A stretch of 64,000 nucleotides of DNA, taken from Spirochaetes bacterium GWE1_32_154 (GTDB lineage Bacteria > Spirochaetota > GWE2-31-10). A model generated the notes under the pieces. The model was not told the origin of the DNA and did not search any database. It saw only the letters and a program-made list of their open reading frames with translations. A program made the translations under genes and the position numbers. The stretch is taken from assembly GCA_001829315.1 (NCBI GenBank), contig MIAY01000003.1, forward strand, positions 62,001 to 126,000. Direction: 5' to 3'. Shown here one piece after another: positions 1 to 64,000 of the stretch; positions within the stretch are counted from its first letter, which is position 1, and the number at the start of each line of letters is the position of its first letter.

Positions 1-185
1 ATTTTGCCCGAAAAGAAGGCGAAAAAAAGTCTCTTCTCAGACAGATGAAAAGAAAATTCAATATTGGTCAGTCTGAAGAAAATATAATTGTCCTATGCGT
101 TGATAATGATCTTATCGAACAGGCTCTTGATATGATAATAGATAATGCAGAAAAAGATGAAATACTGAATCTTTTCCGGCATTAA
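1..185 (+). CDS. C-terminal end of an Rpn/PD-(D/E)XK nuclease-family protein (partial)
   Basis: An open frame enters from the left edge and stops at 183-185. It encodes about 60 residues. The segment beginning EGEKKSLLRQMKRKF closely resembles the C-terminal tail of the complete Rpn-family protein at 55222-56160 (EEKKATLCRQISRKFQ), followed by the same kind of acidic helical tail ending in a short LF/LV motif. This family was once annotated as transposase (PDDEXK_2, Rpn). The catalytic domain lies outside the window, so it is not possible to say whether the gene is intact. The assignment rests on similarity between the two tails and is inference. Confidence 0.6.
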   Translation, partial: FARKEGEKKSLLRQMKRKFNIGQSEENIIVLCVDNDLIEQALDMIIDNAEKDEILNLFRH

Positions 186-321
186 TATTAAAAAAATCAG
201 AAGGGTTAATTAATCGCCGATAAACCCAATCATACTATAAAAAGAGACTCGGAGCCGTTTTATAAAGTTTAATCAATAATTTTAATACTATAATTAAAAT
301 CATAAAACTAATCATGACCAT

Positions 322-408
322 TTAGCATCTGTTATGCTAAAAATACATTATCGATGTATCCTCGCTTCTTTATGGTATGAAGAAACCGGCTAACCTCAAT
401 CACTTGAG
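322..408. repeat. Row of four short inverted repeats
   Basis: Four small perfect inverted repeats follow each other: TTAGCAT/ATGCTAA (322-328, 334-340), ATACAT/ATGTAT (343-348, 354-359), TTCTT/AAGAA (366-370, 380-384) and CTCAA/TTGAG (395-399, 404-408). They lie between the convergent 3' ends of the Rpn fragment and the gene at 441-968. They could be a 3' structured region or the end of a small element. The stems are short and AT-rich, so chance is possible. Apart from these, nothing gene-like is visible between 186 and 440. Confidence 0.35.
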
Positions 409-440
409 TTTCGCACTTGCTCCATTGTCTCTGGTTTTAA

Positions 441-968
441 TTATTCATCTTTGAAATTCACCACTTCGCTGTGGTTTAACCTGTGTATCAGGTTTGATAT
501 GTCTTTATAATCATCAAGAATTTGCATATATTTGTCATGGGATTTTCTATAATCAATACCTGATGGTATCACAATATCTCTTTCTTCTTTTCTAATAACC
601 CGGTCAAATGCACTTGCCCGAAGATTCTCATACAAATCATCATTCTCAGTCTTCAAAGAAAATCTTGTTTCTATCGCTTCTGCAATCGAAATCTCACTAC
701 CTTTAAACAACCCTTTCTTTGTAAAATTGGCTTCTTTCAGTGCATGACTTAATTTTATTTTTCTTTTGGATAATCTATCATATTTTGTCTCAAGTGCTTC
801 TTTATCAACATCTTTTGACAACTGTAATTCATCTGTTCCAAAAAGCTGACTGTCCTTTTTTCGTTTGGCTACTTCTAAAATGCCTTTGATCATACCCATT
901 TCATCTGAAATGCGCTTAATTTCAGCTATCGTTTCATAAATATACAAATTACCTTTAGAATCCGGCAT
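441..968 (-). CDS. DIP1984-like coiled-coil protein
   Basis: The product is a 175-residue soluble, highly charged, mostly helical protein without a signal peptide. The central stretch (KIKLSHALKEANF, then IAEAIETRFSLK) and the end (DYKDISNLIHRLNHSEVVNF) resemble the helical pattern of the DIP1984 family, in which a final 'IQELNW' type helix is typical; the match is from memory and moderate. The family's function is unknown. The start is supported by GGAGG about 6 bases upstream. It sits downstream of, and in the same direction as, the WYL regulator at 1042-2010, 73 bases away, so the two may be co-transcribed. An alternative is an unrelated coiled-coil protein. Confidence 0.45.
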   Translation of the reverse strand: MPDSKGNLYIYETIAEIKRISDEMGMIKGILEVAKRKKDSQLFGTDELQLSKDVDKEALETKYDRLSKRKIKLSHALKEANFTKKGLFKGSEISIAEAIETRFSLKTENDDLYENLRASAFDRVIRKEERDIVIPSGIDYRKSHDKYMQILDDYKDISNLIHRLNHSEVVNFKDE

Positions 969-1041
969 AGTAGTTCCTCCTGCTTTATATTAATACTATA
1001 ACACAGCTACTATGAAGTATAGCTTCACACTAACAAAAGAA

Positions 1042-2010
1042 TTAATTCCCATTGAGATAAATATCCGCCATTTCTTTTATAGCAGTAAGCCATTTCTCTT
1101 TAAATTTCGGAGGAGAGATAACTTCACCATGTACACCATACTGTAATACACGCCCAAGCAACTCATCATAATGTCTTACTGACAGTTTAAATTCTATATA
1201 TTCACCCCGTTTTGCATCAACTCCGTTTGTGATTTCCTGTTTTGGATGAAAAACCTGATTTTTAGTTATCGTTCTTGCAATGCCATAAAAACGGATAACA
1301 ACAAATTCACTCCGTCCGCTTTCATTAGCACCTTTAAAAATCCCGAAATTATTACCGAGTGTCTGTTTTAAAGAAACAGCATCTATTTTATTCTCAAAAT
1401 CATACTCTGTTAGTAAAATATCTGTTATCCTGGAGAAGTTAAATACACTAAGAGTATCAAGATGAGTCATATGTGCAATGAGATACCAGTTTCCAAGATA
1501 ATTAACCAGTTTTAAAGGCTCTACCACTAACCTCCTGGTTTCATCCTGCTGATTAGTGTATTCGATAGAAATCTTTTTAGACGTCTTAAAACTCTCAAAA
1601 ACAAACATCATTTTATCAGGACTGATTTTCTCAAACTGCGAGAGTTCATATTCCACCTTATCAAATAAATTCTTGTACCCCGTTGGAAGATACTGCATGA
1701 ATGCCTTTTCAAGTTCTTCTGAAATAAACGGTACATAATTCATTGTATGAATTATTGCTTTTAAAAATGTGAATGTTAATACAAGTTTTTCATTAGTATA
1801 AATTATAAACTCATATTTAGAGAAGTAATGATACCCGCCCTTTTCCCGTGAATATTCCACAGGAATATTACGCATTTCCTTCATATAAGCAATATCGTTT
1901 CTCACTGTTCTTTCAGATACACCAAACTCATCTATTATCTGCTTTGTTGTTACCTTACCGTTATATCTTATTTTTCTATCAATAAATAAAAGACGGTCTA
2001 ATTCAAACAT
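1042..2010 (-). CDS. WYL-domain transcriptional regulator
   Basis: The product has 322 residues. Residues 1-60 form a DeoR-like helix-turn-helix (TTKQIIDEFGVSERTVRNDI), followed by a helical linker and a WYL domain at about residues 140-210 (EPLKLVNYLGNWYLIAHMTH, where the usual WYL core reads NWYL). A WCX-type C-terminal region follows. WYL regulators bind DNA and often sense nucleic-acid or nucleotide ligands, and they commonly control defence, DNA-repair or stress genes. A purine-rich GGGGGAAG precedes the ATG. The only close co-directional neighbour downstream is the DIP1984-like gene; the ligand and targets cannot be deduced. Confidence 0.85.
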   Translation of the reverse strand: MFELDRLLFIDRKIRYNGKVTTKQIIDEFGVSERTVRNDIAYMKEMRNIPVEYSREKGGYHYFSKYEFIIYTNEKLVLTFTFLKAIIHTMNYVPFISEELEKAFMQYLPTGYKNLFDKVEYELSQFEKISPDKMMFVFESFKTSKKISIEYTNQQDETRRLVVEPLKLVNYLGNWYLIAHMTHLDTLSVFNFSRITDILLTEYDFENKIDAVSLKQTLGNNFGIFKGANESGRSEFVVIRFYGIARTITKNQVFHPKQEITNGVDAKRGEYIEFKLSVRHYDELLGRVLQYGVHGEVISPPKFKEKWLTAIKEMADIYLNGN

Positions 2011-2117
2011 ACTTCCCCCGAATGCCGTTTTTTTAATTTCATAACAGAAATTATATTATAAATTATAGATTTTTTGTAATTCTAATTATAAATGAAGTCT
2101 CATCACCCTGAAATTCA

Positions 2118-2489
2118 CTATCGGTAAAAAGTAATTACTGTTGTGCCGACTTTTATTTTATCACCATCAGCTAATTTAACTTTTCTCTGGGTAGGAATTT
2201 GTTTTCCGTTAAGAAATGTACCATTTGAACTGTCAGTATCCCGGATAAACGCTTCTTCATTTTCAAAAGTTACTAAGGCGTGAAATCTTGATACTTTTCC
2301 ATCAGCAACGATTATCTGATTTGATTTATCCCGTCCTATACCAAAACTTTTATTTGATAATTGTTTACTCTGACCACCAACTTCAAGTCGGGGCAAAGAC
2401 GATTTTGCATTGATTTTTGCCATTTTCTGAGTATTTGTATCATCTTCCAGTGAAAACTTGCCCGTTTCCTGATTAAATAAATTAGCCAT
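2118..2489 (-). CDS. FHA-domain protein
   Basis: The product has 123 residues. After about 45 polar, disordered residues there is a complete forkhead-associated domain: SFGIGRDKSNQIIVAD, then SRFHA, then DSSNGTFLNG. These are the GR, SxxH and NG signature positions that bind phosphothreonine. No catalytic domain is attached, so it probably acts as an adaptor read by a Ser/Thr kinase pathway, but no kinase is seen in the window. AGGGGTGAT precedes the ATG. It is the last gene of the run murI-rsgA-DUF1361, about 10 bases after DUF1361, and may be co-transcribed with it. Confidence 0.85.
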   Translation of the reverse strand: MANLFNQETGKFSLEDDTNTQKMAKINAKSSLPRLEVGGQSKQLSNKSFGIGRDKSNQIIVADGKVSRFHALVTFENEEAFIRDTDSSNGTFLNGKQIPTQRKVKLADGDKIKVGTTVITFYR

Positions 2490-2499
2490 TTATCACCCC

Positions 2500-3129
2500 T
2501 TAAATAGAAGTATCAAATAATTTCTTAAAAATCGAACGATATATCAAAGTAAAAAATTCAAAACCAATCAGTATTATAGTATAATAATAAACAATGTAAA
2601 TATAAAACGATAAATTTAATGATTCATTAATTATTACTTTCACAATTAATAGTATGTGAGTAACAATATCCCATGTTGAATACCTGTAAACCCTTCCTAA
2701 AAATATACCGACTGACATAAAAAGAGGAACAATTACTTTTATAAAAACAATATTTTTGTGTTTTACACCACTTTCATTCAAAAAGAACAAAAATTTTTGA
2801 AATGAAATGACATAACAGCTAAATCCAAGAAAAATAAAAACCATAAACTGCGGGATTAAAACAGTTGTTATAAAAACATCATCAATCTTAAAATACCGGT
2901 ACTCCTTGATTTGCCTTACTAAATGAATTATATCCGAAATAGTATAGGGAGCATTGGGTAAAAATAAAAAAAATACGGCAGTAAGTATATATAAAAAAGG
3001 TTTAACTATAAGATTGCCTTCCCAGAGACCTTTATTAAAAACTATAAAACTAATTACAAGCGGAACAAAAGCCAAAAAGAGATTAAACCCCATCCAGTCA
3101 AAAATATTATCAAAAAAAACACTCTGCAT
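2500..3129 (-). CDS. DUF1361 membrane protein
   Basis: This is a multi-spanning inner-membrane protein of about 209 residues. The motif NLFLAFVPLVISF near the N terminus and LFLPNAPYTISDIIHL around residues 65-80 are the signature of DUF1361. At least five hydrophobic segments are visible. The ATG at 3127-3129 (MQSVFFDN) is preferred because GAGGA lies 9 bases upstream. A longer frame starting at 3171 would overlap the end of rsgA by 38 bases. Function is unknown. It begins 4 bases after the rsgA stop, so the two are probably translationally coupled. Confidence 0.75.
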   Translation of the reverse strand: MQSVFFDNIFDWMGFNLFLAFVPLVISFIVFNKGLWEGNLIVKPFLYILTAVFFLFLPNAPYTISDIIHLVRQIKEYRYFKIDDVFITTVLIPQFMVFIFLGFSCYVISFQKFLFFLNESGVKHKNIVFIKVIVPLFMSVGIFLGRVYRYSTWDIVTHILLIVKVIINESLNLSFYIYIVYYYTIILIGFEFFTLIYRSIFKKLFDTSI

Positions 3130-3133
3130 ACAA

Positions 3134-4081
3134 TCACATCCTCGAATCAGATAATTTTTGAATAGTATCACGCATTCTCAAATAACTCTCATATCGAAAA
3201 TCTGCAATATCACCACGTGATACTGCTTTTAATATAGCACAATCAGGCTCATCAATATGCTGACAATTGGTATATTTACATCCCTGTCTGTAAGCATCAA
3301 AATCGCGATAATTTAACTCAACATCTTCAGCGCGGTCAAGAAATATCGAGAATTCACGAACCCCCGGCGTATCAATAATTTTCGCACCAAAAGCAAGGTC
3401 ATATAATCGTGAATGAGTCGTTGTATGAGTCCCTCGATTAAATTTGGAACTGACATCACCTACCCGTATATAATCAAAATCAGGATCGAGTGTTTTAATG
3501 AGTGAACTCTTACCAACACCTGATCTTCCACTGAAACTGCATATTTTACCGGTCAATTCTTTTTTTAACTCTTCAATTCCTATTTTATCAACATTTGAGA
3601 CAAGCAATATTTTATAGCCGATTTTTTCATATTCGGCTCTGATTTTTTTAAATGCCTCAGGATCATCGCCTTCTAATAAATCAATTTTATTTATAACAAT
3701 AAGAGTATTAATATTCATAATATCAGCAGTAAACAGACAACGGTCTATAAAAAAAGTTCTCAATGGCGGGGAAATTACAGAATCTACAATAACTAATGTG
3801 TCAATATTGGCAACCAATGACTGAACTTGCCGGCCACCTTGCTTTAACCGTACAAATTCATTTTTACGAGGCTGACGTTTTACAATTTTCCCTTCATCTT
3901 TACTTGATTTTTCAAATAAAACTCTATCCCCGGCAACTAAAGGAGTTGCCTCAAACCGTCCTTTTAAAATGAAACTATTATCTAATTTTTTACCTTTGAT
4001 AAGACACTTAAATACATTTTTTTCGTTGTCTTCTACATAAAAAATAGATTTTACACCCCAAAGAACGAGTCCTTCTTCCAT
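3134..4081 (-). CDS. rsgA: Ribosome small-subunit-dependent GTPase RsgA
   Basis: RsgA is a late-stage 30S assembly GTPase. The 315-residue protein shows the family order: an N-terminal OB-fold (residues 1-70), a circularly permuted GTPase core with NKID (G4) preceding GRSGVGKSSL (G1, about 185) and DTPG (G3), and a C-terminal zinc knuckle CKYTNCQHIDEPDC. The beginning (LVLWGVKSIFYVEDNEKNVFKC) has the form expected of an RsgA N terminus, so the start at 4081 is kept even though it overlaps the end of murI by 31 bases. The genes murI, rsgA and DUF1361 form a tight operon. Confidence 0.95.
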   Translation of the reverse strand: MEEGLVLWGVKSIFYVEDNEKNVFKCLIKGKKLDNSFILKGRFEATPLVAGDRVLFEKSSKDEGKIVKRQPRKNEFVRLKQGGRQVQSLVANIDTLVIVDSVISPPLRTFFIDRCLFTADIMNINTLIVINKIDLLEGDDPEAFKKIRAEYEKIGYKILLVSNVDKIGIEELKKELTGKICSFSGRSGVGKSSLIKTLDPDFDYIRVGDVSSKFNRGTHTTTHSRLYDLAFGAKIIDTPGVREFSIFLDRAEDVELNYRDFDAYRQGCKYTNCQHIDEPDCAILKAVSRGDIADFRYESYLRMRDTIQKLSDSRM

Positions 4082-4863
4082 TCAACATCCTTTATATATA
4101 AATCATCAAATATTGTATACTTTCTATTATACTGCACATATAATGCAATATTCTTTTTACTGCTCAAAAATAATATTTTTTTAGAATCGTTGTCAAAAAA
4201 TGAATCATTAATTAAAGACAAAATCCGTTTCGATACACCTTCTCGTGAATCAACAATTTTAACAATCCCGTTAAAATAATTATAAATATCGTGTTCTGCA
4301 TATGAATAATGAGTGCATCCAAGAACCAGAGTATCTATTGCTTTATCATTAAAAAATGATAATTCCTCATCGATAACTTCTTTTAATTCACTTTCACTTA
4401 CTTGTAACTCTATAGCTTCAACTAATTTTGACGCTTCTTTAATAAAAACCTTGGAATCAGCTGCAAAATCTCTAATTAGACCGGATAAATAACCACTTTG
4501 TACAGTCGTTTTCGTTGCAATTATCCCGATATTCTTATTTAAAGTCATATTTGATGCCGGTTTTACAGCCGGAACGGTGCCAACAATCGGTATATTAATC
4601 CGCTTTCTCAAAAAATCCAATGCTGAAACTGATGCGGTATTACAGGCAATAACAATTAACTTTATATCATATTCTTTACATAAAAAATTATAAATATCCA
4701 ACAGATATGTACCTATAACTGCTTCCTCTTTTCCTCCATAAGGAAAATGTTCAGAATCAGCATAATACAAAATATTAAGCGAATCATGTAATGAATTAAG
4801 ATAATTAAGTATAGAGATGCCACCTATACCCGAATCTATAAATAATATATACGGTTTACTCAA
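4051..4863 (-). CDS. murI: Glutamate racemase
   Basis: MurI interconverts L- and D-glutamate to supply D-Glu for peptidoglycan. The product has 270 residues. FIDSGIGGISIL (aspartate near the N terminus), ACNTAS (first catalytic cysteine) and GCTHYSYAE (second catalytic cysteine) are all present. The initiation codon at 4861-4863 reads TTG on the minus strand, with GAAGGA about 8 bases upstream; no better ATG exists nearby. The 3' end overlaps rsgA by 31 bases, which suggests translational coupling of the two housekeeping genes. Confidence 0.95.
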   Translation of the reverse strand: MSKPYILFIDSGIGGISILNYLNSLHDSLNILYYADSEHFPYGGKEEAVIGTYLLDIYNFLCKEYDIKLIVIACNTASVSALDFLRKRINIPIVGTVPAVKPASNMTLNKNIGIIATKTTVQSGYLSGLIRDFAADSKVFIKEASKLVEAIELQVSESELKEVIDEELSFFNDKAIDTLVLGCTHYSYAEHDIYNYFNGIVKIVDSREGVSKRILSLINDSFFDNDSKKILFLSSKKNIALYVQYNRKYTIFDDLYIKDVEWKKDSFFGV

Positions 4864-4906
4864 AAAAACGTCCTTCAGGTTATAAACCCATCAATAAATA
4901 ATTCGA

Positions 4907-6241
4907 TTACTTTTTTTTCATAAACAAATTGATACCATCATCACTTATGGTAAGTTGATAATCGGCAACCAAGTTTCGATACAATTCATACCGGGAGTCT
5001 TTATCCCTTACACTATCAAGTTTCTGTCTGATAAATTTCTCAACTTCATTAATCGGCTGAATAAATGTCTTTCCATTTTCTAATTTGAATGAAAACAAAG
5101 ACTGCTGATTTTCTTTATAGAAATCATTAATATCCTGTTGCGTTATTTCTTTCAGTTTTTTATTTCGCTCAACAAACTCATTAATAATAAAATAATCGGC
5201 TTTTATAGTAAATTTACTCTTAAAATCGGTAGAATCCAGAAATGACGTATCAAACATTTTTTCTTCAATAACCAACTTAACAGCTAAATCATTTAACAAA
5301 GTCTTTTTTTCAGAATCCGTCGGATATGGGAAAACACCTTGTCGCAAATCAGAAATTCGAGCAGAAAAATCGTTTACTGTGATTTTCTTATCTTTATATT
5401 CAACAATAACTGCCGAGTCCTCTTTACTGTTCAGGTTTTCATAATCAATAACTAAACCTGGTGATTTTAAAAGTTTTTCAAACCATTCACTTTCTATTGA
5501 TGCGACTTTATTAGTATATATCAAATCATACAATTTCCTGTCATTCAATAAATCTGTCATATTTGCTTTTTCAATTGACTCAACCCATAGTAAATGAATT
5601 CCTGCGTATGACTCTACAATTGAAGAAAGACTTTTCGGTTTCATTAGCGAGAGTACTTTATCGATTTCATCATCCATTATACCGTATCTGATTTTGCCAA
5701 GAAAACCACCTTCTGAGGATGTTACATCTTCAGAATATTGCTGTGCGTATTTTTTGAAATCGTCAAGACTATGAATCTTTGAAGATATGTCTGTTAGTAT
5801 TTTTGATGATTTGGCAACCTTATTATCATCTAAAGTATCTGTTCTTCGTACAATTTGATAGACTTCATAAATATTTGAATATTTCTCATAATCACTTGCA
5901 ACGACTTTAACTTTACTGATTACATTTTTATCACGTAATAAATCAAAGGCCACTGACTGTTTAATACCTGTAATTTTATCTATGATCTTCGGTTCTTTAT
6001 CTAGCCCCGTTTTAGCAGCCTCATCTAATATTATTTTTTCCAATGCGATTTTTCTAATAAATTTATAACAATCATCACGGGTTTTAAGATTTTCTTTTTC
6101 TGTATCAGATAAAATACTATTAATTTTTAATAAATCTGATAATGAAACACTTCCTCCATTATATGTCGCCACATCAAAATCATTAGTGCATGAGAAAACT
6201 ATGAGAAAAACAAACAAAAATACAAAACGAAAAATTTTCAT
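4907..6241 (-). CDS. PpiC-type peptidylprolyl isomerase lipoprotein (SurA/PrsA-like)
   Basis: The product has 444 residues with a hydrophobic signal ending in a lipobox (IVFSC, cysteine about residue 18), so it is predicted to be lipid-anchored in the cell envelope. A SurA_N/PrsA-like helical region is followed by a parvulin domain at about residues 110-225 (KYAQQYSEDVTSSEGGFLG, then MKPKSLSSIVESYAGIHLLWV). A second helical region follows, with EKFIRQKLDSVRDKDSRY near the end. The protein probably assists folding of exported or outer-membrane proteins. It starts 4 bases after pta and lies upstream of murI. Confidence 0.85.
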   Translation of the reverse strand: MKIFRFVFLFVFLIVFSCTNDFDVATYNGGSVSLSDLLKINSILSDTEKENLKTRDDCYKFIRKIALEKIILDEAAKTGLDKEPKIIDKITGIKQSVAFDLLRDKNVISKVKVVASDYEKYSNIYEVYQIVRRTDTLDDNKVAKSSKILTDISSKIHSLDDFKKYAQQYSEDVTSSEGGFLGKIRYGIMDDEIDKVLSLMKPKSLSSIVESYAGIHLLWVESIEKANMTDLLNDRKLYDLIYTNKVASIESEWFEKLLKSPGLVIDYENLNSKEDSAVIVEYKDKKITVNDFSARISDLRQGVFPYPTDSEKKTLLNDLAVKLVIEEKMFDTSFLDSTDFKSKFTIKADYFIINEFVERNKKLKEITQQDINDFYKENQQSLFSFKLENGKTFIQPINEVEKFIRQKLDSVRDKDSRYELYRNLVADYQLTISDDGINLFMKKK

Positions 6242-6244
6242 ATA

Positions 6245-7237
6245 TTACACCTGAACTGAAGTTATTGAAACAACATTAACAATGTCTTCTACACTGCAAC
6301 CTCTTGATAAATCATTAACCGGTCTGTTAGCCCCCTGAAGAATCGGACCAAGTGCTTCAGCATTACCAAATCGCTGAACTAATTTATAACCGATATTACC
6401 GGCTTCAAGATTCGGAAAAACCAGTACATTGGCTCTACCGGCTACTTTAGAGCCCGGTGCTTTTTTATTGCCCACTTCAGCTACTATAGCGGCATCTAAC
6501 TGTAACTCACCATCAACCATTATGTCCGGTCTTCTTGCTTGTAAAATATCTACAGCCTGAGCAACTTTTTTTGTTTCCTCTGTCTCTGCCGAGCCTTTCG
6601 TACTGAAACTTAACATCGCAACCATCGGAGTTTCACCAACAAATGCTTTGAAATTATCAGCAGTGGCTTCTGCAATATCTGCCAGCTGATTTGCATCAGG
6701 TAATGGAATTACTGCACAATCTGCAAAAAATGTTATGCCTTTATATCCGATCTCTTTGTTCGGTGAAATCATAATAAAAAATGAACTGATTGATTTAGTT
6801 CCCGGTTTCGTACCAACACATTGAATCATAGCCCGAAGAGTATGAGCCGTTGTATTTAATGCACCGCCAACCATACCATGAGCTACTTTTTTCTCAACGA
6901 GCATTGCACCGAAAAACATATAATCGTTTGCCATTATTTCTTTGGCCTGATCTATAGTCATACCTTTCTTTTCTCTCTTTTTCTGATACACAGTTACAAA
7001 TTCGTCATAATACTCTGATGTTACAGGATTAATTATTTCAGCACCATCAATAGAAACTCCAAGTCCGGATGCTTTTGCATGTATTGTTTCTGGATTACCA
7101 ATAAGGATAATCTTTGCTAATTTTCGTTTTAAAATTTCACTAGCAGCTTTGATAACTCTATCATCTTCTGTCTCAGGAAGTACTATTTTCTTATTTAAAG
7201 AGATTGCTTTCTCTTCAATCATTTTTATAAAATTCAT
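6245..7237 (-). CDS. pta: Phosphate acetyltransferase
   Basis: Pta converts acetyl-CoA and phosphate to acetyl phosphate. The 330-residue product has the size of the short, single-domain Pta. Typical blocks are IVLPETEDDRVIKAA at the N terminus, GGALNTTAHTLRAM in the middle, MLSFSTKGSAE, and VDGELQLDAAI followed by GRANVLVFPNLEAGNIGYKL near the C terminus. AGGGG precedes the ATG. No acetate kinase gene is present in the window. It follows cheB after 83 bases; acetyl phosphate can phosphorylate response regulators, but linkage to chemotaxis here is only positional. Confidence 0.93.
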   Translation of the reverse strand: MNFIKMIEEKAISLNKKIVLPETEDDRVIKAASEILKRKLAKIILIGNPETIHAKASGLGVSIDGAEIINPVTSEYYDEFVTVYQKKREKKGMTIDQAKEIMANDYMFFGAMLVEKKVAHGMVGGALNTTAHTLRAMIQCVGTKPGTKSISSFFIMISPNKEIGYKGITFFADCAVIPLPDANQLADIAEATADNFKAFVGETPMVAMLSFSTKGSAETEETKKVAQAVDILQARRPDIMVDGELQLDAAIVAEVGNKKAPGSKVAGRANVLVFPNLEAGNIGYKLVQRFGNAEALGPILQGANRPVNDLSRGCSVEDIVNVVSITSVQV

Positions 7238-7319
7238 AATTAACCCCTTTTCAAGTAAAAACTAAGAATATGGTATATTAACCTTTTTTGATTATTTTTC
7301 AATAGAAATAATGATTAAA

Positions 7320-8393
7320 TTAGTTTTTTGAATACTCAACCGCCTCATTAATAAAATTTGCAATTTTATCAAGGGGTATTATTCTATCTATTTTACCTGT
7401 TTTAATAGCACTGCCGGGCATTCCAAAAACAATAGACGACTCTTCATCCTGTGCAACTGTAAAACCTCCAGCGTCTTTGATTTCTGCGATACCTTTTGCA
7501 CCATCGCTACCCATACCGGTCAGAATTACTGCAAGTGATCTATCACGATACTCTTTTTTAATTGATTCAAACAAAACATCAACTGATGGTTTGTGATTAT
7601 TGACAGGATCAGCATCTTCTACAACAAGTCTGCCATTTTTCACAGAAGTTTGAAAGCCACCGGGAGCAATATAAACCATATTAGGCTGAAGTTTATCACC
7701 ATGCTGCCCTTCCACAACAGTCAGAGAAGAAAGGGTATTTAATCGATCGGCAAAACTTTTAGTATATAATCGTGGCATGTGCTGTACAATAACAATCGGT
7801 ATACCGATTTTTGAATCAATTCTCGGTAATATTGTTGTTAAGGCTACGGTTCCACCGGTTGATGAACCTATACAAAGAACCTCAACAGCTTTTGTTCTAA
7901 TTCGCGGAACATCATACGAAGGAAGTCCGCCAACTATAGGCAATCCGTCTTCCAGTGCATCTTCTTTAAATTTTTTATGATCAAATTTAAAATGAGAAAA
8001 CATCTTAATTTTTGAAAGTAATGAATTACTCAATGAATTTATATTTTCAACTAAATCTTTTTCTTCAGGTTTTTGTATGTAATCAACTGCTCCGATCTCT
8101 AATGCCTGTAATGTAATATCAGCACCATCTTTCGTAAAAGAGCTAATCATTATTACTGGTTTCGGTTTATTTTTCATAATATACTTTAATGTTTCAATAC
8201 CGTTCATTTCAGGCATTTCAATATCTAAAGTAATTACATCAGGATCAATTAATTCAAGTTTTTTAACTGCGATAGCACCATTTGCTGCAAAGCCCATGTA
8301 TTCAAGATTTGGATCGGAAGAAATTATATCTTTTAAAACCTGCCTGTAAATTGGCGAATCATCTACATTAAAAACCTTAATTCTTTTATTCAT
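7320..8393 (-). CDS. cheB: Chemotaxis protein-glutamate methylesterase CheB
   Basis: CheB removes methyl groups from chemoreceptors (and deamidates glutamines) when phosphorylated by CheA. The 357-residue product has a receiver domain (VFNVDDSP; phosphoacceptor region DVITLDIEMPEMNG; K of VDYIQKPEE) followed by a linker and the esterase domain from about residue 165. Its catalytic triad motifs are CIGSSTGG (Ser), QHMP (His) and LTGMGSDGAKG (Asp). It begins 1 base after the cheY stop and is the last gene of the che cluster. Confidence 0.96.
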   Translation of the reverse strand: MNKRIKVFNVDDSPIYRQVLKDIISSDPNLEYMGFAANGAIAVKKLELIDPDVITLDIEMPEMNGIETLKYIMKNKPKPVIMISSFTKDGADITLQALEIGAVDYIQKPEEKDLVENINSLSNSLLSKIKMFSHFKFDHKKFKEDALEDGLPIVGGLPSYDVPRIRTKAVEVLCIGSSTGGTVALTTILPRIDSKIGIPIVIVQHMPRLYTKSFADRLNTLSSLTVVEGQHGDKLQPNMVYIAPGGFQTSVKNGRLVVEDADPVNNHKPSVDVLFESIKKEYRDRSLAVILTGMGSDGAKGIAEIKDAGGFTVAQDEESSIVFGMPGSAIKTGKIDRIIPLDKIANFINEAVEYSKN

Positions 8394-8394
8394 A

Positions 8395-8757
8395 TTACTT
8401 AAGTGCTTTTTCTATTGCGGATATAATTCTCTCAGGTTTGAATGGTTTAACAATAAAATCTTTAACACCGGCTTTGATTGCTTCAACTATAAGTTGTTGC
8501 TGACCAAGTGCTGAACATATAATAATTTTTGCAGATTTATCAAAATCAAATATTTTATGCATCGCATCAAGACCGTTCATATTTGGCATAGTTATATCTA
8601 ATATTATAACATCAGGTCTTAAAGTCATATATCTTTCAACTGCTTCAATACCATCACACGCTTCACCAGCAATTTCATACCCTTTTTCTTCTAGTATTTC
8701 CTTTTGAACCATTCTCATAAAAGAAAGGTCATCAGCTAAAACTATTCTTGAGCCCAT
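8395..8757 (-). CDS. cheY: Chemotaxis response regulator CheY
   Basis: The product is a single receiver domain of 120 residues. Conserved positions are visible: LADD acidic pair, VIILDITMPNMNGL phosphoacceptor, CSALGQ (Thr/Ser position) and VKDFIVKPF (Lys). In chemotaxis it carries the signal from CheA to the flagellar switch, here FliM and FliY, both encoded in the same cluster. GAGGAG precedes the ATG. It lies between cheA and cheB. Confidence 0.94.
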   Translation of the reverse strand: MGSRIVLADDLSFMRMVQKEILEEKGYEIAGEACDGIEAVERYMTLRPDVIILDITMPNMNGLDAMHKIFDFDKSAKIIICSALGQQQLIVEAIKAGVKDFIVKPFKPERIISAIEKALK

Positions 8758-8847
8758 TGTAACTCCTCACTTTAACAATATTTTAATTATATCATAATTT
8801 TCACATTCAATACTATTTTTTTTAAAATATAAAAAAAAACAAATATT

Positions 8848-11295
8848 TTAATTATTTTTAATATCATTCATAATTTCATTTATTTTCTTTAATGCTTCAT
8901 CCCCGGAAATATTTTTAGGAGTATTTTTTGCAGGTTTACTTCTATCATCATCATGTTGAGCTAGAGTAACTTTTGATTCAGTTTTTATGTCACCTTTATT
9001 CAAAGAGTCATATAGTGAAGACAATGTAATACCTGAATCATCTTTATATACATCATAATCTTTTGCAAGTTTATTTATTTCTTTAAGTGCTGCTTTTACA
9101 AGAGTACTTGTATCAAGAATTAATGCAATTCTACCATCCCCTAAAACTGCTGCACCTGCTACTCCCTCATTATTTTTAAGAACATCGTCTAATCCTTTAA
9201 TAACAATATCCTGCTCACCCATTAAATCATTAACAACCAAACCAATTCTTCTTCGTTCAAATGAAATGACAACAATAAAAACTTCATTTGTACTATTAAC
9301 TTTTCGTTTCATACCGACTAAATCAGAAAGATTTATTACTGCCAGGGTTTCATTTCTTAAATTATAAATCTGATAATCATCAAAATCTTTAATCTCATTA
9401 ATATTTACTTTTAATGTTTCTTCAACAACACTGATCGGAATTGCAAATATATTTCTATCAACATTTACAAGCAAAGCTTCCACAATCGTTGTTGTTAATG
9501 GAAGAACGATAGTAAACTTACTGCCTTCACCAATTTTTGTTGTTATATCAATTCTTCCTCGAAGTTTCTCAAGCTGAGTTTTTACAACATCCATACCAAC
9601 ACCACGACCTGAAACATTGGTAATTTCTTTTTTCGTACTAAAACCCGGTTCAAATATGAAATTTAATATTTCGTGCAACGGGAGTGTTGAAATCTGTGCC
9701 TGAGTAACCAGACCATTTTCAACAGCTTTTGCCTTTACAGCTTCAATATCAATACCTTTTCCATCATCACTGACTTCAATATAAATATTAGAACCTTCCT
9801 GATATGCACGTAACAGTATTTTACCTTCTCTGCTTTTCCCTTTTTTTTCTCTCTCTTCAGGACTTTCCACACCATGATCAACACTATTTCGAATAAGATG
9901 AGTAAGAGGATCAGCTAAATGTTCTATAACTGTTCTATCTATTTCTGTTGTCTCACCAATAATATCAAGATGTAGGTTTTTATGAAGTGTATTTGCAAGA
10001 TCTCTAACCATTCTAGGAAATTTTGAAAAGACATTACCAATTGGCACCATTCTCGCTTGCATCATTTTCATCTGCATTTGATCTGATATTCTTTCAAGTT
10101 CATTTGTTGCATCTTCAAGTTCTGTTTTCAAATCCTGAAATGATACGTTTTCATGAACATTTTCAGTAATCTGTATAAACCGGGATCTATTAATAATAAG
10201 CTCACCAACTAAATTCAACAATTCATCAAGTCTTTCAATATCGACTCTGATTGTCTGTTTCTGAGCGATTTTTTCATTTGCTGTTTTAGCTTCTTTTTTG
10301 ATATCAGCAATGTTAATTACATTTGTGCCATCAATATCGGCCAGCTCGGGGCTTGAGTTTTTCATCATTTCTTCTGCCCATTTCCGTTCAATCTCTTCTG
10401 CACTTTCAACATCTATTTCAGAAACAACATTAGTTCCTTGTGCCTCATCCATATTTAATTTATCATTAATCGCCTTAGTTGAAATTTCATACATATCAAG
10501 TTTATCAACCTGATCAACATCAGCACACGATTTTAATGAATCTACATTAGAGCTGGTTAGCAAAAATAATGTAACACTGTTAAATTTCTCATCATTTGTT
10601 TCATTTAATATATCAGGAATTGATTTTATTACTGTCCCTGAATTTTCAAAGTTATTATATACAAGGTATGCACGTGGATATCTCATGTCACATTCATCTT
10701 CAATATGAAAATCAACTTTGTAGAATTTATGCCCTTTAGCAATTCCCTCTTCAATTTGATTCTTTTCTATATCGGTAAATTCAACAGCCCCAATTGAATC
10801 CAGTTTTTTAACACTGAAAGCAAGAACAGTTGACTCTGATACATTTGGATCTGATTGTTTTTTTTCTTCTTTAGGTTTAGTAAAACTGCCTGCTTCAGCT
10901 TTTTTCTCATTCAGTATTTCTAATAAAGGATTTACAACATCGATAATATCTATAGAACCTTCGTCAATACCGTTTTGTGCAGAATTTAATAAATGCATTA
11001 TTCTATCAAAAGCAGAAAAAAGGGAATCCATTATACCTTTATTAACAAGTAAAACATTTCTTCTTACTTTTTCAAAAATATCTTCCATCTTATGAGCAAT
11101 TATTGATATATTTTTAAAACCTACTAATGCGGCTTCACTTTTAACAGAATGAGTTAATCTGAAAATTTCATTGATAACATCCTGGTCATGAGGAGACTCT
11201 TCTAATTCAAGAAGTTTCTGATTTAGAGTTTCGAGTAATTCTCTAACCTCTTCCATAAATGCTTCGAGTATTCTTCTTTCGTCAATGTTTACCAT
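8848..11295 (-). CDS. cheA: Chemotaxis histidine kinase CheA
   Basis: The product has 815 residues. Domain order: Hpt/P1 with phosphorylatable His in IFRLTHSVKSEAALVGF (about residue 49); a P2-like region (about 155-270) of the spirochaete type; a dimerisation domain (ETIRVDIERLDELLNLVGELIINR in pieces); a GHKL ATPase with HLIRNSVDHG (N box), SDDGKGID (G1) and GRGVGMDVV (G2); and a CheW-like P5 domain. An acidic/basic tail extends about 90 residues past P5. It autophosphorylates and feeds CheY and CheB, both directly downstream. GGAGA precedes the ATG. Confidence 0.96.
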   Translation of the reverse strand: MVNIDERRILEAFMEEVRELLETLNQKLLELEESPHDQDVINEIFRLTHSVKSEAALVGFKNISIIAHKMEDIFEKVRRNVLLVNKGIMDSLFSAFDRIMHLLNSAQNGIDEGSIDIIDVVNPLLEILNEKKAEAGSFTKPKEEKKQSDPNVSESTVLAFSVKKLDSIGAVEFTDIEKNQIEEGIAKGHKFYKVDFHIEDECDMRYPRAYLVYNNFENSGTVIKSIPDILNETNDEKFNSVTLFLLTSSNVDSLKSCADVDQVDKLDMYEISTKAINDKLNMDEAQGTNVVSEIDVESAEEIERKWAEEMMKNSSPELADIDGTNVINIADIKKEAKTANEKIAQKQTIRVDIERLDELLNLVGELIINRSRFIQITENVHENVSFQDLKTELEDATNELERISDQMQMKMMQARMVPIGNVFSKFPRMVRDLANTLHKNLHLDIIGETTEIDRTVIEHLADPLTHLIRNSVDHGVESPEEREKKGKSREGKILLRAYQEGSNIYIEVSDDGKGIDIEAVKAKAVENGLVTQAQISTLPLHEILNFIFEPGFSTKKEITNVSGRGVGMDVVKTQLEKLRGRIDITTKIGEGSKFTIVLPLTTTIVEALLVNVDRNIFAIPISVVEETLKVNINEIKDFDDYQIYNLRNETLAVINLSDLVGMKRKVNSTNEVFIVVISFERRRIGLVVNDLMGEQDIVIKGLDDVLKNNEGVAGAAVLGDGRIALILDTSTLVKAALKEINKLAKDYDVYKDDSGITLSSLYDSLNKGDIKTESKVTLAQHDDDRSKPAKNTPKNISGDEALKKINEIMNDIKNN

Positions 11296-11344
11296 CTGAA
11301 AGTCTCCTTACAATTCATTCAACATACATTCAAATTATTTGAAA

Positions 11345-12157
11345 CTATTTTTTGTAATACACCGGTGAATCTAACACCTTCTTGTATTCAAATCGAGTGT
11401 CAATAAAATATAAAGATTCAGAATGTCCGACAAAAAAATAGCTGTCATTATTTAATGATTCATAAAATTTTGCAACTACTTTTTTCTGATCATCCCGGTC
11501 AAAATATATCATAACATTCCGGCATAAAATGATATCATATTTCTTATCGACTTTATCCGTTATAAGATTTAGTTTAAAAAAATTTACATAGTCTATTATT
11601 TCCTGATCAAGTTTAAACAAACCTGTGGCAGTACGTTTGAAATATTTATCTTCGTAATACTTATCTGTTGACCTTAATCTCTTTTCATCGTAAATACCAG
11701 ATTTTGCTTCATTAATAACAGACGTATTAATATCGGAGGCATCAATTTTTATTAAACCTTTATTAAGTAACCCTTTCTCCTTAGCTATCATGCAAAGAGT
11801 ATACGGTTCCTCTCCTGATGAACAACCTGCACTCCAGATAGTAACCGGTAATCTTCTTTTTGAAATAAGCTCCGGTATAATACTATCAAACAACGTGTCA
11901 AAATGTTTTATGTTTCTAAAAAAATAGGTTTCATTTGTTGAAACAGCATTAAGCATTTCGGTAATCTCATCCATATCCTTACTTGTTTCGAGATACCGGT
12001 AATAATCATCAAAAGAGTCAATTTTTTTTTCTATAAGTCTTTTTCGTAATCTGTTCGATAATAATGTACTTTTAGAATCTTTGAGAAATATTCCTGACAT
12101 TTCATGAATTAATTTCGCGAATTTTTTAAACTCATCATCAGACAGTTTTGAAAACAT
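11345..12157 (-). CDS. cheR: Chemoreceptor methyltransferase CheR
   Basis: CheR methylates glutamates on chemoreceptors with S-adenosylmethionine. The 270-residue product has the N-terminal helical CheR domain (GIFLKDSKSTLLSNRLRKRL), the methyl-donor-binding motif WSAGCSSGEEPYTL, and the C-terminal CRNVMIYFD followed by FYESLNNDSYFFVGHSESL. It ends 49 bases before cheA and begins 2 bases after cheW. With cheB it gives the organism a complete methylation-dependent adaptation pair. Confidence 0.95.
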   Translation of the reverse strand: MFSKLSDDEFKKFAKLIHEMSGIFLKDSKSTLLSNRLRKRLIEKKIDSFDDYYRYLETSKDMDEITEMLNAVSTNETYFFRNIKHFDTLFDSIIPELISKRRLPVTIWSAGCSSGEEPYTLCMIAKEKGLLNKGLIKIDASDINTSVINEAKSGIYDEKRLRSTDKYYEDKYFKRTATGLFKLDQEIIDYVNFFKLNLITDKVDKKYDIILCRNVMIYFDRDDQKKVVAKFYESLNNDSYFFVGHSESLYFIDTRFEYKKVLDSPVYYKK

Positions 12158-12159
12158 AT

Positions 12160-12630
12160 TTATTCCTGTATCAGGATTTCCTCATTACTTTGAAGGATAC
12201 TTGTAATGTCCAGGATAATAACAAGTTTTTCATCTAATTTACCTATACCATTAATAAACTCTGCTTTTAAACCGGAAACAGTCGGCAGGGAGGGCTCTAT
12301 TTGTGAGTTATTTAATGTTACAACCTCGGCAACCGAATCAACAATTAGACCAAATTGTCTCTTTTTCACTTCTACAATAATAGTTTTAGTCTTTTTTGTA
12401 TATTCAACTTTATCCATACCAAAACGTTTTCTGAGATCAATAACAGGGATTACATTACCACGAAGGTTAATTACCCCTTCAATGTATTTTGGAGCTTTAG
12501 GCACCATAGTAATATCACCCATTTTTTTTATCTCAAAAACATTCTCAATAGGAATACCATAACTTCCTGTACCTAATGTGAATAGAATTAATTGTCTTTC
12601 ATTACTTGATGTTGCTGTCATGTCACTCAT
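12160..12630 (-). CDS. cheW: Chemotaxis coupling protein CheW
   Basis: CheW bridges receptors and CheA. The 156-residue product shows the family signature: LILFTLGTGSYGIPIENVFEI at the start (here split), APKYIEGVINLRGNVIPVIDLRKRFG in the middle, and FGLIVDSVAEVV with INGIGKLDEKLVIILDI at the end. AAAGGAGG lies about 9 bases before the ATG. It is the first gene of cheW-cheR-cheA-cheY-cheB, which follows the flagellar genes. Confidence 0.95.
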   Translation of the reverse strand: MSDMTATSSNERQLILFTLGTGSYGIPIENVFEIKKMGDITMVPKAPKYIEGVINLRGNVIPVIDLRKRFGMDKVEYTKKTKTIIVEVKKRQFGLIVDSVAEVVTLNNSQIEPSLPTVSGLKAEFINGIGKLDEKLVIILDITSILQSNEEILIQE

Positions 12631-12710
12631 ATTAATGATCCTCCTTTACCAGTATCGGATTTTAATAGTATAAAATAGAGAGTGTTTGAAAAAATCTTAA
12701 CGTTTATTAT

Positions 12711-13313
12711 TTAAAACTTCAAGTTTATACCTTCAATATTAACGAGAAAATCAAATTCGCCGGCATCAATTGATAATTGAGTTCTGATTTCTGACGGGGT
12801 TAATCCCTTATTATTTAAATATTTGATTTTCTCAATAATTGTTAATTTTTCAAATTGAGTTTTTTCAAACTCTAATTCTTTTTTTAAAATAGTATCCTTA
12901 GTACTAATCTCATCACGAATAACTTCACTGCGTAAAAATATGGATTCCGGTTTATAAAAAAAAGGGATTTCATTTTCAATACTATCTGATTTTATATCAA
13001 TTGTTTGTTTTATTGTATCTTTTGCTTTAATTTCTCTTTTTTCAAAGTTTTTTAACCGGAACTCCAGCTGTTTTAGCTTAACTTCTGCCTCACCTATACA
13101 TTGTTTCAACTGAGTAACTTTTGTTTCAGACAAAGTAACAGTATGCAAAGTTGTTTCATTTAAACTAACGATTAATTCATTTATACTGTGCTTAACTTCA
13201 TCCAAAATACCTTTGTTCATATATCGTGTATCTAATTTCTTTTTATAAATAAAAAAAGCAAAAATAATAGATGAAATATTGATTATTACTATAAATATAT
13301 TAAAAACTATCAT
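12711..13313 (-). CDS. Membrane-anchored coiled-coil protein with DUF6115-like C terminus
   Basis: The product has 200 residues. The first 25 form one transmembrane helix (FNIFIVIINISSIIFAFFIY). Residues 40-100 are a probable coiled coil. The last 40 (KIKYLNNKGLTPSEIRTQLS and what follows) look like the short helix-turn-helix-like module annotated DUF6115, common in flagellar neighbourhoods of Firmicutes and spirochaetes. Function is unknown. It sits between the 111-residue protein and cheW, within the motility cluster, so a role near the motor or chemosensory array is inferred from position only. Confidence 0.55.
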   Translation of the reverse strand: MIVFNIFIVIINISSIIFAFFIYKKKLDTRYMNKGILDEVKHSINELIVSLNETTLHTVTLSETKVTQLKQCIGEAEVKLKQLEFRLKNFEKREIKAKDTIKQTIDIKSDSIENEIPFFYKPESIFLRSEVIRDEISTKDTILKKELEFEKTQFEKLTIIEKIKYLNNKGLTPSEIRTQLSIDAGEFDFLVNIEGINLKF

Positions 13314-13319
13314 ATTAAC

Positions 13320-13655
13320 CTAACCTAAAAGATCTAAAATACCACCAACACCATTTTCTTTATTATCAGACAACTGCTTTTCTGTATCCAATTCTTCAGA
13401 ATCATCACTTAATTTTTCCTCTTCTTTTTCTGTATGATGATCTTTATTGTTTCTTCCTTTTTCATCTGTCTTTTCAAGAGCTTCGGCTTTATTTGTAGCA
13501 GGAACATCTTCAAGCGATTTATTTCCTTCTTTTCGTAAATGTTCTGCGGTATGTTCCTGTCGCATGATTTCCTGTTCTCTTGCAAGAACTTCTTTTTTAC
13601 CAACAGTACCAATGTGCATGAAATTTGTCTGAAGATCTAAGGGGTTAACAGACAT
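13320..13655 (-). CDS. Small charged flagellar-cluster protein
   Basis: The product has 111 residues, is very rich in Glu, Lys and Asp, and is probably disordered. The first 15 residues (MSVNPLDLQTNFMHI) form a conserved-looking head, and the end (GGILDLLG) a small hydrophobic tail. Proteins with the same 'NPLDLQ' head occur next to the FapA/DUF342 gene in spirochaetes and related bacteria, as far as I recall. AAGGAGA precedes the ATG. Function is unknown; it lies 10 bases after fapA and is surely co-transcribed. Confidence 0.6.
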   Translation of the reverse strand: MSVNPLDLQTNFMHIGTVGKKEVLAREQEIMRQEHTAEHLRKEGNKSLEDVPATNKAEALEKTDEKGRNNKDHHTEKEEEKLSDDSEELDTEKQLSDNKENGVGGILDLLG

Positions 13656-13665
13656 ACTTATCTCC

Positions 13666-15612
13666 TTACCTCGTTCTGGAACCTAACTCCTTCTCATCTT
13701 TATACGGAACAACATTTACTTCCCCATTATCTAAAACAAACTCAACTTTTTTATATTCCGTTCTTATTTGCAACATTGAACTCTTTATATAAATCTTAAC
13801 TTGAGGATAGACTATTTTTGCTGCGACAACTCGTCCTTTATCTTTTAGTGCGAGTAAATATTTATCAATATCACTCATTTCATCCTGGGTTTTTTGAATA
13901 ACCTTTTTATATCTGTTTATTTCTTCATTGAGAGTATTATATGTTTCCTGTTTTTCAGCCGGGAATTTTTCTTTCATTTGCTTTTTCTGATTTTTTAATG
14001 TTGAAAAATTTATTTCCAACTGTTCAAGCTGTTTATAGGCATTTTCATTTTCTACCGTTAATTCAACTAATTGTTGTCTTTTTTTCGGATCTATACCTAC
14101 TTCAACAATTGTTTCAGTTCCTGATTGAGAACCTATTGTTAATGATTTAATCAATTCTCCTGCTCTTAAATCGCCACCAACAATTGTTGCTCTTTTTCCG
14201 ACACAACAAATTTCCTTAGTAGCATCAACAAACGAATGCATTATAGCATCCTGAACATATACACCTTCAGTAACCTCTATTTTCTTTACCTGTTCAATAT
14301 ATTTAGCATATAAACTTTTTCCGGAGCGAATAGTCGCCTCACCCTTACCGGCAATACCCTGTGATACAACAATATCACCTTCTGCCTCCAACTTGCACTT
14401 ACCAACACTTCCCTTAATTTCAATATTACCTTCTGCAATGACATTAAAATTATCTTCAACATTTCCATTAATTACAACATTTCCAAGAAATGTTATATGA
14501 CCAGTTTTTAAATTAACATCACCATTAACAACATAAATTTCATCAACATTTACTTTCGTTCCGAGTAAATTGACTTGACCATTTGTTGAAGCAATGATAC
14601 TTAACCCATCCTCAGAAACCTGAGTATTTTTACCTTCAACTAATACAATATCTTTACCTGGTTTAGCATATAACATTTCACCATCTACAGTTCTGCCGGC
14701 CTCTCCTTGAGTTGGAGCTATTTTAGTAGCTAAAATCTGTCCGGTAACAACATTTTGTATACTGTTAATACTTTTATAATCAATCTGACCATTATGTTCC
14801 TGAAATTCTACTTTCTTACTTGTATTAAAATGATAATTAATTAGCCCGTCTCTACCATTTTGAACTTTTATACCTTCTGCTACAAGAATAGGTTTGTCAT
14901 ATATCGGATAATCAATAAGTGTATTTAAAATATCTTCTTTTATTCCCACAATAACTGAATTGTTTTTTAGAATACTTCTGATTTGATCTAACTCTAAATC
15001 ATAACCACCTTGCTTTGGTGGCATTAACATAAGATATGCTTTCATTTTATCTGAACTGATTTGAACATTTGCAGAACCATCATTCAATGGATTAAGTTTC
15101 ATGGTTCCAATTTTTACATATTCACCGGATGCCTCTTTAATAATTTTCTTTAAAACTTTCTCATCATAATCTTTAACACCTCGATAATTTATCAGATTGT
15201 AGACCTCAGTATCCGCGACAGGCATACCATCACCGACGCATTTAGTTATTTTTAACCACACGCCACTATCTACGGCCCTTAAGAAAACCTCACCATCTTT
15301 ATTTTTTATCTCTTTCTCAAGATCAAGTTGTAACTCCATGTCATCTTTGTTCATACCTGACATAAAGGATTTGAGCATTTCCATAGTATCTTTTGCACGA
15401 TAAACTTTAATCCGATACGGTTTACCCCCCATTCCAAAAATACCTTTATCACCTGATTCAATTATTTCATAATCTAATTCTGATAATGAAGAATCTAACT
15501 CTACACAAGCATTTTCAAGTGCTTCATCAAGTGTTTTTCCGGTAGTTTCAACCCACTCGAGATTTGATTCTTCTTCAATAATTTTATTTAACATCATCTT
15601 GAGCTTATACAT
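13666..15612 (-). CDS. FapA-family (DUF342) protein with N-terminal Jag-N domain
   Basis: The product has 648 residues. Residues 17-75 match the Jag_N module (VETTGKTLDEALENACVELD, then ESGDKGIFGMGGKPYRI). The body is the DUF342/FapA architecture: a beta-helix of repeated hydrophobic hexads around residues 330-480 (VNLKTGHITFLGNVVINGNV, then IEIKGSVGKCKLEAEG), and a helical hairpin at 520-600. No enzymatic motif is seen. The family is widespread next to flagellar genes in spirochaetes and Firmicutes and is of unknown biochemical role. AGAGGGG precedes the ATG. It follows fliA. Confidence 0.8.
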   Translation of the reverse strand: MYKLKMMLNKIIEEESNLEWVETTGKTLDEALENACVELDSSLSELDYEIIESGDKGIFGMGGKPYRIKVYRAKDTMEMLKSFMSGMNKDDMELQLDLEKEIKNKDGEVFLRAVDSGVWLKITKCVGDGMPVADTEVYNLINYRGVKDYDEKVLKKIIKEASGEYVKIGTMKLNPLNDGSANVQISSDKMKAYLMLMPPKQGGYDLELDQIRSILKNNSVIVGIKEDILNTLIDYPIYDKPILVAEGIKVQNGRDGLINYHFNTSKKVEFQEHNGQIDYKSINSIQNVVTGQILATKIAPTQGEAGRTVDGEMLYAKPGKDIVLVEGKNTQVSEDGLSIIASTNGQVNLLGTKVNVDEIYVVNGDVNLKTGHITFLGNVVINGNVEDNFNVIAEGNIEIKGSVGKCKLEAEGDIVVSQGIAGKGEATIRSGKSLYAKYIEQVKKIEVTEGVYVQDAIMHSFVDATKEICCVGKRATIVGGDLRAGELIKSLTIGSQSGTETIVEVGIDPKKRQQLVELTVENENAYKQLEQLEINFSTLKNQKKQMKEKFPAEKQETYNTLNEEINRYKKVIQKTQDEMSDIDKYLLALKDKGRVVAAKIVYPQVKIYIKSSMLQIRTEYKKVEFVLDNGEVNVVPYKDEKELGSRTR

Positions 15613-15685
15613 TAGACCCCTCTGTAAATAAAACAGATTTTAAGTCACCACTAAAAACCTGATTTTTAGCGGTGCCTTTTAACAA

Positions 15686-16474
15686 TTATGATATACCTTC
15701 TTTAATTTCTGCTAACTTAGCTCGTAATCTAATAATTGCTTTTGTATGTAATTGACTTACTCTTGATTCAGTAACATCAAGAACCTCACCTATTTCTTTC
15801 AGTGTCAAATCTTCATAATAATATAAAACGAGAACTTTCTTTTCTTTTTCAGGTAATTCATTAATTCCATTAACAACTAATTCTTTGACAGCCTCTCTCT
15901 CAACAGAAATATCAGGATTTAAAGAATTAGGGCTTTCTATTGTATCAAGAATTGATATTTTATCACTGTCATTACCGGAATACCATGTATCACTCAAAGA
16001 AATCAAACTAGTACCCGATATTTTAGTCATAACAGAATAAAACTCTCTAATTTCAATATTTAATTCTGCTGCAATTTCCTCATCGGTTGCTATTCGACCT
16101 GTTAACGATTCAATTTTTTGAATTGCATGTTCAACTTCTTTCGCTTTTTGCCTTATAGACCTTGGAACCCAGTCAATAGATCGTAACTCATCATAAATTG
16201 ACCCACGGATTCTTGTAACAGCATATGTTTTAAACTTTACATTCTTATTTGGATCAAATTTTTCAATAGCATCCATCAATCCAAAAACGCCAAAGCCGAC
16301 TAAATCATCATACTCAATATTGCCGGGTTTACCGATAGCAACTTTGCCTGCAACATATTTTACAAGTGGTGCATACTTCCTGATAAGATAGTCACGAATT
16401 TTACCATCTTTATTTTTTTTATATTGAATCCACAATTCCTCTTCTGTTACATCAGCATAATTGTCAGTTACCAC
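15686..16474 (-). CDS. fliA: Flagellar sigma factor FliA/WhiG (sigma-28)
   Basis: This is an alternative sigma factor for late flagellar genes, about 262 residues. Region 2 ([58 protein letters not shown]), region 3 and region 4 ([37 protein letters not shown]) are complete. The frame opens with GTG at 16489, but AGGAGG lies inside the first codons. A GTG at 16472-16474 directly after it is therefore the more likely start, although its spacing of 3 bases is short. No anti-sigma FlgM gene is seen in the window. Confidence 0.93.
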
Positions 16475-16488
16475 ACGATCCTCCTGCA

Positions 16489-17550
16489 CTAAGAACTATA
16501 ATAGAATATTAGAACGAATAATGCCATTATTATGGTAAACAAAGCACCACCAAACAGCCAGAAATACTTCATAATTATATTTTCTTTTTCAACATACTCA
16601 TTTTCAACTTTGTCATCAGTAATAAAATCTTTTTTAATATTTACTTTTACATCTTCACCAAAATAAGAACTGCCATATATACCCGGTCCGAACTCAACGG
16701 TTAAAAAAACACCATGTTCAACAACTTCAACATCTTTTAATAACGCAAAAATTGTTATCGGCTCATTATTTTTAGTATCTATCGCATGTAGTAATGTACC
16801 TATATATTCCGCAATCGGTCTTTTATCAATAATTTTCACTGCAATATAATCACCTTTTTTTAAATCACTAATGGAAACTCCCGTAACAGGAGATATCTCA
16901 GGTTCTATTTTTAGAATAATTAATTCTTTTTTATCAGTTATTTCTTTATCTTCTTCTTTTACATCTTCTTTATTAAAAGAAAAAACTGATTCGGAATCAA
17001 TACCTTTATTTAACTCAAAAACATCAGTAGTATCAATTTTAAGCTTAAGAGCAACATTAACATCACCCATTGTATTTATAAGAATATCTGTTAAAAAACT
17101 TCTTAAATCATCTTCACTATTCTCCCTTTTGGAAAGCAATTTCAATTCTAAATTCTGAATGTTTTTTTGTAAATTTATAAATCCGATAAATTTAGTACAT
17201 TTATCACCATCAACAATATTTCTTTTTTTATATAACCTTAAATCATTTAAATAATCACGCCAGCTTCGACTGAAATCAAACTCAATACCCGATTTATCAT
17301 CTTTAACTAAAACAATTTCACTGATATGATACATTTTTAGTTTTATATTAAATACGATAATAAAGGCACCATAACTTTTTGAGGACTGACCTATAAATTT
17401 ACCTTTTAGTATATAAATATTCTTATCAACAGAATTCATAATCTGAATAGCACCATCAACATCACCACCGGTGAATTTAAGAAGCATAGCTCCAAATACT
17501 GTATCACAGCCTGTCTCTTTTTGTAATCTACTTAAGAGTTCTTCTGACAT
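16489..17550 (-). CDS. Conserved flagellar-cluster hypothetical with UBA/TS-N-like head and C-terminal membrane anchor
   Basis: The product has 353 residues. Residues 3-40 ([20 protein letters not shown] and the following [11 protein letters not shown]) look like the UBA-type TS-N module of elongation factor Ts. The middle is unassigned. The end ([20 protein letters not shown]) is a single transmembrane helix, so it is tail-anchored. It lies between the 199-residue protein and fliA in the spirochaete-type order. Function unknown; position suggests a link to flagellar biogenesis. The start lacks a strong Shine-Dalgarno. Confidence 0.55.
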
Positions 17551-17560
17551 ATATTACCCA

Positions 17561-18160
17561 TTATTCCCTTTTTAATGTAGTTCTAACTGCTTTTGCCATA
17601 TCTTCAACAGACGCATTAAAACCCATCTTTTGATTAATCAACTCTTCAGTATTTTTTCCTGTATTATTTGATGAAGATTTTAAGTCATAACCACTTGAAT
17701 CATAACCTGTATTTTCATAATTATCAATATCCTTATCATAATCATCAATTTTACCAATATTTGTAAAATCAGTTTCTTCAAAACCTACTGAATCAACTGA
17801 ATTTGATTCATCGTTAGAACCGGAGTCCTCATTCGCATATGACTCTTCTTTATAATCATTCATCTCATTTTGAAAATTTGATTCATTATTTTCTGAATGA
17901 TCTTCATCATGAACTGTAAAATCGACATTATTTCCTACTTCACCTTCAACATCTTCAGGCGTCTGCTTTTTTGCACTAAAATCTATATTCAAAACACTTG
18001 AAAATATAAATTGAACAAGCCCGATTATAAGAAAAACAAAAATTCCACCTAAAATAGTTTTTACTAAAAGCGGAAATAACGCTATACCTTTTATCAAATT
18101 AACGATAAAAATAATAACCATGCAAACAACTGATAGCAAACCGGCAAAAATTGGATCCAT
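17561..18160 (-). CDS. Flagellar-cluster membrane protein with acidic linker
   Basis: The product has 199 residues. Two hydrophobic helices occupy residues 3-25 and 30-58 (GLLSVVCMVIIFIVNLIKG, VFLIIGLVQFIFSSVL). Residues 65-165 are acidic and rich in Asp, Glu, Ser and Asn (disordered). The last 25 (INQKMGFNASVEDMAKAVRT) form a basic helix that might be a docking motif. No family was recognised. It follows flhG by 61 bases and precedes the UBA-like gene, all in one operon. Confidence 0.5.
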   Translation of the reverse strand: MDPIFAGLLSVVCMVIIFIVNLIKGIALFPLLVKTILGGIFVFLIIGLVQFIFSSVLNIDFSAKKQTPEDVEGEVGNNVDFTVHDEDHSENNESNFQNEMNDYKEESYANEDSGSNDESNSVDSVGFEETDFTNIGKIDDYDKDIDNYENTGYDSSGYDLKSSSNNTGKNTEELINQKMGFNASVEDMAKAVRTTLKRE

Positions 18161-18221
18161 CTTTAATCTCTTTTACAAAATAATTTAGATTATAACCTAT
18201 TATAAAACTTTAATCAAATAT

Positions 18222-19091
18222 TTATTTCAACCCGATTAATTTTCCAACAAAGTTTTTTATACCCCCACCATCTTTATAATCAATACCTTCTAATCTTGAA
18301 ACTATATGTTTCAAACTAATCGACGCCTTACTTTTTGGATCTAAATGTATAAATGGTGTTTGTCGAATAACCCCCTGACTCACAATAGGGTCTTCGTAGA
18401 TCATTCCAAGGTTATCAACTTTTATATTAAGAAACTGACCTGCAATATTAATCACTCTTTCAGCGACCTTTCTACCATCAACTACAGAATTTACCCGATT
18501 AACAATTAACTTTAATTCTAATTTAGGATTATTTATTTCAGTTGCAATTATTTTTATTATTCCATACGCATCGGTTATCGCAGTCGGCTCGGGAGTTGTA
18601 ATTATAATTGCTTCATCAGCTGCAATGACAAAATCAAGAACATTCTGACTGACACCGGCCCCGGTATCGATAATTAATATGTCTGCATAACCAAGAACAT
18701 CAAGTTCCTTTATAAAATCATGTCTTTCCTTCTCAGTTAAATTAGCGATTTTTGAAAACCCTGATGCACCCGCAACTATTTGAATACCAAAATTTGTATC
18801 AATAATTATTTCTTTCATAGTTTTTTGTTTTTTAATTAACTGGTACAAATTATATTTAGGAATTATCCCAAGACAAACATTTACATTGGCTAACCCTAAA
18901 TCAGCATCCATTACAATTACTTTTTTTCCAAGCTGTGCATAGGCTATACCCATATTTACTGCAATATTTGTTTTACCAACCCCCCCTTTTCCACTGGAAA
19001 TTGTAATTATCCTGGTTTTTTTCCCGCCTTGAGAATTTTGTTTAGTATCTTCCGCCATCATTCTCTTCAGATCTTCTGCCTGATCAACCAT
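18222..19091 (-). CDS. flhG: MinD-like ATPase FlhG (FleN/YlxH)
   Basis: FlhG is the P-loop ATPase that works with FlhF to set number and position of flagella. The 289-residue product has an N-terminal flexible tail with a DQAEDLKRMM helix of the FlhF-activating type, the deviant Walker A SSGKGGVGKTN, the switch DADLGLANVNV, IIDTGAGVS, and a C-terminal amphipathic stretch. AGGGGTGA lies upstream of the ATG. It follows flhF by 34 bases. Confidence 0.93.
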   Translation of the reverse strand: MVDQAEDLKRMMAEDTKQNSQGGKKTRIITISSGKGGVGKTNIAVNMGIAYAQLGKKVIVMDADLGLANVNVCLGIIPKYNLYQLIKKQKTMKEIIIDTNFGIQIVAGASGFSKIANLTEKERHDFIKELDVLGYADILIIDTGAGVSQNVLDFVIAADEAIIITTPEPTAITDAYGIIKIIATEINNPKLELKLIVNRVNSVVDGRKVAERVINIAGQFLNIKVDNLGMIYEDPIVSQGVIRQTPFIHLDPKSKASISLKHIVSRLEGIDYKDGGGIKNFVGKLIGLK

Positions 19092-19125
19092 TCTTCACCC
19101 CTATCTATTTTGAAAAATCTTTTTT

Positions 19126-20337
19126 TTAATACACTGCATTCATTAAATAAATACTCGAATCCAACCCGCGAATTCTGTCCATAAGCAACCGTACCGAAGA
19201 TTTTTCGATATCATTAGGAACCCGCTGTCCGTTTGTACAGTATAAAATCTGTTTGTTTTTTTCTATTGCCGCACTTAATATACCGCCAACACTTTCTGAT
19301 TCGTCATTTTTTGTAATTATTACATGAGTAAAATCAAAAATATCGAAATTTTTAAAAATCTTTTTTATATCCTTAGGTTTTGTGGTAGCACTTATCGCCA
19401 GAACAAAAACAGGTTCAACATTTCTTAATTTAAGTATCGACTTCATTTCAACTAATTTTAGCTCATCAAGCTGACTTCTTCCAATTGTATCAATAAGTAT
19501 AACATCGCTGTCTGAAAGTGAAATTGCTTTCTCAATATCAAGATTTGACTCAGCAAAATGAAGCTTCATCTTCATGTGCTCTGCATATATACTTAATTGA
19601 TATTTTGCTCCAATTCTAAAACCGTCAATAGTAACAAGTTCTACTGTCTTTTTTTCATTTTTATACGAATTAGCTGCAATTTTTGCGATTGTTGTTGTTT
19701 TACCAACCCCGGTCGGGCCAATCAAAATCATAACATTCTTTTTTCTATTATAAATAATTTCATCATTCCCTACAATTTCTGATATTTTTCCTTGAATATA
19801 ATCATATGCCCATTTGTGAAGTTCAACTCGTTCTTCTATAACAGATAATGATAATTTTGATTCCATTTCTTTCACAGCATTATTAATAAAATCATCAGAA
19901 AATTCATTATCCAATAAAATATCTTTTATTTCTTCAATATTTTTATGTTTTGAAGAACTTCTATTCTCAGTATTATTATTAATCTGTTTTTCAATTTTCT
20001 GAAGGTTTTCGAATATCATTTTTACGGTATTGTTATCAATTGATTCATTGTTTGAAGTTTGATTATTATTTATTTTTTCTGTATTTTTTTTCTCGACAGA
20101 TGATGTTGTTTTATTTTCTGAAGTACTTACTATCCCGAGTTGTTTTTTATAGTTTTTTAAATGTTCATCATCAGTAATACTAACTAATAATTGATATTGA
20201 TTTTTTTTAAATAACCCGAATGCACCCTTTGTTTTAATTATTTTAGAATTAATAATCCTGGCTTCATCACCATACTTTTTTTTTGTTTCCATAATTGCAT
20301 CAGCGTGAGAATCAGCAATAATATAATCATACTTCAT
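19126..20337 (-). CDS. flhF: Flagellar biosynthesis SRP-like GTPase FlhF
   Basis: FlhF directs placement of flagellar basal bodies. The product has about 403 residues: an N-terminal B domain (YDYIIADSHADAIMETKKKY), a polar Asn/Thr-rich linker, an N domain, and an NG GTPase domain with LIGPTGVGKTTTIAKIAA (P-loop), VTIDGFRIGA and DTIGRSQ (DTAGR is usual, here Ile). The ATG at 20335-20337 is chosen because GGAG lies 6 bases before it. The GTG 12 bases further upstream contains that Shine-Dalgarno and is not a credible start. A 182-bp repeat separates it from flhA. Confidence 0.93.
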   Translation of the reverse strand: MKYDYIIADSHADAIMETKKKYGDEARIINSKIIKTKGAFGLFKKNQYQLLVSITDDEHLKNYKKQLGIVSTSENKTTSSVEKKNTEKINNNQTSNNESIDNNTVKMIFENLQKIEKQINNNTENRSSSKHKNIEEIKDILLDNEFSDDFINNAVKEMESKLSLSVIEERVELHKWAYDYIQGKISEIVGNDEIIYNRKKNVMILIGPTGVGKTTTIAKIAANSYKNEKKTVELVTIDGFRIGAKYQLSIYAEHMKMKLHFAESNLDIEKAISLSDSDVILIDTIGRSQLDELKLVEMKSILKLRNVEPVFVLAISATTKPKDIKKIFKNFDIFDFTHVIITKNDESESVGGILSAAIEKNKQILYCTNGQRVPNDIEKSSVRLLMDRIRGLDSSIYLMNAVY

Positions 20338-20368
20338 AAAAAACTCCACAAATAATTTATTTATATAA

Positions 20369-20550
20369 AGCTTCTTGCAAAAATACTCTTTTTATCTCGA
20401 ATTTTTGCAAGAAGCTACTCTGGCTGCATGCCCGAGTAGTAATGTACCCATTACGACCAGGGGCTAATGCGATTATATCGCATATGGCGTAAGCATAAAA
20501 AAAGTACCCTTTTTTTCATCAAGTACCCTTGACTTTTGCGAAAGCCTCTA
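20369..20550 (+). repeat. 182-bp structured intergenic repeat, copy A
   Basis: This element is nearly identical to 63649-63830 and of the same length. It opens with a perfect 16-bp inverted repeat (20369-20384 and 20401-20416, core CTTCTTGCAAAAAT). It then contains small hairpins GTAATG/CATTAC (20439-20454) and ATGCGA/TCGCAT (from about 20467), an A7/T7 pair flanking GTACCC, and ends with an imperfect inverted copy of the first arm (20533-20549). It lies 30 bases after the flhA stop and 31 bases before the flhF start on the opposite sense. No target-site duplication or ORF is seen. Confidence 0.9.
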
Positions 20551-20580
20551 TCCTCAAACAATACTAAACAAATGCAACAA

Positions 20581-22695
20581 CTACGTACTTACAGGAACTT
20601 TTTCTTCGATCATTACCTGCCCGAATAATGTAATATCCAAATCATTAACCAATTCACGTGTACTTAATACAGCGATATTTTTATTAATATACTGACAGAT
20701 TTCCCAAACAGCTCTTCGAATTTGAGGTTGCGTAACGATTACAGGCGGATATCCTTCCTTATACATGTCCTGTACTTTATCACGAATAGCAATTTGAATC
20801 TTATTTAACACATCAGGATTTAATCGCAAAACAGGCTCACCGTCTCTTTCTGTACTCATATTTTTGTAAATTTCATTTTCAATTTTTGGATTAATCCGAA
20901 TGACGAATAACTCTTTCTCATCAGTTTTATATTTATTACAAATACCTCTTTTTAAGGATTGCCTCACAATTTCAACCAACTCATAAATTGGAGTCTGCGG
21001 ATTATATTCAGATAAGGTTTCTAGAATTGTTGGAAAATCTCTAATCGAAACCCCTTCAATCAACAAGGATTGAAGTATTTTCTGTATTTGAGACTTACTG
21101 AATTTTGCTTCATTTAACACATCATTAACAATAACAGGATAATCTTTTTTAACATTTTCAAGTAATTCATTCGTCGCTTCTCTATCCAGAATTTCAAATG
21201 AATGAGTTCGAAGCAGTTCCTGTAAATGAGTTGAAATGATAGTAGGAGGATCAACAACGGTATATCCGAGATTTTCAGCTTGAGCTCTTAAATCTTCTTT
21301 AATCCAGTACGCATCAAGTCCGAAAGCAGGTTCTACGGTTTTTTCACCATCCAACGCCTCTAATGACTCACCCATTGCCATCATACAACCGGGTCTTATA
21401 ATACCCTTACCTATTTCCTGTCCCTTGATTTTAAAAACATATTCGTTTGGATTAAGCCTTATATTATCCTGTATTCGAATTGGAGGAACAATAAGCCCCA
21501 TCTCCATTGCAAGGCTTCGCCTGATACCGGATATCGAGTTAAGAATACCAGTGTTATCAACCCCGTTTACTAATGGAATAAGTTCATACCCAATGTGAAG
21601 TGTTAACGGATCAATTTTTAAAAGTGATGTAACATCTTCAGGTCCTTTTTTCTCATCTTTATCAGTTTTATCTTTACTCTTTGCAATTTCTGAACTTGCA
21701 GTAGTTTCTGCTTTTTTAATCTGCATTCCACCAAAAATCATAGCTGCACCAAGAAGAGATAAAATAACATGCGGAAACCCCGGTAAAAAAGCCAAAACCA
21801 ATAATGCAACACCTGAAATTGTAAAAACACGATGCTGTCTTGTCATTTGTTTCCAAAGCACACTACCAACAGCATCATTTGCCTGAGCTCTTGTTACTAT
21901 TAAACCGGTACCAAAACTTATTAATAAAGATGGTATCTGTCCCACTAAACCATCACCAATTGTCAAAGAAATATAATTTTGTAAAGCCATTTCAAAAGGT
22001 TCATTTCTTAAAACCATACCAACTGAAAAACCACCGACTATATTAACAATTGTTATTAGTATCCCGACAACGACATCACCTTGAACAAACTTGGATGCTC
22101 CATCCATACTACCATAAAATGCAGATTCCTCATCAACAAGCTGTCTTTTTATAATTGCATCCGCTTCTGTAATTACACCGTTTTGTACTTCCATATCAAT
22201 AGCCATAAATTTATTAGGCATTTTATCAAGTGAAAATCTTGCAGCAACTTCAGATACTCTTGTTGCTCCCTTTGTAATAACAAGAAACTGTACGATTACA
22301 AGAATTATAAATATAATAATCCCGACAACCATACCGGTACTATCACTGCTTCCAACAACAAACTGACCGAAAGCCCTCACCATTTTACCGTCAAAATCAG
22401 CACCTTGCGTTAAAATAAGTCTTGTAGAACTTACATTTATTGAAAGCCTTAAAATTGTTGTCACAAGTAAAAGAGTTGGAAAAATTGAAAAGTCTGTTGC
22501 ACTTTTTGCATAGGCTACTGTTAAAACGACCATAATTCCACTTAATACACTAATTACCATTAAAAAATCGAGTAGAAATGATGGAATAGGAATAATAAGC
22601 ATCATAACAATAATTATCAGCATAACTGCAAATATCATTGTCGGATCATTTAATTTCCCTGCAAAACTGTTTTTGCTTTTTAGTGTATCACTCAT
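20581..22695 (-). CDS. flhA: Flagellar export gate protein FlhA
   Basis: FlhA is the large export-gate component of the flagellar type III secretion system. The 704-residue product has about eight N-terminal transmembrane helices (to about residue 330), including the conserved FHIPEP-family loop region (RVSEVAARFSLDKMPNKFMAIDMEV followed by the KRQLVDEE segment), then a cytosolic domain of about 350 residues that docks chaperone-substrate complexes (ILDREATNELLENVKKDYP region). AAAGGAG precedes the ATG. It overlaps flhB by 4 bases and is followed by the 182-bp repeat before flhF. Confidence 0.97.
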   Translation of the reverse strand: MSDTLKSKNSFAGKLNDPTMIFAVMLIIIVMMLIIPIPSFLLDFLMVISVLSGIMVVLTVAYAKSATDFSIFPTLLLVTTILRLSINVSSTRLILTQGADFDGKMVRAFGQFVVGSSDSTGMVVGIIIFIILVIVQFLVITKGATRVSEVAARFSLDKMPNKFMAIDMEVQNGVITEADAIIKRQLVDEESAFYGSMDGASKFVQGDVVVGILITIVNIVGGFSVGMVLRNEPFEMALQNYISLTIGDGLVGQIPSLLISFGTGLIVTRAQANDAVGSVLWKQMTRQHRVFTISGVALLVLAFLPGFPHVILSLLGAAMIFGGMQIKKAETTASSEIAKSKDKTDKDEKKGPEDVTSLLKIDPLTLHIGYELIPLVNGVDNTGILNSISGIRRSLAMEMGLIVPPIRIQDNIRLNPNEYVFKIKGQEIGKGIIRPGCMMAMGESLEALDGEKTVEPAFGLDAYWIKEDLRAQAENLGYTVVDPPTIISTHLQELLRTHSFEILDREATNELLENVKKDYPVIVNDVLNEAKFSKSQIQKILQSLLIEGVSIRDFPTILETLSEYNPQTPIYELVEIVRQSLKRGICNKYKTDEKELFVIRINPKIENEIYKNMSTERDGEPVLRLNPDVLNKIQIAIRDKVQDMYKEGYPPVIVTQPQIRRAVWEICQYINKNIAVLSTRELVNDLDITLFGQVMIEEKVPVST

Positions 22696-23855
22696 AACAA
22701 CACTCCTTTCTTATTACGGCTTTGGTATGATAATTTATATGCAACAACAATAAATCCGAATAACTCTTCCGGTACCAAATCATTAATCTCTACTTCAGCA
22801 TATAATTTTCGCGCTAAAGGAACATTTTCATACATAAATATATTATTTTCTTTCGCAATTTCTTTAATTTCGAGAGCCAGTTTATCTTTACCTTTTGCAA
22901 TTACCCGTGGAGCAGCATCGATTTTACTGTCATATCGCAAAGCAACAGCATAATGGGTCGGGTTTGTAATCACGACATCGGATTTTGAAACTTCTGCAAG
23001 CATTTTCTGTTGTGACATCAAAGACTTATACATTTGCTTTAATTTCATCTTAACCTGGGGATCACCTTCCATTTCTTTATGTTCTTCTTTTATTTCCTGT
23101 TTCTTCATTTTCTGCTGATCTTCAAATTGCCATCGAACAAATAAAACATCAGTTAATGAAAAAATTATAAGAAGAATAGTCGTTTTAAATACAACTTCAA
23201 TAATCAAAGAAATAATAAACTGAAAGGAAGTAATAATACTCTCATATTGAGCTATCGCTAAAAGTTCATCTAATTGTGCTTTTACACTAAAAAAAGAAAC
23301 TAAAGCAATTATTATTATTTTTACTATAGATTTTAATAAACTAAAATAGCCGGATATAGAAAAAACCTGTTTTTTCAAATATTTAAATACATCCGGTACA
23401 ATTTTTTTGAAATCAGGTTTTATCGCTTTCGGGGTGAATTTAAAGCCGATCTGCATATAATTTGACAACGCAGCTGATATAAATGCAACGGATGCAATTG
23501 GTATAAATGATTTAATTAATGGTTTTAAAATAATATCATTATATACAGTTGAATCACTAACATCAAGTCGTGTCATATTTTCAAATACATAACGAAAAAC
23601 TTCAGTGAGTATATTGAATATATATCCGGAAAAAATAACTATTGTTGAAAAAGTTAATAATGTAATTATTGCAGCCGGTAAATCTTTTGATAGGGCTACA
23701 CGTCCTTCATCCCTTGATTTTTTTCGCTTATGCTCAGTGGCAGATTCTGTTCTACCTTCTGCATCAGCTGAAGCAAATCTTTGCAGATCAAACATAAATG
23801 ATGAATTATGATCAATATATTCAAATAATTTTAAATAATATTTTTCAGACTGCAC
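22692..23855 (-). CDS. flhB: Flagellar export switch protein FlhB
   Basis: FlhB controls the substrate switch of the flagellar exporter. The product has about 387 residues. DLQRFASAD and GRTESATEHKRKKSRDEGRV form the N-terminal cytosolic head, four membrane helices follow, and the C-terminal domain carries the autocleavage motif TNPTHYAVALRYD. The annotated frame opens with TTG at 23861, but GGAG sits too close. GTG at 23853-23855 has 7 bases of spacing and is preferred. It overlaps the end of fliR by 11 bases. Confidence 0.95.
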   Translation of the reverse strand: MQSEKYYLKLFEYIDHNSSFMFDLQRFASADAEGRTESATEHKRKKSRDEGRVALSKDLPAAIITLLTFSTIVIFSGYIFNILTEVFRYVFENMTRLDVSDSTVYNDIILKPLIKSFIPIASVAFISAALSNYMQIGFKFTPKAIKPDFKKIVPDVFKYLKKQVFSISGYFSLLKSIVKIIIIALVSFFSVKAQLDELLAIAQYESIITSFQFIISLIIEVVFKTTILLIIFSLTDVLFVRWQFEDQQKMKKQEIKEEHKEMEGDPQVKMKLKQMYKSLMSQQKMLAEVSKSDVVITNPTHYAVALRYDSKIDAAPRVIAKGKDKLALEIKEIAKENNIFMYENVPLARKLYAEVEINDLVPEELFGFIVVAYKLSYQSRNKKGVLL

Positions 23856-24630
23856 TATCAATCTCCAGCATCATATTCCATATAATATTAAATACAAAAT
23901 CAATAAGATTAACAATAAGATTTATCAAAATAGGTGTCATAAATAACAATATAATAAAACCAACCGAAATAGAAATCGGGAAACCAATCATAAGCAAATT
24001 CATTTGTGGTGCTGCTTTAGCAAGTAACCCCATGGTTATTGATACCATTAACAAAGCACCAATCATTGGAAGCGATATTTTTAATGCAGTATAAAATAAA
24101 TCAGAAAACAAGGTAACTAACCCGAATTTAGATTGAATTAAGGAAATGCTTATTAAATCATGAAAATTTATCATTTGAAAAGAATTATAAATTGCATTAA
24201 TTATTAATGCGGGTCCATTTAAAATCATAAAAACCAGGGTAAAAATCATATATATATACTGCCCCATTAAAGGTAAACTTATCTGACTCATAGGATCAAA
24301 AACTTCACTCGCCCCAAAACCCATCTGCACCGTAAAAAATTGTCCTGCTAACTGAAATACGGTAAAAGAGATTGAAATTGCAAACCCAATTGAAACACCG
24401 ATAATACCCTCAGCCATTGCTCTAAATGAATATGCAATCATATTATCAGGAACCACCCCCATATATTCAGATACCATCGGATACATTATTGCTGTTGTAA
24501 AAAAAACCAGACCTAATTTCACCTGATTTGGAATACTTTTTGAACTAAAAAAATTTGAGGTAAAATAAAGCCCCATAATTCTTGAGAAAACAAGCATGAA
24601 TTTTGAAAAATTATATACAAAAAAATCCAT
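23845..24630 (-). CDS. fliR: Flagellar export protein FliR
   Basis: FliR is an inner-membrane component of the FliPQR export gate. The 261-residue product is hydrophobic throughout with about six membrane segments, and has the family features LVFSRIMGLYFTSNFFSS near the N terminus, GASEVFDPMSQISLPLMGQ in the middle, and a C-terminal FDFVFN-like helix. It follows fliQ by 24 bases. A G-rich tract (GAGGGGGGG) serves as the ribosome-binding region. Confidence 0.94.
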   Translation of the reverse strand: MDFFVYNFSKFMLVFSRIMGLYFTSNFFSSKSIPNQVKLGLVFFTTAIMYPMVSEYMGVVPDNMIAYSFRAMAEGIIGVSIGFAISISFTVFQLAGQFFTVQMGFGASEVFDPMSQISLPLMGQYIYMIFTLVFMILNGPALIINAIYNSFQMINFHDLISISLIQSKFGLVTLFSDLFYTALKISLPMIGALLMVSITMGLLAKAAPQMNLLMIGFPISISVGFIILLFMTPILINLIVNLIDFVFNIIWNMMLEIDSAV

Positions 24631-24654
24631 GCCCCCCCCTCAAAATCAATAGTT

Positions 24655-24927
24655 CTACGGATTACCCATTAAAACCATTAGATCAACCATATAATTTGAA
24701 TACTCTAGTAACGTTGTTATAATCCACGGTCCGAAAATAATAATTGATGCAACAATTGCAATCATTTTTGGAACAAATGTTAATGTCTGTTCCTGGATCG
24801 AGGTCGTTGCTTGAAAAATAGATACTATCAAACCAACAATCATACCTGAGAAAAGCATTGGTGCAGAAACAATCATTGTTACAATTAAAGAATCAGCCAT
24901 AATTTTTTGAGCAAACTGTTCATCCAT
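24655..24927 (-). CDS. fliQ: Flagellar export protein FliQ
   Basis: This is a 90-residue, two-helix membrane protein of the FliPQR gate. The conserved ATTSIQEQTLTFVPKMIA segment between the helices is the FliQ signature, and length is standard. GGAGGG lies directly before the ATG. It is placed between fliP and fliR as in nearly all flagellar operons. Confidence 0.95.
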   Translation of the reverse strand: MDEQFAQKIMADSLIVTMIVSAPMLFSGMIVGLIVSIFQATTSIQEQTLTFVPKMIAIVASIIIFGPWIITTLLEYSNYMVDLMVLMGNP

Positions 24928-24951
24928 ACGCCCTCCGACAACGAACTGTAA

Positions 24952-25731
24952 TTACATAAAACTTTGATACAACCCCTGAACAACAAGTCGCCAGCCATCC
25001 ATCAATATGAATAATATTATTTTAAATGGTAACGATATCATAACAGGAGGAAGCATTATCATACCCATTGCCATAAGAGTTGAGGCTATAACCATATCAA
25101 CAACAATAAATGGCAAAAATAATAACACACCCATTTTAAAACCGACAGTTAATTCATTGATAACGAAAGCGGGCAATAAAACATAGGTGGGAACATCCTC
25201 ATAATCTGCAGGAGGTGGTAAATCTCTCATATTCATAAAAAAACCGATATATTTAGGATCTGTTTGCCTGATCATAAACAATCGTAACGGATCAATGAGA
25301 TTTCCATAGAATTCATCAATAGTAAGCCTTTTCTCAGCCGGAATTGAATCCTGATTTAAAAATGGTTGTATAGCATCATTATTCATCTTTTCAATTGTAG
25401 GCCACATAATAAATAAAGTCAGAAATAAAGCTAATCCAAAAACGACCTGATTCGGTGGTACTTGTTGTAAAGACAATGCTTTTTTTATAAAATCAAATAC
25501 TATTGCAATTCTTAAAAATGACGTGGTTAAAACCAATATTGAGGGTGCTAATGTTAAAATGGACAATAAGAATAAAATCTGGAGAGACAATGCTATTTCT
25601 CGTGGACCTTGAGCTTCTCCAACAGTAAAATCAATTTTAGGAATTGGAATCCTTGTTGGATTATCCTGCGGAAATAAATGAATAACGGTAACAAATACCA
25701 TAAAAATTATAAGAATAAATAGCTTTTTCAT
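24952..25731 (-). CDS. fliP: Flagellar export protein FliP
   Basis: FliP is the main pore protein of the export gate. About 259 residues: a cleavable signal (KKLFILIIFMVFVTVIHLFPQ region), then the FliP core with LTLAPSILVLTTSFLRIAIV, QQVPPNQVVFGLALFLT, and the C-terminal GVLLFLPFIVVDMVIASTLM and MGMIMLPPVMISLPFK. The ATG at 25729-25731 is preferred over the TTG 12 bases upstream, since GGGGAGG falls between them. It follows fliO by 45-57 bases. Confidence 0.95.
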   Translation of the reverse strand: MKKLFILIIFMVFVTVIHLFPQDNPTRIPIPKIDFTVGEAQGPREIALSLQILFLLSILTLAPSILVLTTSFLRIAIVFDFIKKALSLQQVPPNQVVFGLALFLTLFIMWPTIEKMNNDAIQPFLNQDSIPAEKRLTIDEFYGNLIDPLRLFMIRQTDPKYIGFFMNMRDLPPPADYEDVPTYVLLPAFVINELTVGFKMGVLLFLPFIVVDMVIASTLMAMGMIMLPPVMISLPFKIILFILMDGWRLVVQGLYQSFM

Positions 25732-25788
25732 ACCCCTCCCCAAAGATATTTAAGCAAAGAAAATAAATACACAACTAAAAATCACAAT

Positions 25789-26433
25789 TTAATTCAAATC
25801 ATCTTTCTTTTTAATATTATTAATTCTTTCCTTTTGTCTTTTTATAAAATCAATAGTATCTTCTTCATAGTCAAATTTCTTTTCTTCTAGAGCGTTTCCA
25901 CCAACCCTTGAAAAAAGTGACTGAAAAATATCTTTGAAGCTTTGTCCTGTTTTAACTTTTTTGTCATTATATAATATTTCAAGCCGTTCAATTTCTTTCT
26001 CATCAGTTATCTCGGATAACATATTGATAGCTTCATTTGTAACACCGATTAACAAATATTTACCTGCAATATGAATTACCTGAACACTCTTACCAACCCC
26101 GATTGGTTGAGATAAAACAACAGCTGATTCAGTAACTGAATTATTAGTATCATTTAATTTTTTTCTGAGAAAATAATAGATTAAATAAATAACACCGACA
26201 ACAAGTATTAATGTAATAATCATTCTAACATATGGATAAAAACCAACTTGATTTGTTTGGGATTGTTTTCTGACCTGATCATTTTTTTTTTCAGAAGGTT
26301 GCATTGAATCTTTAACTTTCTCAATATATTGTGCTTCAGGATCTGAAGTTACATCATTCTGACCTTGAGAATAAAGAAAAAAACAAGAAAAAACGAATAA
26401 TAATGTATAAAGAATAAAAATATTATTTTTGAT
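25789..26433 (-). CDS. fliO: Flagellar export protein FliO with signal peptide; non-canonical start
   Basis: FliO (FliZ) assists FliP assembly. The first ATG in frame (26304) gives 171 residues with one transmembrane helix (YVRMIITLILVVGVIYLIYY) and a FliO-type soluble part (VGKSVQVIHIAGKYLLIGVT). However, the frame stays open upstream and encodes KNNIFILYTLLFVFSCFFLY then SQG, a clear signal peptide. No ATG, GTG or TTG precedes it. GGGAGG sits 5 bases before ATC (26431-26433) and 2 before ATT. I place the start at ATC, about 215 residues. A substitution from ATG, or a sequence error, is possible. Confidence 0.8.
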   Translation of the reverse strand: MKNNIFILYTLLFVFSCFFLYSQGQNDVTSDPEAQYIEKVKDSMQPSEKKNDQVRKQSQTNQVGFYPYVRMIITLILVVGVIYLIYYFLRKKLNDTNNSVTESAVVLSQPIGVGKSVQVIHIAGKYLLIGVTNEAINMLSEITDEKEIERLEILYNDKKVKTGQSFKDIFQSLFSRVGGNALEEKKFDYEEDTIDFIKRQKERINNIKKKDDLN

Positions 26434-26448
26434 AATCCCCTCCCAGAG

Positions 26449-26490
26449 ATTTGTCTCAACAACAAATAGTAATTTGTCTCAACAACAAAT
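26449..26490. repeat. Two tandem 19-bp repeats, each with a small hairpin, in the fliY-fliO junction
   Basis: The 19-mer ATTTGTCTCAACAACAAAT occurs at 26449-26467 and again at 26472-26490, with a period of 23 bases. Each copy contains ATTTGT and its complement ACAAAT, so each can form a 6-bp stem. The pair fills the gap between the fliY stop (26494) and the fliO ribosome-binding site. Confidence 0.85.
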
Positions 26491-26493
26491 AAT

Positions 26494-27759
26494 TTAAGTC
26501 ATATCTCTAATTCTATCCATTGGATTTATAATTTCGGTAACTCTGACCCCGAAGTTTTCATCAATAACAACAACTTCACCTTTTGCAATCAGTTGACCAT
26601 TAACCAGAACATCAACCGCTTCACCGGCAAGTTTATCAAGTTCTATTACAGTTCCCTCACCCATTCCCAATATCTCTTTGATAGATTTTTTAGTTCTACC
26701 AAGCTCAACAGTCATTTCCATATGAACATCCATCAAAAGATTGATGTTACTTTCCTGACCATCTGCACTAAAATTAGCAATATCGGGAAACTGAACTCCG
26801 CGTACCGGAGTTTGCTGATAATTTTGATTCATCATTCCCTGATTCATTCCATAATTCATATTCTGACCCATGTTATTCATCATACCCTGATTCATCATAT
26901 TTTGCCCCATATTATTCATCATTCCGGGATTGCCCATCCCCTGATTCATCATATTCTGTCCCATATTATTCATCATACCGGGATTGCCCATCCCCTGATT
27001 CATCATATTCTGTCCCATATTATTCATCATTCCGGGATTACCCATCCCCTGATTCATACCATTATTCGGGGATTGATTTCCACCCGAATTTGAAGCAGGC
27101 ATTATAGCAGATAGTATTTCTTTAACTATATTTAAACCATAAATTTCATACAAAGTTGAAGAAGGATTACCTTCTATTAAAAAATCATAAATAATTTTTA
27201 CATATTCACTTGAACTATTTAATGATAAATTATTTTTATCTTTAACACCAACAGTTGGAGCTGCCGGTTTAAGACTTTTCTCAATTTTAGAACCAATTTT
27301 ATTTGATGAATTTCCCGAAATTATATTCATTGCCTCACTTACAGCACTTAAAGAAGCCTCGGTTAATTCATTACCATTTTGTCCCATCATAAGACCACTT
27401 AACACAGTAGCAGTTTCGGTTGTGATAAGATAACTGTGTTCGCCTTTGATTCCTTCTTCATAATCCATTTTAACTTCAACAACCTGATCAGGAAGCTGAT
27501 TAGCTAAACTTACCGAATTGATAACCTCAATACGCGGATTTGTTATAGTAATCTTCTTTTCAACCATTGCTCCGAGGGCATCACCAACATTTGCAGTAGC
27601 ATTATTGATAAGATCCTGTAATGCTTTTATTTCCGGCTGACTTAAAGAACCGCCGTCATCAAGAGAATCAAACCCGCCTGCGTCAAGATCAAAACTACTA
27701 TCGTCAGTGCCTTGTAATAACGCATCTATTTCGTCCTGTGATAATGCTCCATCGCTCAT
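26494..27759 (-). CDS. fliY: Flagellar motor switch protein FliY (CheC-like and FliN domains)
   Basis: The product has 421 residues. LSQDEIDALLQG at the N terminus is a FliM-type CheY-binding helix. Residues 40-215 are a CheC/CheX-like phosphatase domain, with the ASLSAVSEAMNIISGN motif holding the E and N of the active site. Residues 225-320 are a Met/Asn/Gly-rich linker built on an 18-residue tandem repeat. Residues 325-415 are the SpoA/FliN domain (VELGRTKKSIKEILGMGEG). The protein joins the C ring and may dephosphorylate CheY-P. It overlaps fliM by 4 bases. Confidence 0.93.
   Translation of the reverse strand: MSDGALSQDEIDALLQGTDDSSFDLDAGGFDSLDDGGSLSQPEIKALQDLINNATANVGDALGAMVEKKITITNPRIEVINSVSLANQLPDQVVEVKMDYEEGIKGEHSYLITTETATVLSGLMMGQNGNELTEASLSAVSEAMNIISGNSSNKIGSKIEKSLKPAAPTVGVKDKNNLSLNSSSEYVKIIYDFLIEGNPSSTLYEIYGLNIVKEILSAIMPASNSGGNQSPNNGMNQGMGNPGMMNNMGQNMMNQGMGNPGMMNNMGQNMMNQGMGNPGMMNNMGQNMMNQGMMNNMGQNMNYGMNQGMMNQNYQQTPVRGVQFPDIANFSADGQESNINLLMDVHMEMTVELGRTKKSIKEILGMGEGTVIELDKLAGEAVDVLVNGQLIAKGEVVVIDENFGVRVTEIINPMDRIRDMT
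26870..27056 (-). repeat. 54-bp tandem repeat coding the Met/Asn/Gly linker of FliY
   Basis: Three near-identical 54-bp units plus a degenerate fourth encode the 18-residue unit MNQGMGNPGMMNNMGQNM. Differences between units are mostly single synonymous bases, so the array has recently expanded or been homogenised. It is in frame inside fliY, so copy-number change would lengthen or shorten the linker without breaking the reading frame. Confidence 0.9.
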
Positions 27760-28784
27760 TCTTCCCCCCCGGTTTCCAACTCTGCTAAGTGATTATGCTT
27801 AATATCTTCTACTTTTTTTACTATTTGAATTGCAGCTTTACTTCCGACTTTACCCGGTCTGCATTCAAACTTAGATCGATTTCCAATTTTTACCTTAAAA
27901 TTATCATTTACTTTGACATTAGCCAGTTTCACACAATCACCAACTTTTAATGCCAATACATCTTTTATTTTAACACCTATACTACCAACCTCAACAATCA
28001 TATCAACAACTACCGAGTTTAATCTTTCTTTTATTACTGAAAGATTTTCAGTCGTCGTACCTTTTCTAACACTCGAATACCAATATTGTCCGGACAATTT
28101 TGAAATAACCGGCTCAATCGTAATATATGGAATACAAAAATTGGTCATCCCTTCAACTTCACCTACTTTTGTTTCAAGAGTAACTAAAACGACCATGTCA
28201 GAAGGAGGTACTACCTGTGCAAATTGAGGGTTTACTTCAATTCGTCCTAATCTTGGACGTAAATCAATAACATTTGCCCATGATTCTCTTAAATTACCAA
28301 GAATCCTGACTATAACACCTTCAATAACCGCTGCTTCAATCTCAGTAAGCTCTCGTGAAATCTTCTGATTCCCTTCCGCTTTACCACCAAATAATTTTTC
28401 AATAATTGCAAAAGTTATCGATGGATCTATCTCTAATACAGCACTACCCTTTAATGGCTCCATATCAACAACAGCAAGAGTTGTAGGATTTGGAATTGAC
28501 CTGATAAACTCCTCATAGGTTAACTGATCTACTGAAACAACATGAACGTGAACCATTGACCGTAACTGAGCTGACAAACTTGTTGTAGTCAGTCGGGCAA
28601 ACGTTTCGTGAATCATTGAAATTGTTCGAATCTGATCTTTTGAAAATTTATCAGGTCTTTTAAAATCGTATATCTTGATCTTTCGTTGTTCGCTTGAATT
28701 TTTCATGTCTTCAGCGTCGACTTCTCCGGTAGAAATAGCCGTCAATAATTGATCAATTTCGTCCTGTGATAGAACTTCATTCAT
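27756..28784 (-). CDS. fliM: Flagellar motor switch protein FliM
   Basis: FliM receives CheY-P and switches rotation. The 342-residue product begins with the CheY-binding helix LSQDEIDQLLTAIS, followed by the middle domain (HETFARLTTTSLSAQLRSMV, then TYEEFIRSIPNPT and the GGKAE segment) and a C-terminal SpoA domain (VVDMIVEVGSIGVKIKDVLA). It lies between fliL and fliY and overlaps fliY by 4 bases. Confidence 0.96.
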   Translation of the reverse strand: MNEVLSQDEIDQLLTAISTGEVDAEDMKNSSEQRKIKIYDFKRPDKFSKDQIRTISMIHETFARLTTTSLSAQLRSMVHVHVVSVDQLTYEEFIRSIPNPTTLAVVDMEPLKGSAVLEIDPSITFAIIEKLFGGKAEGNQKISRELTEIEAAVIEGVIVRILGNLRESWANVIDLRPRLGRIEVNPQFAQVVPPSDMVVLVTLETKVGEVEGMTNFCIPYITIEPVISKLSGQYWYSSVRKGTTTENLSVIKERLNSVVVDMIVEVGSIGVKIKDVLALKVGDCVKLANVKVNDNFKVKIGNRSKFECRPGKVGSKAAIQIVKKVEDIKHNHLAELETGGEE

Positions 28785-28809
28785 AATACAACCTTACTAT
28801 AATTTCGTA

Positions 28810-29370
28810 TTAATTTCCCATTAGTGTATATTCTTTGAAAAAGATTCTTTCAACTTCACCATCATTTAACATTCTATTTAATTGTTTTAATAAATCTTCC
28901 TGAAGTTTATCAAGAGAGTCTTCATCTTTAAAATAATCAGAATCAAGTCTTGAAAGAGTTTTTATAATAATATCTCTAATCTGAGGAATATTTTGAGTTA
29001 ACTCGGCTTGAAGTTTTTTATTTTTTGGTTTAAAACCTAAAGCAATATCCAACTGAATCATCTTACCATCTTTTAATTGTTGTCTGAAAGGCTTATCTAA
29101 TGGAAGAGTTTCAGGATGCGTCACTTTTTGTCTTCTAATATCGACTATACCGTCATCAGGTCTTCCAGCACCACCGGTTCCACCTGAAGAACATCGAATT
29201 GTAAGCAATGAAACAATAACGACCAGGACTACAATACCAATAATTGCAGCAACACCAGACAATACTTTTATGATAAAAGGATTTAAAAAGCTTCCTTTTT
29301 TAGAACCCGAACTGACACCACCATCATCAGACTGTTCCATGTCTAAATTATCAGACTTTTCATCAGACAT
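28810..29370 (-). CDS. fliL: Flagellar basal-body-associated protein FliL
   Basis: FliL is an inner-membrane protein that supports the stator. The 186-residue product has a 35-residue cytosolic polar N terminus, one membrane helix at about residues 35-60 (VAAIIGIVVLVVIVSLLTI), and a periplasmic domain ending in LLKQLNRMLNDGEVERIFF then FKEYTLM, typical of the FliL C terminus. It lies downstream of motB and upstream of fliM. Confidence 0.92.
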   Translation of the reverse strand: MSDEKSDNLDMEQSDDGGVSSGSKKGSFLNPFIIKVLSGVAAIIGIVVLVVIVSLLTIRCSSGGTGGAGRPDDGIVDIRRQKVTHPETLPLDKPFRQQLKDGKMIQLDIALGFKPKNKKLQAELTQNIPQIRDIIIKTLSRLDSDYFKDEDSLDKLQEDLLKQLNRMLNDGEVERIFFKEYTLMGN

Positions 29371-29483
29371 AACTCGCCCCCCAAAAAATTATATTATTTG
29401 AAAAAAAAACAAAAGTCAAGTAGTTGAATTCAAATATATTGTTTAAATTCGTTAAAATTCAACAAAATTCAATTGAATTCACA

Positions 29484-30209
29484 TTATTCGTCTCTCATTA
29501 TCAAAATATCAACCCTTCTATTTTTACTCATACCCTCTTCGGTATCATTTGAGGCAATAGGCATATACTCACCATACGAAACAGCAGCAAATTTTTTAGG
29601 ATCAGCACCAAAATCAACAAGATACTTTAAAACATTAAGTGATCTGTCTGCTGCTAAATCCCAATTTGTAGGCCACGGACCATACGGATCAGTATCACCA
29701 ATATCTGCATGACCTTCAATTCGTATATTTTTATCCCTAAAATCTGTCCTCGTTAATAATAATGCAACTTTTTCAAGAACAGAACGGGCAGTATCAATGT
29801 CGAGCTCAGCACTGGCTTTTTTAAAATAAGCATCATGCGTAAGAGAAATAATTATACCCCGTTCATTTATATCAACTTTTACTTTTCTATTTTTAATTTC
29901 AGATTGAAATAATGATACAGCTGCCTTAAACGCTTTTGCCATACCCTTTCCATTATCAGTAGAAGGCAAGGACTCAATTGTATTTCCTAAACTCGCCATT
30001 CGCCCCTCTGTTAGAGTTGTACCGCCGGGAAATATACCAAATGACCCTTGAAATGCAGACAGGATTAACCTGACTTCAATTTTTTCAAACGTAGCCATTG
30101 ACACGAGAAGAACGAAGAATGTAAGCAATAACGCGTTCAAATCTCCAAATGTAAGAAGCCAGTCAGGAGTTCCCTCAGCACATTTCTTATCTTTTTTTCT
30201 TTCTCCCAA
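29484..30209 (-). CDS. motB: Flagellar stator protein MotB
   Basis: MotB anchors the stator to peptidoglycan and forms the proton path. The 241-residue product has PDWLLTFGDLNALLLTFFVL near the N terminus (the Asp of FGD is the ion-binding residue) and a C-terminal OmpA-like domain (IRIEGHADIGDTDPYGPWPT, then SKNRRVDILI). It begins 11 bases after the motA stop. The gap to fliL (29371-29483) holds only AT-rich sequence. Confidence 0.96.
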   Translation of the reverse strand: MGERKKDKKCAEGTPDWLLTFGDLNALLLTFFVLLVSMATFEKIEVRLILSAFQGSFGIFPGGTTLTEGRMASLGNTIESLPSTDNGKGMAKAFKAAVSLFQSEIKNRKVKVDINERGIIISLTHDAYFKKASAELDIDTARSVLEKVALLLTRTDFRDKNIRIEGHADIGDTDPYGPWPTNWDLAADRSLNVLKYLVDFGADPKKFAAVSYGEYMPIASNDTEEGMSKNRRVDILIMRDE

Positions 30210-30220
30210 GTCATCCTCCC

Positions 30221-31000
30221 TTACGAATCACTCGTTTGCTTCAACTTCAATCTATCACCGGGAGCAACAAATGCTAATAATTTTTCCTCAACAACTCTCG
30301 GATTATCACCTGATTGAATCGATAAAATACCTTCAAGAATTATTTCTTTTTCGGCAGTTTCATTTGCATCTCGCATTGATAATTTATCTTTAACAGGAAC
30401 AAAAATAAGATTGGCTAAAATAGCTCCATAAAATGTTGTAATAAGTGCAGCTGACATACCTTTACCAATTTGTGACGGATCTCCTAAGTTTGCAAGCATG
30501 GCAACAAGCCCGTACAGTGTTCCGATCATCCCCCATGCAGGAGCGAGCTTACCCCATGAGTCAAATATTGCAATAGCAGATGAATGCCTTGCATTCATCT
30601 GGTTTAATTGATTATATAAAATTGTTTTTATTACTTCAGGGTCGGTACCATCAACAACAAGACGAATACCCTGTTTAAAAAACTCATCAGAAATTTGTTC
30701 AACTTCATCTTCAAGGGACAAAAGACCTTCTCTTCGTGACTTTTCAGAAAAAGAAACCAATTGTTTAATAATTTCAGGAATATTAGATTTAGGCTGCTTA
30801 TATACAATACCAAAAAATTTACCAATTTGTTTTAAATTAGCTAAATCCTGTGTAACGAGTAAAGAGGCAAACGACCCCCCGATTGTAATCAATATAGAAG
30901 GTACATCTATATATATCATTAACGATGCACCACCGTATAAAATTGCGGTAACAAGCAACGTTAAACCTAATGGTATACCGACAAGCGTTCCTAAATCCAT
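30221..31000 (-). CDS. motA: Flagellar stator protein MotA
   Basis: MotA surrounds MotB in the stator and couples ion flow to torque. The 259-residue product has four membrane helices, a large cytosolic loop with charged residues (SFSEKSRREGLLSLEDEVEQ), and the conserved APAWGMIGTLYGLVAMLANL segment whose proline contributes to the channel, followed by MSAALITTFYGAILANLIFV. It starts 9 bases after flbD. Confidence 0.96.
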   Translation of the reverse strand: MDLGTLVGIPLGLTLLVTAILYGGASLMIYIDVPSILITIGGSFASLLVTQDLANLKQIGKFFGIVYKQPKSNIPEIIKQLVSFSEKSRREGLLSLEDEVEQISDEFFKQGIRLVVDGTDPEVIKTILYNQLNQMNARHSSAIAIFDSWGKLAPAWGMIGTLYGLVAMLANLGDPSQIGKGMSAALITTFYGAILANLIFVPVKDKLSMRDANETAEKEIILEGILSIQSGDNPRVVEEKLLAFVAPGDRLKLKQTSDS

Positions 31001-31009
31001 CTTGAACTC

Positions 31010-31198
31010 CTAAAGCTTATTAAAAAATTTCTGTTTTTCTTCTACAATTAATTCATTTATAATTAAAATCGACTCTTTAACCAAATACTGCACCTGCGAA
31101 TTCATCGTAATAATTGTATTAGGCACAGTATCAATTTTCTCTATTAAATCTGCATTAATATAAAAATCATTTCCATTCATTTTTGTTAGTTTAATCAT
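31010..31198 (-). CDS. flbD: FlbD-family flagellar protein
   Basis: The product has 62 residues. The sequence IKLTKMNGNDFYINADLIEK and IDTVPNTIITMNS fits the FlbD family (SwrD in Bacillus). SwrD is known to raise motor torque. The gene sits between flgE and motA, its standard place in spirochaetes and Firmicutes. Confidence 0.88.
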   Translation of the reverse strand: MIKLTKMNGNDFYINADLIEKIDTVPNTIITMNSQVQYLVKESILIINELIVEEKQKFFNKL

Positions 31199-31214
31199 AA
31201 ATTATTATTCCATT

Positions 31215-32657
31215 TTATCGCTTTAATGTCAACAACTCTTGTAATAACTGATCAGCCGTCTGAATAGTTTTAGAGTTTGCCTGAAACCCTCTTTGCGTTA
31301 CAATCATATCAACAAACTGCTCAGATAAATCTACATTACTCATTTCTAAAGCACCGGCAACAATTTTACCTTTTCCAATCGTTCCTGCCGGTGAAATATC
31401 AGGTAATCCTGAGTTATTTGAATAAACGAAATTAGTCTGCCCCACTTTTTCCAAACCACCCGGGTTTGTAAATGTAGCCATTGCAACCTGTGCTAAAACT
31501 CTATTATTACCATTAGAAAAAACACCTGTTATAGAACCGGTATCATCAACTTTTATATCCTCTAAATACCCCATAGCATAACCATCCTGTCTGAATGGTT
31601 TAGTTGTAAAATCACTGCTAAATTGAGTAACACCAACACCTTCATCAGTCCTTACATTTCCCGCCTCACCCATATTGATATTAAAACTCATTCTCTGATT
31701 TGGAAGATTGGGATCTGCAGAAGGTATATTCATACTCATTGTAAGATATAAAGGCCCCTGAGCGCTTACATCCCCTGCCTGATCTGTAACGGTTCTAATT
31801 CGTCCAAGGTTATCAAAGTTCATAGTAAATCGTGACTGACCATCAACCCCTGCAGTTCCGGCACCTTCAGTCGGGTTAACATCCAGATTATACTGACCGT
31901 CTTCAAGTCTTATTTTTGTATTTGGATTTTGCGGATCAAATCTATACATTTCAGAACGAACTTCCCATTGATTAACATCTGTTTTTACAAAAGTAAACCG
32001 GGCTTCTAAAGGTGTACCATAATTATCAAACACATTTATCGATGAAGTCCATGAGTTTTTTAATTGTTCATCTTGCGGTAATTCATCAAAATTTGGTACA
32101 ACAGGCATTTCTGAATAAAGATTACATTTCAAATCAACATTTCGTGTGGCCTTAGCAGGGTCTTTTGAATACATCGGAATCAGAACATCTGTAGGTTCCT
32201 CAGAAGTTCTCAATATACTTTGACCGTTCATCTCCTGTGACATCCACCCTTGGATTTTCAAACCTGTTCCCGGATTTACTAACAAACCGTCTTTATCCAA
32301 ACCAAAAGCACCGGCTCTTGTATAAAAAGACTTATCGCCCTCTTTTAAAACAAAAAAACCATCTCCCTGAATTGCAAGGTCAAGTTTATTACCTGTGGTT
32401 TGAGCTGACCCCTGACTAAAAACGGTATCAATTGTCGCAACCATCATACCAAGACCAACTTGCTTAGGATTAACCCCACCTTTTGTATCCGTAGGTTTTG
32501 CAGCACCACTTAAGGATTGTGACAACATATCCTGAAAATTTACTCTACCTTTTTTAAAACCGATTGTATTAACATTCGAAATGTTATTACCAACGACATC
32601 CATTCTTACCTGATGATTTTGCAAACCGGAAACACCGGCATAAAGTGACCTCATCAT
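31215..32657 (-). CDS. flgE: Flagellar hook protein FlgE
   Basis: FlgE builds the hook. The 480-residue product has the N-terminal rod/hook motif MMRSLYAGVSGLQNHQVRMD (then VVGNNISNVNTIGFKK) and the C-terminal SNVDLSEQFVDMIVTQRGFQ. Counting from this start, Lys165 (MYSKD) and Cys178 (DLKCNL) fall exactly at the two positions that form the lysinoalanine cross-link in Treponema denticola FlgE. This supports both the start and a spirochaete origin. The gap to flgD is 63 bases. Confidence 0.97.
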   Translation of the reverse strand: MMRSLYAGVSGLQNHQVRMDVVGNNISNVNTIGFKKGRVNFQDMLSQSLSGAAKPTDTKGGVNPKQVGLGMMVATIDTVFSQGSAQTTGNKLDLAIQGDGFFVLKEGDKSFYTRAGAFGLDKDGLLVNPGTGLKIQGWMSQEMNGQSILRTSEEPTDVLIPMYSKDPAKATRNVDLKCNLYSEMPVVPNFDELPQDEQLKNSWTSSINVFDNYGTPLEARFTFVKTDVNQWEVRSEMYRFDPQNPNTKIRLEDGQYNLDVNPTEGAGTAGVDGQSRFTMNFDNLGRIRTVTDQAGDVSAQGPLYLTMSMNIPSADPNLPNQRMSFNINMGEAGNVRTDEGVGVTQFSSDFTTKPFRQDGYAMGYLEDIKVDDTGSITGVFSNGNNRVLAQVAMATFTNPGGLEKVGQTNFVYSNNSGLPDISPAGTIGKGKIVAGALEMSNVDLSEQFVDMIVTQRGFQANSKTIQTADQLLQELLTLKR

Positions 32658-32720
32658 AATTTAGCTCCTCTTTAATAATTTTCTATACATTGCGACTACT
32701 GAATATATGCAAAAAGCTCA

Positions 32721-33209
32721 CTAATATGAAATATTTCGAACATCCTGTGCAAGGTATGACTTTCCACCGACTGAAATAAAAACATCATCACCTTTTTTAC
32801 TTACCGAATCAACAACACCAGATGCAACCTGACTTTCAGTATCACCAGTACCATTAACCACATCAACTTTTTTACCAAGCAAATCAAAACTTGATTGGAA
32901 ATCAAATTTCCCAACCAGTTTATCAAGACTTTTATTCACATTCAGCATTTGTTCCATAGAAGAAAACTGAGCCATTTGAGCAATAAATTCTTTATCTTCC
33001 ATAGGATTATTCGGATCCTGATGTTGAAGCTGCGTAATTAATAATTTTAAGAAATCATCTTTATCCAAATTTTGTTTTATTTTACTTCCACTTTCAGTTA
33101 AACTTTTATTAAGAGACTCTGTCTTCATTTTAGTCTTAATAAGCTCATTGCTATTCATCTTCGATTCAATTCCAAATCCTTCCAAACCTACACTCATCAC
33201 ACCCTCCAT
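32721..33209 (-). CDS. flgD: Hook capping/assembly protein FlgD
   Basis: FlgD caps the growing hook. The 162-residue product has the family core DKDDFLKLLITQLQHQDPNN then EFIAQMAQFSSMEQMLNVNK, and a short C-terminal half (GVVDSVSKKGDDVFISVGGK). It lies between fliK and flgE as in other spirochaetes. GGAGGGTG lies upstream of the ORF start; the second methionine (MSVGLEGFG) is another possible start. Confidence 0.92.
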   Translation of the reverse strand: MEGVMSVGLEGFGIESKMNSNELIKTKMKTESLNKSLTESGSKIKQNLDKDDFLKLLITQLQHQDPNNPMEDKEFIAQMAQFSSMEQMLNVNKSLDKLVGKFDFQSSFDLLGKKVDVVNGTGDTESQVASGVVDSVSKKGDDVFISVGGKSYLAQDVRNISY

Positions 33210-33215
33210 TTATTT

Positions 33216-34550
33216 TTACGCGTAAAGATTCACTCCGGTTTCACCTGCATTATACATCCTGTCAGTCGTCACCATCGTATCTTCTATATAATCAATTGCT
33301 TTATTTACATACCAGCTTGATTCTTTCTCGCTCTGCCCGCTATGTCCTTGTGAAAAATCAAAACCATTTTCTTGTGACTCAAGATATTTACCCGCTACAG
33401 TTATTTCTAATTTATCCAGTTCCACATTTGATTTTTGAAAAACAGCCCGTAACTCTTCAACATTTGACCTGAAAATATCAGCAGCTTCCTGAGATTGAAG
33501 AATAACCCGTCCTGATATTTTACCATCTTTTATATCAAACTTAAAATCCATCCGCCCTAACTCTTCCGGTCTGATAAATGTACTGAATTTCATTTCATTA
33601 TTCGTTAAAACAATTTTTGTCTGTTTTGTAATATTTTCAAATGTTTCAGTTTTATTTTCATTAAATTGTTTAACAAGGTTTTCTACTTTTACATCAGCTT
33701 TTTCAGATACAATTTGATTTAATTCTTTTCCAAAATCAGCTTTAGTTTCTTTAATTGAATTGATTTTTTCTGACTTTTTATCATCAATGGCATTTTGTTT
33801 ATCCTGAGCAATTCGAGAAGATGTAATACTATCATTTTTTTCAATTTTTTCTGTTTTCGGATTAATATTATTTTCATTAGCATTAAAATTAACAACATCA
33901 GATTTTGCAAGTTCAGTTTTCTTATCTTCTTTTGCGATTGGCTTGAGCAATACTTCATCTTTATTTTTTTCAATGTCTTTTTTACTATTATTCTGTACAA
34001 TAAGTTTTGAATCCGGTATTTGCTCAATAACTTTTTCTGCTTTGACATTACCTTTAAAATAAAGCTGTAATATATCTTTAACATCATGTTTAAGTTTTTC
34101 TGTAGAGATTTCACCTTTTGAATGCTGTTCCATTTTATTTTGAATAACGAGCTTCACATTTTCAGGTAATTTATTAAGATTAATTGTAATTTCTTTATTT
34201 GTTTCAATTTTTAACGCTAATGGAATTTTATCTGAATGATCAATTTTTTCCGGTTTCTGATTCTTTTTTAATTGTGGTTCATTATTGTTTTTTAAATCGA
34301 TTTCATTTTCAATGCTTTTTTTATTTGAATCAGTATTTTCTATATCTCTCACAGAAATCACTTCATCTTCACTTACCATAGAATCCGATTTTACTTTAGC
34401 AGCCGTTTTTTCTGAATCAACTGACGCTTGATTTAACATAGACTCAAAAGAATTTGACTGGTTAAATTCAACTGAACCGGTATCCTTTTTATAAGAATCT
34501 GTTTTAACGTTCAAATTAGCACTTTGCACATTATCCAATAGATTAATCAT
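33216..34550 (-). CDS. fliK: Flagellar hook-length control protein FliK-like
   Basis: The product has 444 residues. The first 290 are polar and low in complexity, rich in Lys, Asn, Glu and Asp, as expected of a secreted molecular ruler. The C-terminal Flg_hook domain is recognisable (MKFSTFIRPEELGRMDFKFD, then IKDGKISGRVIL and VEELRAVFQKSNVELDKLEI). It is the first gene of the motility operon on the minus strand. AGGAGA lies about 8 bases before the ATG. No clear sigma-28 or sigma-70 promoter was found in the 86 bases between the ATG and the upstream terminator. Confidence 0.85.
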   Translation of the reverse strand: MINLLDNVQSANLNVKTDSYKKDTGSVEFNQSNSFESMLNQASVDSEKTAAKVKSDSMVSEDEVISVRDIENTDSNKKSIENEIDLKNNNEPQLKKNQKPEKIDHSDKIPLALKIETNKEITINLNKLPENVKLVIQNKMEQHSKGEISTEKLKHDVKDILQLYFKGNVKAEKVIEQIPDSKLIVQNNSKKDIEKNKDEVLLKPIAKEDKKTELAKSDVVNFNANENNINPKTEKIEKNDSITSSRIAQDKQNAIDDKKSEKINSIKETKADFGKELNQIVSEKADVKVENLVKQFNENKTETFENITKQTKIVLTNNEMKFSTFIRPEELGRMDFKFDIKDGKISGRVILQSQEAADIFRSNVEELRAVFQKSNVELDKLEITVAGKYLESQENGFDFSQGHSGQSEKESSWYVNKAIDYIEDTMVTTDRMYNAGETGVNLYA

Positions 34551-34636
34551 TTCTTAATCTCCTATAAATAGAATTTCGGATTTTTTACGAAGTGCTTAAG
34601 AAAAATATGTATTTATTTTTTAGCGGGATATCTGAT

Positions 34637-34676
34637 AAAAAAAAGGCTGTCTCAAATCAATGAAACAGCCTTTTTT
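34637..34676 (-). terminator. Intrinsic terminator of glgP
   Basis: GGCTGT (34645-34650) pairs with ACAGCC (34665-34670), extended by TCA/TGA after one mismatch. Read on the minus strand it is followed by a run of eight U. It lies 16 bases after the glgP stop and insulates the flagellar operon from glgP. Confidence 0.85.
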
Positions 34677-34691
34677 ATTAAGAAAAAATTG

Positions 34692-37175
34692 TTATAATTC
34701 TATAGAAGTTTTTGTAATTTTCCAGATTCCTTCAGCATATTCTGTAATAGTTCTATCAGCTGAGAAAAATCCCATTCTAGCAACATTAAACATTGCCATT
34801 TTAGTCCATTTAGTTTGATCTTTATATACTTCAGAAACTTTTTCTTGAGCTTTTACATAAGCATCAAAATCAGCAAAAAGCATATATTCATCTTTATGCA
34901 TTAAACCATCAACAATTGGTTGAAATAACCCCGGATTCTCAGTTGAGAAAAACCCGCATGAAATAAGATCAATAACTTTTTTAAGTTTTGGATTATTATT
35001 ATAATACTCAGATGGATTATACCCCTGTGCTTTCAAGTTTTCAACCTGATCAACATTAAGACCAAAAATAAATATGTTTTCATCTCCAACTTCTCTCTTT
35101 ATTTCAACATTTGCACCATCTAAAGTACCAATTGTTAAAGCACCATTAAGAGCAAACTTCATATTTCCAGTTCCAGAAGCTTCTTTACCTGCTGTAGAAA
35201 TCTGCTCGGAAAGATCCGATGCAGGGAATATTTTTTCAGCAAGAGAAACTCTATAATTTGGAAGGAAAACAACTTTAATCTTATCTTCAATATCTTTGTC
35301 ATTATTAACTACATTTGCAACATTATTAATTAACTTAATAATAAGTTTAGCTATATAATAACCCGGAGCTGCTTTTGCACCAAAAATAAATGTTCGAGGA
35401 ACAAAATTCTTTTTATACGACGCATCCCCACTCTTCAATTCAATATACATATGAATAATATTTAAAACATCAAGAAGCTGTCTTTTATATTCATGAAGTC
35501 GTTTAATTTGAACATCAAACATTGAATCAGGACTAACAACAACACCAGTTGTTTCTTTAATAACATCAACTAAAATCTTCTTATTCTCAAATTTGATTGA
35601 CTGCCATTTTTTTATAAAATCTTTATCATCAACAAATTTCTCAAGACCTTTAAGTTGATATAAATCAGTAATCCAGCCTTCACCAACTTTTTCAGTAATT
35701 AAATCGGCAAGAGCTTTATTTGATTTTAACAACCATCTTCTTTGAGTTATACCATTAGTCTTATTATTAATTCTTTCAGGGAAAATGTCATTAAAATCTT
35801 TAATAACATGATTTTTAAGAAGCTCAGTATGAAGCGCAGCAACACCATTTGTTGAATGACTACCAACAATTGCAAGGTACGCCATTCTAACATATCTTTC
35901 ACCTGATTCATCAATAATTGACATCCTTCTAAGTCTTGAAACATCACCGGGATATAACATTGAAACTTTAGTAAGAAATTCAAAATTTATTTGATAAATA
36001 ATCTGCATATGTCTTGGAAGCAATCTTTCGAACATGCTTACAGACCATTTTTCTAAAGCTTCAGGAAGAAGAGTATGATTTGTATACGCAAAAGTTTTTA
36101 CACATGTATCCCACGCTTCATTCCATGCAACACCATATTCATCAACCAGAATTCTCATAAGTTCAGGAATTGCTACTGCAGGGTGTGTATCATTTAACTG
36201 TATAGCAACTTTCTTTGAAAAATCCTGAAATTTAATTGCACCTTTAGAATCTTTATTATATTTAGCAAATCTTCTAATAATATCCTGTAAAGATGCACTT
36301 ACAAAAAAGTATTGCTGTTGAAGTCTTAATATTTTACCTGATTCTGTAACATCATTTGGATATAATACTTTTGAAATATTTTCCCATCTGTTTTTTTCAG
36401 AAACAGCATCAACATAGTTACCCATGTTAAATTCATGAAGATTCAACGCCTCTGATGCCTTTGCAGTCCATAAACGCAAAGAGTTAACCGTATTATTACC
36501 ATAACCAGGTATCGGCATATCATATGGAAGTGCATACACATCATCAGTATCTTCCCATTTATATTTTGTATGTCCCTGTTCATCTTTATATGTTGACACT
36601 TTTCCATAAAATCTAATATCAAATTGACTTTCAGGTCTTTCGATTTCCCATGGATTTCCATCAATCAACCAATTATCGGGAGATTCAATTTGAACCCCGT
36701 CTTCAATTTTCTGATTAAACAGACCATAATCATATCTTATTCCATAACCATAACAAGGTAATTCCAATGTTGCCATAGAATCAAGAAAACATGCAGCAAG
36801 TCTTCCAAGACCACCATTACCAAGTCCGGCATCCCTTTCTTCATCCCGAATTCCATCAAGATTAATGTTGAGCTCTTTCATAGCTGCTTCAACTTCATCA
36901 TAAATACCAAGATTAACTATACTATTACCAAGAGTTCTACCCATTAAAAACTCTAAAGATAAATAATATGTTCTTTTTACATTACTCTTGTAATATGTCT
37001 GTTGGGTTTTAATCCACTTTTCGATCATCATGTCTCTAACGACAAGTGAGAGAGAAAAAAAGTCATCATGTTCTGTTGCGGTGTATTCGTCTTTTGCTAA
37101 AGAATATTTTCTGTGGTTAAGAAATGATTCTTTAATCTTTTCAATTGTTTTTTTGTCAATCTGATTTTTTGCCAT
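34692..37175 (-). CDS. glgP: Glycogen/starch phosphorylase
   Basis: The enzyme releases glucose 1-phosphate from alpha-1,4-glucans using pyridoxal phosphate. The 827-residue product is full length. Motifs: YYLSLEFLMGRTLGNSIVNL, GLGNGGLGRLAACFLDS, QLNDTHPAVAIPELMR, and the PLP-lysine block EASGTGNMKFALNGALTIGT near residue 670. Its terminator and GGAG ribosome site are clear. No other glycogen genes are adjacent; the amylase at 56-60 kb is the only other glucan enzyme in the window. Confidence 0.97.
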   Translation of the reverse strand: MAKNQIDKKTIEKIKESFLNHRKYSLAKDEYTATEHDDFFSLSLVVRDMMIEKWIKTQQTYYKSNVKRTYYLSLEFLMGRTLGNSIVNLGIYDEVEAAMKELNINLDGIRDEERDAGLGNGGLGRLAACFLDSMATLELPCYGYGIRYDYGLFNQKIEDGVQIESPDNWLIDGNPWEIERPESQFDIRFYGKVSTYKDEQGHTKYKWEDTDDVYALPYDMPIPGYGNNTVNSLRLWTAKASEALNLHEFNMGNYVDAVSEKNRWENISKVLYPNDVTESGKILRLQQQYFFVSASLQDIIRRFAKYNKDSKGAIKFQDFSKKVAIQLNDTHPAVAIPELMRILVDEYGVAWNEAWDTCVKTFAYTNHTLLPEALEKWSVSMFERLLPRHMQIIYQINFEFLTKVSMLYPGDVSRLRRMSIIDESGERYVRMAYLAIVGSHSTNGVAALHTELLKNHVIKDFNDIFPERINNKTNGITQRRWLLKSNKALADLITEKVGEGWITDLYQLKGLEKFVDDKDFIKKWQSIKFENKKILVDVIKETTGVVVSPDSMFDVQIKRLHEYKRQLLDVLNIIHMYIELKSGDASYKKNFVPRTFIFGAKAAPGYYIAKLIIKLINNVANVVNNDKDIEDKIKVVFLPNYRVSLAEKIFPASDLSEQISTAGKEASGTGNMKFALNGALTIGTLDGANVEIKREVGDENIFIFGLNVDQVENLKAQGYNPSEYYNNNPKLKKVIDLISCGFFSTENPGLFQPIVDGLMHKDEYMLFADFDAYVKAQEKVSEVYKDQTKWTKMAMFNVARMGFFSADRTITEYAEGIWKITKTSIEL

Positions 37176-37252
37176 TTTGTAAGCTCCGATTGTGTTTTTT
37201 TTACTTATAGCAAATTGATAGTAATTAATAAACCTTTTTTTTGTTATTTTTC

Positions 37253-37281
37253 TTGAACATTTACATTTATTGCTTTATAAT
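37253..37281 (+). promoter_or_regulatory. Sigma-70-type promoter of the receiver gene
   Basis: TTGAAC (37253-37258), 17 bases, then a perfect TATAAT (37276-37281). Transcription would start near 37288, about 21 bases before the ATG at 37309. Confidence 0.65.
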
Positions 37282-37308
37282 AAAAAAGTTACAATTAAGG
37301 GGTATACA

Positions 37309-37689
37309 ATGAAATCAATATTAGTGATAGATGATGAAGAAAACATTCAAACTCTTTTAGATGATATTCTAAAATCGGAAGGTTATAGAGTTGTAATCTC
37401 AGACGGTGGCGCTGCAGCAATGGATATATTAAGAAAAGAAAGAATTGATTTAATAATACTTGACATGATGATGCCAAAAGCAAATGGTCAGGAACTTTAC
37501 ACTGCAATGAAAGTTGCACTTGCACAGGAAGGCATAGGAGATCGAGTGCCACCCGCAATCATCCTTACCGCTCACCCGGGTTCTGAAAAAACTCAATTTC
37601 TACTCATGATGGAATCAGGTATTAAGAAACTTGTGGCTAAACCATTTCAAATTCATGAATTGCTTGAAGCTGTTAAAGAATGTATTTAA
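37309..37689 (+). CDS. Stand-alone response regulator (CheY-like receiver)
   Basis: The product has 126 residues: VIDDEEN acidic pair, LIILDMMMPKANG phosphoacceptor, ILTAHPGSEKT (Thr) and IKKLVAKPF (Lys), all intact. No output domain is present. The ATG at 37309 is chosen since AAGGGG lies 7 bases before it; a frame from 37270 has no ribosome site and runs through the promoter. It is divergent from glgP with no neighbouring kinase, so its partner is unknown. Confidence 0.88.
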   Translation: MKSILVIDDEENIQTLLDDILKSEGYRVVISDGGAAAMDILRKERIDLIILDMMMPKANGQELYTAMKVALAQEGIGDRVPPAIILTAHPGSEKTQFLLMMESGIKKLVAKPFQIHELLEAVKECI

Positions 37690-37690
37690 A

Positions 37691-37737
37691 ACCTCTTGCA
37701 AAAATACTCTTTTTATTTCGATTTTTTGCATGAACCT
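37691..37737 (+). repeat. Solo hairpin related to the 182-bp repeat
   Basis: The segment begins just after the receiver stop codon and matches the opening hairpin of the 182-bp element (CTCTTGCAAAAATACTC, then a T-rich loop, then TTTTTTGCATGAACCT). Only this hairpin is present; the remaining 130 bases of the element are missing. It could be a remnant, or a founding unit used as a terminator-like structure. Confidence 0.75.
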
Positions 37738-37752
37738 CTTTAATTACTAATT

Positions 37753-37785
37753 AAAAAAAGGGGGTTTAACAACCCCCATTTTTTT
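37753..37785. terminator. Bidirectional intrinsic terminator
   Basis: Seven A, GGGGG (37760-37764), an 8-base loop, CCCCC (37773-37777), then seven T after one A. It works on both strands, serving the receiver gene on plus and plsC (ending at 37791) on minus. Confidence 0.9.
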
Positions 37786-37790
37786 ATATT

Positions 37791-38525
37791 CTAATTACTT
37801 CCTTTCAACTCAAAAAATGTCTTTTCAACAATACTCCAACAATAATTACAGAAATCATCGCTTGAAGAAAAATCGGATGGAAAAACTGGTTTATTATATT
37901 GAAGATAAACAGTTTTAAAAAATTTAAAAGTAAGTCTTCCTTTAGGATAAACAAATCGGGTTCCTTCAATTGCTGCCGGTACAACCGGAATATTCATTTT
38001 ATAGCACAATTTAATAATTGCCATATTCGGTTGTAATAACGTACCATCACTGCTTCTCGTGCCTTCAGGAAAAACACATAAAGAATGCCCTCTTTCAAAC
38101 AATGTTTTAACTTCTTTTATGATACTTAACCGGTCTTTTCTACTTTCCCTTTTAAAGTACAAAGTTCCTGTATACATCGTAACAGGACCTAAAAAAGGAA
38201 TACTTTTAACTTCTTCTTTTGCAATTGCCGTTGCTTTAGAATAGCGAATAAAAGTTGTAATATCACACCATGACTGATGGTTACAAATATAGAGTGTTTT
38301 TCTTTTTCTATCGACATTTTCTTTGCCTATTATTTTTACATTCATAAATAATAACATACGATTAATTATAAAAACCCACGGAGCAATAACTATATAACGT
38401 GCAACCTCATATCTATCAAATACATTAATAAACATAAGCCAGAATAAAAAAAATAATGTAACGATTGACATGAGAACCATAATAAAAATAGCATAAATTG
38501 TAAATATAACTTCAAATACTAACAA
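37791..38525 (-). CDS. plsC: 1-acyl-sn-glycerol-3-phosphate acyltransferase (PlsC family)
   Basis: The enzyme acylates lysophosphatidate in phospholipid synthesis. About 244 residues. One or two N-terminal membrane helices precede the catalytic NHQSWCD (HX4D) and the substrate-binding FPEGTRS; TGTLYFKRESRKDR and VPVVPAAIEGT are further PlsC blocks. The TTG at 38523-38525 is preferred: GGAG lies 8 bases upstream. The longer frame from TTG at 38546 begins inside a hairpin. Confidence 0.9.
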   Translation of the reverse strand: MLVFEVIFTIYAIFIMVLMSIVTLFFLFWLMFINVFDRYEVARYIVIAPWVFIINRMLLFMNVKIIGKENVDRKRKTLYICNHQSWCDITTFIRYSKATAIAKEEVKSIPFLGPVTMYTGTLYFKRESRKDRLSIIKEVKTLFERGHSLCVFPEGTRSSDGTLLQPNMAIIKLCYKMNIPVVPAAIEGTRFVYPKGRLTFKFFKTVYLQYNKPVFPSDFSSSDDFCNYCWSIVEKTFFELKGSN

Positions 38526-38544
38526 ATTAGTTCTCCATAAGAAC

Positions 38545-38578
38545 AAAACTTTCTTTGAAATAATTCAAAGAAAGTTTT
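38545..38578. terminator. Perfect 15-bp hairpin between the immunophilin gene and plsC
   Basis: AAAACTTTCTTTGAA (38545-38559) is the exact complement of 38564-38578, with a 4-base loop. It starts 6 bases after the stop of the upstream gene on the minus strand. The stem is AT-rich and followed by TTTTG, so it may be a weak terminator or a 3'-end stabiliser. Confidence 0.6.
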
Positions 38579-38583
38579 AATGA

Positions 38584-39645
38584 TTATTTTATTTTTAATA
38601 ATTCAGTTTCAAATATTAATGTTGCTTTTGGGGGAATAATACTATAACCGCGCTCTCCATATCCAAGGTAATAAGGGATTACCAGTACTCTTTTTTCACC
38701 TGATTTCATAGTTAACAATGCCTCATCCCACCCCTTAATAACCTGACCAACACCTATTGTAACATCAAATGGTGCATTTCTATCGTATGAACTGTCAAAT
38801 TTTTTGCCATCATAAAAATACCCCGAATAATGAACAGACAAAACTGAACCTTTAACAGGAGTTTTCCCGGAACCTTCTTTTAAAACATAATACTCAAGAC
38901 CACTTTCTGTTTTAATTTTTGAACCGGCATTACAACCTAACTTTTGTAAAAACGCATCCATAACCACTTGTTTTTCAGCATCTTTCTTTTTAGCAAGCTC
39001 ATATCTGCTTTCAAATGCAGTCAATGCATTAAAATTCTTAGCAGCATCACCAACTCTTGTAATATTAATTTTCTTAATAAAAACATCTTTGTACGGCTTA
39101 TCACTACCATCAGTCGGAACAACACCAATTTTATTTACAATATCCATACCATCAACAATTTTTCCAAAAACAGAATGTTTATTATCTAAATGAGGAGTAG
39201 GCACTAAGGTTATAAAAAACTGACTTCCATTAGTATCAGCGCCTGAATTTGCCATAGATAAAATACCTGCTGTATCATGTTTTAATGAAGAATCGAATTC
39301 ATCAGTAAAACTATACCCGGGACCACCAACTCCCTTTCCAAGCGGATCGCCGGTTTGTATCATAAAATCTTTTATAACCCGGTGAAATATTATACCATTA
39401 TAATAAGGTTTTTTCTCCTTAACCTGAGTTGCCGGGTCAGTAAACTCGATTGACCCCTCAGACAATCCAATAAAATTACCTGCCGTAACGGGTACTTTAT
39501 CAAAAAAAATCCTTGCTGTAAAATCACCTTGATTTGTAACAAAAGTTGCATACAATCCATCTTCTGACATAAAAGGTTTAGAACAAGCAGTAAATAAAGT
39601 AAAAACGAAAATAAGTACCAATGCTAATTTTGTTAACTTTTTCAT
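38584..39645 (-). CDS. Cyclophilin-FKBP fusion lipoprotein (dual-family peptidylprolyl isomerase)
   Basis: The product has 353 residues. The signal ends in a lipobox (LFTAC, cysteine about residue 21). Residues 30-200 are a cyclophilin domain ([20 protein letters not shown], then [20 protein letters not shown]). Residues 240-353 are a complete FKBP domain ([20 protein letters not shown], then [18 protein letters not shown]). Such double enzymes, with cyclophilin first, have been described in some bacteria including spirochaetes. It is probably an envelope foldase. GGAG precedes the ATG. Confidence 0.92.
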
Positions 39646-39797
39646 AACAACTCCTGATTTTACTAATCATATACAATATATTTTTAATTCAAACAAATAG
39701 TATTTATATATAAAACATTTAAGAAGTCAAGATTTTTTTTAAATCAACGACAATATATTTTTTTTAAGAAAATCATTTGAATAAAAACTTTTATTGT

Positions 39798-39812
39798 AGT
39801 ATTCTGAATACT
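39798..39812. promoter_or_regulatory. Palindrome upstream of the chemoreceptor gene, possible operator
   Basis: AGTATTC and GAATACT flank one central T, giving a perfect 7-bp dyad about 90 bases before the gene start. It could bind a dimeric regulator. The 256-bp gap (39646-39901) holds nothing else clear; no convincing promoter was assigned. Confidence 0.35.
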
Positions 39813-39901
39813 GATAATTACATACTGAGTCATTGAACAGTATTTCTTAGAAATCCATACTGATATCATACATTAAACTCACGTATTATGGAAGATTTAC
39901 T

Positions 39902-41128
39902 ATGATTTTATATTTCTTTATATCAACAACTTTCGTTTTCAGTTTTTTAGCAACTTGGTTTATCCTGAAACACATCCGCTATTTACGTACTGAAAAAGCT
40001 TTTTATCAACTGGAAAAAGGTAATACAAATTTCACTTTAAAAAACAGAAATAAAACAAAACTACTTAAACTAGAAAGATCATACCTTATTATTTCAAATC
40101 ATTTTAATTCAATTATGAAAAATCTTAATGAATTTAACGAAACATTATCCGTTTATATTAATCAACTTAAAAATAAAGCATCAGTAGTTGACAGCAACAT
40201 AAAAGAACAGGATTCATTAATTTCAAATTTTGAATCTTCACTTTCCTTACAATCAGCCTCAATTGAGTCGGCAGCTAACGGTCTTGATGATACGAGAAAA
40301 TTATTTAAAAACATACTCAACAATTTCACAACACTTTTTAATAAAATCGAATCATTATCGACTCTTAACGATACAATTCAAATTCAAAACAATAGAATGA
40401 ATTCTGACGCACAAAAAGCAATTTTATTCACAAATAATTTAAAAGATGTAACCGGAAGCGGTCTATCAAAAATAGACAATATAATTACATTTATAGAAAA
40501 CCTTGACACTTCAGTAAAAAAAATTGATTCAATGGCCAGCATTATTACTCAAATCACAGCCAAAACAAACCTTCTTTCCATGAACGCCTCTATCGAAGCT
40601 GCACATGCCGGTGAAGCTGGCAAAGGATTCGCCGTTGTTGCATCTGAAATCAAAAAACTTTCAGAATCTTCGGATAAAGCTGCAAAGTCAATAAACACCA
40701 CTATTAACGATATTTTTTCACAAATGGAAACAGGAAAAGAAACATCAAACAGAGCAAAAGATGGAATTAATGAGATCACAAACGAAATAGATTCAGCCAT
40801 ATCAATAATGAATGAATTATCTGAAAACACGCAAAAACAAATTACCGGAACTATTGATACCAAAAATATTATTAATGAAATTCATAATTTATCGAAAGAC
40901 ATTAAAGAATCAAGTATTGACCAGGAAAAAAAGGTAAATGAAATTTATGAAACAACAGATATTGTAAATGCTCAGGGTTTTATAATTAATACATTACTTG
41001 AAACACAAAAAGAAAAACTTATTGAGTTTAATAAAATATCAAATGAACTTGTTCAGGTAATCCAGAGCTCAACAAAATATTCTGAATACTATAAAAAGAT
41101 AATAGACGTTTTTAAACACCAATCATAA
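39902..41128 (+). CDS. Methyl-accepting chemotaxis protein, short N terminus
   Basis: The product has 408 residues. A single N-terminal membrane helix ([20 protein letters not shown]) leads directly to a long coiled-coil region; there is no periplasmic sensor domain. The signalling tip is clear at about residues 215-250 ([20 protein letters not shown], then [20 protein letters not shown]). It presumably signals to CheA/CheW encoded at 8.8-12.6 kb and senses membrane or cytoplasmic state. Its end overlaps the end of the convergent dxs by 6 bases. Confidence 0.92.
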
Positions 41129-42970
41129 GTTTTGTATTATTTCTTTCAGATTATTTTTGTTAAAACCCAGTCTATTTAATATTTCTTTTCTGTTGCCATG
41201 CTCTATAAACTGATCAGGAAGATTAATGCTTTGATACTTTATATGAATCATTTTATTTTTTGAAATATGCGCACCAATTGCCTCTGAAATTGAACCTGAA
41301 AAAACAGATTCTTCAATAACAATAATTTTTTTATATTTCATCATTTCCCGAATAATACAATCAACTTGTAATGGCTTAGCAATTCGTATACACAGAACAC
41401 CACACGCCCCATCAGATTCATCACAAACCGATAAAGCTAATTCAGCAAACGTACCAACTACAATAAACAAAACTTCAACTCCTTCTTTTAAAACAATAAA
41501 AGGGGAAGCCGAATATGGAAGTCTGTCAAAAGTATTTGAAACATCAAAAGCAGTATCACGCGGATATCGTATTGCAACCGGAGACTTAATTGAATAAGCA
41601 TATTCCATAGCCATTTGAAGATCTGTTTTATCAAATGGAATCAAAAGTGTTAAATTCGGCATCATACGTAGATATGAAATATCGAATTGACCATGATGAG
41701 TTTCTCCATCAGCACCTACGATACCGGCTCTGTCTATAACAAAAACAACATTTGCACAACTTATGCACACATCCTGAATCATCTGATCAATTGCTCTTGT
41801 TAGAAATGTTGAATATATAGCAACAAACGGTCTATACCCGCCATACGCTAATGCTGAAGCAAAACTAACAGCGTGCTGTTCTGCAATACCCACGTCAAAA
41901 AATCTATCAGGATATAATTTTGCAAATTCCGACAAGCCGGTTCCGCTTTCCATAGCCGCAGTAATTGCAAGAATATCTGAATGAGCTTGCGCCATCTCTA
42001 CTAATTTCTTTCCAAAAACTTCTGTATATGATAAATTTTTGTTAAACTCAAGTTTTCCGCAACTCATAAGGTAAGGTGTTACACCATGGAATTTTGAAGG
42101 GTCACCCTCAGCATCGGCAAAACCTTTCCCTTTTACCGTTTTTACATGAAGCAAAACCGGGTGTTTAACATTATTTTTTACTCTTTCTAATATATATATC
42201 AATTCATTTATATCATGTCCATTAATAGGCCCGATATATTCAAAACCAAGGTTAGTAAATACATTTTCGTAATCAAAAAGCATTTTAAAACCTTTCTTCA
42301 TCTTATTAATGAACGCAAGTAATTGAGTAAACGGATTTCTTTTTTTCTTAATTGTATTTTCTATGTCATCAGTAATATTCTGGTAAATTTTAGAAACAGC
42401 TATTTTATTAAAATATCTTGATATGGCACCAACATTAGAACCAATAGACATTTCATTATCATTTAAAATAACAATCACAGGCAACCCTGTATGACCGGTA
42501 TAATTTAACCCTTCAAACGCCTCTCCACCAGTTAAAGAACCGTCACCAATTAATGCTATAACCCTATGATTATCACCCGACAATTTCATCGCCTGCGCAA
42601 AACCGACTGCTTGTGAAATTGACACCGAAGCATGCCCCGAATCTACAATATCATGAACTGATTCTGATCTTCTTGTGAAACCACTGATCCCCCCCGATAA
42701 TCTGACAGTATCAAACTGATTATTTCTACCGGTTATTATTTTATGAGTATACGACTGATGACCGACATCAAATATAATTTTATCATGGGGACTATTAAAA
42801 ACATGATGAATTGCAATTATAAGCTCAACGGTACCAAGATTACTCGATAAATGACCACCATTTTTTTTCATAACATCAATTATTCGCTCTCTAATTTCTC
42901 TGGCAAGATCAGGTAAAGCGGTTTGATTAATTTTTTTAAAATCTTCTAATGAATGTATATCAGAAAGCAT
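41123..42970 (-). CDS. dxs: 1-deoxy-D-xylulose-5-phosphate synthase
   Basis: Dxs condenses pyruvate and glyceraldehyde 3-phosphate in the first step of the MEP isoprenoid pathway. The 615-residue product has [19 protein letters not shown], the thiamine-diphosphate motif [15 protein letters not shown] with NDNEMSIG, and the transketolase-like domain ([20 protein letters not shown], then [20 protein letters not shown]). AAGGAAT precedes the ATG. Confidence 0.97.
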
Positions 42971-42988
42971 ATAATTCCTTACTTTTTT

Positions 42989-43663
42989 TTAGAACACTAC
43001 ATTTAAAATTTTATTTAAGTAATTTAATAGAAATTCTCTTTTTTTATCATCTGACAATTTATATTTACCTGTTGTTACGTTATTCTCCACCGTTTCGCCA
43101 TTTTCATTAACTGTTGTTTCCAATTTTGTTTCTAAAACAAAATCTTCAGCTAATACCGGAAAAACGGTACTGTCAATTGCTGTAGTTATTTTGAAAGATA
43201 AATTCATAATATCAGATGACAAAACAACATTACCCCGCATATCTTTATAACCGACATCACCGGATAATTCAACTCTTGAATTTTTATTATTTATCGAAAC
43301 ATTCTTAATACCCGATATAGTAATAAAATTATCACTTATTCCTACAATTTTCGCCTGTAATTCACCTGAATAATTAAACTCATCTTTATCCTGACCGCTT
43401 TTATTCTCATCAATACTGCCTTCAGGAATTAATTCAAAGACACCGACAACATCTTCACTTTTCATATCAATTGATACGCTTTTCAATGTTTTTGAAGTCG
43501 ATTTATAATTAAGAACCGACTTTTCATTGATCTTTATTTTTACCGATTCATTAATTTTAAAATTAACCTTTGCAGAATACATATCGGACATTTTATCATT
43601 CCACAATGTTTCTGAAGACAAACCTGTTAATACCAATAAAAATATAACACAAAAATATTTCAC
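42989..43663 (-). CDS. FlgH-like (flagellar L-ring-like) exported protein
   Basis: The product has 224 residues with a signal peptide (MKYFCVIFLLVLTGLSS) and no lipobox cysteine. TLWNDKMSDMYSAKVNFKIN followed by SVKIKINEKS resembles the 'SLW..LY.D..A...GD.V.V.I.E' opening of FlgH. YSGELQAKIVGISDNFITIS with SRVELSGDVGYKDMRGNVVL matches its C-terminal half. L-ring proteins are normally lipoproteins in the outer membrane; spirochaete flagella are periplasmic, so the role is unclear. The start is GTG with AGAGGG 9 bases upstream. It lies 18 bases before dxs. Confidence 0.6.
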   Translation of the reverse strand: MKYFCVIFLLVLTGLSSETLWNDKMSDMYSAKVNFKINESVKIKINEKSVLNYKSTSKTLKSVSIDMKSEDVVGVFELIPEGSIDENKSGQDKDEFNYSGELQAKIVGISDNFITISGIKNVSINNKNSRVELSGDVGYKDMRGNVVLSSDIMNLSFKITTAIDSTVFPVLAEDFVLETKLETTVNENGETVENNVTTGKYKLSDDKKREFLLNYLNKILNVVF

Positions 43664-43721
43664 ACCATCACCCTCTTATCATGAGTTTCGGTATTTTTTT
43701 AAAAAACTTTCACAGATACAA

Positions 43722-43768
43722 TAAAAAAAATAAGGTGCATTTTTAGATTTTAACTAAAAACACACCTT
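43722..43768 (-). terminator. Intrinsic terminator after the 29-residue ribosomal peptide gene
   Basis: AAGGTG (43732-43737) pairs with CACCTT (43763-43768), and ATTTTTAG with CTAAAAA inside it. On the minus strand the stem is followed by a run of eight U. It separates the small gene from the flgH-like/dxs pair. Confidence 0.75.
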
Positions 43769-43777
43769 CACAAGAAA

Positions 43778-43867
43778 TTAACCTTTCTTATGTCTGTTCT
43801 TTCGAAGCTTCTTTTTTCTCTTGTGTTTAGCTATTTTAGCTCTTTTTTTCTTTTTTACTGATGGCAT
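43778..43867 (-). CDS. AURKAIP1/COX24-domain small basic ribosome-associated peptide
   Basis: This is a 29-residue, extremely basic peptide (MPSVKKKKRAKIAKHKRKKK, then LRKNRHKKG). The pattern is that of the short AURKAIP1/COX24 proteins found in Bacteroidota, spirochaetes and others, related to mitochondrial small-subunit ribosomal proteins. GAGG lies 7 bases before the ATG and an intrinsic terminator follows the stop, both supporting a real gene too short for usual gene finders. Confidence 0.85.
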   Translation of the reverse strand: MPSVKKKKRAKIAKHKRKKKLRKNRHKKG

Positions 43868-43905
43868 ATATATCCTCTTTATTTAAAATTATTTTTTACG
43901 CTTTT

Positions 43906-44904
43906 CTAAAAACCTTTACAATAAATCAAACCTGACTTTTTTATTAATAGTGTTCTTTGCATTTTTTCTATCGTAATAGCTTCTTCATCAAAATTGAGTA
44001 TCACACAATCTGAACATTCTGTATCCGTTACATTTCCCGTGATATAATTACTTTTCACAGAAACCAGAGATAATAAATCACCCCATGACGTTATTCTATC
44101 AGTAAAAGAGTCAACAAACATACAGAGGTTATTTTCACCATTATTAAATATGGAAACATTTAAACCGTCTATTGCTCTTTTCTTATACAACGCAATAATA
44201 TCCGCCCAGGTAAGTTTAAATGCTGACAACACTGAACCAAGCTCATTTAAAAAAGAATTATTACATAAAGAAAAAGAACTATGTAATGCTTGAACTGTTC
44301 CTGTAACAATATATAACATTTTCCCTTGTTTGCCAAATAATTTTCTTCTTTTTATGCTATTTTCCGGTATATTTATTCTTTCTATACCATAAACTTCGTT
44401 TTTCTTATCAGAATTAGTGATTTTTCCTGCCTCAACAACAGGATCAGTCCAATGATCATCATTATATTCTTTACCTAACACCTTAAGAGGAAATAATAAT
44501 TTCCCCCCGGACGAAACAACTTCACAGGTAGTTATCCATTCTGATATTTTTGTTTCCGGTAGAAAAAAGCGGTCAGCACGAAAAAAGAACAAAACTTCAT
44601 CCTGTATTATTTTAGCTAAAATCTTTGAAGCATAAAAAATTGATACAGAATAATTAACACTCTCCGGTTCAACAATAATATTTTCTTCACTAATACCGGT
44701 ATTCGTATTTAAAACAAACTCATACTGTGCAATTGAACAAACAATATATATTTTATCCCTTGAGAAAAATGTATTAAAAACTGAAACAGCATTACTTAAC
44801 ATATTTTTACCTATAGCAACCGGTAAAAACGATAATGAGACCTCTGATTCCGTCATTGGATAAAAAACATCACTACCAGATGCTGTTACAATTACACAAA
44901 TCAA
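43906..44904 (-). CDS. Degenerate mannose-1-phosphate guanylyltransferase-like protein
   Basis: The product has 332 residues. The order of motifs follows GDP-mannose pyrophosphorylases: IVTASGSDVFYPM at the start, EENIIVEPESVNYSVSIFYA (usual VEPEGRNTAPAI), FFFRADRFF (usual PADH), and FTDRITSWGDLLSLVS (usual SDVGSW). The catalytic GxGTRLxP signature is lost (TASGSDVFYP) and NTAP has become NYSV, so nucleotidyl transfer is doubtful. The start is TTG, directly after the miaA stop, with AGGAGA upstream. It may be a regulatory or binding relative. Confidence 0.5.
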   Translation of the reverse strand: MICVIVTASGSDVFYPMTESEVSLSFLPVAIGKNMLSNAVSVFNTFFSRDKIYIVCSIAQYEFVLNTNTGISEENIIVEPESVNYSVSIFYASKILAKIIQDEVLFFFRADRFFLPETKISEWITTCEVVSSGGKLLFPLKVLGKEYNDDHWTDPVVEAGKITNSDKKNEVYGIERINIPENSIKRRKLFGKQGKMLYIVTGTVQALHSSFSLCNNSFLNELGSVLSAFKLTWADIIALYKKRAIDGLNVSIFNNGENNLCMFVDSFTDRITSWGDLLSLVSVKSNYITGNVTDTECSDCVILNFDEEAITIEKMQRTLLIKKSGLIYCKGF

Positions 44905-45822
44905 TTACTTTTCTCCTTTCAGAAAACTATTCACTAATTCGATAACACCATCTTCATCATTTAAGTCAAACCAGATTACATCATCAATAGATCGAAACCA
45001 GGTTAATTGTCTTTTTGCATATCGTCTTGAATTTTTTTTCACTTCAGCTATCATAGCTTCAAAAGTCAATAGACCTTCGAAATGATCAAGAACTTCTTTA
45101 TATCCAATTGCCCGCATTCCCGGATCATTTCTTGTATACCCCATTGATAAAAGCATTTTCACTTCTTCGATTAAACCTGATTCAAACATAATCTCAACAC
45201 GTTTATTTATTCGTTCGTAAAGAACAGCTCTATCGGTATTAAGCCCGATTTTTAAGTATCTTGTCGATGAAGAAACCCGTTCCTCTTTATAATAATCGGA
45301 TAATTTCCTGCCTGTCCCGAAAAAAACCTCTAAAGCCCTGCATGTTCTTTGCGGATCATTCTCATGAATCCGCTCAATTATTTCACTATCTACAATAGAA
45401 AGCATCCGGTAGAGATATTCCTGCCCTTTTCTCTCATGCAAAATTGAAATCTTTTCGCGTATCGAATCATCAACCTGAGGAATATTAACTATACCATTTA
45501 TTAATGTTGAATAATAAAAACCGGTTCCGCCAACTAAAAACGGCACTTTACCTCTTTCAATTATTTGAGGAATCATACTCTCACAGTATCGTTTAAAATC
45601 ACCAGCGGAAAATTGTTTATCAGGTGTAATAATATCAACTAAATGATGTGGAATTGATTGAATATCTTTTTTTGAAACCTTTGCAGTTCCGATATCCATG
45701 TATTTATAAATCTGCATTGAATCAACGGAAATAATTTCTCCGATTGACTGTGCTAATTTAAGCGACAGGGATGTTTTACCAATCCCTGTCGGACCAAATA
45801 TAGCAATTGCACGATTGCTCAT
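44905..45822 (-). CDS. miaA: tRNA dimethylallyltransferase
   Basis: MiaA adds an isopentenyl group to A37 of tRNAs reading U-starting codons. The 305-residue product has the P-loop FGPTGIGKTSLSLKLA, SVDSMQIYKYMDIGTAK, PHHLVDI, FLVGGTGFYYSTLING and RRYAKRQLTWFR. It lies 5 bases after rpoZ in the yicC-remA-gmk-rpoZ-miaA group. The dimethylallyl donor comes from the MEP pathway, whose first gene (dxs) is nearby. Confidence 0.96.
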   Translation of the reverse strand: MSNRAIAIFGPTGIGKTSLSLKLAQSIGEIISVDSMQIYKYMDIGTAKVSKKDIQSIPHHLVDIITPDKQFSAGDFKRYCESMIPQIIERGKVPFLVGGTGFYYSTLINGIVNIPQVDDSIREKISILHERKGQEYLYRMLSIVDSEIIERIHENDPQRTCRALEVFFGTGRKLSDYYKEERVSSSTRYLKIGLNTDRAVLYERINKRVEIMFESGLIEEVKMLLSMGYTRNDPGMRAIGYKEVLDHFEGLLTFEAMIAEVKKNSRRYAKRQLTWFRSIDDVIWFDLNDEDGVIELVNSFLKGEK

Positions 45823-45827
45823 TAAAA

Positions 45828-46022
45828 TTATTCTTCTTCTACTTTATACTTAACTTTACCAAGTAATACTTGATTTAAAGCGGTTGGAACGATTTTACCT
45901 TTATTTTTCTTCAAATCTTCGTCCCCTGTTAAATTGATCTGAATAGCTCTTTTAATTGCAGCACAAGTAAGTTCATATCTATTACCTTTGTAATCAATAA
46001 GCTCATCTATAGGAATAATCAT
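45828..46022 (-). CDS. rpoZ: RNA polymerase omega subunit
   Basis: The product has 64 residues. IDELIDYKGNRYELTCAAIK followed by RAIQ matches the omega core (NRYELV...RARQ), and the tail KIVPTALNQVLLGKVKY resembles 'KPVTIALEEIAEGKI'. Position after gmk is standard in many bacteria. Confidence 0.85.
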   Translation of the reverse strand: MIIPIDELIDYKGNRYELTCAAIKRAIQINLTGDEDLKKNKGKIVPTALNQVLLGKVKYKVEEE

Positions 46023-46045
46023 CCTAAGACCCCCGGGTTAATTAT

Positions 46046-46597
46046 TTAAAATATACAAGACACAAGTTTTTTGTATGCGACATCTAAAGTATCGTTAATG
46101 ATGATATAGTCATATTTTTCTTTGTAAGTCAATTCTTTTTCTGCGTTCTTTAATCTTTTTTGAATACTTTCTGACGTTTCAGTTCCTCTTGATGATAATC
46201 GACGGAATAAAACATCAATACTTTCAGGGGCAATAAAAATATACCTTGCCGAAACCCCACTTTCTTTAACCAGCATTGCCCCTTGAACATCTATATCAAG
46301 AACGCAATATTTACCATTGTCAATTACTTTCGACACTTCATCTTTTGCAGTCCCGTAGTAATTCCCATGAACCAATGCCCATTCTACAAATAGATTTTGA
46401 CTAATCATTCCAGTAAACACATCTGAAGTTACAAAATGATAATCAACACCATCGACTTCATTATTCCGGGGATTCCTTGAAGTATACGACACAGAAAATC
46501 CAAATTTTTCAGGGTACGAGGTAAACAACTGCTTCAACAATGTGCTTTTCCCGACACCGGACGGCCCCGAAATAACTATCAATTTTGCATTATCCAT
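46046..46597 (-). CDS. gmk: Guanylate kinase
   Basis: Gmk phosphorylates GMP to GDP. The product has about 183 residues: VISGPSGVGKSTLLKQLF, SVSYTSRNPRNNEVDGVDYH, EWALVHGNYYGT, and CVLDIDVQGAM, all standard. MDNAKL at 46597 is the preferred start (GGAG 9 bases upstream, 4 bases after the remA stop); a frame from 46648 would overlap remA. Confidence 0.96.
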   Translation of the reverse strand: MDNAKLIVISGPSGVGKSTLLKQLFTSYPEKFGFSVSYTSRNPRNNEVDGVDYHFVTSDVFTGMISQNLFVEWALVHGNYYGTAKDEVSKVIDNGKYCVLDIDVQGAMLVKESGVSARYIFIAPESIDVLFRRLSSRGTETSESIQKRLKNAEKELTYKEKYDYIIINDTLDVAYKKLVSCIF

Positions 46598-46601
46598 ACA
46601 C

Positions 46602-46883
46602 TTAAACTCCGACTGATTCAACGTGTGCAACAACTGTAGCCGGAACATTAAACCTTTGACTTAATGTTTCAGGTAACATTGCTGTTAATATCACATGGTT
46701 TGAATCAGTAATAATAATTGCACGTGTTTTTCTCCCTTGAGTTGCATCTATTAACAACTGACTTTCTTTAGCTTCATTTCGCAACCGTTTGGACGATGCA
46801 GAATCAGGATTTATAATACAAATAATTCGATTCGCCTGAACCACATTTCCATATCCAACATTAATTAATCTAACTGGCTCCAT
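46602..46883 (-). CDS. remA: RemA-like regulator (DUF370)
   Basis: The product has about 93 residues. VRLINVGYGNVVQANRIICI and RRGKT-like QGRKTRAIIITDSNHVILTA are the RemA/DUF370 signature. In Bacillus RemA is a DNA-binding activator of matrix and osmoprotection genes. The start at MEPVRL (46883) is supported by AGGAG 6 bases upstream. Its place between yicC and gmk is the same as in Firmicutes. The C-terminal 12 residues (PATVVAHVESVG) exceed the usual length slightly. Confidence 0.9.
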   Translation of the reverse strand: MEPVRLINVGYGNVVQANRIICIINPDSASSKRLRNEAKESQLLIDATQGRKTRAIIITDSNHVILTAMLPETLSQRFNVPATVVAHVESVGV

Positions 46884-46908
46884 TTCAACTCCTTGATTGA
46901 GGTGTCTG

Positions 46909-47775
46909 TTATTCAATATTTCTAATTTGCTCTCTTATTTTTTCTATATTATTTTTTATAATGATAATAAACTCTGTTATTGAAGGCAACACAGCCTTGC
47001 TTCCCAATGTATTTGCTTCTCTATGCATTTCCTGGCAGACAAAGTCAAGTTTTTTACCGACATCTGTATTACTTTCAATAATTTTATAAAAATGTTTAAT
47101 GTGATGTTTAAATCTTTCAATCTCTTCATTAACACAACTCTTTGATACAAGAACACCAACTTCATTCAAAACCCTGTCTGCATCAATTACTTCACCGACT
47201 AATTCAGTCATTTTTGTATTAAAACAATTAAAAATAAGTTTTTCCATTTCAGGAACATGCAAAAACACTGTTTCCAGCGCCTCTTCTATTTCTTTTAATA
47301 AAAAAAGCACATTCACTTTCGTTGAATCTCCCTCTTTACTACGCATACTGTTAACTTCTTGTATATTCCCTTCGATACTTTCTTTAATCCACTTCCAGTA
47401 TGACTCATAATCTCTTTTAGAGTCACTCACAAGAATATCCTGATATTTTATTAAATGAGATAATTGAACGCTATCATTTAAACCGCATGTTTCAATTATC
47501 TTTTTTAAACTATCACAATATTGCCGGGCTAACTCTAAATTTGGAGTTACCGTACTTGAGGTATCTTTCAGACGAAGATACACCGAGACCTCAATCTTCC
47601 CACGTGTAAATGAACTGGAAATAAGTTCTTTTATACTCATTTCTAAAGGGCTTAAAAAAGACGGAAGATGAACAAAAACATCGAGAAAACGATGATTAAC
47701 TGTCTTTATTTCTGTTGTTAAATATTGCTCATCATAATAATTTTCTTTATAAGAATAACCTGTCATTCCATTCAC
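46909..47775 (-). CDS. yicC: YicC-family endoribonuclease
   Basis: The product has 288 residues. MTGYSYKE at the N terminus, FLDVFVHLPSFLSPLEMSIK, RGKIEVSV, and the C-terminal KKLDFVCQEMHREANTLGSK are YicC hallmarks. E. coli YicC degrades RNA, acting on sRNA such as RyhB. The start is GTG at 47773-47775 with AGAGGA 7 bases upstream, giving VNGMTGY, comparable to the usual MIxSMTGF. Confidence 0.93.
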   Translation of the reverse strand: MNGMTGYSYKENYYDEQYLTTEIKTVNHRFLDVFVHLPSFLSPLEMSIKELISSSFTRGKIEVSVYLRLKDTSSTVTPNLELARQYCDSLKKIIETCGLNDSVQLSHLIKYQDILVSDSKRDYESYWKWIKESIEGNIQEVNSMRSKEGDSTKVNVLFLLKEIEEALETVFLHVPEMEKLIFNCFNTKMTELVGEVIDADRVLNEVGVLVSKSCVNEEIERFKHHIKHFYKIIESNTDVGKKLDFVCQEMHREANTLGSKAVLPSITEFIIIIKNNIEKIREQIRNIE

Positions 47776-47824
47776 GGCAAATCCTCTATTATATACATTT
47801 CATTTTTTAAAAAACTGCAATTTT

Positions 47825-48397
47825 CTACATATTACCAATAAAATCATCGCGATTAATCTGAAGAACATTCCTGTCTGCCAGGTCATTACTACCCAATGAC
47901 TCCCAAACAGGAATGGAAGTATATTTTACGACAGAAGGTTTTTCAATAACTACCCGGGCAGTTTGATTTTTCCATACAGCTCTTTTTGGATCAAGAGTTG
48001 CAGGATTACCATATTTTTCAGTCAGACCTTTTAAAAGATTGTAATAACCAATTTTCGATTCATTCATTATCAAATAAATATGAAATAACTTATCTTCATT
48101 AAAATGAAAATAACCTCTTTTTACAAATCCTCTACCTTTCACTGTTATAATTTCCCGGTCAGGTTCTGTTCTAATAGTTAACACTTCTTCTCTTACCGAA
48201 TCAAACTCCTGACTTTTTGAAACAAGATCTTTAACAGTGTCCATTGACATACCAAAAGTAAACTCTTTATACCCCTCCGGTATAGCAACCGGCGTTTGAG
48301 AAAAAACCGGCATAGAATAACCACATAGAAGCATTAGAAAACAAAATAATTTCCGGTTATTTTTCAAATATATTCGACTCTTTGTTATATATTTCAT
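47825..48397 (-). CDS. Exported hypothetical protein
   Basis: The product has 190 residues. It has a signal peptide with an unusually long basic n-region (MKYITKSRIYLKNNRKLFCF) and a cleavage-like PVFSQ. The mature part starts GYKEFTFGMSMDTVKDLV, a pattern seen in many spirochaete exported proteins in which 'F.WGMS...V' opens a small repeated fold, and GYYNLLKGLTEKYGNPATL follows. No known function. GAGAGG lies upstream of the ATG, and the first 41 bases overlap the end of the receiver-like gene upstream, suggesting coupling. Confidence 0.65.
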   Translation of the reverse strand: MKYITKSRIYLKNNRKLFCFLMLLCGYSMPVFSQTPVAIPEGYKEFTFGMSMDTVKDLVSKSQEFDSVREEVLTIRTEPDREIITVKGRGFVKRGYFHFNEDKLFHIYLIMNESKIGYYNLLKGLTEKYGNPATLDPKRAVWKNQTARVVIEKPSVVKYTSIPVWESLGSNDLADRNVLQINRDDFIGNM

Positions 48398-48698
48398 TTT
48401 TTCTTATACACCTCTCACCAAGAGAACTGATAGCTTCAAACTCTTTATCCAAAGCAGACATAAATATCATTCTTGTAGCCGGCGAATGGGAACTAAGCTC
48501 ATCTTTCAATGAATAAGAACTCCCCCCCGGAACCTTAGTATTAGCAAGAATCAAATCGTACGACTCATTCTTCATCATCATCCTGGCTCTATTTAAAGAA
48601 TCCGCTACAGAAAAAGACATATTACCTGTTGCATTATTATTAATAACATTACATGCAAACGAATAATCATCATCCAAAATAAGAACTTTTCTAGACAT
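48357..48698 (-). CDS. Pseudo-receiver protein (phosphoacceptor Asp replaced by Asn)
   Basis: The product has about 113 residues. The acidic pair is present (VLILDDDYSF). The strand that normally ends in the phosphorylated Asp reads YDLILANTKVPGGSSY, so Asn occupies the Asp position. The Ser/Thr position (MIFMSALDK) and a Lys (CIRKNEI) are recognisable, but the latter lacks the usual KPF. It is therefore not expected to be phosphorylated. ATG at 48698 is preferred over GTG at 48710, as the G-rich tract between them can serve as ribosome site. Confidence 0.7.
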   Translation of the reverse strand: MSRKVLILDDDYSFACNVINNNATGNMSFSVADSLNRARMMMKNESYDLILANTKVPGGSSYSLKDELSSHSPATRMIFMSALDKEFEAISSLGERCIRKNEIYNKESNIFEK

Positions 48699-48868
48699 TG
48701 CGCCCCCCACTTAATTAATCTATTTAAAACTACTTTTAAACTATCGGTAATACATGTAAATTTTTAAAGAAATATAACATTTTTATAATTAAAACAAATA
48801 CTTTTTACCAAAATTATGGTATTTTCAACCAAAGACTTCACTAAATCACCAAACTGAGAGAATTAAAA

Positions 48869-49249
48869 ATGATAGAAATAATTTGTACTAAAAATGCACC
48901 TAAAGCAATCGGACCATATAGCCAGGGAATCAAAACCAACAACACAATTTACATTTCCGGTCAACTGCCTTATTCTGAAAATGGATCTATTGCTCACAAT
49001 GACATAAAAAAACAAGCAACGCAATGTCTGAAAAACATTGAAAATATTCTTCTTGCATCAAACGGAACAAAAAACAACATTGTAAAATTAACAATTTTTT
49101 TAAAAAACCTTCAGGATTTCCCATTAATCAATGAAGCATGTGTTGATTTCTTTGACAATGGCTATTACCCCGCACGATCAACGGTTGAAATTTCAAATTT
49201 ACCTAAGGATGCAAATATTGAAATTGAAGGCATAGCCGTTTTAGATTAA
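48869..49249 (+). CDS. ridA: RidA-family deaminase
   Basis: RidA hydrolyses reactive enamine/imine intermediates from PLP enzymes. The 126-residue product is a complete YjgF/RidA domain: NAPKAIGPYSQGIKTNNTIY, YISGQLP, TQCLKNIENILLASNG, and the signature PARSTVEISNLPKDANIEIE. It ends 4 bases from the convergent cdd stop; no terminator is seen between them. Confidence 0.95.
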   Translation: MIEIICTKNAPKAIGPYSQGIKTNNTIYISGQLPYSENGSIAHNDIKKQATQCLKNIENILLASNGTKNNIVKLTIFLKNLQDFPLINEACVDFFDNGYYPARSTVEISNLPKDANIEIEGIAVLD

Positions 49250-49253
49250 AAAA

Positions 49254-49658
49254 CTATACCTTTAAATCATCCAGCGCGTCAAATGGCAATAAATCAGAAA
49301 TCGTTGCAGTTTTAAAAACACTTGTATCACGACCTGCCATAATTACAACTGCGTTTTTTGAGAATTCACTAAGCACTTGCCTGCATACTCCACATGGTGG
49401 TAACGGATAATCACAGTCTAAACCGACAACTGCAAGAGCAATTATATCTGATTCGGACTCTGAAACTGCTTTAAAGATTGCAACCCGTTCTGCACATACA
49501 GTCGGACTATACGATCTATTTTCTATATTACATCCGGTAAAAACGTTACCGGATGCAGTTAGCAATGCAGCACCAACTCTGAATTGCGAATAAGGAGAAT
49601 AACTTTTCCGACCGGCTTCTACTGCAAAATCAATCAGTTCATTGTATGTATATTTCAA
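49254..49658 (-). CDS. cdd: Cytidine deaminase
   Basis: Cdd deaminates cytidine to uridine in pyrimidine salvage. The 134-residue product has SYSPYSQFRVGAALLT, CNIENRSYSPTVCAERVAIF (zinc ligand Cys and catalytic Glu) and PLPPCGVCRQVLSEF (two zinc Cys). The start is a TTG (49656-49658) with only a weak GGGA upstream, and no nearer ATG would keep the fold. Confidence 0.94.
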   Translation of the reverse strand: MKYTYNELIDFAVEAGRKSYSPYSQFRVGAALLTASGNVFTGCNIENRSYSPTVCAERVAIFKAVSESESDIIALAVVGLDCDYPLPPCGVCRQVLSEFSKNAVVIMAGRDTSVFKTATISDLLPFDALDDLKV

Positions 49659-49716
49659 AAGTAATTATCCCATTAATAATATTTAACTATGACTACATTA
49701 ACAAATAATATATGAT

Positions 49717-49745
49717 TTGACAATATGAAAAAATATTGTTAAAGT
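49717..49745 (+). promoter_or_regulatory. Promoter of metF
   Basis: A perfect TTGACA (49717-49722), a 17-base spacer, and TAAAGT (49740-49745). Transcription would start near 49752, 36 bases before the metF ATG. Confidence 0.5.
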
Positions 49746-49787
49746 TTTATATTGTATTATTAAAAATAATTCAGGAGAAATGATTTA

Positions 49788-50663
49788 ATGAAAATTAAAG
49801 ATATATATAACAAGAATAAACACATCATATCATGTGAAGTTTTCCCGCCAAAAAACGATGATGATATATTAAAACTATATAACACTATTAATGAAATAAA
49901 AGAAATAAGCCCTGACTTCGTATCAGTTACCTATGGAGCCGGAGGAAGTACAAGAGATAAAACGGTAGAAATTGCATCTCATGTAAAAAATATCATCGGA
50001 ATAGAAGTAATGGCACATTTAACCTGTGTCAACTCAACTGTCAGTGACATCGATAAAACACTAGATGAACTTAAATCACGAAACATTGAAAACGTACTCG
50101 CATTACGGGGTGATCCTCCGCAAGGACAGGAAAACTTCACAAAAACACTTGGCGGTTTCGGGTTCGCATCAGAATTAACAAGACATATATCTGCTAATCA
50201 TTGTTTTTCAATCGGTGTCGCTGCATACCCTGAAGGACATATAGAGGCTAAAGATCTTGCAACTGACATTGAAAACCTCAAAATTAAAGTTGATAGTGGC
50301 GCAGATTTTATGGTTACGCAATTATTCTTTGATAACTCATATTTTTATAAATTCAGAGAACTTTGTGCAAAAAAAGGAATAAACATACCAATGATTCCGG
50401 GTATTTTACCTATCCTTAATTACAATTCTGTAAAAAGAATTACATCACTATGCGGAACTATTATACCTGCAAAATTAAAAGAATTATTAGAAAAAAACCA
50501 GGATAATAAAGAAGAAATTGAAAAAATCGGTATTGATTATGCAATAAAACAAATATCAGATTTACTTGATAATGAAATAGACGGTATTCATTTATATACA
50601 ATGAATAAAAGCAATGAAACAAAAGCAATTTTTAATGCTGTTAAAGAAAAAATAATGAGGTAA
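49788..50663 (+). CDS. metF: Methylenetetrahydrofolate reductase
   Basis: MetF reduces 5,10-methylene-THF to 5-methyl-THF. The product has 291 residues: SCEVFPPKNDD at the N terminus, SVTYGAGGSTRDKT, AHLTCVNST, LALRGDPPQG, GVAAYPEGH and FMVTQLFFDNSYFYKF, all standard. GGAG precedes the ATG. Methyl-THF is the co-substrate of B12-dependent methionine synthase, a link to the cobalamin uptake unit at the right end, but no metH is in the window. Confidence 0.96.
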   Translation: MKIKDIYNKNKHIISCEVFPPKNDDDILKLYNTINEIKEISPDFVSVTYGAGGSTRDKTVEIASHVKNIIGIEVMAHLTCVNSTVSDIDKTLDELKSRNIENVLALRGDPPQGQENFTKTLGGFGFASELTRHISANHCFSIGVAAYPEGHIEAKDLATDIENLKIKVDSGADFMVTQLFFDNSYFYKFRELCAKKGINIPMIPGILPILNYNSVKRITSLCGTIIPAKLKELLEKNQDNKEEIEKIGIDYAIKQISDLLDNEIDGIHLYTMNKSNETKAIFNAVKEKIMR

Positions 50664-50746
50664 TTTCCTAATATTAAGTTATATATTAGCTTATATTTCC
50701 GATACTACAGATAGTAAATTATTAGTACACTTACAGAGAGGATATT

Positions 50747-51328
50747 ATGGCACCAAGAATGATAAATTATAAACCGGATTCAATAGTTTACTTCAACGGT
50801 GATAAATCAAATTCTGTTTTTCTATTAAAACAAGGTAAAATAATTCTTGAATACAATGACATTCAAACCGGTGAAGAAATAAAAGATATAATAAATGCCG
50901 GTGAATTTTTCGGCGTTAAATCAGGATTAATAAAATATCCACGGGAAGAAATTGCACGTGTCATTTCAGTTTCAACTGTTATTGAGTTTTCAAGTTCAGA
51001 ATTTGAAGCACTAATCAGCAAAACACCACCGATTATGTTAAAAATGCTTAAATCATTTTCAAGCCAATTACGGCGAGTAGGAAAACAGGTACAGGGATTA
51101 GTCAGTACGAATGCACCAACAAGTCAATCGGCTGATTTATTTTTAATCGGGGATTATTACCTTAAAAACAAAAAATATAAACAGGCCGCTACGGTATATG
51201 AACGGTATTTACGATATTATCCTGAAGAGAACAAAGCAAAACTTGCGAAAACAAGAATTGCAAAAGCTGTTGAATTAGAAGACTCATACGGTGAAGGCGG
51301 AGGACCGACTCCTAATCTTGATAGTTAA
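50747..51328 (+). CDS. Cyclic-nucleotide-binding-like domain fused to a TPR-like tail
   Basis: The product has 193 residues. Residues 5-95 form a cNMP-binding beta-roll (DSIVYFNGDKSNSVFLLKQG, then NAGEFFGVKSGLI). The typical phosphate-binding RxA element is not clear, so ligand binding is uncertain. Residues 120-175 (ADLFLIGDYYLKNKKYKQAA, then YERYLRYYPEENKAKL) look like one or two tetratricopeptide helices, and no HTH is present. GAGAGG precedes the ATG. It lies 25 bases before a Crp-like protein with the same beta-roll and probably pairs with it. Confidence 0.75.
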   Translation: MAPRMINYKPDSIVYFNGDKSNSVFLLKQGKIILEYNDIQTGEEIKDIINAGEFFGVKSGLIKYPREEIARVISVSTVIEFSSSEFEALISKTPPIMLKMLKSFSSQLRRVGKQVQGLVSTNAPTSQSADLFLIGDYYLKNKKYKQAATVYERYLRYYPEENKAKLAKTRIAKAVELEDSYGEGGGPTPNLDS

Positions 51329-51353
51329 AAATTGAAGAAAATAGGGGCTATAC

Positions 51354-52019
51354 ATGGCAGGAATGTTTGATTTTGGGCAAGGATTTTATGAAAAATTCGG
51401 TAAGTCATTTAAAAAGAAAGACATTATTTTTTGTGAATATGAACCGGGAAATGCATTTTTCTTTTTACTTGAAGGTCGAGTAAAAATATCCAAAATATCT
51501 TCAGAAACTGAAAAAACTCTTGATATTTTAATGCCGGGCGAAATCTTTGGTGAAATGGCTATTCTTGAAGAAGCACCAAGAAGTGCAACAACAATAGCAT
51601 TAGATGACGTTAAAGTTCTTGAGTTTAATAAAGAGAACTTTTCAGGCTTAATGACATCAAAACCTGAGCTGGCTATAAAATTACTTAAAGTTTTTGCAAA
51701 ACGGATTTATGATCAAAAAAGAAGACTAATGATTTTAACTCTACAGGAACCGGAAGTTAAAATTATGGATGTATTTATAATGCTTGCAGAAAATAAAAAT
51801 GTTGATATAAGTACAAATTCTGAAATTGCTTTTGAAACTAATCCTGAAGAAATTGCAAACTGGTGCGGTATGGATAAACTAAAGTGTAGCCAGATATTAG
51901 CACATTTGCAAAAACAAAATAGAATAACGACGCAACAAAATACGATGGTTGTCACAAATATTAATGACTTCTATAGAGTTGTCAATTCTAAAAGAAGATT
52001 AAATCAGAATACTAATTAA
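51354..52019 (+). CDS. Crp/Fnr-family regulator
   Basis: The product has 221 residues. The cNMP-binding domain (residues 18-115) includes GNAFFFLLEGRVKISKI and MPGEIFGEMAILEEAPRSAT, where EMAxL...RSAT matches the cAMP/cGMP phosphate-binding cassette. A dimerisation helix and a C-terminal winged helix follow (IANWCGMDKLKCSQILAHLQ as recognition region). It is predicted to bind DNA. It follows the TPR-bearing relative in the same operon. Confidence 0.88.
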   Translation: MAGMFDFGQGFYEKFGKSFKKKDIIFCEYEPGNAFFFLLEGRVKISKISSETEKTLDILMPGEIFGEMAILEEAPRSATTIALDDVKVLEFNKENFSGLMTSKPELAIKLLKVFAKRIYDQKRRLMILTLQEPEVKIMDVFIMLAENKNVDISTNSEIAFETNPEEIANWCGMDKLKCSQILAHLQKQNRITTQQNTMVVTNINDFYRVVNSKRRLNQNTN

Positions 52020-52042
52020 TTTTTTATTATTTTCATATAAAC

Positions 52043-52071
52043 TTGACCTTATTAAACTGTTTTGATAAAAT
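52043..52071 (+). promoter_or_regulatory. Promoter of the STAS gene
   Basis: TTGACC (52043-52048), 17 bases, TAAAAT (52066-52071), starting transcription about 20 bases before the gene at 52099. It suggests that the STAS/LysM pair has its own promoter. Confidence 0.6.
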
Positions 52072-52098
52072 TAAAAATCTCAAATTGAGGGTAGATAG

Positions 52099-52437
52099 AT
52101 GCAAATAGCAACATACGAAAAAGAAGGAACGTTAATAATAAACATTATTGGTGAAGTTGATCTATATAATGCTCCTAAAATTAAAGAAGTAATTAATGAC
52201 ACCATAAAAAAGAATTTCACTAAATTTATAATCAACATGAACGAAGTAACTTACATTGACTCAACCGGAATCGGCAGCCTTATTTTTGCAAGACAAACAA
52301 TTCTGGCTGCTAAAGGGTCTCTAAGACTTATTAATATAAAAGATTCAGTAAAAAAGATCTTCGAGCTTACAAAACTAAATAATTTCTTTACTATTTATAA
52401 TAGTGAATCTGAAGCTATTGCTAGTTTTAGTAAATAA
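52099..52437 (+). CDS. STAS-domain anti-sigma factor antagonist
   Basis: The product is a complete STAS domain of 112 residues (INIIGEVDLYNAPKIKEVIN, then FIINMNEVTYIDSTGIGSLI). The Ser of DSTG is the site phosphorylated by an anti-sigma kinase in SpoIIAA/RsbV-type switches. No such kinase is visible in the window. It precedes the LysM lipoprotein by 14 bases. Confidence 0.9.
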   Translation: MQIATYEKEGTLIINIIGEVDLYNAPKIKEVINDTIKKNFTKFIINMNEVTYIDSTGIGSLIFARQTILAAKGSLRLINIKDSVKKIFELTKLNNFFTIYNSESEAIASFSK

Positions 52438-52451
52438 ATCAAGGGGCAATC

Positions 52452-53780
52452 ATGAACAAAGTAAAACATCTTCCGGCAATTATTTTGCTACTAATAATCT
52501 TTCTTTTATCATTTTCCTGTAAAAAATCTATTCCAGAAATTAAAGAAGAAGAGCAAAAAGAAGAAAAAAAAGCTGAAGAACCTAAAAAAGATGATGGAAA
52601 ATCAACTGAAGTAATCATAAAAATCACTGATGAGCAATTTACAGAAGCAGAAGAACTTATTCTTCGAGCAAAAAATGCTATGGGTGACATTTATGACAAA
52701 GAAAATTTTGATGCAAGTATATTCAATTTAAAATCAGCACGTGAATTAAATGAAAGTGACCCTAAAAAAGCTTTTGAACATCTTGATAAATCAAGAAAGA
52801 TGTCACAGGAAGCATATTATAATGCATTTAAGAAAAGATCATTAGAGAAAAAAGCTGAAGCAGAAATATTAATAGCTGATGCACAATCAACAGGTTCTAA
52901 TACAATATTTGCTGATTTGTTTAAAAAAGGCACTTCATTATATGATGAAGGAATAGTAAAATTTTCCGAAGAAAATTATACCCAGTCTTTTGCTCTTTTT
53001 TCTGAATCTGTTGATACTTTAAAAGAGTTAAAAGCGAATAGAAATAAAATCGGACAGGAATATGAATCAAAAATAAAATATATTCAGGATCTGATAAAAA
53101 AAGCAGAACAACTCGGTGCTGACACTCACGCTCCCCAAGAAATACAAATTGCACGGGATAACCTGCAATCTGGTATTGAAGCATATAGAGAGCCCAATCT
53201 TGAAAAAAGTACTCAGGCATTAACAATTTCAGAAGAGAATGCACTTAAATCAATTGATTTAACAAATAAAGCACTCAAAGAGCTTAAAAGAATTGAAGCA
53301 CGATCAAAAATAAATGCTGCAGGTAAGTCAGTTGAAAAAGCAGCAGGCAAAGAAGTTATTGATAATGAAGGACAAGCAAATACCGGCTTAGACTATAAAT
53401 TTGAGTTTGACGAAGACGGTAAAGGAGACATAAAAAACGCACCAGATAATGTTTCCTATAAAGATGTTTTATTAAAAGCTGTTGAATATATTGAAAAAGC
53501 AAAAGAGGCTTATTTTAATGAAGATTATGATATGGCCATTCGATATGCTGATATTGCAAAAAGAATAGCAGAATCATATACAGCAGGTGGCATTAAAACT
53601 CATTACACTGTTCGTCTAATTACTGAGAAAAGAGATTGTTTATGGAGAATAGCAGAATATAGTTATATATATGGAAATCCATTTTACTGGCCGATGATTT
53701 GGAAAACTAATAAAGAAAAAATACTTAATCCCGATTTGATTTTTCCTGGACAAGTTTTTGCTATACCTGAGTTAGATTAA
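52452..53780 (+). CDS. LysM-domain lipoprotein with helical repeats
   Basis: The product has 442 residues. A signal peptide ends in a lipobox (LLSFSC, cysteine about residue 24), followed by a Glu/Lys-rich linker. Residues 60-360 are long amphipathic helices with TPR-like spacing and frequent Ala/Lys (DYDMAIRYADIAKRIAESYT). The last 60 residues are a LysM domain (HYTVRLITEKRDCLWRIAEY, then IWKTNKEKILNPDLIFPGQV), which binds peptidoglycan. It may tie an envelope to the cell wall. It is followed by a strong terminator. Confidence 0.85.
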   Translation: MNKVKHLPAIILLLIIFLLSFSCKKSIPEIKEEEQKEEKKAEEPKKDDGKSTEVIIKITDEQFTEAEELILRAKNAMGDIYDKENFDASIFNLKSARELNESDPKKAFEHLDKSRKMSQEAYYNAFKKRSLEKKAEAEILIADAQSTGSNTIFADLFKKGTSLYDEGIVKFSEENYTQSFALFSESVDTLKELKANRNKIGQEYESKIKYIQDLIKKAEQLGADTHAPQEIQIARDNLQSGIEAYREPNLEKSTQALTISEENALKSIDLTNKALKELKRIEARSKINAAGKSVEKAAGKEVIDNEGQANTGLDYKFEFDEDGKGDIKNAPDNVSYKDVLLKAVEYIEKAKEAYFNEDYDMAIRYADIAKRIAESYTAGGIKTHYTVRLITEKRDCLWRIAEYSYIYGNPFYWPMIWKTNKEKILNPDLIFPGQVFAIPELD

Positions 53781-53800
53781 AATATGAATTTGTTCATTGA

Positions 53801-53830
53801 AGAGAGGATTTATCCTCTCTTTTTTTATTT
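53801..53830 (+). terminator. Intrinsic terminator after the LysM gene
   Basis: AGAGAGGA (53801-53808) and TCCTCTCT (53813-53820) form an 8-bp stem with a 4-base loop, followed by seven T, A and three T. Confidence 0.92.
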
Positions 53831-53897
53831 GTTTTATTGATTATTGATTTTCTCACCATAGTTAACATTAATTACTCACTTATTATCTTACAAACTA

Positions 53898-53925
53898 TTT
53901 ACATTTTTGTATTTTCGTATATAAT
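53898..53925 (+). promoter_or_regulatory. Promoter of the exported protein gene
   Basis: TTTACA (53898-53903), 16 bases, and a perfect TATAAT (53920-53925). Predicted start is only about 14 bases before the ATG at 53946, so the leader contains little more than the AAGGAG ribosome site. Confidence 0.65.
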
Positions 53926-53945
53926 GCATTTAAGGAGAATATTCT

Positions 53946-54926
53946 ATGAAGCAAAAAATCTTTTCTTTCACTCTTGTCTTATTTGTTATTATGTCAGTGC
54001 AGATGTTCGCACAGAATACAGTCGGTATTAATGTACAAAACGGAATGAAGTCGGTAGTCGAAATTACCTACAATACTGCTATTGCTACTGCATTTCCTGA
54101 GATTTCACAAAAACAGCCTGCAGAATGGGCAGCATACGATGCTATGTTCAAAAAGAAAATCGCTGAAGGCGCCTATCCACCTGCTATTTCTACAATGTCC
54201 GCAGAAGTTATTGATGTTCAACAAGTACCCAATGGTATTATGTTCGTTTCATCAGCTGAAGCCGGAAAATACAAAACGCAATGTTCGGTAGTAGATGATA
54301 CATTTTATTTATACAGACAATCAAAACCATCTGTTGCAGAATTTGGAAAAAACATAAGTTTAATCAACTTTATGGGAGTTGTCTCATACCCGCTTACAAT
54401 GAAAACAGATGATGAACTTCAAACTGTAATTGACCAGATGTTTTTCCCGAAAGCATCAAAAGAATGGAAAGATAAAGTAAAAGTTAAAACAAAAACAGAA
54501 ACAACTATTTATTCAGATTCTGACGGTAGACCAAAATATGCTATGGCAACAGACTATTACAAAGAAGTTCTTGTAGCAAATAAATTAACTGTATCAACAG
54601 TTGTAACAACAGTAACATCCCGTAAATGTATCGGCGAAGAACAAATCACCATAGGTGATAAAACCTACACTGCAAAGAAGATTGCGGTTCGTATTGAAAT
54701 CACACCGAATACAACGATAACCAAGGATTATGGCAGTTTTATAACCGGATTAACGGCAAAAATTATTGAAAATAGAGCAAAAAAATCTATAGCAAATATA
54801 GCAGATATTAATACCAGTGAAGGATTTGAATGGTTCATTCCGGAACTTTGTTCTGTAGTAAAAACAGAAATGTTTGATATTTTCGGTAATCCGACATGGA
54901 GCGTTAAAGCCGTTTCAATACAATAA
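53946..54926 (+). CDS. Exported hypothetical protein
   Basis: The product has 326 residues with a clear signal peptide (KIFSFTLVLFVIMSVQMFAQ). The mature part is Thr/Lys-rich with beta-strand character and no recognised domain; TVVTTVTSRKCIGEEQITIG and VRIEITPNTTITKDYGSFIT are notable. It has its own promoter and 3' hairpin, so it is monocistronic. Codon use is like the neighbours. It may be a periplasmic or outer-surface protein; function unknown. Confidence 0.7.
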   Translation: MKQKIFSFTLVLFVIMSVQMFAQNTVGINVQNGMKSVVEITYNTAIATAFPEISQKQPAEWAAYDAMFKKKIAEGAYPPAISTMSAEVIDVQQVPNGIMFVSSAEAGKYKTQCSVVDDTFYLYRQSKPSVAEFGKNISLINFMGVVSYPLTMKTDDELQTVIDQMFFPKASKEWKDKVKVKTKTETTIYSDSDGRPKYAMATDYYKEVLVANKLTVSTVVTTVTSRKCIGEEQITIGDKTYTAKKIAVRIEITPNTTITKDYGSFITGLTAKIIENRAKKSIANIADINTSEGFEWFIPELCSVVKTEMFDIFGNPTWSVKAVSIQ

Positions 54927-54951
54927 ATTATAAATAAAAAAACTTTAATAC

Positions 54952-55003
54952 GTAAATACCTGCACAATTTTATGAATATAAATTGTACAGGTATTTACCT
55001 TTT
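54952..55003 (+). terminator. Long hairpin, probable terminator
   Basis: GTAAATACCTG (54952-54962) pairs with CAGGTATTTAC (54988-54998), extended inward by ACAATTT/AAATTGT. The T tract after it is short (CTTTTAT). The rest of the gap to 55221 holds a GCAGG/CCTGC mini-hairpin near 55037 and a TATTCCA/TGGAATA dyad at 55115-55129, but no gene. Confidence 0.65.
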
Positions 55004-55221
55004 ATAATAGAAAATTACTAAATTTTACATCCCCACGCAGGCTACCTGCAGTTTAGATCGAAGATTTCACCTGATAAATGATTATTATTTAGCAAATCAA
55101 TCGTAAATATTATATATTCCATTGGAATAATTGAGAAAATTATCAAATAAATTTGTAAAAAAAACCGTCAAACCTCAATGAAAAATAACTTTTTCTCCAT
55201 TTAATGTATAGGGAGGATGTT

Positions 55222-56160
55222 ATGATTAAAAAGGGCGAAGATACTAAAAAAGTATCACTAATGAGTCCGAAAGTAGATTTTGTATTCAAAAGGATATTCG
55301 GTAACCCGGAAATGCCGGAAATTTTAATAAGTTTTTTAAATGCAGTTTTAGGATATATAGACAATGACAGAATTGTCTCTGTTTATATATTAAACCCAAA
55401 TATTGATAAAAAATCTATTGATGATAAATACTCAATACTTGATGTTCGGGCTAAAGCAAATGATGATACAATAATTGATATTGAGATACAGATTGCTAAT
55501 AACAGTGATATGGTTAAAAGAACAGTTTACTACTTATCAAAGTTAATCGAAGAACAGATTTTTGAGGGTGATGACTATACAAAATTAAAAAAATCTATTA
55601 CTATTAATGTAGTCAATTTTATAGTAGTTCAGAATGACAGAGTTCATAATGCGTTTCTATTTAAAGAAATTGACACACATCAGGTATTAACAGATGTTGC
55701 TCAAATTCACTTTCTGGAACTACCAAAACTGAATACTAACGGTATAATGCCCAATGAACTGTTAAAAGACTGGTTATTATTTATTGAGAACCCTGAAGAT
55801 AAGGAGGTTTCTATGATCGCAGAACAAATACCGGAAATAAAAAAAGCATACAATCAGCTCAATGTATTAAGCCATAATAAAGAAGAAAGATATCTTTATG
55901 AACAACGACAAAAGTCACTCCATGAAAAAGTCAGTTCCTTAAATCATGCACATAGAAAGGGATTTAATGAAGGTAAACTTGAAGGCAGGGGCGAAGAGAA
56001 AAAAGCAACATTATGCCGTCAAATAAGCAGGAAATTTCAGATAACTAACGAAGATATTGAGATTATACATAAATGTGAGGATGTTTCTAAACTCGATGAG
56101 GCACTTGATGAGATATTATTTGCAGAAAGTAAAGAAGAAGTGTTAATTAAGCTTGTTTAA
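55222..56160 (+). CDS. Rpn-family PD-(D/E)XK nuclease (transposase_31/PDDEXK_2)
   Basis: The product has 312 residues. MSPKVDFVFKRIFGNPEMPE opens the family domain. ILDVRAKANDDTIIDIEIQI supplies the D...ExQ catalytic core, and MVKRTVYYLSKLIEEQI follows. The C-terminal third is charged and helical. Rpn proteins are Mg-dependent DNA nucleases, recombination-promoting and lately linked to phage defence. ATG at 55222 has AGGGAGG 6 bases before it; the ATG at 55204 has none. A second in-frame start within the gene is annotated separately. Confidence 0.88.
   Translation: MIKKGEDTKKVSLMSPKVDFVFKRIFGNPEMPEILISFLNAVLGYIDNDRIVSVYILNPNIDKKSIDDKYSILDVRAKANDDTIIDIEIQIANNSDMVKRTVYYLSKLIEEQIFEGDDYTKLKKSITINVVNFIVVQNDRVHNAFLFKEIDTHQVLTDVAQIHFLELPKLNTNGIMPNELLKDWLLFIENPEDKEVSMIAEQIPEIKKAYNQLNVLSHNKEERYLYEQRQKSLHEKVSSLNHAHRKGFNEGKLEGRGEEKKATLCRQISRKFQITNEDIEIIHKCEDVSKLDEALDEILFAESKEEVLIKLV
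55813..56160 (+). CDS. Possible internal small protein of the Rpn gene (RpnS-like)
   Basis: ATG at 55813-55815 is in frame with the Rpn gene (codon 198) and preceded by AAGGAGG (55801-55807), 5 bases spacing, a near-perfect complement of the 16S tail. It would make a 115-residue protein of the C-terminal helical region without the nuclease core. In E. coli, such intragenic C-terminal Rpn proteins have been reported to block their full-length nuclease. A TATAAT at 55743-55748 could be an internal -10, but has no good -35. Expression is inference. Confidence 0.5.
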   Translation: MIAEQIPEIKKAYNQLNVLSHNKEERYLYEQRQKSLHEKVSSLNHAHRKGFNEGKLEGRGEEKKATLCRQISRKFQITNEDIEIIHKCEDVSKLDEALDEILFAESKEEVLIKLV

Positions 56161-56280
56161 AATTCGAAACTTCTATTCTCAAATTTAAACAATTTTGGCT
56201 TCTTTCAAATCTTTTTGTGACAAATTGCACAAAATCTCTTTTGTTTTCTCCTCCAGTCTGTTACCTGATTGGCTCGGGCA

Positions 56281-56318
56281 AAAAAAAGAGGCAATCTGAA
56301 ATAATCAGATTGCCTCTT
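56281..56318 (-). terminator. Intrinsic terminator of the amylase gene
   Basis: GAGGCAATCTGA (56288-56299) and TCAGATTGCCTC (56305-56316) form a 12-bp perfect stem with flanking AA/TT. On the minus strand it is followed by a run of seven to eight U. It ends the amylase transcript. Confidence 0.92.
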
Positions 56319-56350
56319 CACGTTTCTAACAAAAAATCTCTTAACTCAAT

Positions 56351-59300
56351 TTACTTCTCAATAATAACAAATGAATTAGCAGGAATATTCATAGAATATG
56401 TTCCGCCGGATACTGTTACTGTTGAACTGTTAAATGTTCCACCGGCTGTATTTGGTGTATACACTTTATACGTTCCATCAGTTAAACCTGTAACACTGTA
56501 CGTAAATGCAGTATCACGAATTGACATACCAACATATGCAGTTTTACCGTTATATTCTCTTTTAATAACCGCCTCACCACCATTCATCCTTAGATTTGTC
56601 TGTTGACCTTTTCGTAATACCTCACTTTCTTTTCTTAAACTATTAAGCATTTTTATATGTTTATACATATCAGGTTGTTGAGTTTCCACATAATTAATAC
56701 CTTCGTCACCCAGCATCCAACGTGCAACAACATCGTCTTTATTCGTTGTCGCGTATGCTTTGCTCCATGAATACATTGCTTCTGTTCCATAATAAACAAT
56801 CGGCACACCTCTAAACAGATATATGTAATTAAGATTATTCATATACTGAGTTTTAGTTAATATACCATTCGCTCTAAAAACATCGTGATTATCAACAAAT
56901 GTTCCAAGATAGGTCGGATCATATATCCCACTTTGATCTCCAAGCGGTCCATAAATTTTTTGAACATTCGGATCTTCAAAGCCTTTATCACCTTTGAAAA
57001 CCTGCCCTAACCATCCCGGAAAGTCAATACTTGAATTATGTAAATCAAGTAAATTAAAATGTTTTCCTTTAGAACCATATACAAGATCCATAGCATTACC
57101 GGCACCGGCTCTATCACCGGTCCATGCTTCACCGATCATATAAAAATGTTCATTTCCTTTTGATACTGCATGTTCGTACATAGAATCGGTAAAATCTTCC
57201 CAATTTGCTTTGCTCATGTATGCAACAGTATCAATTCTAAAAGCATCAACACCGTGATCTATAAATTTCTTATAGACATTTTTTAAATGAGGCATTGCAT
57301 TATTTTCTGCCGGACCGTTTGCATTAAAATCAATTAAATCAATGAGCCATGTACCATTTGTACCTGCATAACTGAAAAATCCTGTTAACGGGTTTGACGG
57401 ATCAACAAGCGGATCAATAGTTTTATCAAATGTTCTTGTTTGTCCATCCATAATAATTGTATTCCACTTATCAGCCCATTTCGATTTTGAATCTTTTACT
57501 GAATCCCCCGGTTGACCATGATTTACAACGATATCAAGCATAAGCTTCATACCTTTTGCATGAAGAGCATTTACAAGTTTATCAAAATCAGCCCATCCGT
57601 CATTATCTTTTCCAAGTGAATGTAAATGCGGATCGATCTGATCAAAGTCATAACCCCAATAACCATGAAAAGCTGATGCTTCATAAGGATCTTTTGCATT
57701 AAACCTTCGACCTTCCGGCTGTTTCACAACAGGTGTAATCCAGATTGCAGTAAAGCCCATTTCTTTAATATAATCAAGGTTTGCTATGATACCATCAAAA
57801 TCACCACCATGATAGTATGACAAAACACCTGATTTATCTTCACTATAATCATACATAGTAGCTTCGCCACCGGGTAGATATTCATCGCCCCATATATTAT
57901 TATTTGTTTTGTTTCCATCTGAAAATCTGTCAGTCATCATGAAATATACAGTTTCTTCTCTAAAATCACGATGCGGTATCTGATCGACTATTTTAACAAT
58001 AACAGAATCAGATGAACTCGCCCCTTCATTATCCGTAACTGTTAACACAACAGTAAATGTTCCAAGCGTACTATACATTTTTGCTGGTGTTACACCGGAT
58101 AAACCATTATCCCATGAATACGATGTGATAGTTCCATTAGGATCATACGATTTACTACCATTAAACGCAATTGTTGCACCTTTAATTGCCGTAATATCAA
58201 CACCGGCATGAGCAACAGGCGGTCTGTTACCATTTTCGGTTGTGAAGTTAAAAATTGCAGAATCAGCACTATTTCCCGCTTTATCATACGCAGTAGCTGA
58301 TAGAATATGTGCTCCGTTTGACACAAGCCCGCTATCCCATTGCAACGTATAAGGAGAGACCTTAACTTCTCCTACGACATTCTGATCTACAAGAAAAACA
58401 ACTTTATCAACAGCTACATTATCACTTGCCTCAGCCCGGATAGTTACTATATCAACAAGGTTACTTCCATTTGCAGGACTCAATAAGCTAACGACAGGTT
58501 TAATAGCATCTTCAGGATTATACGAAACGAATTTATTATCAATATACCAGTATTCACCTTCTGTTATAGATAAATCAGCAGTTTTACCGGCACCTGCATT
58601 GGTAAAAATCAGATTTGTTTTAGTTGCCTTATCAAACGTAAAACCATACCAGCCATTTGATTCATCGGTCATTGCAATTCCATGCCATGCAATATTTGGA
58701 TATTTAGGAGGAACATTTGTTTCAACAACGCTCCAGTAATATATGTGTGAATAGTTTTTTACATGTAAAATTATTGTACCGGAAATAAGTTGAGGTTCCC
58801 GGGTTACTGAAATTGAATACGTTTTTATTGTTTTTAAATCTTCAGCGGTTACTTTGATTATAATTTCGTTTACTCCAACCTGTAAACTAACTGACTTATC
58901 AGATGAAACTACACCATTTATTTCAACAGTTGCTGCATTATCTTCTTTTACAGCAGACACAGTTGTCGTTGAAACATCATAACCAACTGTTGAAGTATAA
59001 GTAAATGTTTGTGAATTAAAAACCGGTGTTAATGATGCACCTGATAAAGTTATATTCGATAGATTTGCATTATTGCTATATTCAACAATCTGATCTTGTC
59101 GAGTAATAACAATAGTATATGTCTTTTCTACTTTTGATTCAGGATTTACTAATGTTATAAGCACATCGTTTACTCCAACTTTCAATAACACTTTTCGTGG
59201 TGATGCACCGTCATTTATCGTAACTGTTTCAGTTGTATTTTTTGAAATTGCAGTTACTGTTGATGAAATTGTTTCATAAGACACTTTTGCTGTATACTTT

Positions 59301-60475
59301 AATGTTCCGGCATTAAAAACAGGACTTAATGTTCCACCTGATATTTCTAATGACGCTAAAACACAATCAACAGGAGCAGGAAGTTTTGTAATTGCAATTG
59401 TATATATTTTCTCTACGCCGGATTCTGCTATTACTTTTATCGTAACTGAAATTGTATCAGTGGTACCTATTGTTGCAGGTGATAATAAATCATTTATTTT
59501 TACAGAACTGTTAGTATCTTCCGGTTCTGCTGTAATAATAATATTTTTTACGTTGTATGCAAGTGCTACTGTATAATGTAAAGTGTTTTTATCAAAAGCC
59601 GAATCCAAAGTACCTGTACTCAATGTCAGCGTTTTCAAAAAGTTATTACTTGATGGAATTTTATTCTGCCTTGTAACTTCAATGGTATATATTGCAGATG
59701 ACGTTACATTTTTTACAAGTACAGTTATAGTTGTAATACCAACAGTAAGAGGTATATCATTTGAAAATGAACCACTTGCAAGGTTAATTGAATTTACCAG
59801 AATTGTTGAATCCGATTTTTCTGAAAATGGTTGTATTTTAATTGACTCAACAGCATTTAAAACATTCACATTGTAATTATAAATTTCTTTGTTAAACGTC
59901 TTATCAAGTGTAGCCGTTGAAAGTTTAATGTTAGACAAGTAAACGTCATCAACCGGGGTATCGGTTGTCGTATCGGTCGGATTATCAACCGGGGTATCGG
60001 TTGTCGTGTCGGTCGGGTTGTCAACCGGGGTATCGGTTGTCGTGTCGGTCGGATTATCAACCGGGGTATCGGTTGTCGTGTCGGTCGGGTTGTCAACCGG
60101 GGTATCGGTTGTCGAAACTGTAAATATTTTTTCACCGATATATGATGGTAAATAACCGGTTTTGTATGATCGAGCTCTCACCATGACTTCAGTAGCTGTC
60201 AGTTCATCAGGCAGAGTAAATTGACCACTATATAAACTACCATTATTTACTGACGGTTCAGATTCATCAATTGTATAATAGACCTCTGCATCAGCTTTAT
60301 CTGTTGCTATAGTAATAAAATCATTTTTACTGATTACGTCTCCTGCATCACTACTTATCACAGGAGTTGATAATGTACCTTTTTTAATATTATTTGTGGC
60401 TTCATCCGTCGGTGTTTGTGTACAGCCAATTACCAATAGAGTTAATACAAATGAAAAAATCAATTTTTTTAACAT
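56351..60475 (-). CDS. Multidomain GH13 alpha-amylase lipoprotein
   Basis: About 1374 residues. Lipobox VIGC (near residue 18), a chitobiase-C-like module, a TDTPVDNPTDTT repeat linker (36-bp minisatellite), four cadherin-like beta-sandwich repeats (about 170-560), a starch-binding CBM26-like module (HVKNYSHIYYWSV), an Ig-like domain, and a PKD domain precede the GH13 catalytic domain from about residue 875. The latter has MLDIVVNHG, DAFRIDTVAYM (nucleophile Asp), MIGEAWTGD (Glu) and FVDNHDVF (Asp). It is a surface-anchored starch degrader. ATG at 60475 has GAGG 7 bases upstream. Confidence 0.92.
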   Translation of the reverse strand: MLKKLIFSFVLTLLVIGCTQTPTDEATNNIKKGTLSTPVISSDAGDVISKNDFITIATDKADAEVYYTIDESEPSVNNGSLYSGQFTLPDELTATEVMVRARSYKTGYLPSYIGEKIFTVSTTDTPVDNPTDTTTDTPVDNPTDTTTDTPVDNPTDTTTDTPVDNPTDTTTDTPVDDVYLSNIKLSTATLDKTFNKEIYNYNVNVLNAVESIKIQPFSEKSDSTILVNSINLASGSFSNDIPLTVGITTITVLVKNVTSSAIYTIEVTRQNKIPSSNNFLKTLTLSTGTLDSAFDKNTLHYTVALAYNVKNIIITAEPEDTNSSVKINDLLSPATIGTTDTISVTIKVIAESGVEKIYTIAITKLPAPVDCVLASLEISGGTLSPVFNAGTLKYTAKVSYETISSTVTAISKNTTETVTINDGASPRKVLLKVGVNDVLITLVNPESKVEKTYTIVITRQDQIVEYSNNANLSNITLSGASLTPVFNSQTFTYTSTVGYDVSTTTVSAVKEDNAATVEINGVVSSDKSVSLQVGVNEIIIKVTAEDLKTIKTYSISVTREPQLISGTIILHVKNYSHIYYWSVVETNVPPKYPNIAWHGIAMTDESNGWYGFTFDKATKTNLIFTNAGAGKTADLSITEGEYWYIDNKFVSYNPEDAIKPVVSLLSPANGSNLVDIVTIRAEASDNVAVDKVVFLVDQNVVGEVKVSPYTLQWDSGLVSNGAHILSATAYDKAGNSADSAIFNFTTENGNRPPVAHAGVDITAIKGATIAFNGSKSYDPNGTITSYSWDNGLSGVTPAKMYSTLGTFTVVLTVTDNEGASSSDSVIVKIVDQIPHRDFREETVYFMMTDRFSDGNKTNNNIWGDEYLPGGEATMYDYSEDKSGVLSYYHGGDFDGIIANLDYIKEMGFTAIWITPVVKQPEGRRFNAKDPYEASAFHGYWGYDFDQIDPHLHSLGKDNDGWADFDKLVNALHAKGMKLMLDIVVNHGQPGDSVKDSKSKWADKWNTIIMDGQTRTFDKTIDPLVDPSNPLTGFFSYAGTNGTWLIDLIDFNANGPAENNAMPHLKNVYKKFIDHGVDAFRIDTVAYMSKANWEDFTDSMYEHAVSKGNEHFYMIGEAWTGDRAGAGNAMDLVYGSKGKHFNLLDLHNSSIDFPGWLGQVFKGDKGFEDPNVQKIYGPLGDQSGIYDPTYLGTFVDNHDVFRANGILTKTQYMNNLNYIYLFRGVPIVYYGTEAMYSWSKAYATTNKDDVVARWMLGDEGINYVETQQPDMYKHIKMLNSLRKESEVLRKGQQTNLRMNGGEAVIKREYNGKTAYVGMSIRDTAFTYSVTGLTDGTYKVYTPNTAGGTFNSSTVTVSGGTYSMNIPANSFVIIEK
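59950..60113. repeat. 36-bp minisatellite inside the amylase gene
   Basis: About 4.5 units of 36 bp encode TDTPVDNPTDTT. Units alternate between two versions (GGATTATC and GGGTTGTC at the same place), giving a 72-bp higher-order period that suggests duplication of pairs. The tract is much richer in G+C than its surroundings. Unit number is a multiple of 3 in length, so changes would alter the linker without frameshift. Confidence 0.92.
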
Positions 60476-60543
60476 ATTCACCTCGTTACTATTATTTCTT
60501 AGTAACAAGCATATTTTATGCCGTAAAAAGAAATTGTAATAAC

Positions 60544-60564
60544 CCTCTACAAATGATATAGAGG
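60544..60564. terminator. Small hairpin between the TonB receptor and amylase genes
   Basis: CCTCTA (60544-60549) and TAGAGG (60559-60564) flank a 9-base loop, 22 bases after the receptor stop codon. No strong U tract follows on the minus strand, so termination may be partial and read-through to the amylase gene cannot be excluded. Confidence 0.45.
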
Positions 60565-60586
60565 ATTATTTGATGAATTGTTTTTA

Positions 60587-62581
60587 TTATTTAGATTTTA
60601 AATCTGATTTTGAAAATCGATATGAAACTCCCAGTGTTACAGAACCGTTTGGCATCGGATAATCTTCTATCAGAAAATAGTAAAGATTAAGCATATTTTT
60701 AAAACTAAGAAAAAATGTAAAATCATGGACAGTCTGATTAACATCCAAATCAAGTATAAAAACCGGATTTAAAAAACCTGCATTGGTACTATTTGTAAAG
60801 CGTTCACTTTGATAATTTCCAGATAAAGTTACATGCCCGGACTGCCAGTCACCGGTTACAGAAAAACCAAATGTATGAACCGGTTTATAAGGCATTCGTT
60901 TATCCGACAAAACGGTTAATCCATCACTTACTATAAATGACAAAAGAAATTCATACTGTGCGGTACAATAAAAGTACTTTGAAAAAAGCGTTTTCAATGT
61001 ATGTCCGCTTCCAATAAATAAAGCAGCACCGGTATTATTTGGAATCCATTGACCATTATTATTCTGCCATTGAATAACATTTTGAATGTAATTACTATAT
61101 AAGGAAGATTCTGCACTGAACAATCGATTATTAACAAACTCTACAATGAAGTCGCCACCAAAACCATCCTCAAAATCAAGCAAAGGATTTCCTTTTGCAT
61201 AATTACTTGAAGGCCAGTAAAGATCATTAATTGACGGAACACGAAAAACTCTGAAAAAATTTGCTTTAAGGCGTACAAAATCATTGATGATAAAAACGCT
61301 ACTGATTTTTGGAATCGGAACAGGATACTTTGGGTTATAAATAAGTTTTAGAAATGGAGTAATCAACACTTTCTTATTAATATTGAAATCAGCAGAAATT
61401 GAACCGCCACCATTAATAACATACAAGGTACCAACCATATTTGAATTTATGAAATCAACCGTAATATCACTGCCGGTATTGAGAGTAACCCAATCGGTAA
61501 TGATAAACCCCCAGCGATTAACAGCAAAAACACTATCAATCTGATGTTTGCTATAACCGAAACTATCCGTCCATTCGATAGTTGAATGATTATAATTTGT
61601 TATGAACTCAGTGAAAACTTTATCGCTTCCAACAAAATCTGCTTTGAGTGAAAACTGACCATTTCCTTTATAGTCAAACTGTTTACCCGGATTATCACTA
61701 TTAACCGCACCCGATATATTTCTATCAGCATAATAAAACGAACCTGAAAGTGAAGCTGTAATGTAATACGGGAGATTAAAAACAAATCCGTTAGAAACAT
61801 TAAAATCCCATATCTCATTATTAATAAGACGTCTTTTAATGGTATAATCATCACGATAGATATAGTGGTTCCCGGCACGATTAAGAGAAAATGAAGCGTC
61901 ATACGAAACACTGCCACTGCTTAAAGAAAAACCGGTATTCAAACGCTGTGTATCAAAAAAATCAAACCATTTTGAAAAACTTTTTTCCCCCACAACAGTT
62001 GCCCGCCCGGGATAATAAAAATCGGGATAGTAAAAACTGTTTGAAGAAGAGCCGTAGAATGTAAACCCTTTTTTGCGGCCTGACCGGGTAACTATATTAA
62101 TAAGCCCCCCCATAGCTCCGCTATACGCATATTTAGTATCACTTCCACCTTTAACAACTTCAATTTTTTCTATAGAATTAACATCAAGAGTTGAAATATC
62201 AAAATCACCCGACTGTGGAGAATTAACCGGTACGCCATCAACCAATATTAAAACTCTCGCACCGGAAAGCCCCCGAATATTCACACTGCTTTTATTTCCC
62301 GTTGCACCGTTAGAATTAAAAGAAAGATTAAATCCGCGAGTTAATATATCAGACACACTTGCCGGATTTAATGCATCAATTTCTGAACGCTCCATAACCT
62401 GAGTATCCTGTCCTGATTGTAACACACCATAAATTACCAGAGGAGTTGCATCTTCTTCTAATAGAAGATATTCATAATTAAAACTATCCGATGAAACATC
62501 ACCGGTCAAGTCATTGTCAGCGATAACACCGGAGATTGAAACAAACAGAAATAATAAAATATATGAGATTTTTTTTTTCAT
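60587..62581 (-). CDS. btuB: TonB-dependent outer-membrane receptor, probably for cobalamin (BtuB-like)
   Basis: About 664 residues with a signal peptide (KKKISYILLFLFVSISGVIA). The plug domain (about 45-165) includes NPASVSDILTRGFNLSFNSN, VNIRGLSGARVLILVDGVPV and YAYSGAMGGLINIVTRSG. The rest is a 22-strand type barrel ending SVTLGVSYRFSKSD. A cobalamin riboswitch heads the unit, so a B12 receptor is inferred. ATG at 62581 has GGAGG just upstream; a longer frame from 62635 runs into the palindromic repeat and is rejected. Confidence 0.85.
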   Translation of the reverse strand: MKKKISYILLFLFVSISGVIADNDLTGDVSSDSFNYEYLLLEEDATPLVIYGVLQSGQDTQVMERSEIDALNPASVSDILTRGFNLSFNSNGATGNKSSVNIRGLSGARVLILVDGVPVNSPQSGDFDISTLDVNSIEKIEVVKGGSDTKYAYSGAMGGLINIVTRSGRKKGFTFYGSSSNSFYYPDFYYPGRATVVGEKSFSKWFDFFDTQRLNTGFSLSSGSVSYDASFSLNRAGNHYIYRDDYTIKRRLINNEIWDFNVSNGFVFNLPYYITASLSGSFYYADRNISGAVNSDNPGKQFDYKGNGQFSLKADFVGSDKVFTEFITNYNHSTIEWTDSFGYSKHQIDSVFAVNRWGFIITDWVTLNTGSDITVDFINSNMVGTLYVINGGGSISADFNINKKVLITPFLKLIYNPKYPVPIPKISSVFIINDFVRLKANFFRVFRVPSINDLYWPSSNYAKGNPLLDFEDGFGGDFIVEFVNNRLFSAESSLYSNYIQNVIQWQNNNGQWIPNNTGAALFIGSGHTLKTLFSKYFYCTAQYEFLLSFIVSDGLTVLSDKRMPYKPVHTFGFSVTGDWQSGHVTLSGNYQSERFTNSTNAGFLNPVFILDLDVNQTVHDFTFFLSFKNMLNLYYFLIEDYPMPNGSVTLGVSYRFSKSDLKSK

Positions 62582-62597
62582 TTCCCCTCCTCGTATA

Positions 62598-62820
62598 ATT
62601 TCCACCACAGAGGCACCCGCTTTGCTGGAGGGCACTGAGTTTTTTTTATTTTCATACTAACACTTACATCACCTTCCGCAAAAGAGTTTTAGCCACGGAT
62701 TCACAGGGATAAACACGGATAGAATTGGAATCAATTTCTTGATTATCTTATCCGGGTGCATCCTATGTATCCGTGACTAAATATCCTCTCAGTGCTCTCT
62801 GTATCTCTGTGGTGGAAAAT
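62598..62820. repeat. Nested palindromic intergenic repeat
   Basis: Two nested inverted repeats. Outer arms: TTCCACCACAGAGGCAC (from 62600) and the complement near 62802-62818, with CACTGAG/CTCAGTG inside. Inner arms: TAGCCACGGATTCACAGGGA (62690 on) and its imperfect complement ending at 62779 (ATCCGTGACTA). The left outer arm holds an extra CCGCTTTGCTGG insert. Similar 'CACCACAGAG' and 'GCCACGGAT' sequences are common as dispersed palindromes in environmental genomes, as I recall. It separates the lipoprotein and receptor genes of the B12 unit. Confidence 0.85.
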
Positions 62821-62858
62821 TCTTAAAACGTCCCACCCCAAAGAATAACATAGTCTAT

Positions 62859-63344
62859 CTACTGTTTTTCATAGGCTCCGAAAAAACCATAATATCCATT
62901 TGCAATTGTGTATTCGCTTTCTGCTTGAGATTGAGTTGAAAGACCATTATATTCTGCCCCCTCTTTATAAGGAGCTGCCTCATTCACTGTTTTTAAAGCA
63001 TAATCTTTCCATCGAACAACATAATATGTTCCATTTTTCGGGGCATAGATTTCAGTGGATTCAAAAATCTTCATAACATACGCACCGGCAGTTGCGCTTT
63101 CTTTTAAAACTTTGATAATATCACCTTTGTAAGTGATTGTTTTTTCTGAATCTGCATAACTGATAAAAGTACTTCCCGTAATCTCAAATCCGTCACCAAA
63201 TGAAGATTTCCAATAACCGGTTAAAACGGTGTCGGTTGGCTTTGTTTCAGGAACTGTGTCAACTGTAGCGACATCACACGAAATGATGAAAAATAATGAA
63301 ATAAGTAATGCGGATAAGACAAAAAACCTTTTGAAAATAGACAT
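62859..63344 (-). CDS. Small lipoprotein under B12 riboswitch control, unknown
   Basis: The product has 161 residues with a signal and lipobox FIISC (cysteine about 23). The mature part opens with a Thr/Pro-rich linker (VPETKPTDTV), then GYWKSSFGDGFEITGSTFIS and several short beta-like segments (YVMKIFESTEIYAPKNGTYY, GYYGFFGAYEKQ). It resembles the small beta-barrel-like lipoproteins of treponemes but no family is recognised. AAGGAG precedes the ATG. Directly behind a cobalamin riboswitch and before a BtuB-like receptor, it may capture B12 at the surface. Confidence 0.75.
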   Translation of the reverse strand: MSIFKRFFVLSALLISLFFIISCDVATVDTVPETKPTDTVLTGYWKSSFGDGFEITGSTFISYADSEKTITYKGDIIKVLKESATAGAYVMKIFESTEIYAPKNGTYYVVRWKDYALKTVNEAAPYKEGAEYNGLSTQSQAESEYTIANGYYGFFGAYEKQ

Positions 63345-63379
63345 AGAGATCTCCTTTTTCTTCTGAGAAAAAGAGAACT

Positions 63380-63423
63380 AAAAAAAAGCATCGATTAGAA
63401 AAAATGAATTGAATAATCATGCT
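63380..63423 (-). terminator. Riboswitch-linked intrinsic terminator (expression platform)
   Basis: On the minus strand AGCATGATTA and TAATCGATGCT form a stem with one bulge and a 16-base loop, followed by a run of eight U (plus-strand A at 63380-63387). It lies between the aptamer and the lipoprotein ATG, so B12 binding most likely ends transcription here. Confidence 0.75.
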
Positions 63424-63465
63424 ATTTTTAGACTCATTCCACGAAGTCATAAAATAATTGTTTTA

Positions 63466-63612
63466 CATACCAAAGTTTCCAGACTTACGGATAATAACCT
63501 TTTGTGCTTAACCTTCCCGGTATTAAACCAGTGGTGTTATAAGCTCCAATCGTCTCCGATTACTGTTGCGGGTCAGTGGAGGAATCTCACCTCACTTCCA
63601 TTGAAATATGCT
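63466..63612 (-). ncRNA. Cobalamin riboswitch aptamer
   Basis: On the minus strand the B12-box core is plain: GGTGAGATTCCTCCACTGAC, then CCGCAACAGTAA, then a CACTGG arm, CGGGAAGG, and AGTCTGGAAAC near the 3' end. These are the conserved cobalamin-riboswitch segments in order. P1 may be CATATTTCAA with TTTGGTATG. The aptamer is followed by a terminator and the lipoprotein-receptor genes. Ends are approximate. Confidence 0.92.
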
Positions 63613-63618
63613 TAAAGT

Positions 63619-63647
63619 TTTATAAAGGATTTTGATAAGAAAGTAAA
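63619..63647 (-). promoter_or_regulatory. Promoter of the cobalamin unit
   Basis: On the minus strand TTTACT (63642-63647), 17 bases, TATAAA (63619-63624). Transcription would start about 63612, just before the aptamer. The 182-bp repeat ends 2 bases away from the -35 box. Confidence 0.6.
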
Positions 63648-63648
63648 G

Positions 63649-63830
63649 AGCTTCTTGCAAAAATACTCTTTTAAACTCGAATTTTTGCAAGAGGCTACCC
63701 AGGTTGCATGCCCGAGCAGTAACGTACTCGTTACGACCAGGGTCTAATGCGATTTTATCGCATATGGCGGAAGCATAAAAAAAGTACCCTTTTTTTCATC
63801 GAGTACTCTTGATTTTTGCAAGAGCCTCTA
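63649..63830 (+). repeat. 182-bp structured intergenic repeat, copy B
   Basis: Same length and order as copy A at 20369-20550. Opening inverted repeat at 63649-63664 and 63681-63696, hairpin GTAACG/CGTTAC (63719-63734), ATGCGA/TCGCAT hairpin, A7-GTACCC-T7, and a closing arm ATTTTTGCAAGAGCCTCT (63812-63829) that complements the opening. In the GTAAYG hairpin the T-A pair of copy A is C-G here, so both partners changed. It lies between the partial gene at 63839 and the B12 promoter. Confidence 0.9.
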
Positions 63831-63838
63831 AAGATAAT

Positions 63839-64000
63839 TTATTTTGTGATTGTTAAATATTTCATTAACTGAGGATTTTTCATTATGTAATCATTCATTT
63901 CTTTCTGGTTATTTTCATAATAACTCATATATTCTTCATAACCAAACTTTATGTTTTTAAAAAATTCAACTCGTTTTTGTTCAAAAAGAGCTTCCGGATT
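63839..64000 (-). CDS. C-terminal end of an unidentified protein (partial)
   Basis: The frame enters from the right edge on the minus strand and stops at 63839-63841. It encodes 53 residues, beginning NPEALFEQKRVEFFKNIKFG and ending QLMKYLTITK. The sequence is helical, charged and rich in Tyr and Asn, with no recognisable motif. The rest lies outside the window. Confidence 0.6.
   Translation of the reverse strand, partial: NPEALFEQKRVEFFKNIKFGYEEYMSYYENNQKEMNDYIMKNPQLMKYLTITK

Follow-up and report, generated by a model that had tools for sequence, protein, structure and literature searches.

A conserved internal start in Rpn-family nuclease genes of spirochaetes points to a candidate gene-within-a-gene toxin-antitoxin arrangement

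An Rpn-family nuclease gene with a predicted second start site

We analysed a stretch of 64,000 nucleotides (the window) from Spirochaetes bacterium GWE1_32_154 (contig MIAY01000003.1, positions 62,001 to 126,000). Its forward strand carries a full-length Rpn-family PD-(D/E)XK nuclease gene (55222–56160, 312 aa plus stop; product designated RpnL) that matched both PF12784 (213.2 bits, cut-off 27.4, E=5.7e-63, beginning at residue 16) and TIGR01784 (162.8 bits, cut-off 52.1, E=1.4e-47), in each case above the curated cut-off and over the whole domain. When all Pfam profiles were considered up to E=1, PF12784 was the only match and PF04754 (YhgA-like Transposase_31) was not found. TIGR01784 (T_den_put_tspse) is named for Treponema denticola; the window protein is a member of this family, but the family entry as listed is silent on an internal start. 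The main start codon (55222) is preceded on the same strand by the Shine-Dalgarno (SD) sequence AGGGAGG (55210–55216), 5 nt from the ATG, with a duplex energy of -10.5 kcal/mol. The nuclease core, delimited by the Pfam match, the alignment and an AlphaFold model, comprises residues 16–189 (55267–55788, forward strand) and includes the invariant D74, E88 and Q90.

A second SD sequence, AAGGAGG (55801–55807, forward strand), is located shortly after the core. It is conserved, has a duplex energy of -11.5 kcal/mol and is separated by the five bases TTTCT from an in-frame ATG (55813–55815), codon 198, which heads an all-helical C-terminal part. Initiation at this codon would yield a protein of 115 aa plus stop (55813–56160, forward strand), designated RpnS, which is a candidate antitoxin judging from the sequence, the conserved site and the analogy with Escherichia coli RpnA-S. 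The original prediction, which consisted of this SD, spacing and start codon together with a 115-residue C-terminal product devoid of the nuclease core, was confirmed in the sequence, and the alignment and the model showed that the short form is without the catalytic D74, E88 and Q90 as well as the entire beta-sheet core. The combination AAGGAGG-N5-ATG occurred once in the window, compared to 0.06 occurrences expected from shuffles. We further compared codon 198 with all 385 in-frame internal ATGs found in the window's 51 largest ORFs, among which it had the strongest anti-SD duplex; the runner-up reached -7.2 kcal/mol and only 1.8% attained -6. The true starts of the window ORFs had a median of -6.6 and 14% of them attained -10. 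Codon 198 is therefore not an ordinary internal ATG, its duplex being the strongest of 385 and stronger than that of most main starts.

The AlphaFold model, built from a 12-sequence alignment (mean pLDDT 80.5, pTM 0.71), showed an alpha/beta fold for the nuclease core, which ends near residue 189, then a break at residues 190–193 and only helices thereafter: 194–202 (containing M198), 204–217, a long helix 220–272 and three short ones, with lower confidence (60–77) at the C-terminal end. D74, E88 and Q90, the PD-(D/E)XK catalytic residues, were invariant in the alignment, and the strands of the core were present in the model. The best matches of a fold search were weak (no E below 0.001) and included the PD-(D/E)XK nucleases EcoT38I and EndoMS, and a sequence search against solved structures gave no match. 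The long helix contains the four-residue repeats GFNE-GKLE-GRGE (55960–55995, forward strand), whose copy number differs among paralogues. For example, the 12-nt unit is present in 11.2 copies in L012 and in 2.2 in L014, although the aligned columns of the two are 94% identical; such a difference between near-identical paralogues matches the published behaviour of RpnS proteins.

RNA folding placed the main SD within a predicted hairpin (55185–55223, forward strand, -13.9 kcal/mol, z -2.0) that touches the main ATG, a single-sequence prediction whose form differs in the paralogues L006 and L009. This suggests that the main start may be damped by the hairpin. Around the internal SD the RNA is weakly folded (z 0.24), and the two predictions together hint at conditions that would favour RpnS over RpnL. 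In E. coli, a short mRNA with its own internal transcription start was reported. In the region of the window gene tested for such a start, promoter-like matches were as numerous as in shuffles (7 vs 8.1±2.7) and none of them stood out.

Conservation of the internal start

In the genome containing the window (4.03 Mb, 43 contigs), PF12784 is represented by 14 full genes and two fragments. Seven of the 14 paralogues carry a start codon behind a strong SD at the equivalent linker position, at protein identities down to 29–30%. The site reads AAGGAGGTTTCTATG in the window gene (L008) and in L009, GGGAGGTTTCTATG in L006, AAGGAGGATGCTATG in L011, AAGGAGGATGCTGTG in L013 and GAGGAGGACAAAATG in both L012 and L014. 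The start codon of L013 is GTG, so that the residue is altered while the start function is kept. The nearest paralogue, L009 (71% identical to the window gene over the matched part), enters the window with its 3' end (1–185, forward strand), and its site is located outside, approximately 130 bases beyond the left edge. The remaining seven genes (L001–L005, L007 and L010), which form a second subfamily, had nothing at the linker position.

Two additional observations were made in this genome. Three of the main starts of L011–L014 are without any SD-like sequence and the fourth is weak (-4.0), whereas the internal SD is perfect in all four; in these genes the short form may therefore greatly outnumber the nuclease. 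In addition, a solo C-terminal Rpn remnant (L016, 1456–1878) was found near L003, in which AAAGGAGGATGCT is kept and the start codon is replaced by ATA.

We examined 131 distinct genes, which came from the window genome (14 genes), a 393-genome sample of the phylum, more stretches of those genomes and named records; those from outside the window genome were mostly from other spirochaetes, plus clostridia. The named records (clostridia, Desulfosporosinus, Desulfonatronum and spirochaete MAGs) were found with an alignment-based search of contigs, which gave 19 named loci; a single-sequence search of genome contigs gave no match. The genes were aligned and each linker ATG, GTG or TTG was scored by its duplex energy with ACCUCCUU at a threshold of -6 kcal/mol. 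As a null model, synonymous codons were shuffled inside each gene, which preserves both the protein and the codon counts. A linker site was present in 98 of the 131 genes, compared to 32.0±4.2 (maximum 45) in 300 shuffles. With each 50%-identity cluster represented by one gene, the site was present in 32 of 45 representatives against 11.8±2.5 (maximum 21) in 400 shuffles, and at a stricter threshold of -9 kcal/mol 25 representatives were observed against 4.6±1.9. Conservation of the SD and ATG in relatives, on which the original prediction had made its reading depend, was thus found among all genes as well as among clusters. An SD (at -6) accompanied 86% of linker start codons and 3.5% of 715 other internal ATGs in the same genes. 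Site-bearing genes span many spirochaete families and clostridia, and include named Spirochaetia and Spirochaetales MAGs (L082, L086) and Clostridium relatives (L075, L076). Another count, in which 94 of 98 genes had an internal duplex stronger than the one at the main start, was set aside as biased, the genes having been chosen for a strong internal site.

A linker rich in Lys and Glu and containing a conserved Met could by itself read as an SD followed by a start codon, and even the shuffled genes yielded a site in about a quarter of cases. Such a by-product of chance or protein constraint does not, however, account for the excess over shuffles, nor for the choice of codons. Among all genes with a linker ATG, irrespective of SD, the Glu residues located 3–5 codons upstream of it were encoded by GAG in 106 cases and by GAA in 14 (88% GAG), whereas elsewhere in these genes GAG was used 768 times and GAA 2220 times (26% GAG); for cluster representatives, the corresponding numbers were 38 and 5 before the linker ATG and 291 and 730 elsewhere. 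Residues also change while the nucleotide signal persists. The SD is preserved in two codon registers with different residues, GGAG being formed within xxG-GAG or GGA-G, and the peptides at the site vary (KEVSM, KGVIEM, NLEASM, and KEDAV with GTG) around a constant signal and start codon. Chance or protein constraint is already refuted as an explanation at the family level, and for the window gene we consider it extremely improbable.

The SD-like sequence might instead cause ribosomes to pause after the nuclease domain and before the tail, and its location at the domain boundary in the model would suit this role. Pausing requires no start codon, yet each of the 91 genes whose linker contains GGAGG or AGGAG also has one at a distance suited to an SD, mostly 5 or 8 nt; moreover, in three genes that lost the Met (L013, L080 and L111) the start was preserved as GTG or TTG. 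Pausing without initiation is accordingly a very improbable explanation. The excess over shuffles, the GAG bias, the two registers and the start codon at SD spacing argue for selection on initiation rather than a by-product of the protein sequence and, as far as sequence comparison can tell, selection maintains the internal start in most spirochaete PF12784 genes and in clostridia.

Genes without the site, later starts and exchanged tails

Phylogenetic analysis of 83 representatives, based on the nuclease columns only, showed that 60 had the linker site and 17 had none, while in 6 a strong SD and start were located later in the gene. The pattern required five changes on the tree, compared to 21.4 in shuffles. 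Of the 17 site-less rows, 15 fell into two clades, whereas L084 and L145 were single rows inside the site-bearing part. The downstream site was present in L042, L044, L100, L024 and L028, and was weak in L027. Since L001–L005, L007 and L010 have no internal start, the PF12784 family can exist without it.

Members of the two site-less clades (L001–L005, L007, L010, L032, L043, L050, L053, L055, L056, L058 and L064, and also L066, L114, L117, L123, L124 and L149) were, as a rule, also without a strong start elsewhere in the C-terminal half. Separate downstream rpnS genes were sought in the flanks of the site-less paralogues of the window genome, and none resembling their tails was found. Another group (L042, L044, L098–L100, L022, L024 and L028) has a strong SD and ATG downstream of the position used in the window gene, closer to the repeats. 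Some of these late starts read MTL or MTLA, resembling the MTIA of E. coli RpnA-S, and represent a second internal-start position.

We compared nuclease parts and C-terminal tails among the paralogues. The nuclease parts of L006 and L008 are 90.5% identical, whereas their tails have no detectable similarity; likewise, L007 and L010 are 77% identical in the nuclease part and differ in their tails. Conversely, the tail of the window gene (L008; 55960–56157, forward strand) is shared with L010 (69% aa identity; 79% nt identity across 183 nt) despite an identity of only 25% between the two nuclease parts, and a second tail (54–60% aa) is common to L006 and L007, whose nuclease parts are 27% identical. 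The breakpoint is at about residue 247, where the repeats begin. In both tail-sharing pairs (L008/L010 and L006/L007), the internal start is present in just one of the two genes. Similar cases were detected in a second spirochaete genome, where L117 and L118 are 66% identical in their tails and 33% in the nuclease part, and in a third, where site-late and site-early genes have tails 61–86% alike. Judging from these alignments, site-bearing and site-less paralogues have exchanged C-terminal tails. A speculative and rather doubtful extension is that the site-less L007 and L010 might be checked in trans by the RpnS of the tail-sharing L006 and L008, with the 14 Rpn genes forming a cross-regulating network instead of 14 independent toxin-antitoxin units. 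The RpnA-S and RpnB-S proteins of E. coli are specific (PMC10327210).

A nuclease and its candidate inhibitor

Short products were observed for all five E. coli rpn genes and one Clostridioides difficile gene (Zhong et al. 2023, PMC10327210), and the RpnS of rpnA, rpnC and rpnE were shown by immunoblot (PMC10327210). The short product of rpnA was abolished by mutating K240, E241 and M244, and that of the C. difficile rpn, which has a predicted internal RBS, was lost on mutation when the gene was expressed in E. coli (PMC10327210). As a positive control, the identical scan was applied to E. coli K-12 and found codon 244 of rpnA (K-E-S-L-M), codon 241 of rpnC and codon 244 of rpnE. Like RpnA, RpnC and RpnE, the window gene encodes a PD-(D/E)XK nuclease with a strong internal SD and an in-frame ATG after the core. 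It also shares the K-E-x-x-M geometry of RpnA (K240, E241 and M244, corresponding to K194, E195, V196, S197 and M198 here) and a helical C-terminal part with variable-number four-residue repeats (RpnA-S structure, PDB 7TH0). The internal start is likewise common to the C. difficile rpn and the Clostridium relatives L075 and L076, which carry the linker site.

There are also differences. E. coli RpnA, RpnC and RpnE matched PF04754 in the profile search, whereas the window protein belongs to PF12784. The internal start is closer to the core, giving an RpnS of 115 aa compared to 49–60 in E. coli (median of our gene set, 99 aa), and this RpnS contains about 45 residues of the end of the Pfam domain, unlike the shorter E. 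coli proteins. Because RpnS is longer here and starts further upstream, it is uncertain whether binding would involve the same surface as in E. coli.

The model and the analogy with E. coli suggest that the 115-aa form retains the helices equivalent to the part of RpnA-S that mediates its dimerisation and its binding to RpnA-L (PMC10327210). We favour the reading, with a probability of roughly 80%, that the window gene is an Rpn-type toxin-antitoxin gene-within-a-gene encoding a nuclease, RpnL, and its C-terminal inhibitor, RpnS. Ribosomes initiating at 55222 would produce the complete PD-(D/E)XK nuclease, and those initiating at 55813 would produce only the helical C-terminal 115 residues. 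RpnS would probably outnumber RpnL, since the internal site is both strong and accessible and the main SD is possibly folded away. We infer that RpnS is translated and acts as an antitoxin in this organism: sharing the long repeat-bearing helix and the C-terminal bundle that Rpn proteins use for pairing, it would bind RpnL and hold the nuclease inactive, to be released by a trigger that is probably phage infection. The gene would have a role in phage defence. A defence-system search with PADLOC, which does not list the Rpn family, found nothing, and no gene adjoining the window Rpn gene resembled a defence gene.

The comparative data speak to initiation and not to the action of the product. 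The short protein could be a partner subunit that serves assembly or DNA binding and not inhibition, like Cas11 produced from inside cas10d, and cooperative internal products are known (cited in PMC10327210). However, inhibition of RpnL by RpnS is established for E. coli RpnA/RpnB: the E. coli RpnS proteins that were tested counteracted their RpnL, and RpnA-S prevented cleavage in vitro (PMC10327210). We therefore consider a partner subunit unlikely and an antitoxin the preferred assignment.

The suggestion that these genes extend the E. coli arrangement to spirochaetes was right in substance, but its novelty is smaller than first thought, since the 2023 study (PMC10327210) had already called the RpnL/RpnS arrangement broadly conserved, included the C. 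difficile case and noted variable repeats in Leptospira interrogans. What is new here is the comparative evidence of selection, together with the earlier start and the greater length of the short form that results, the two clades that lack the site and the swapping of tails among paralogues.

Spirochaetes carry very many Rpn genes, with PF12784 present in 155 of the 393 sampled genomes of the phylum, and these genes are annotated as putative transposases. From their sequences, most of the sampled PF12784 genes look like compact toxin-antitoxin genes. Selection on the Rpn internal start throughout the phylum and in clostridia is supported by evidence that does not depend on any single experiment and concerns a different Pfam family from the one to which the E. 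coli proteins belong. With clades that lack the site, and with tails exchanged across the two kinds of gene, the silencing of site-less nucleases becomes a testable question.
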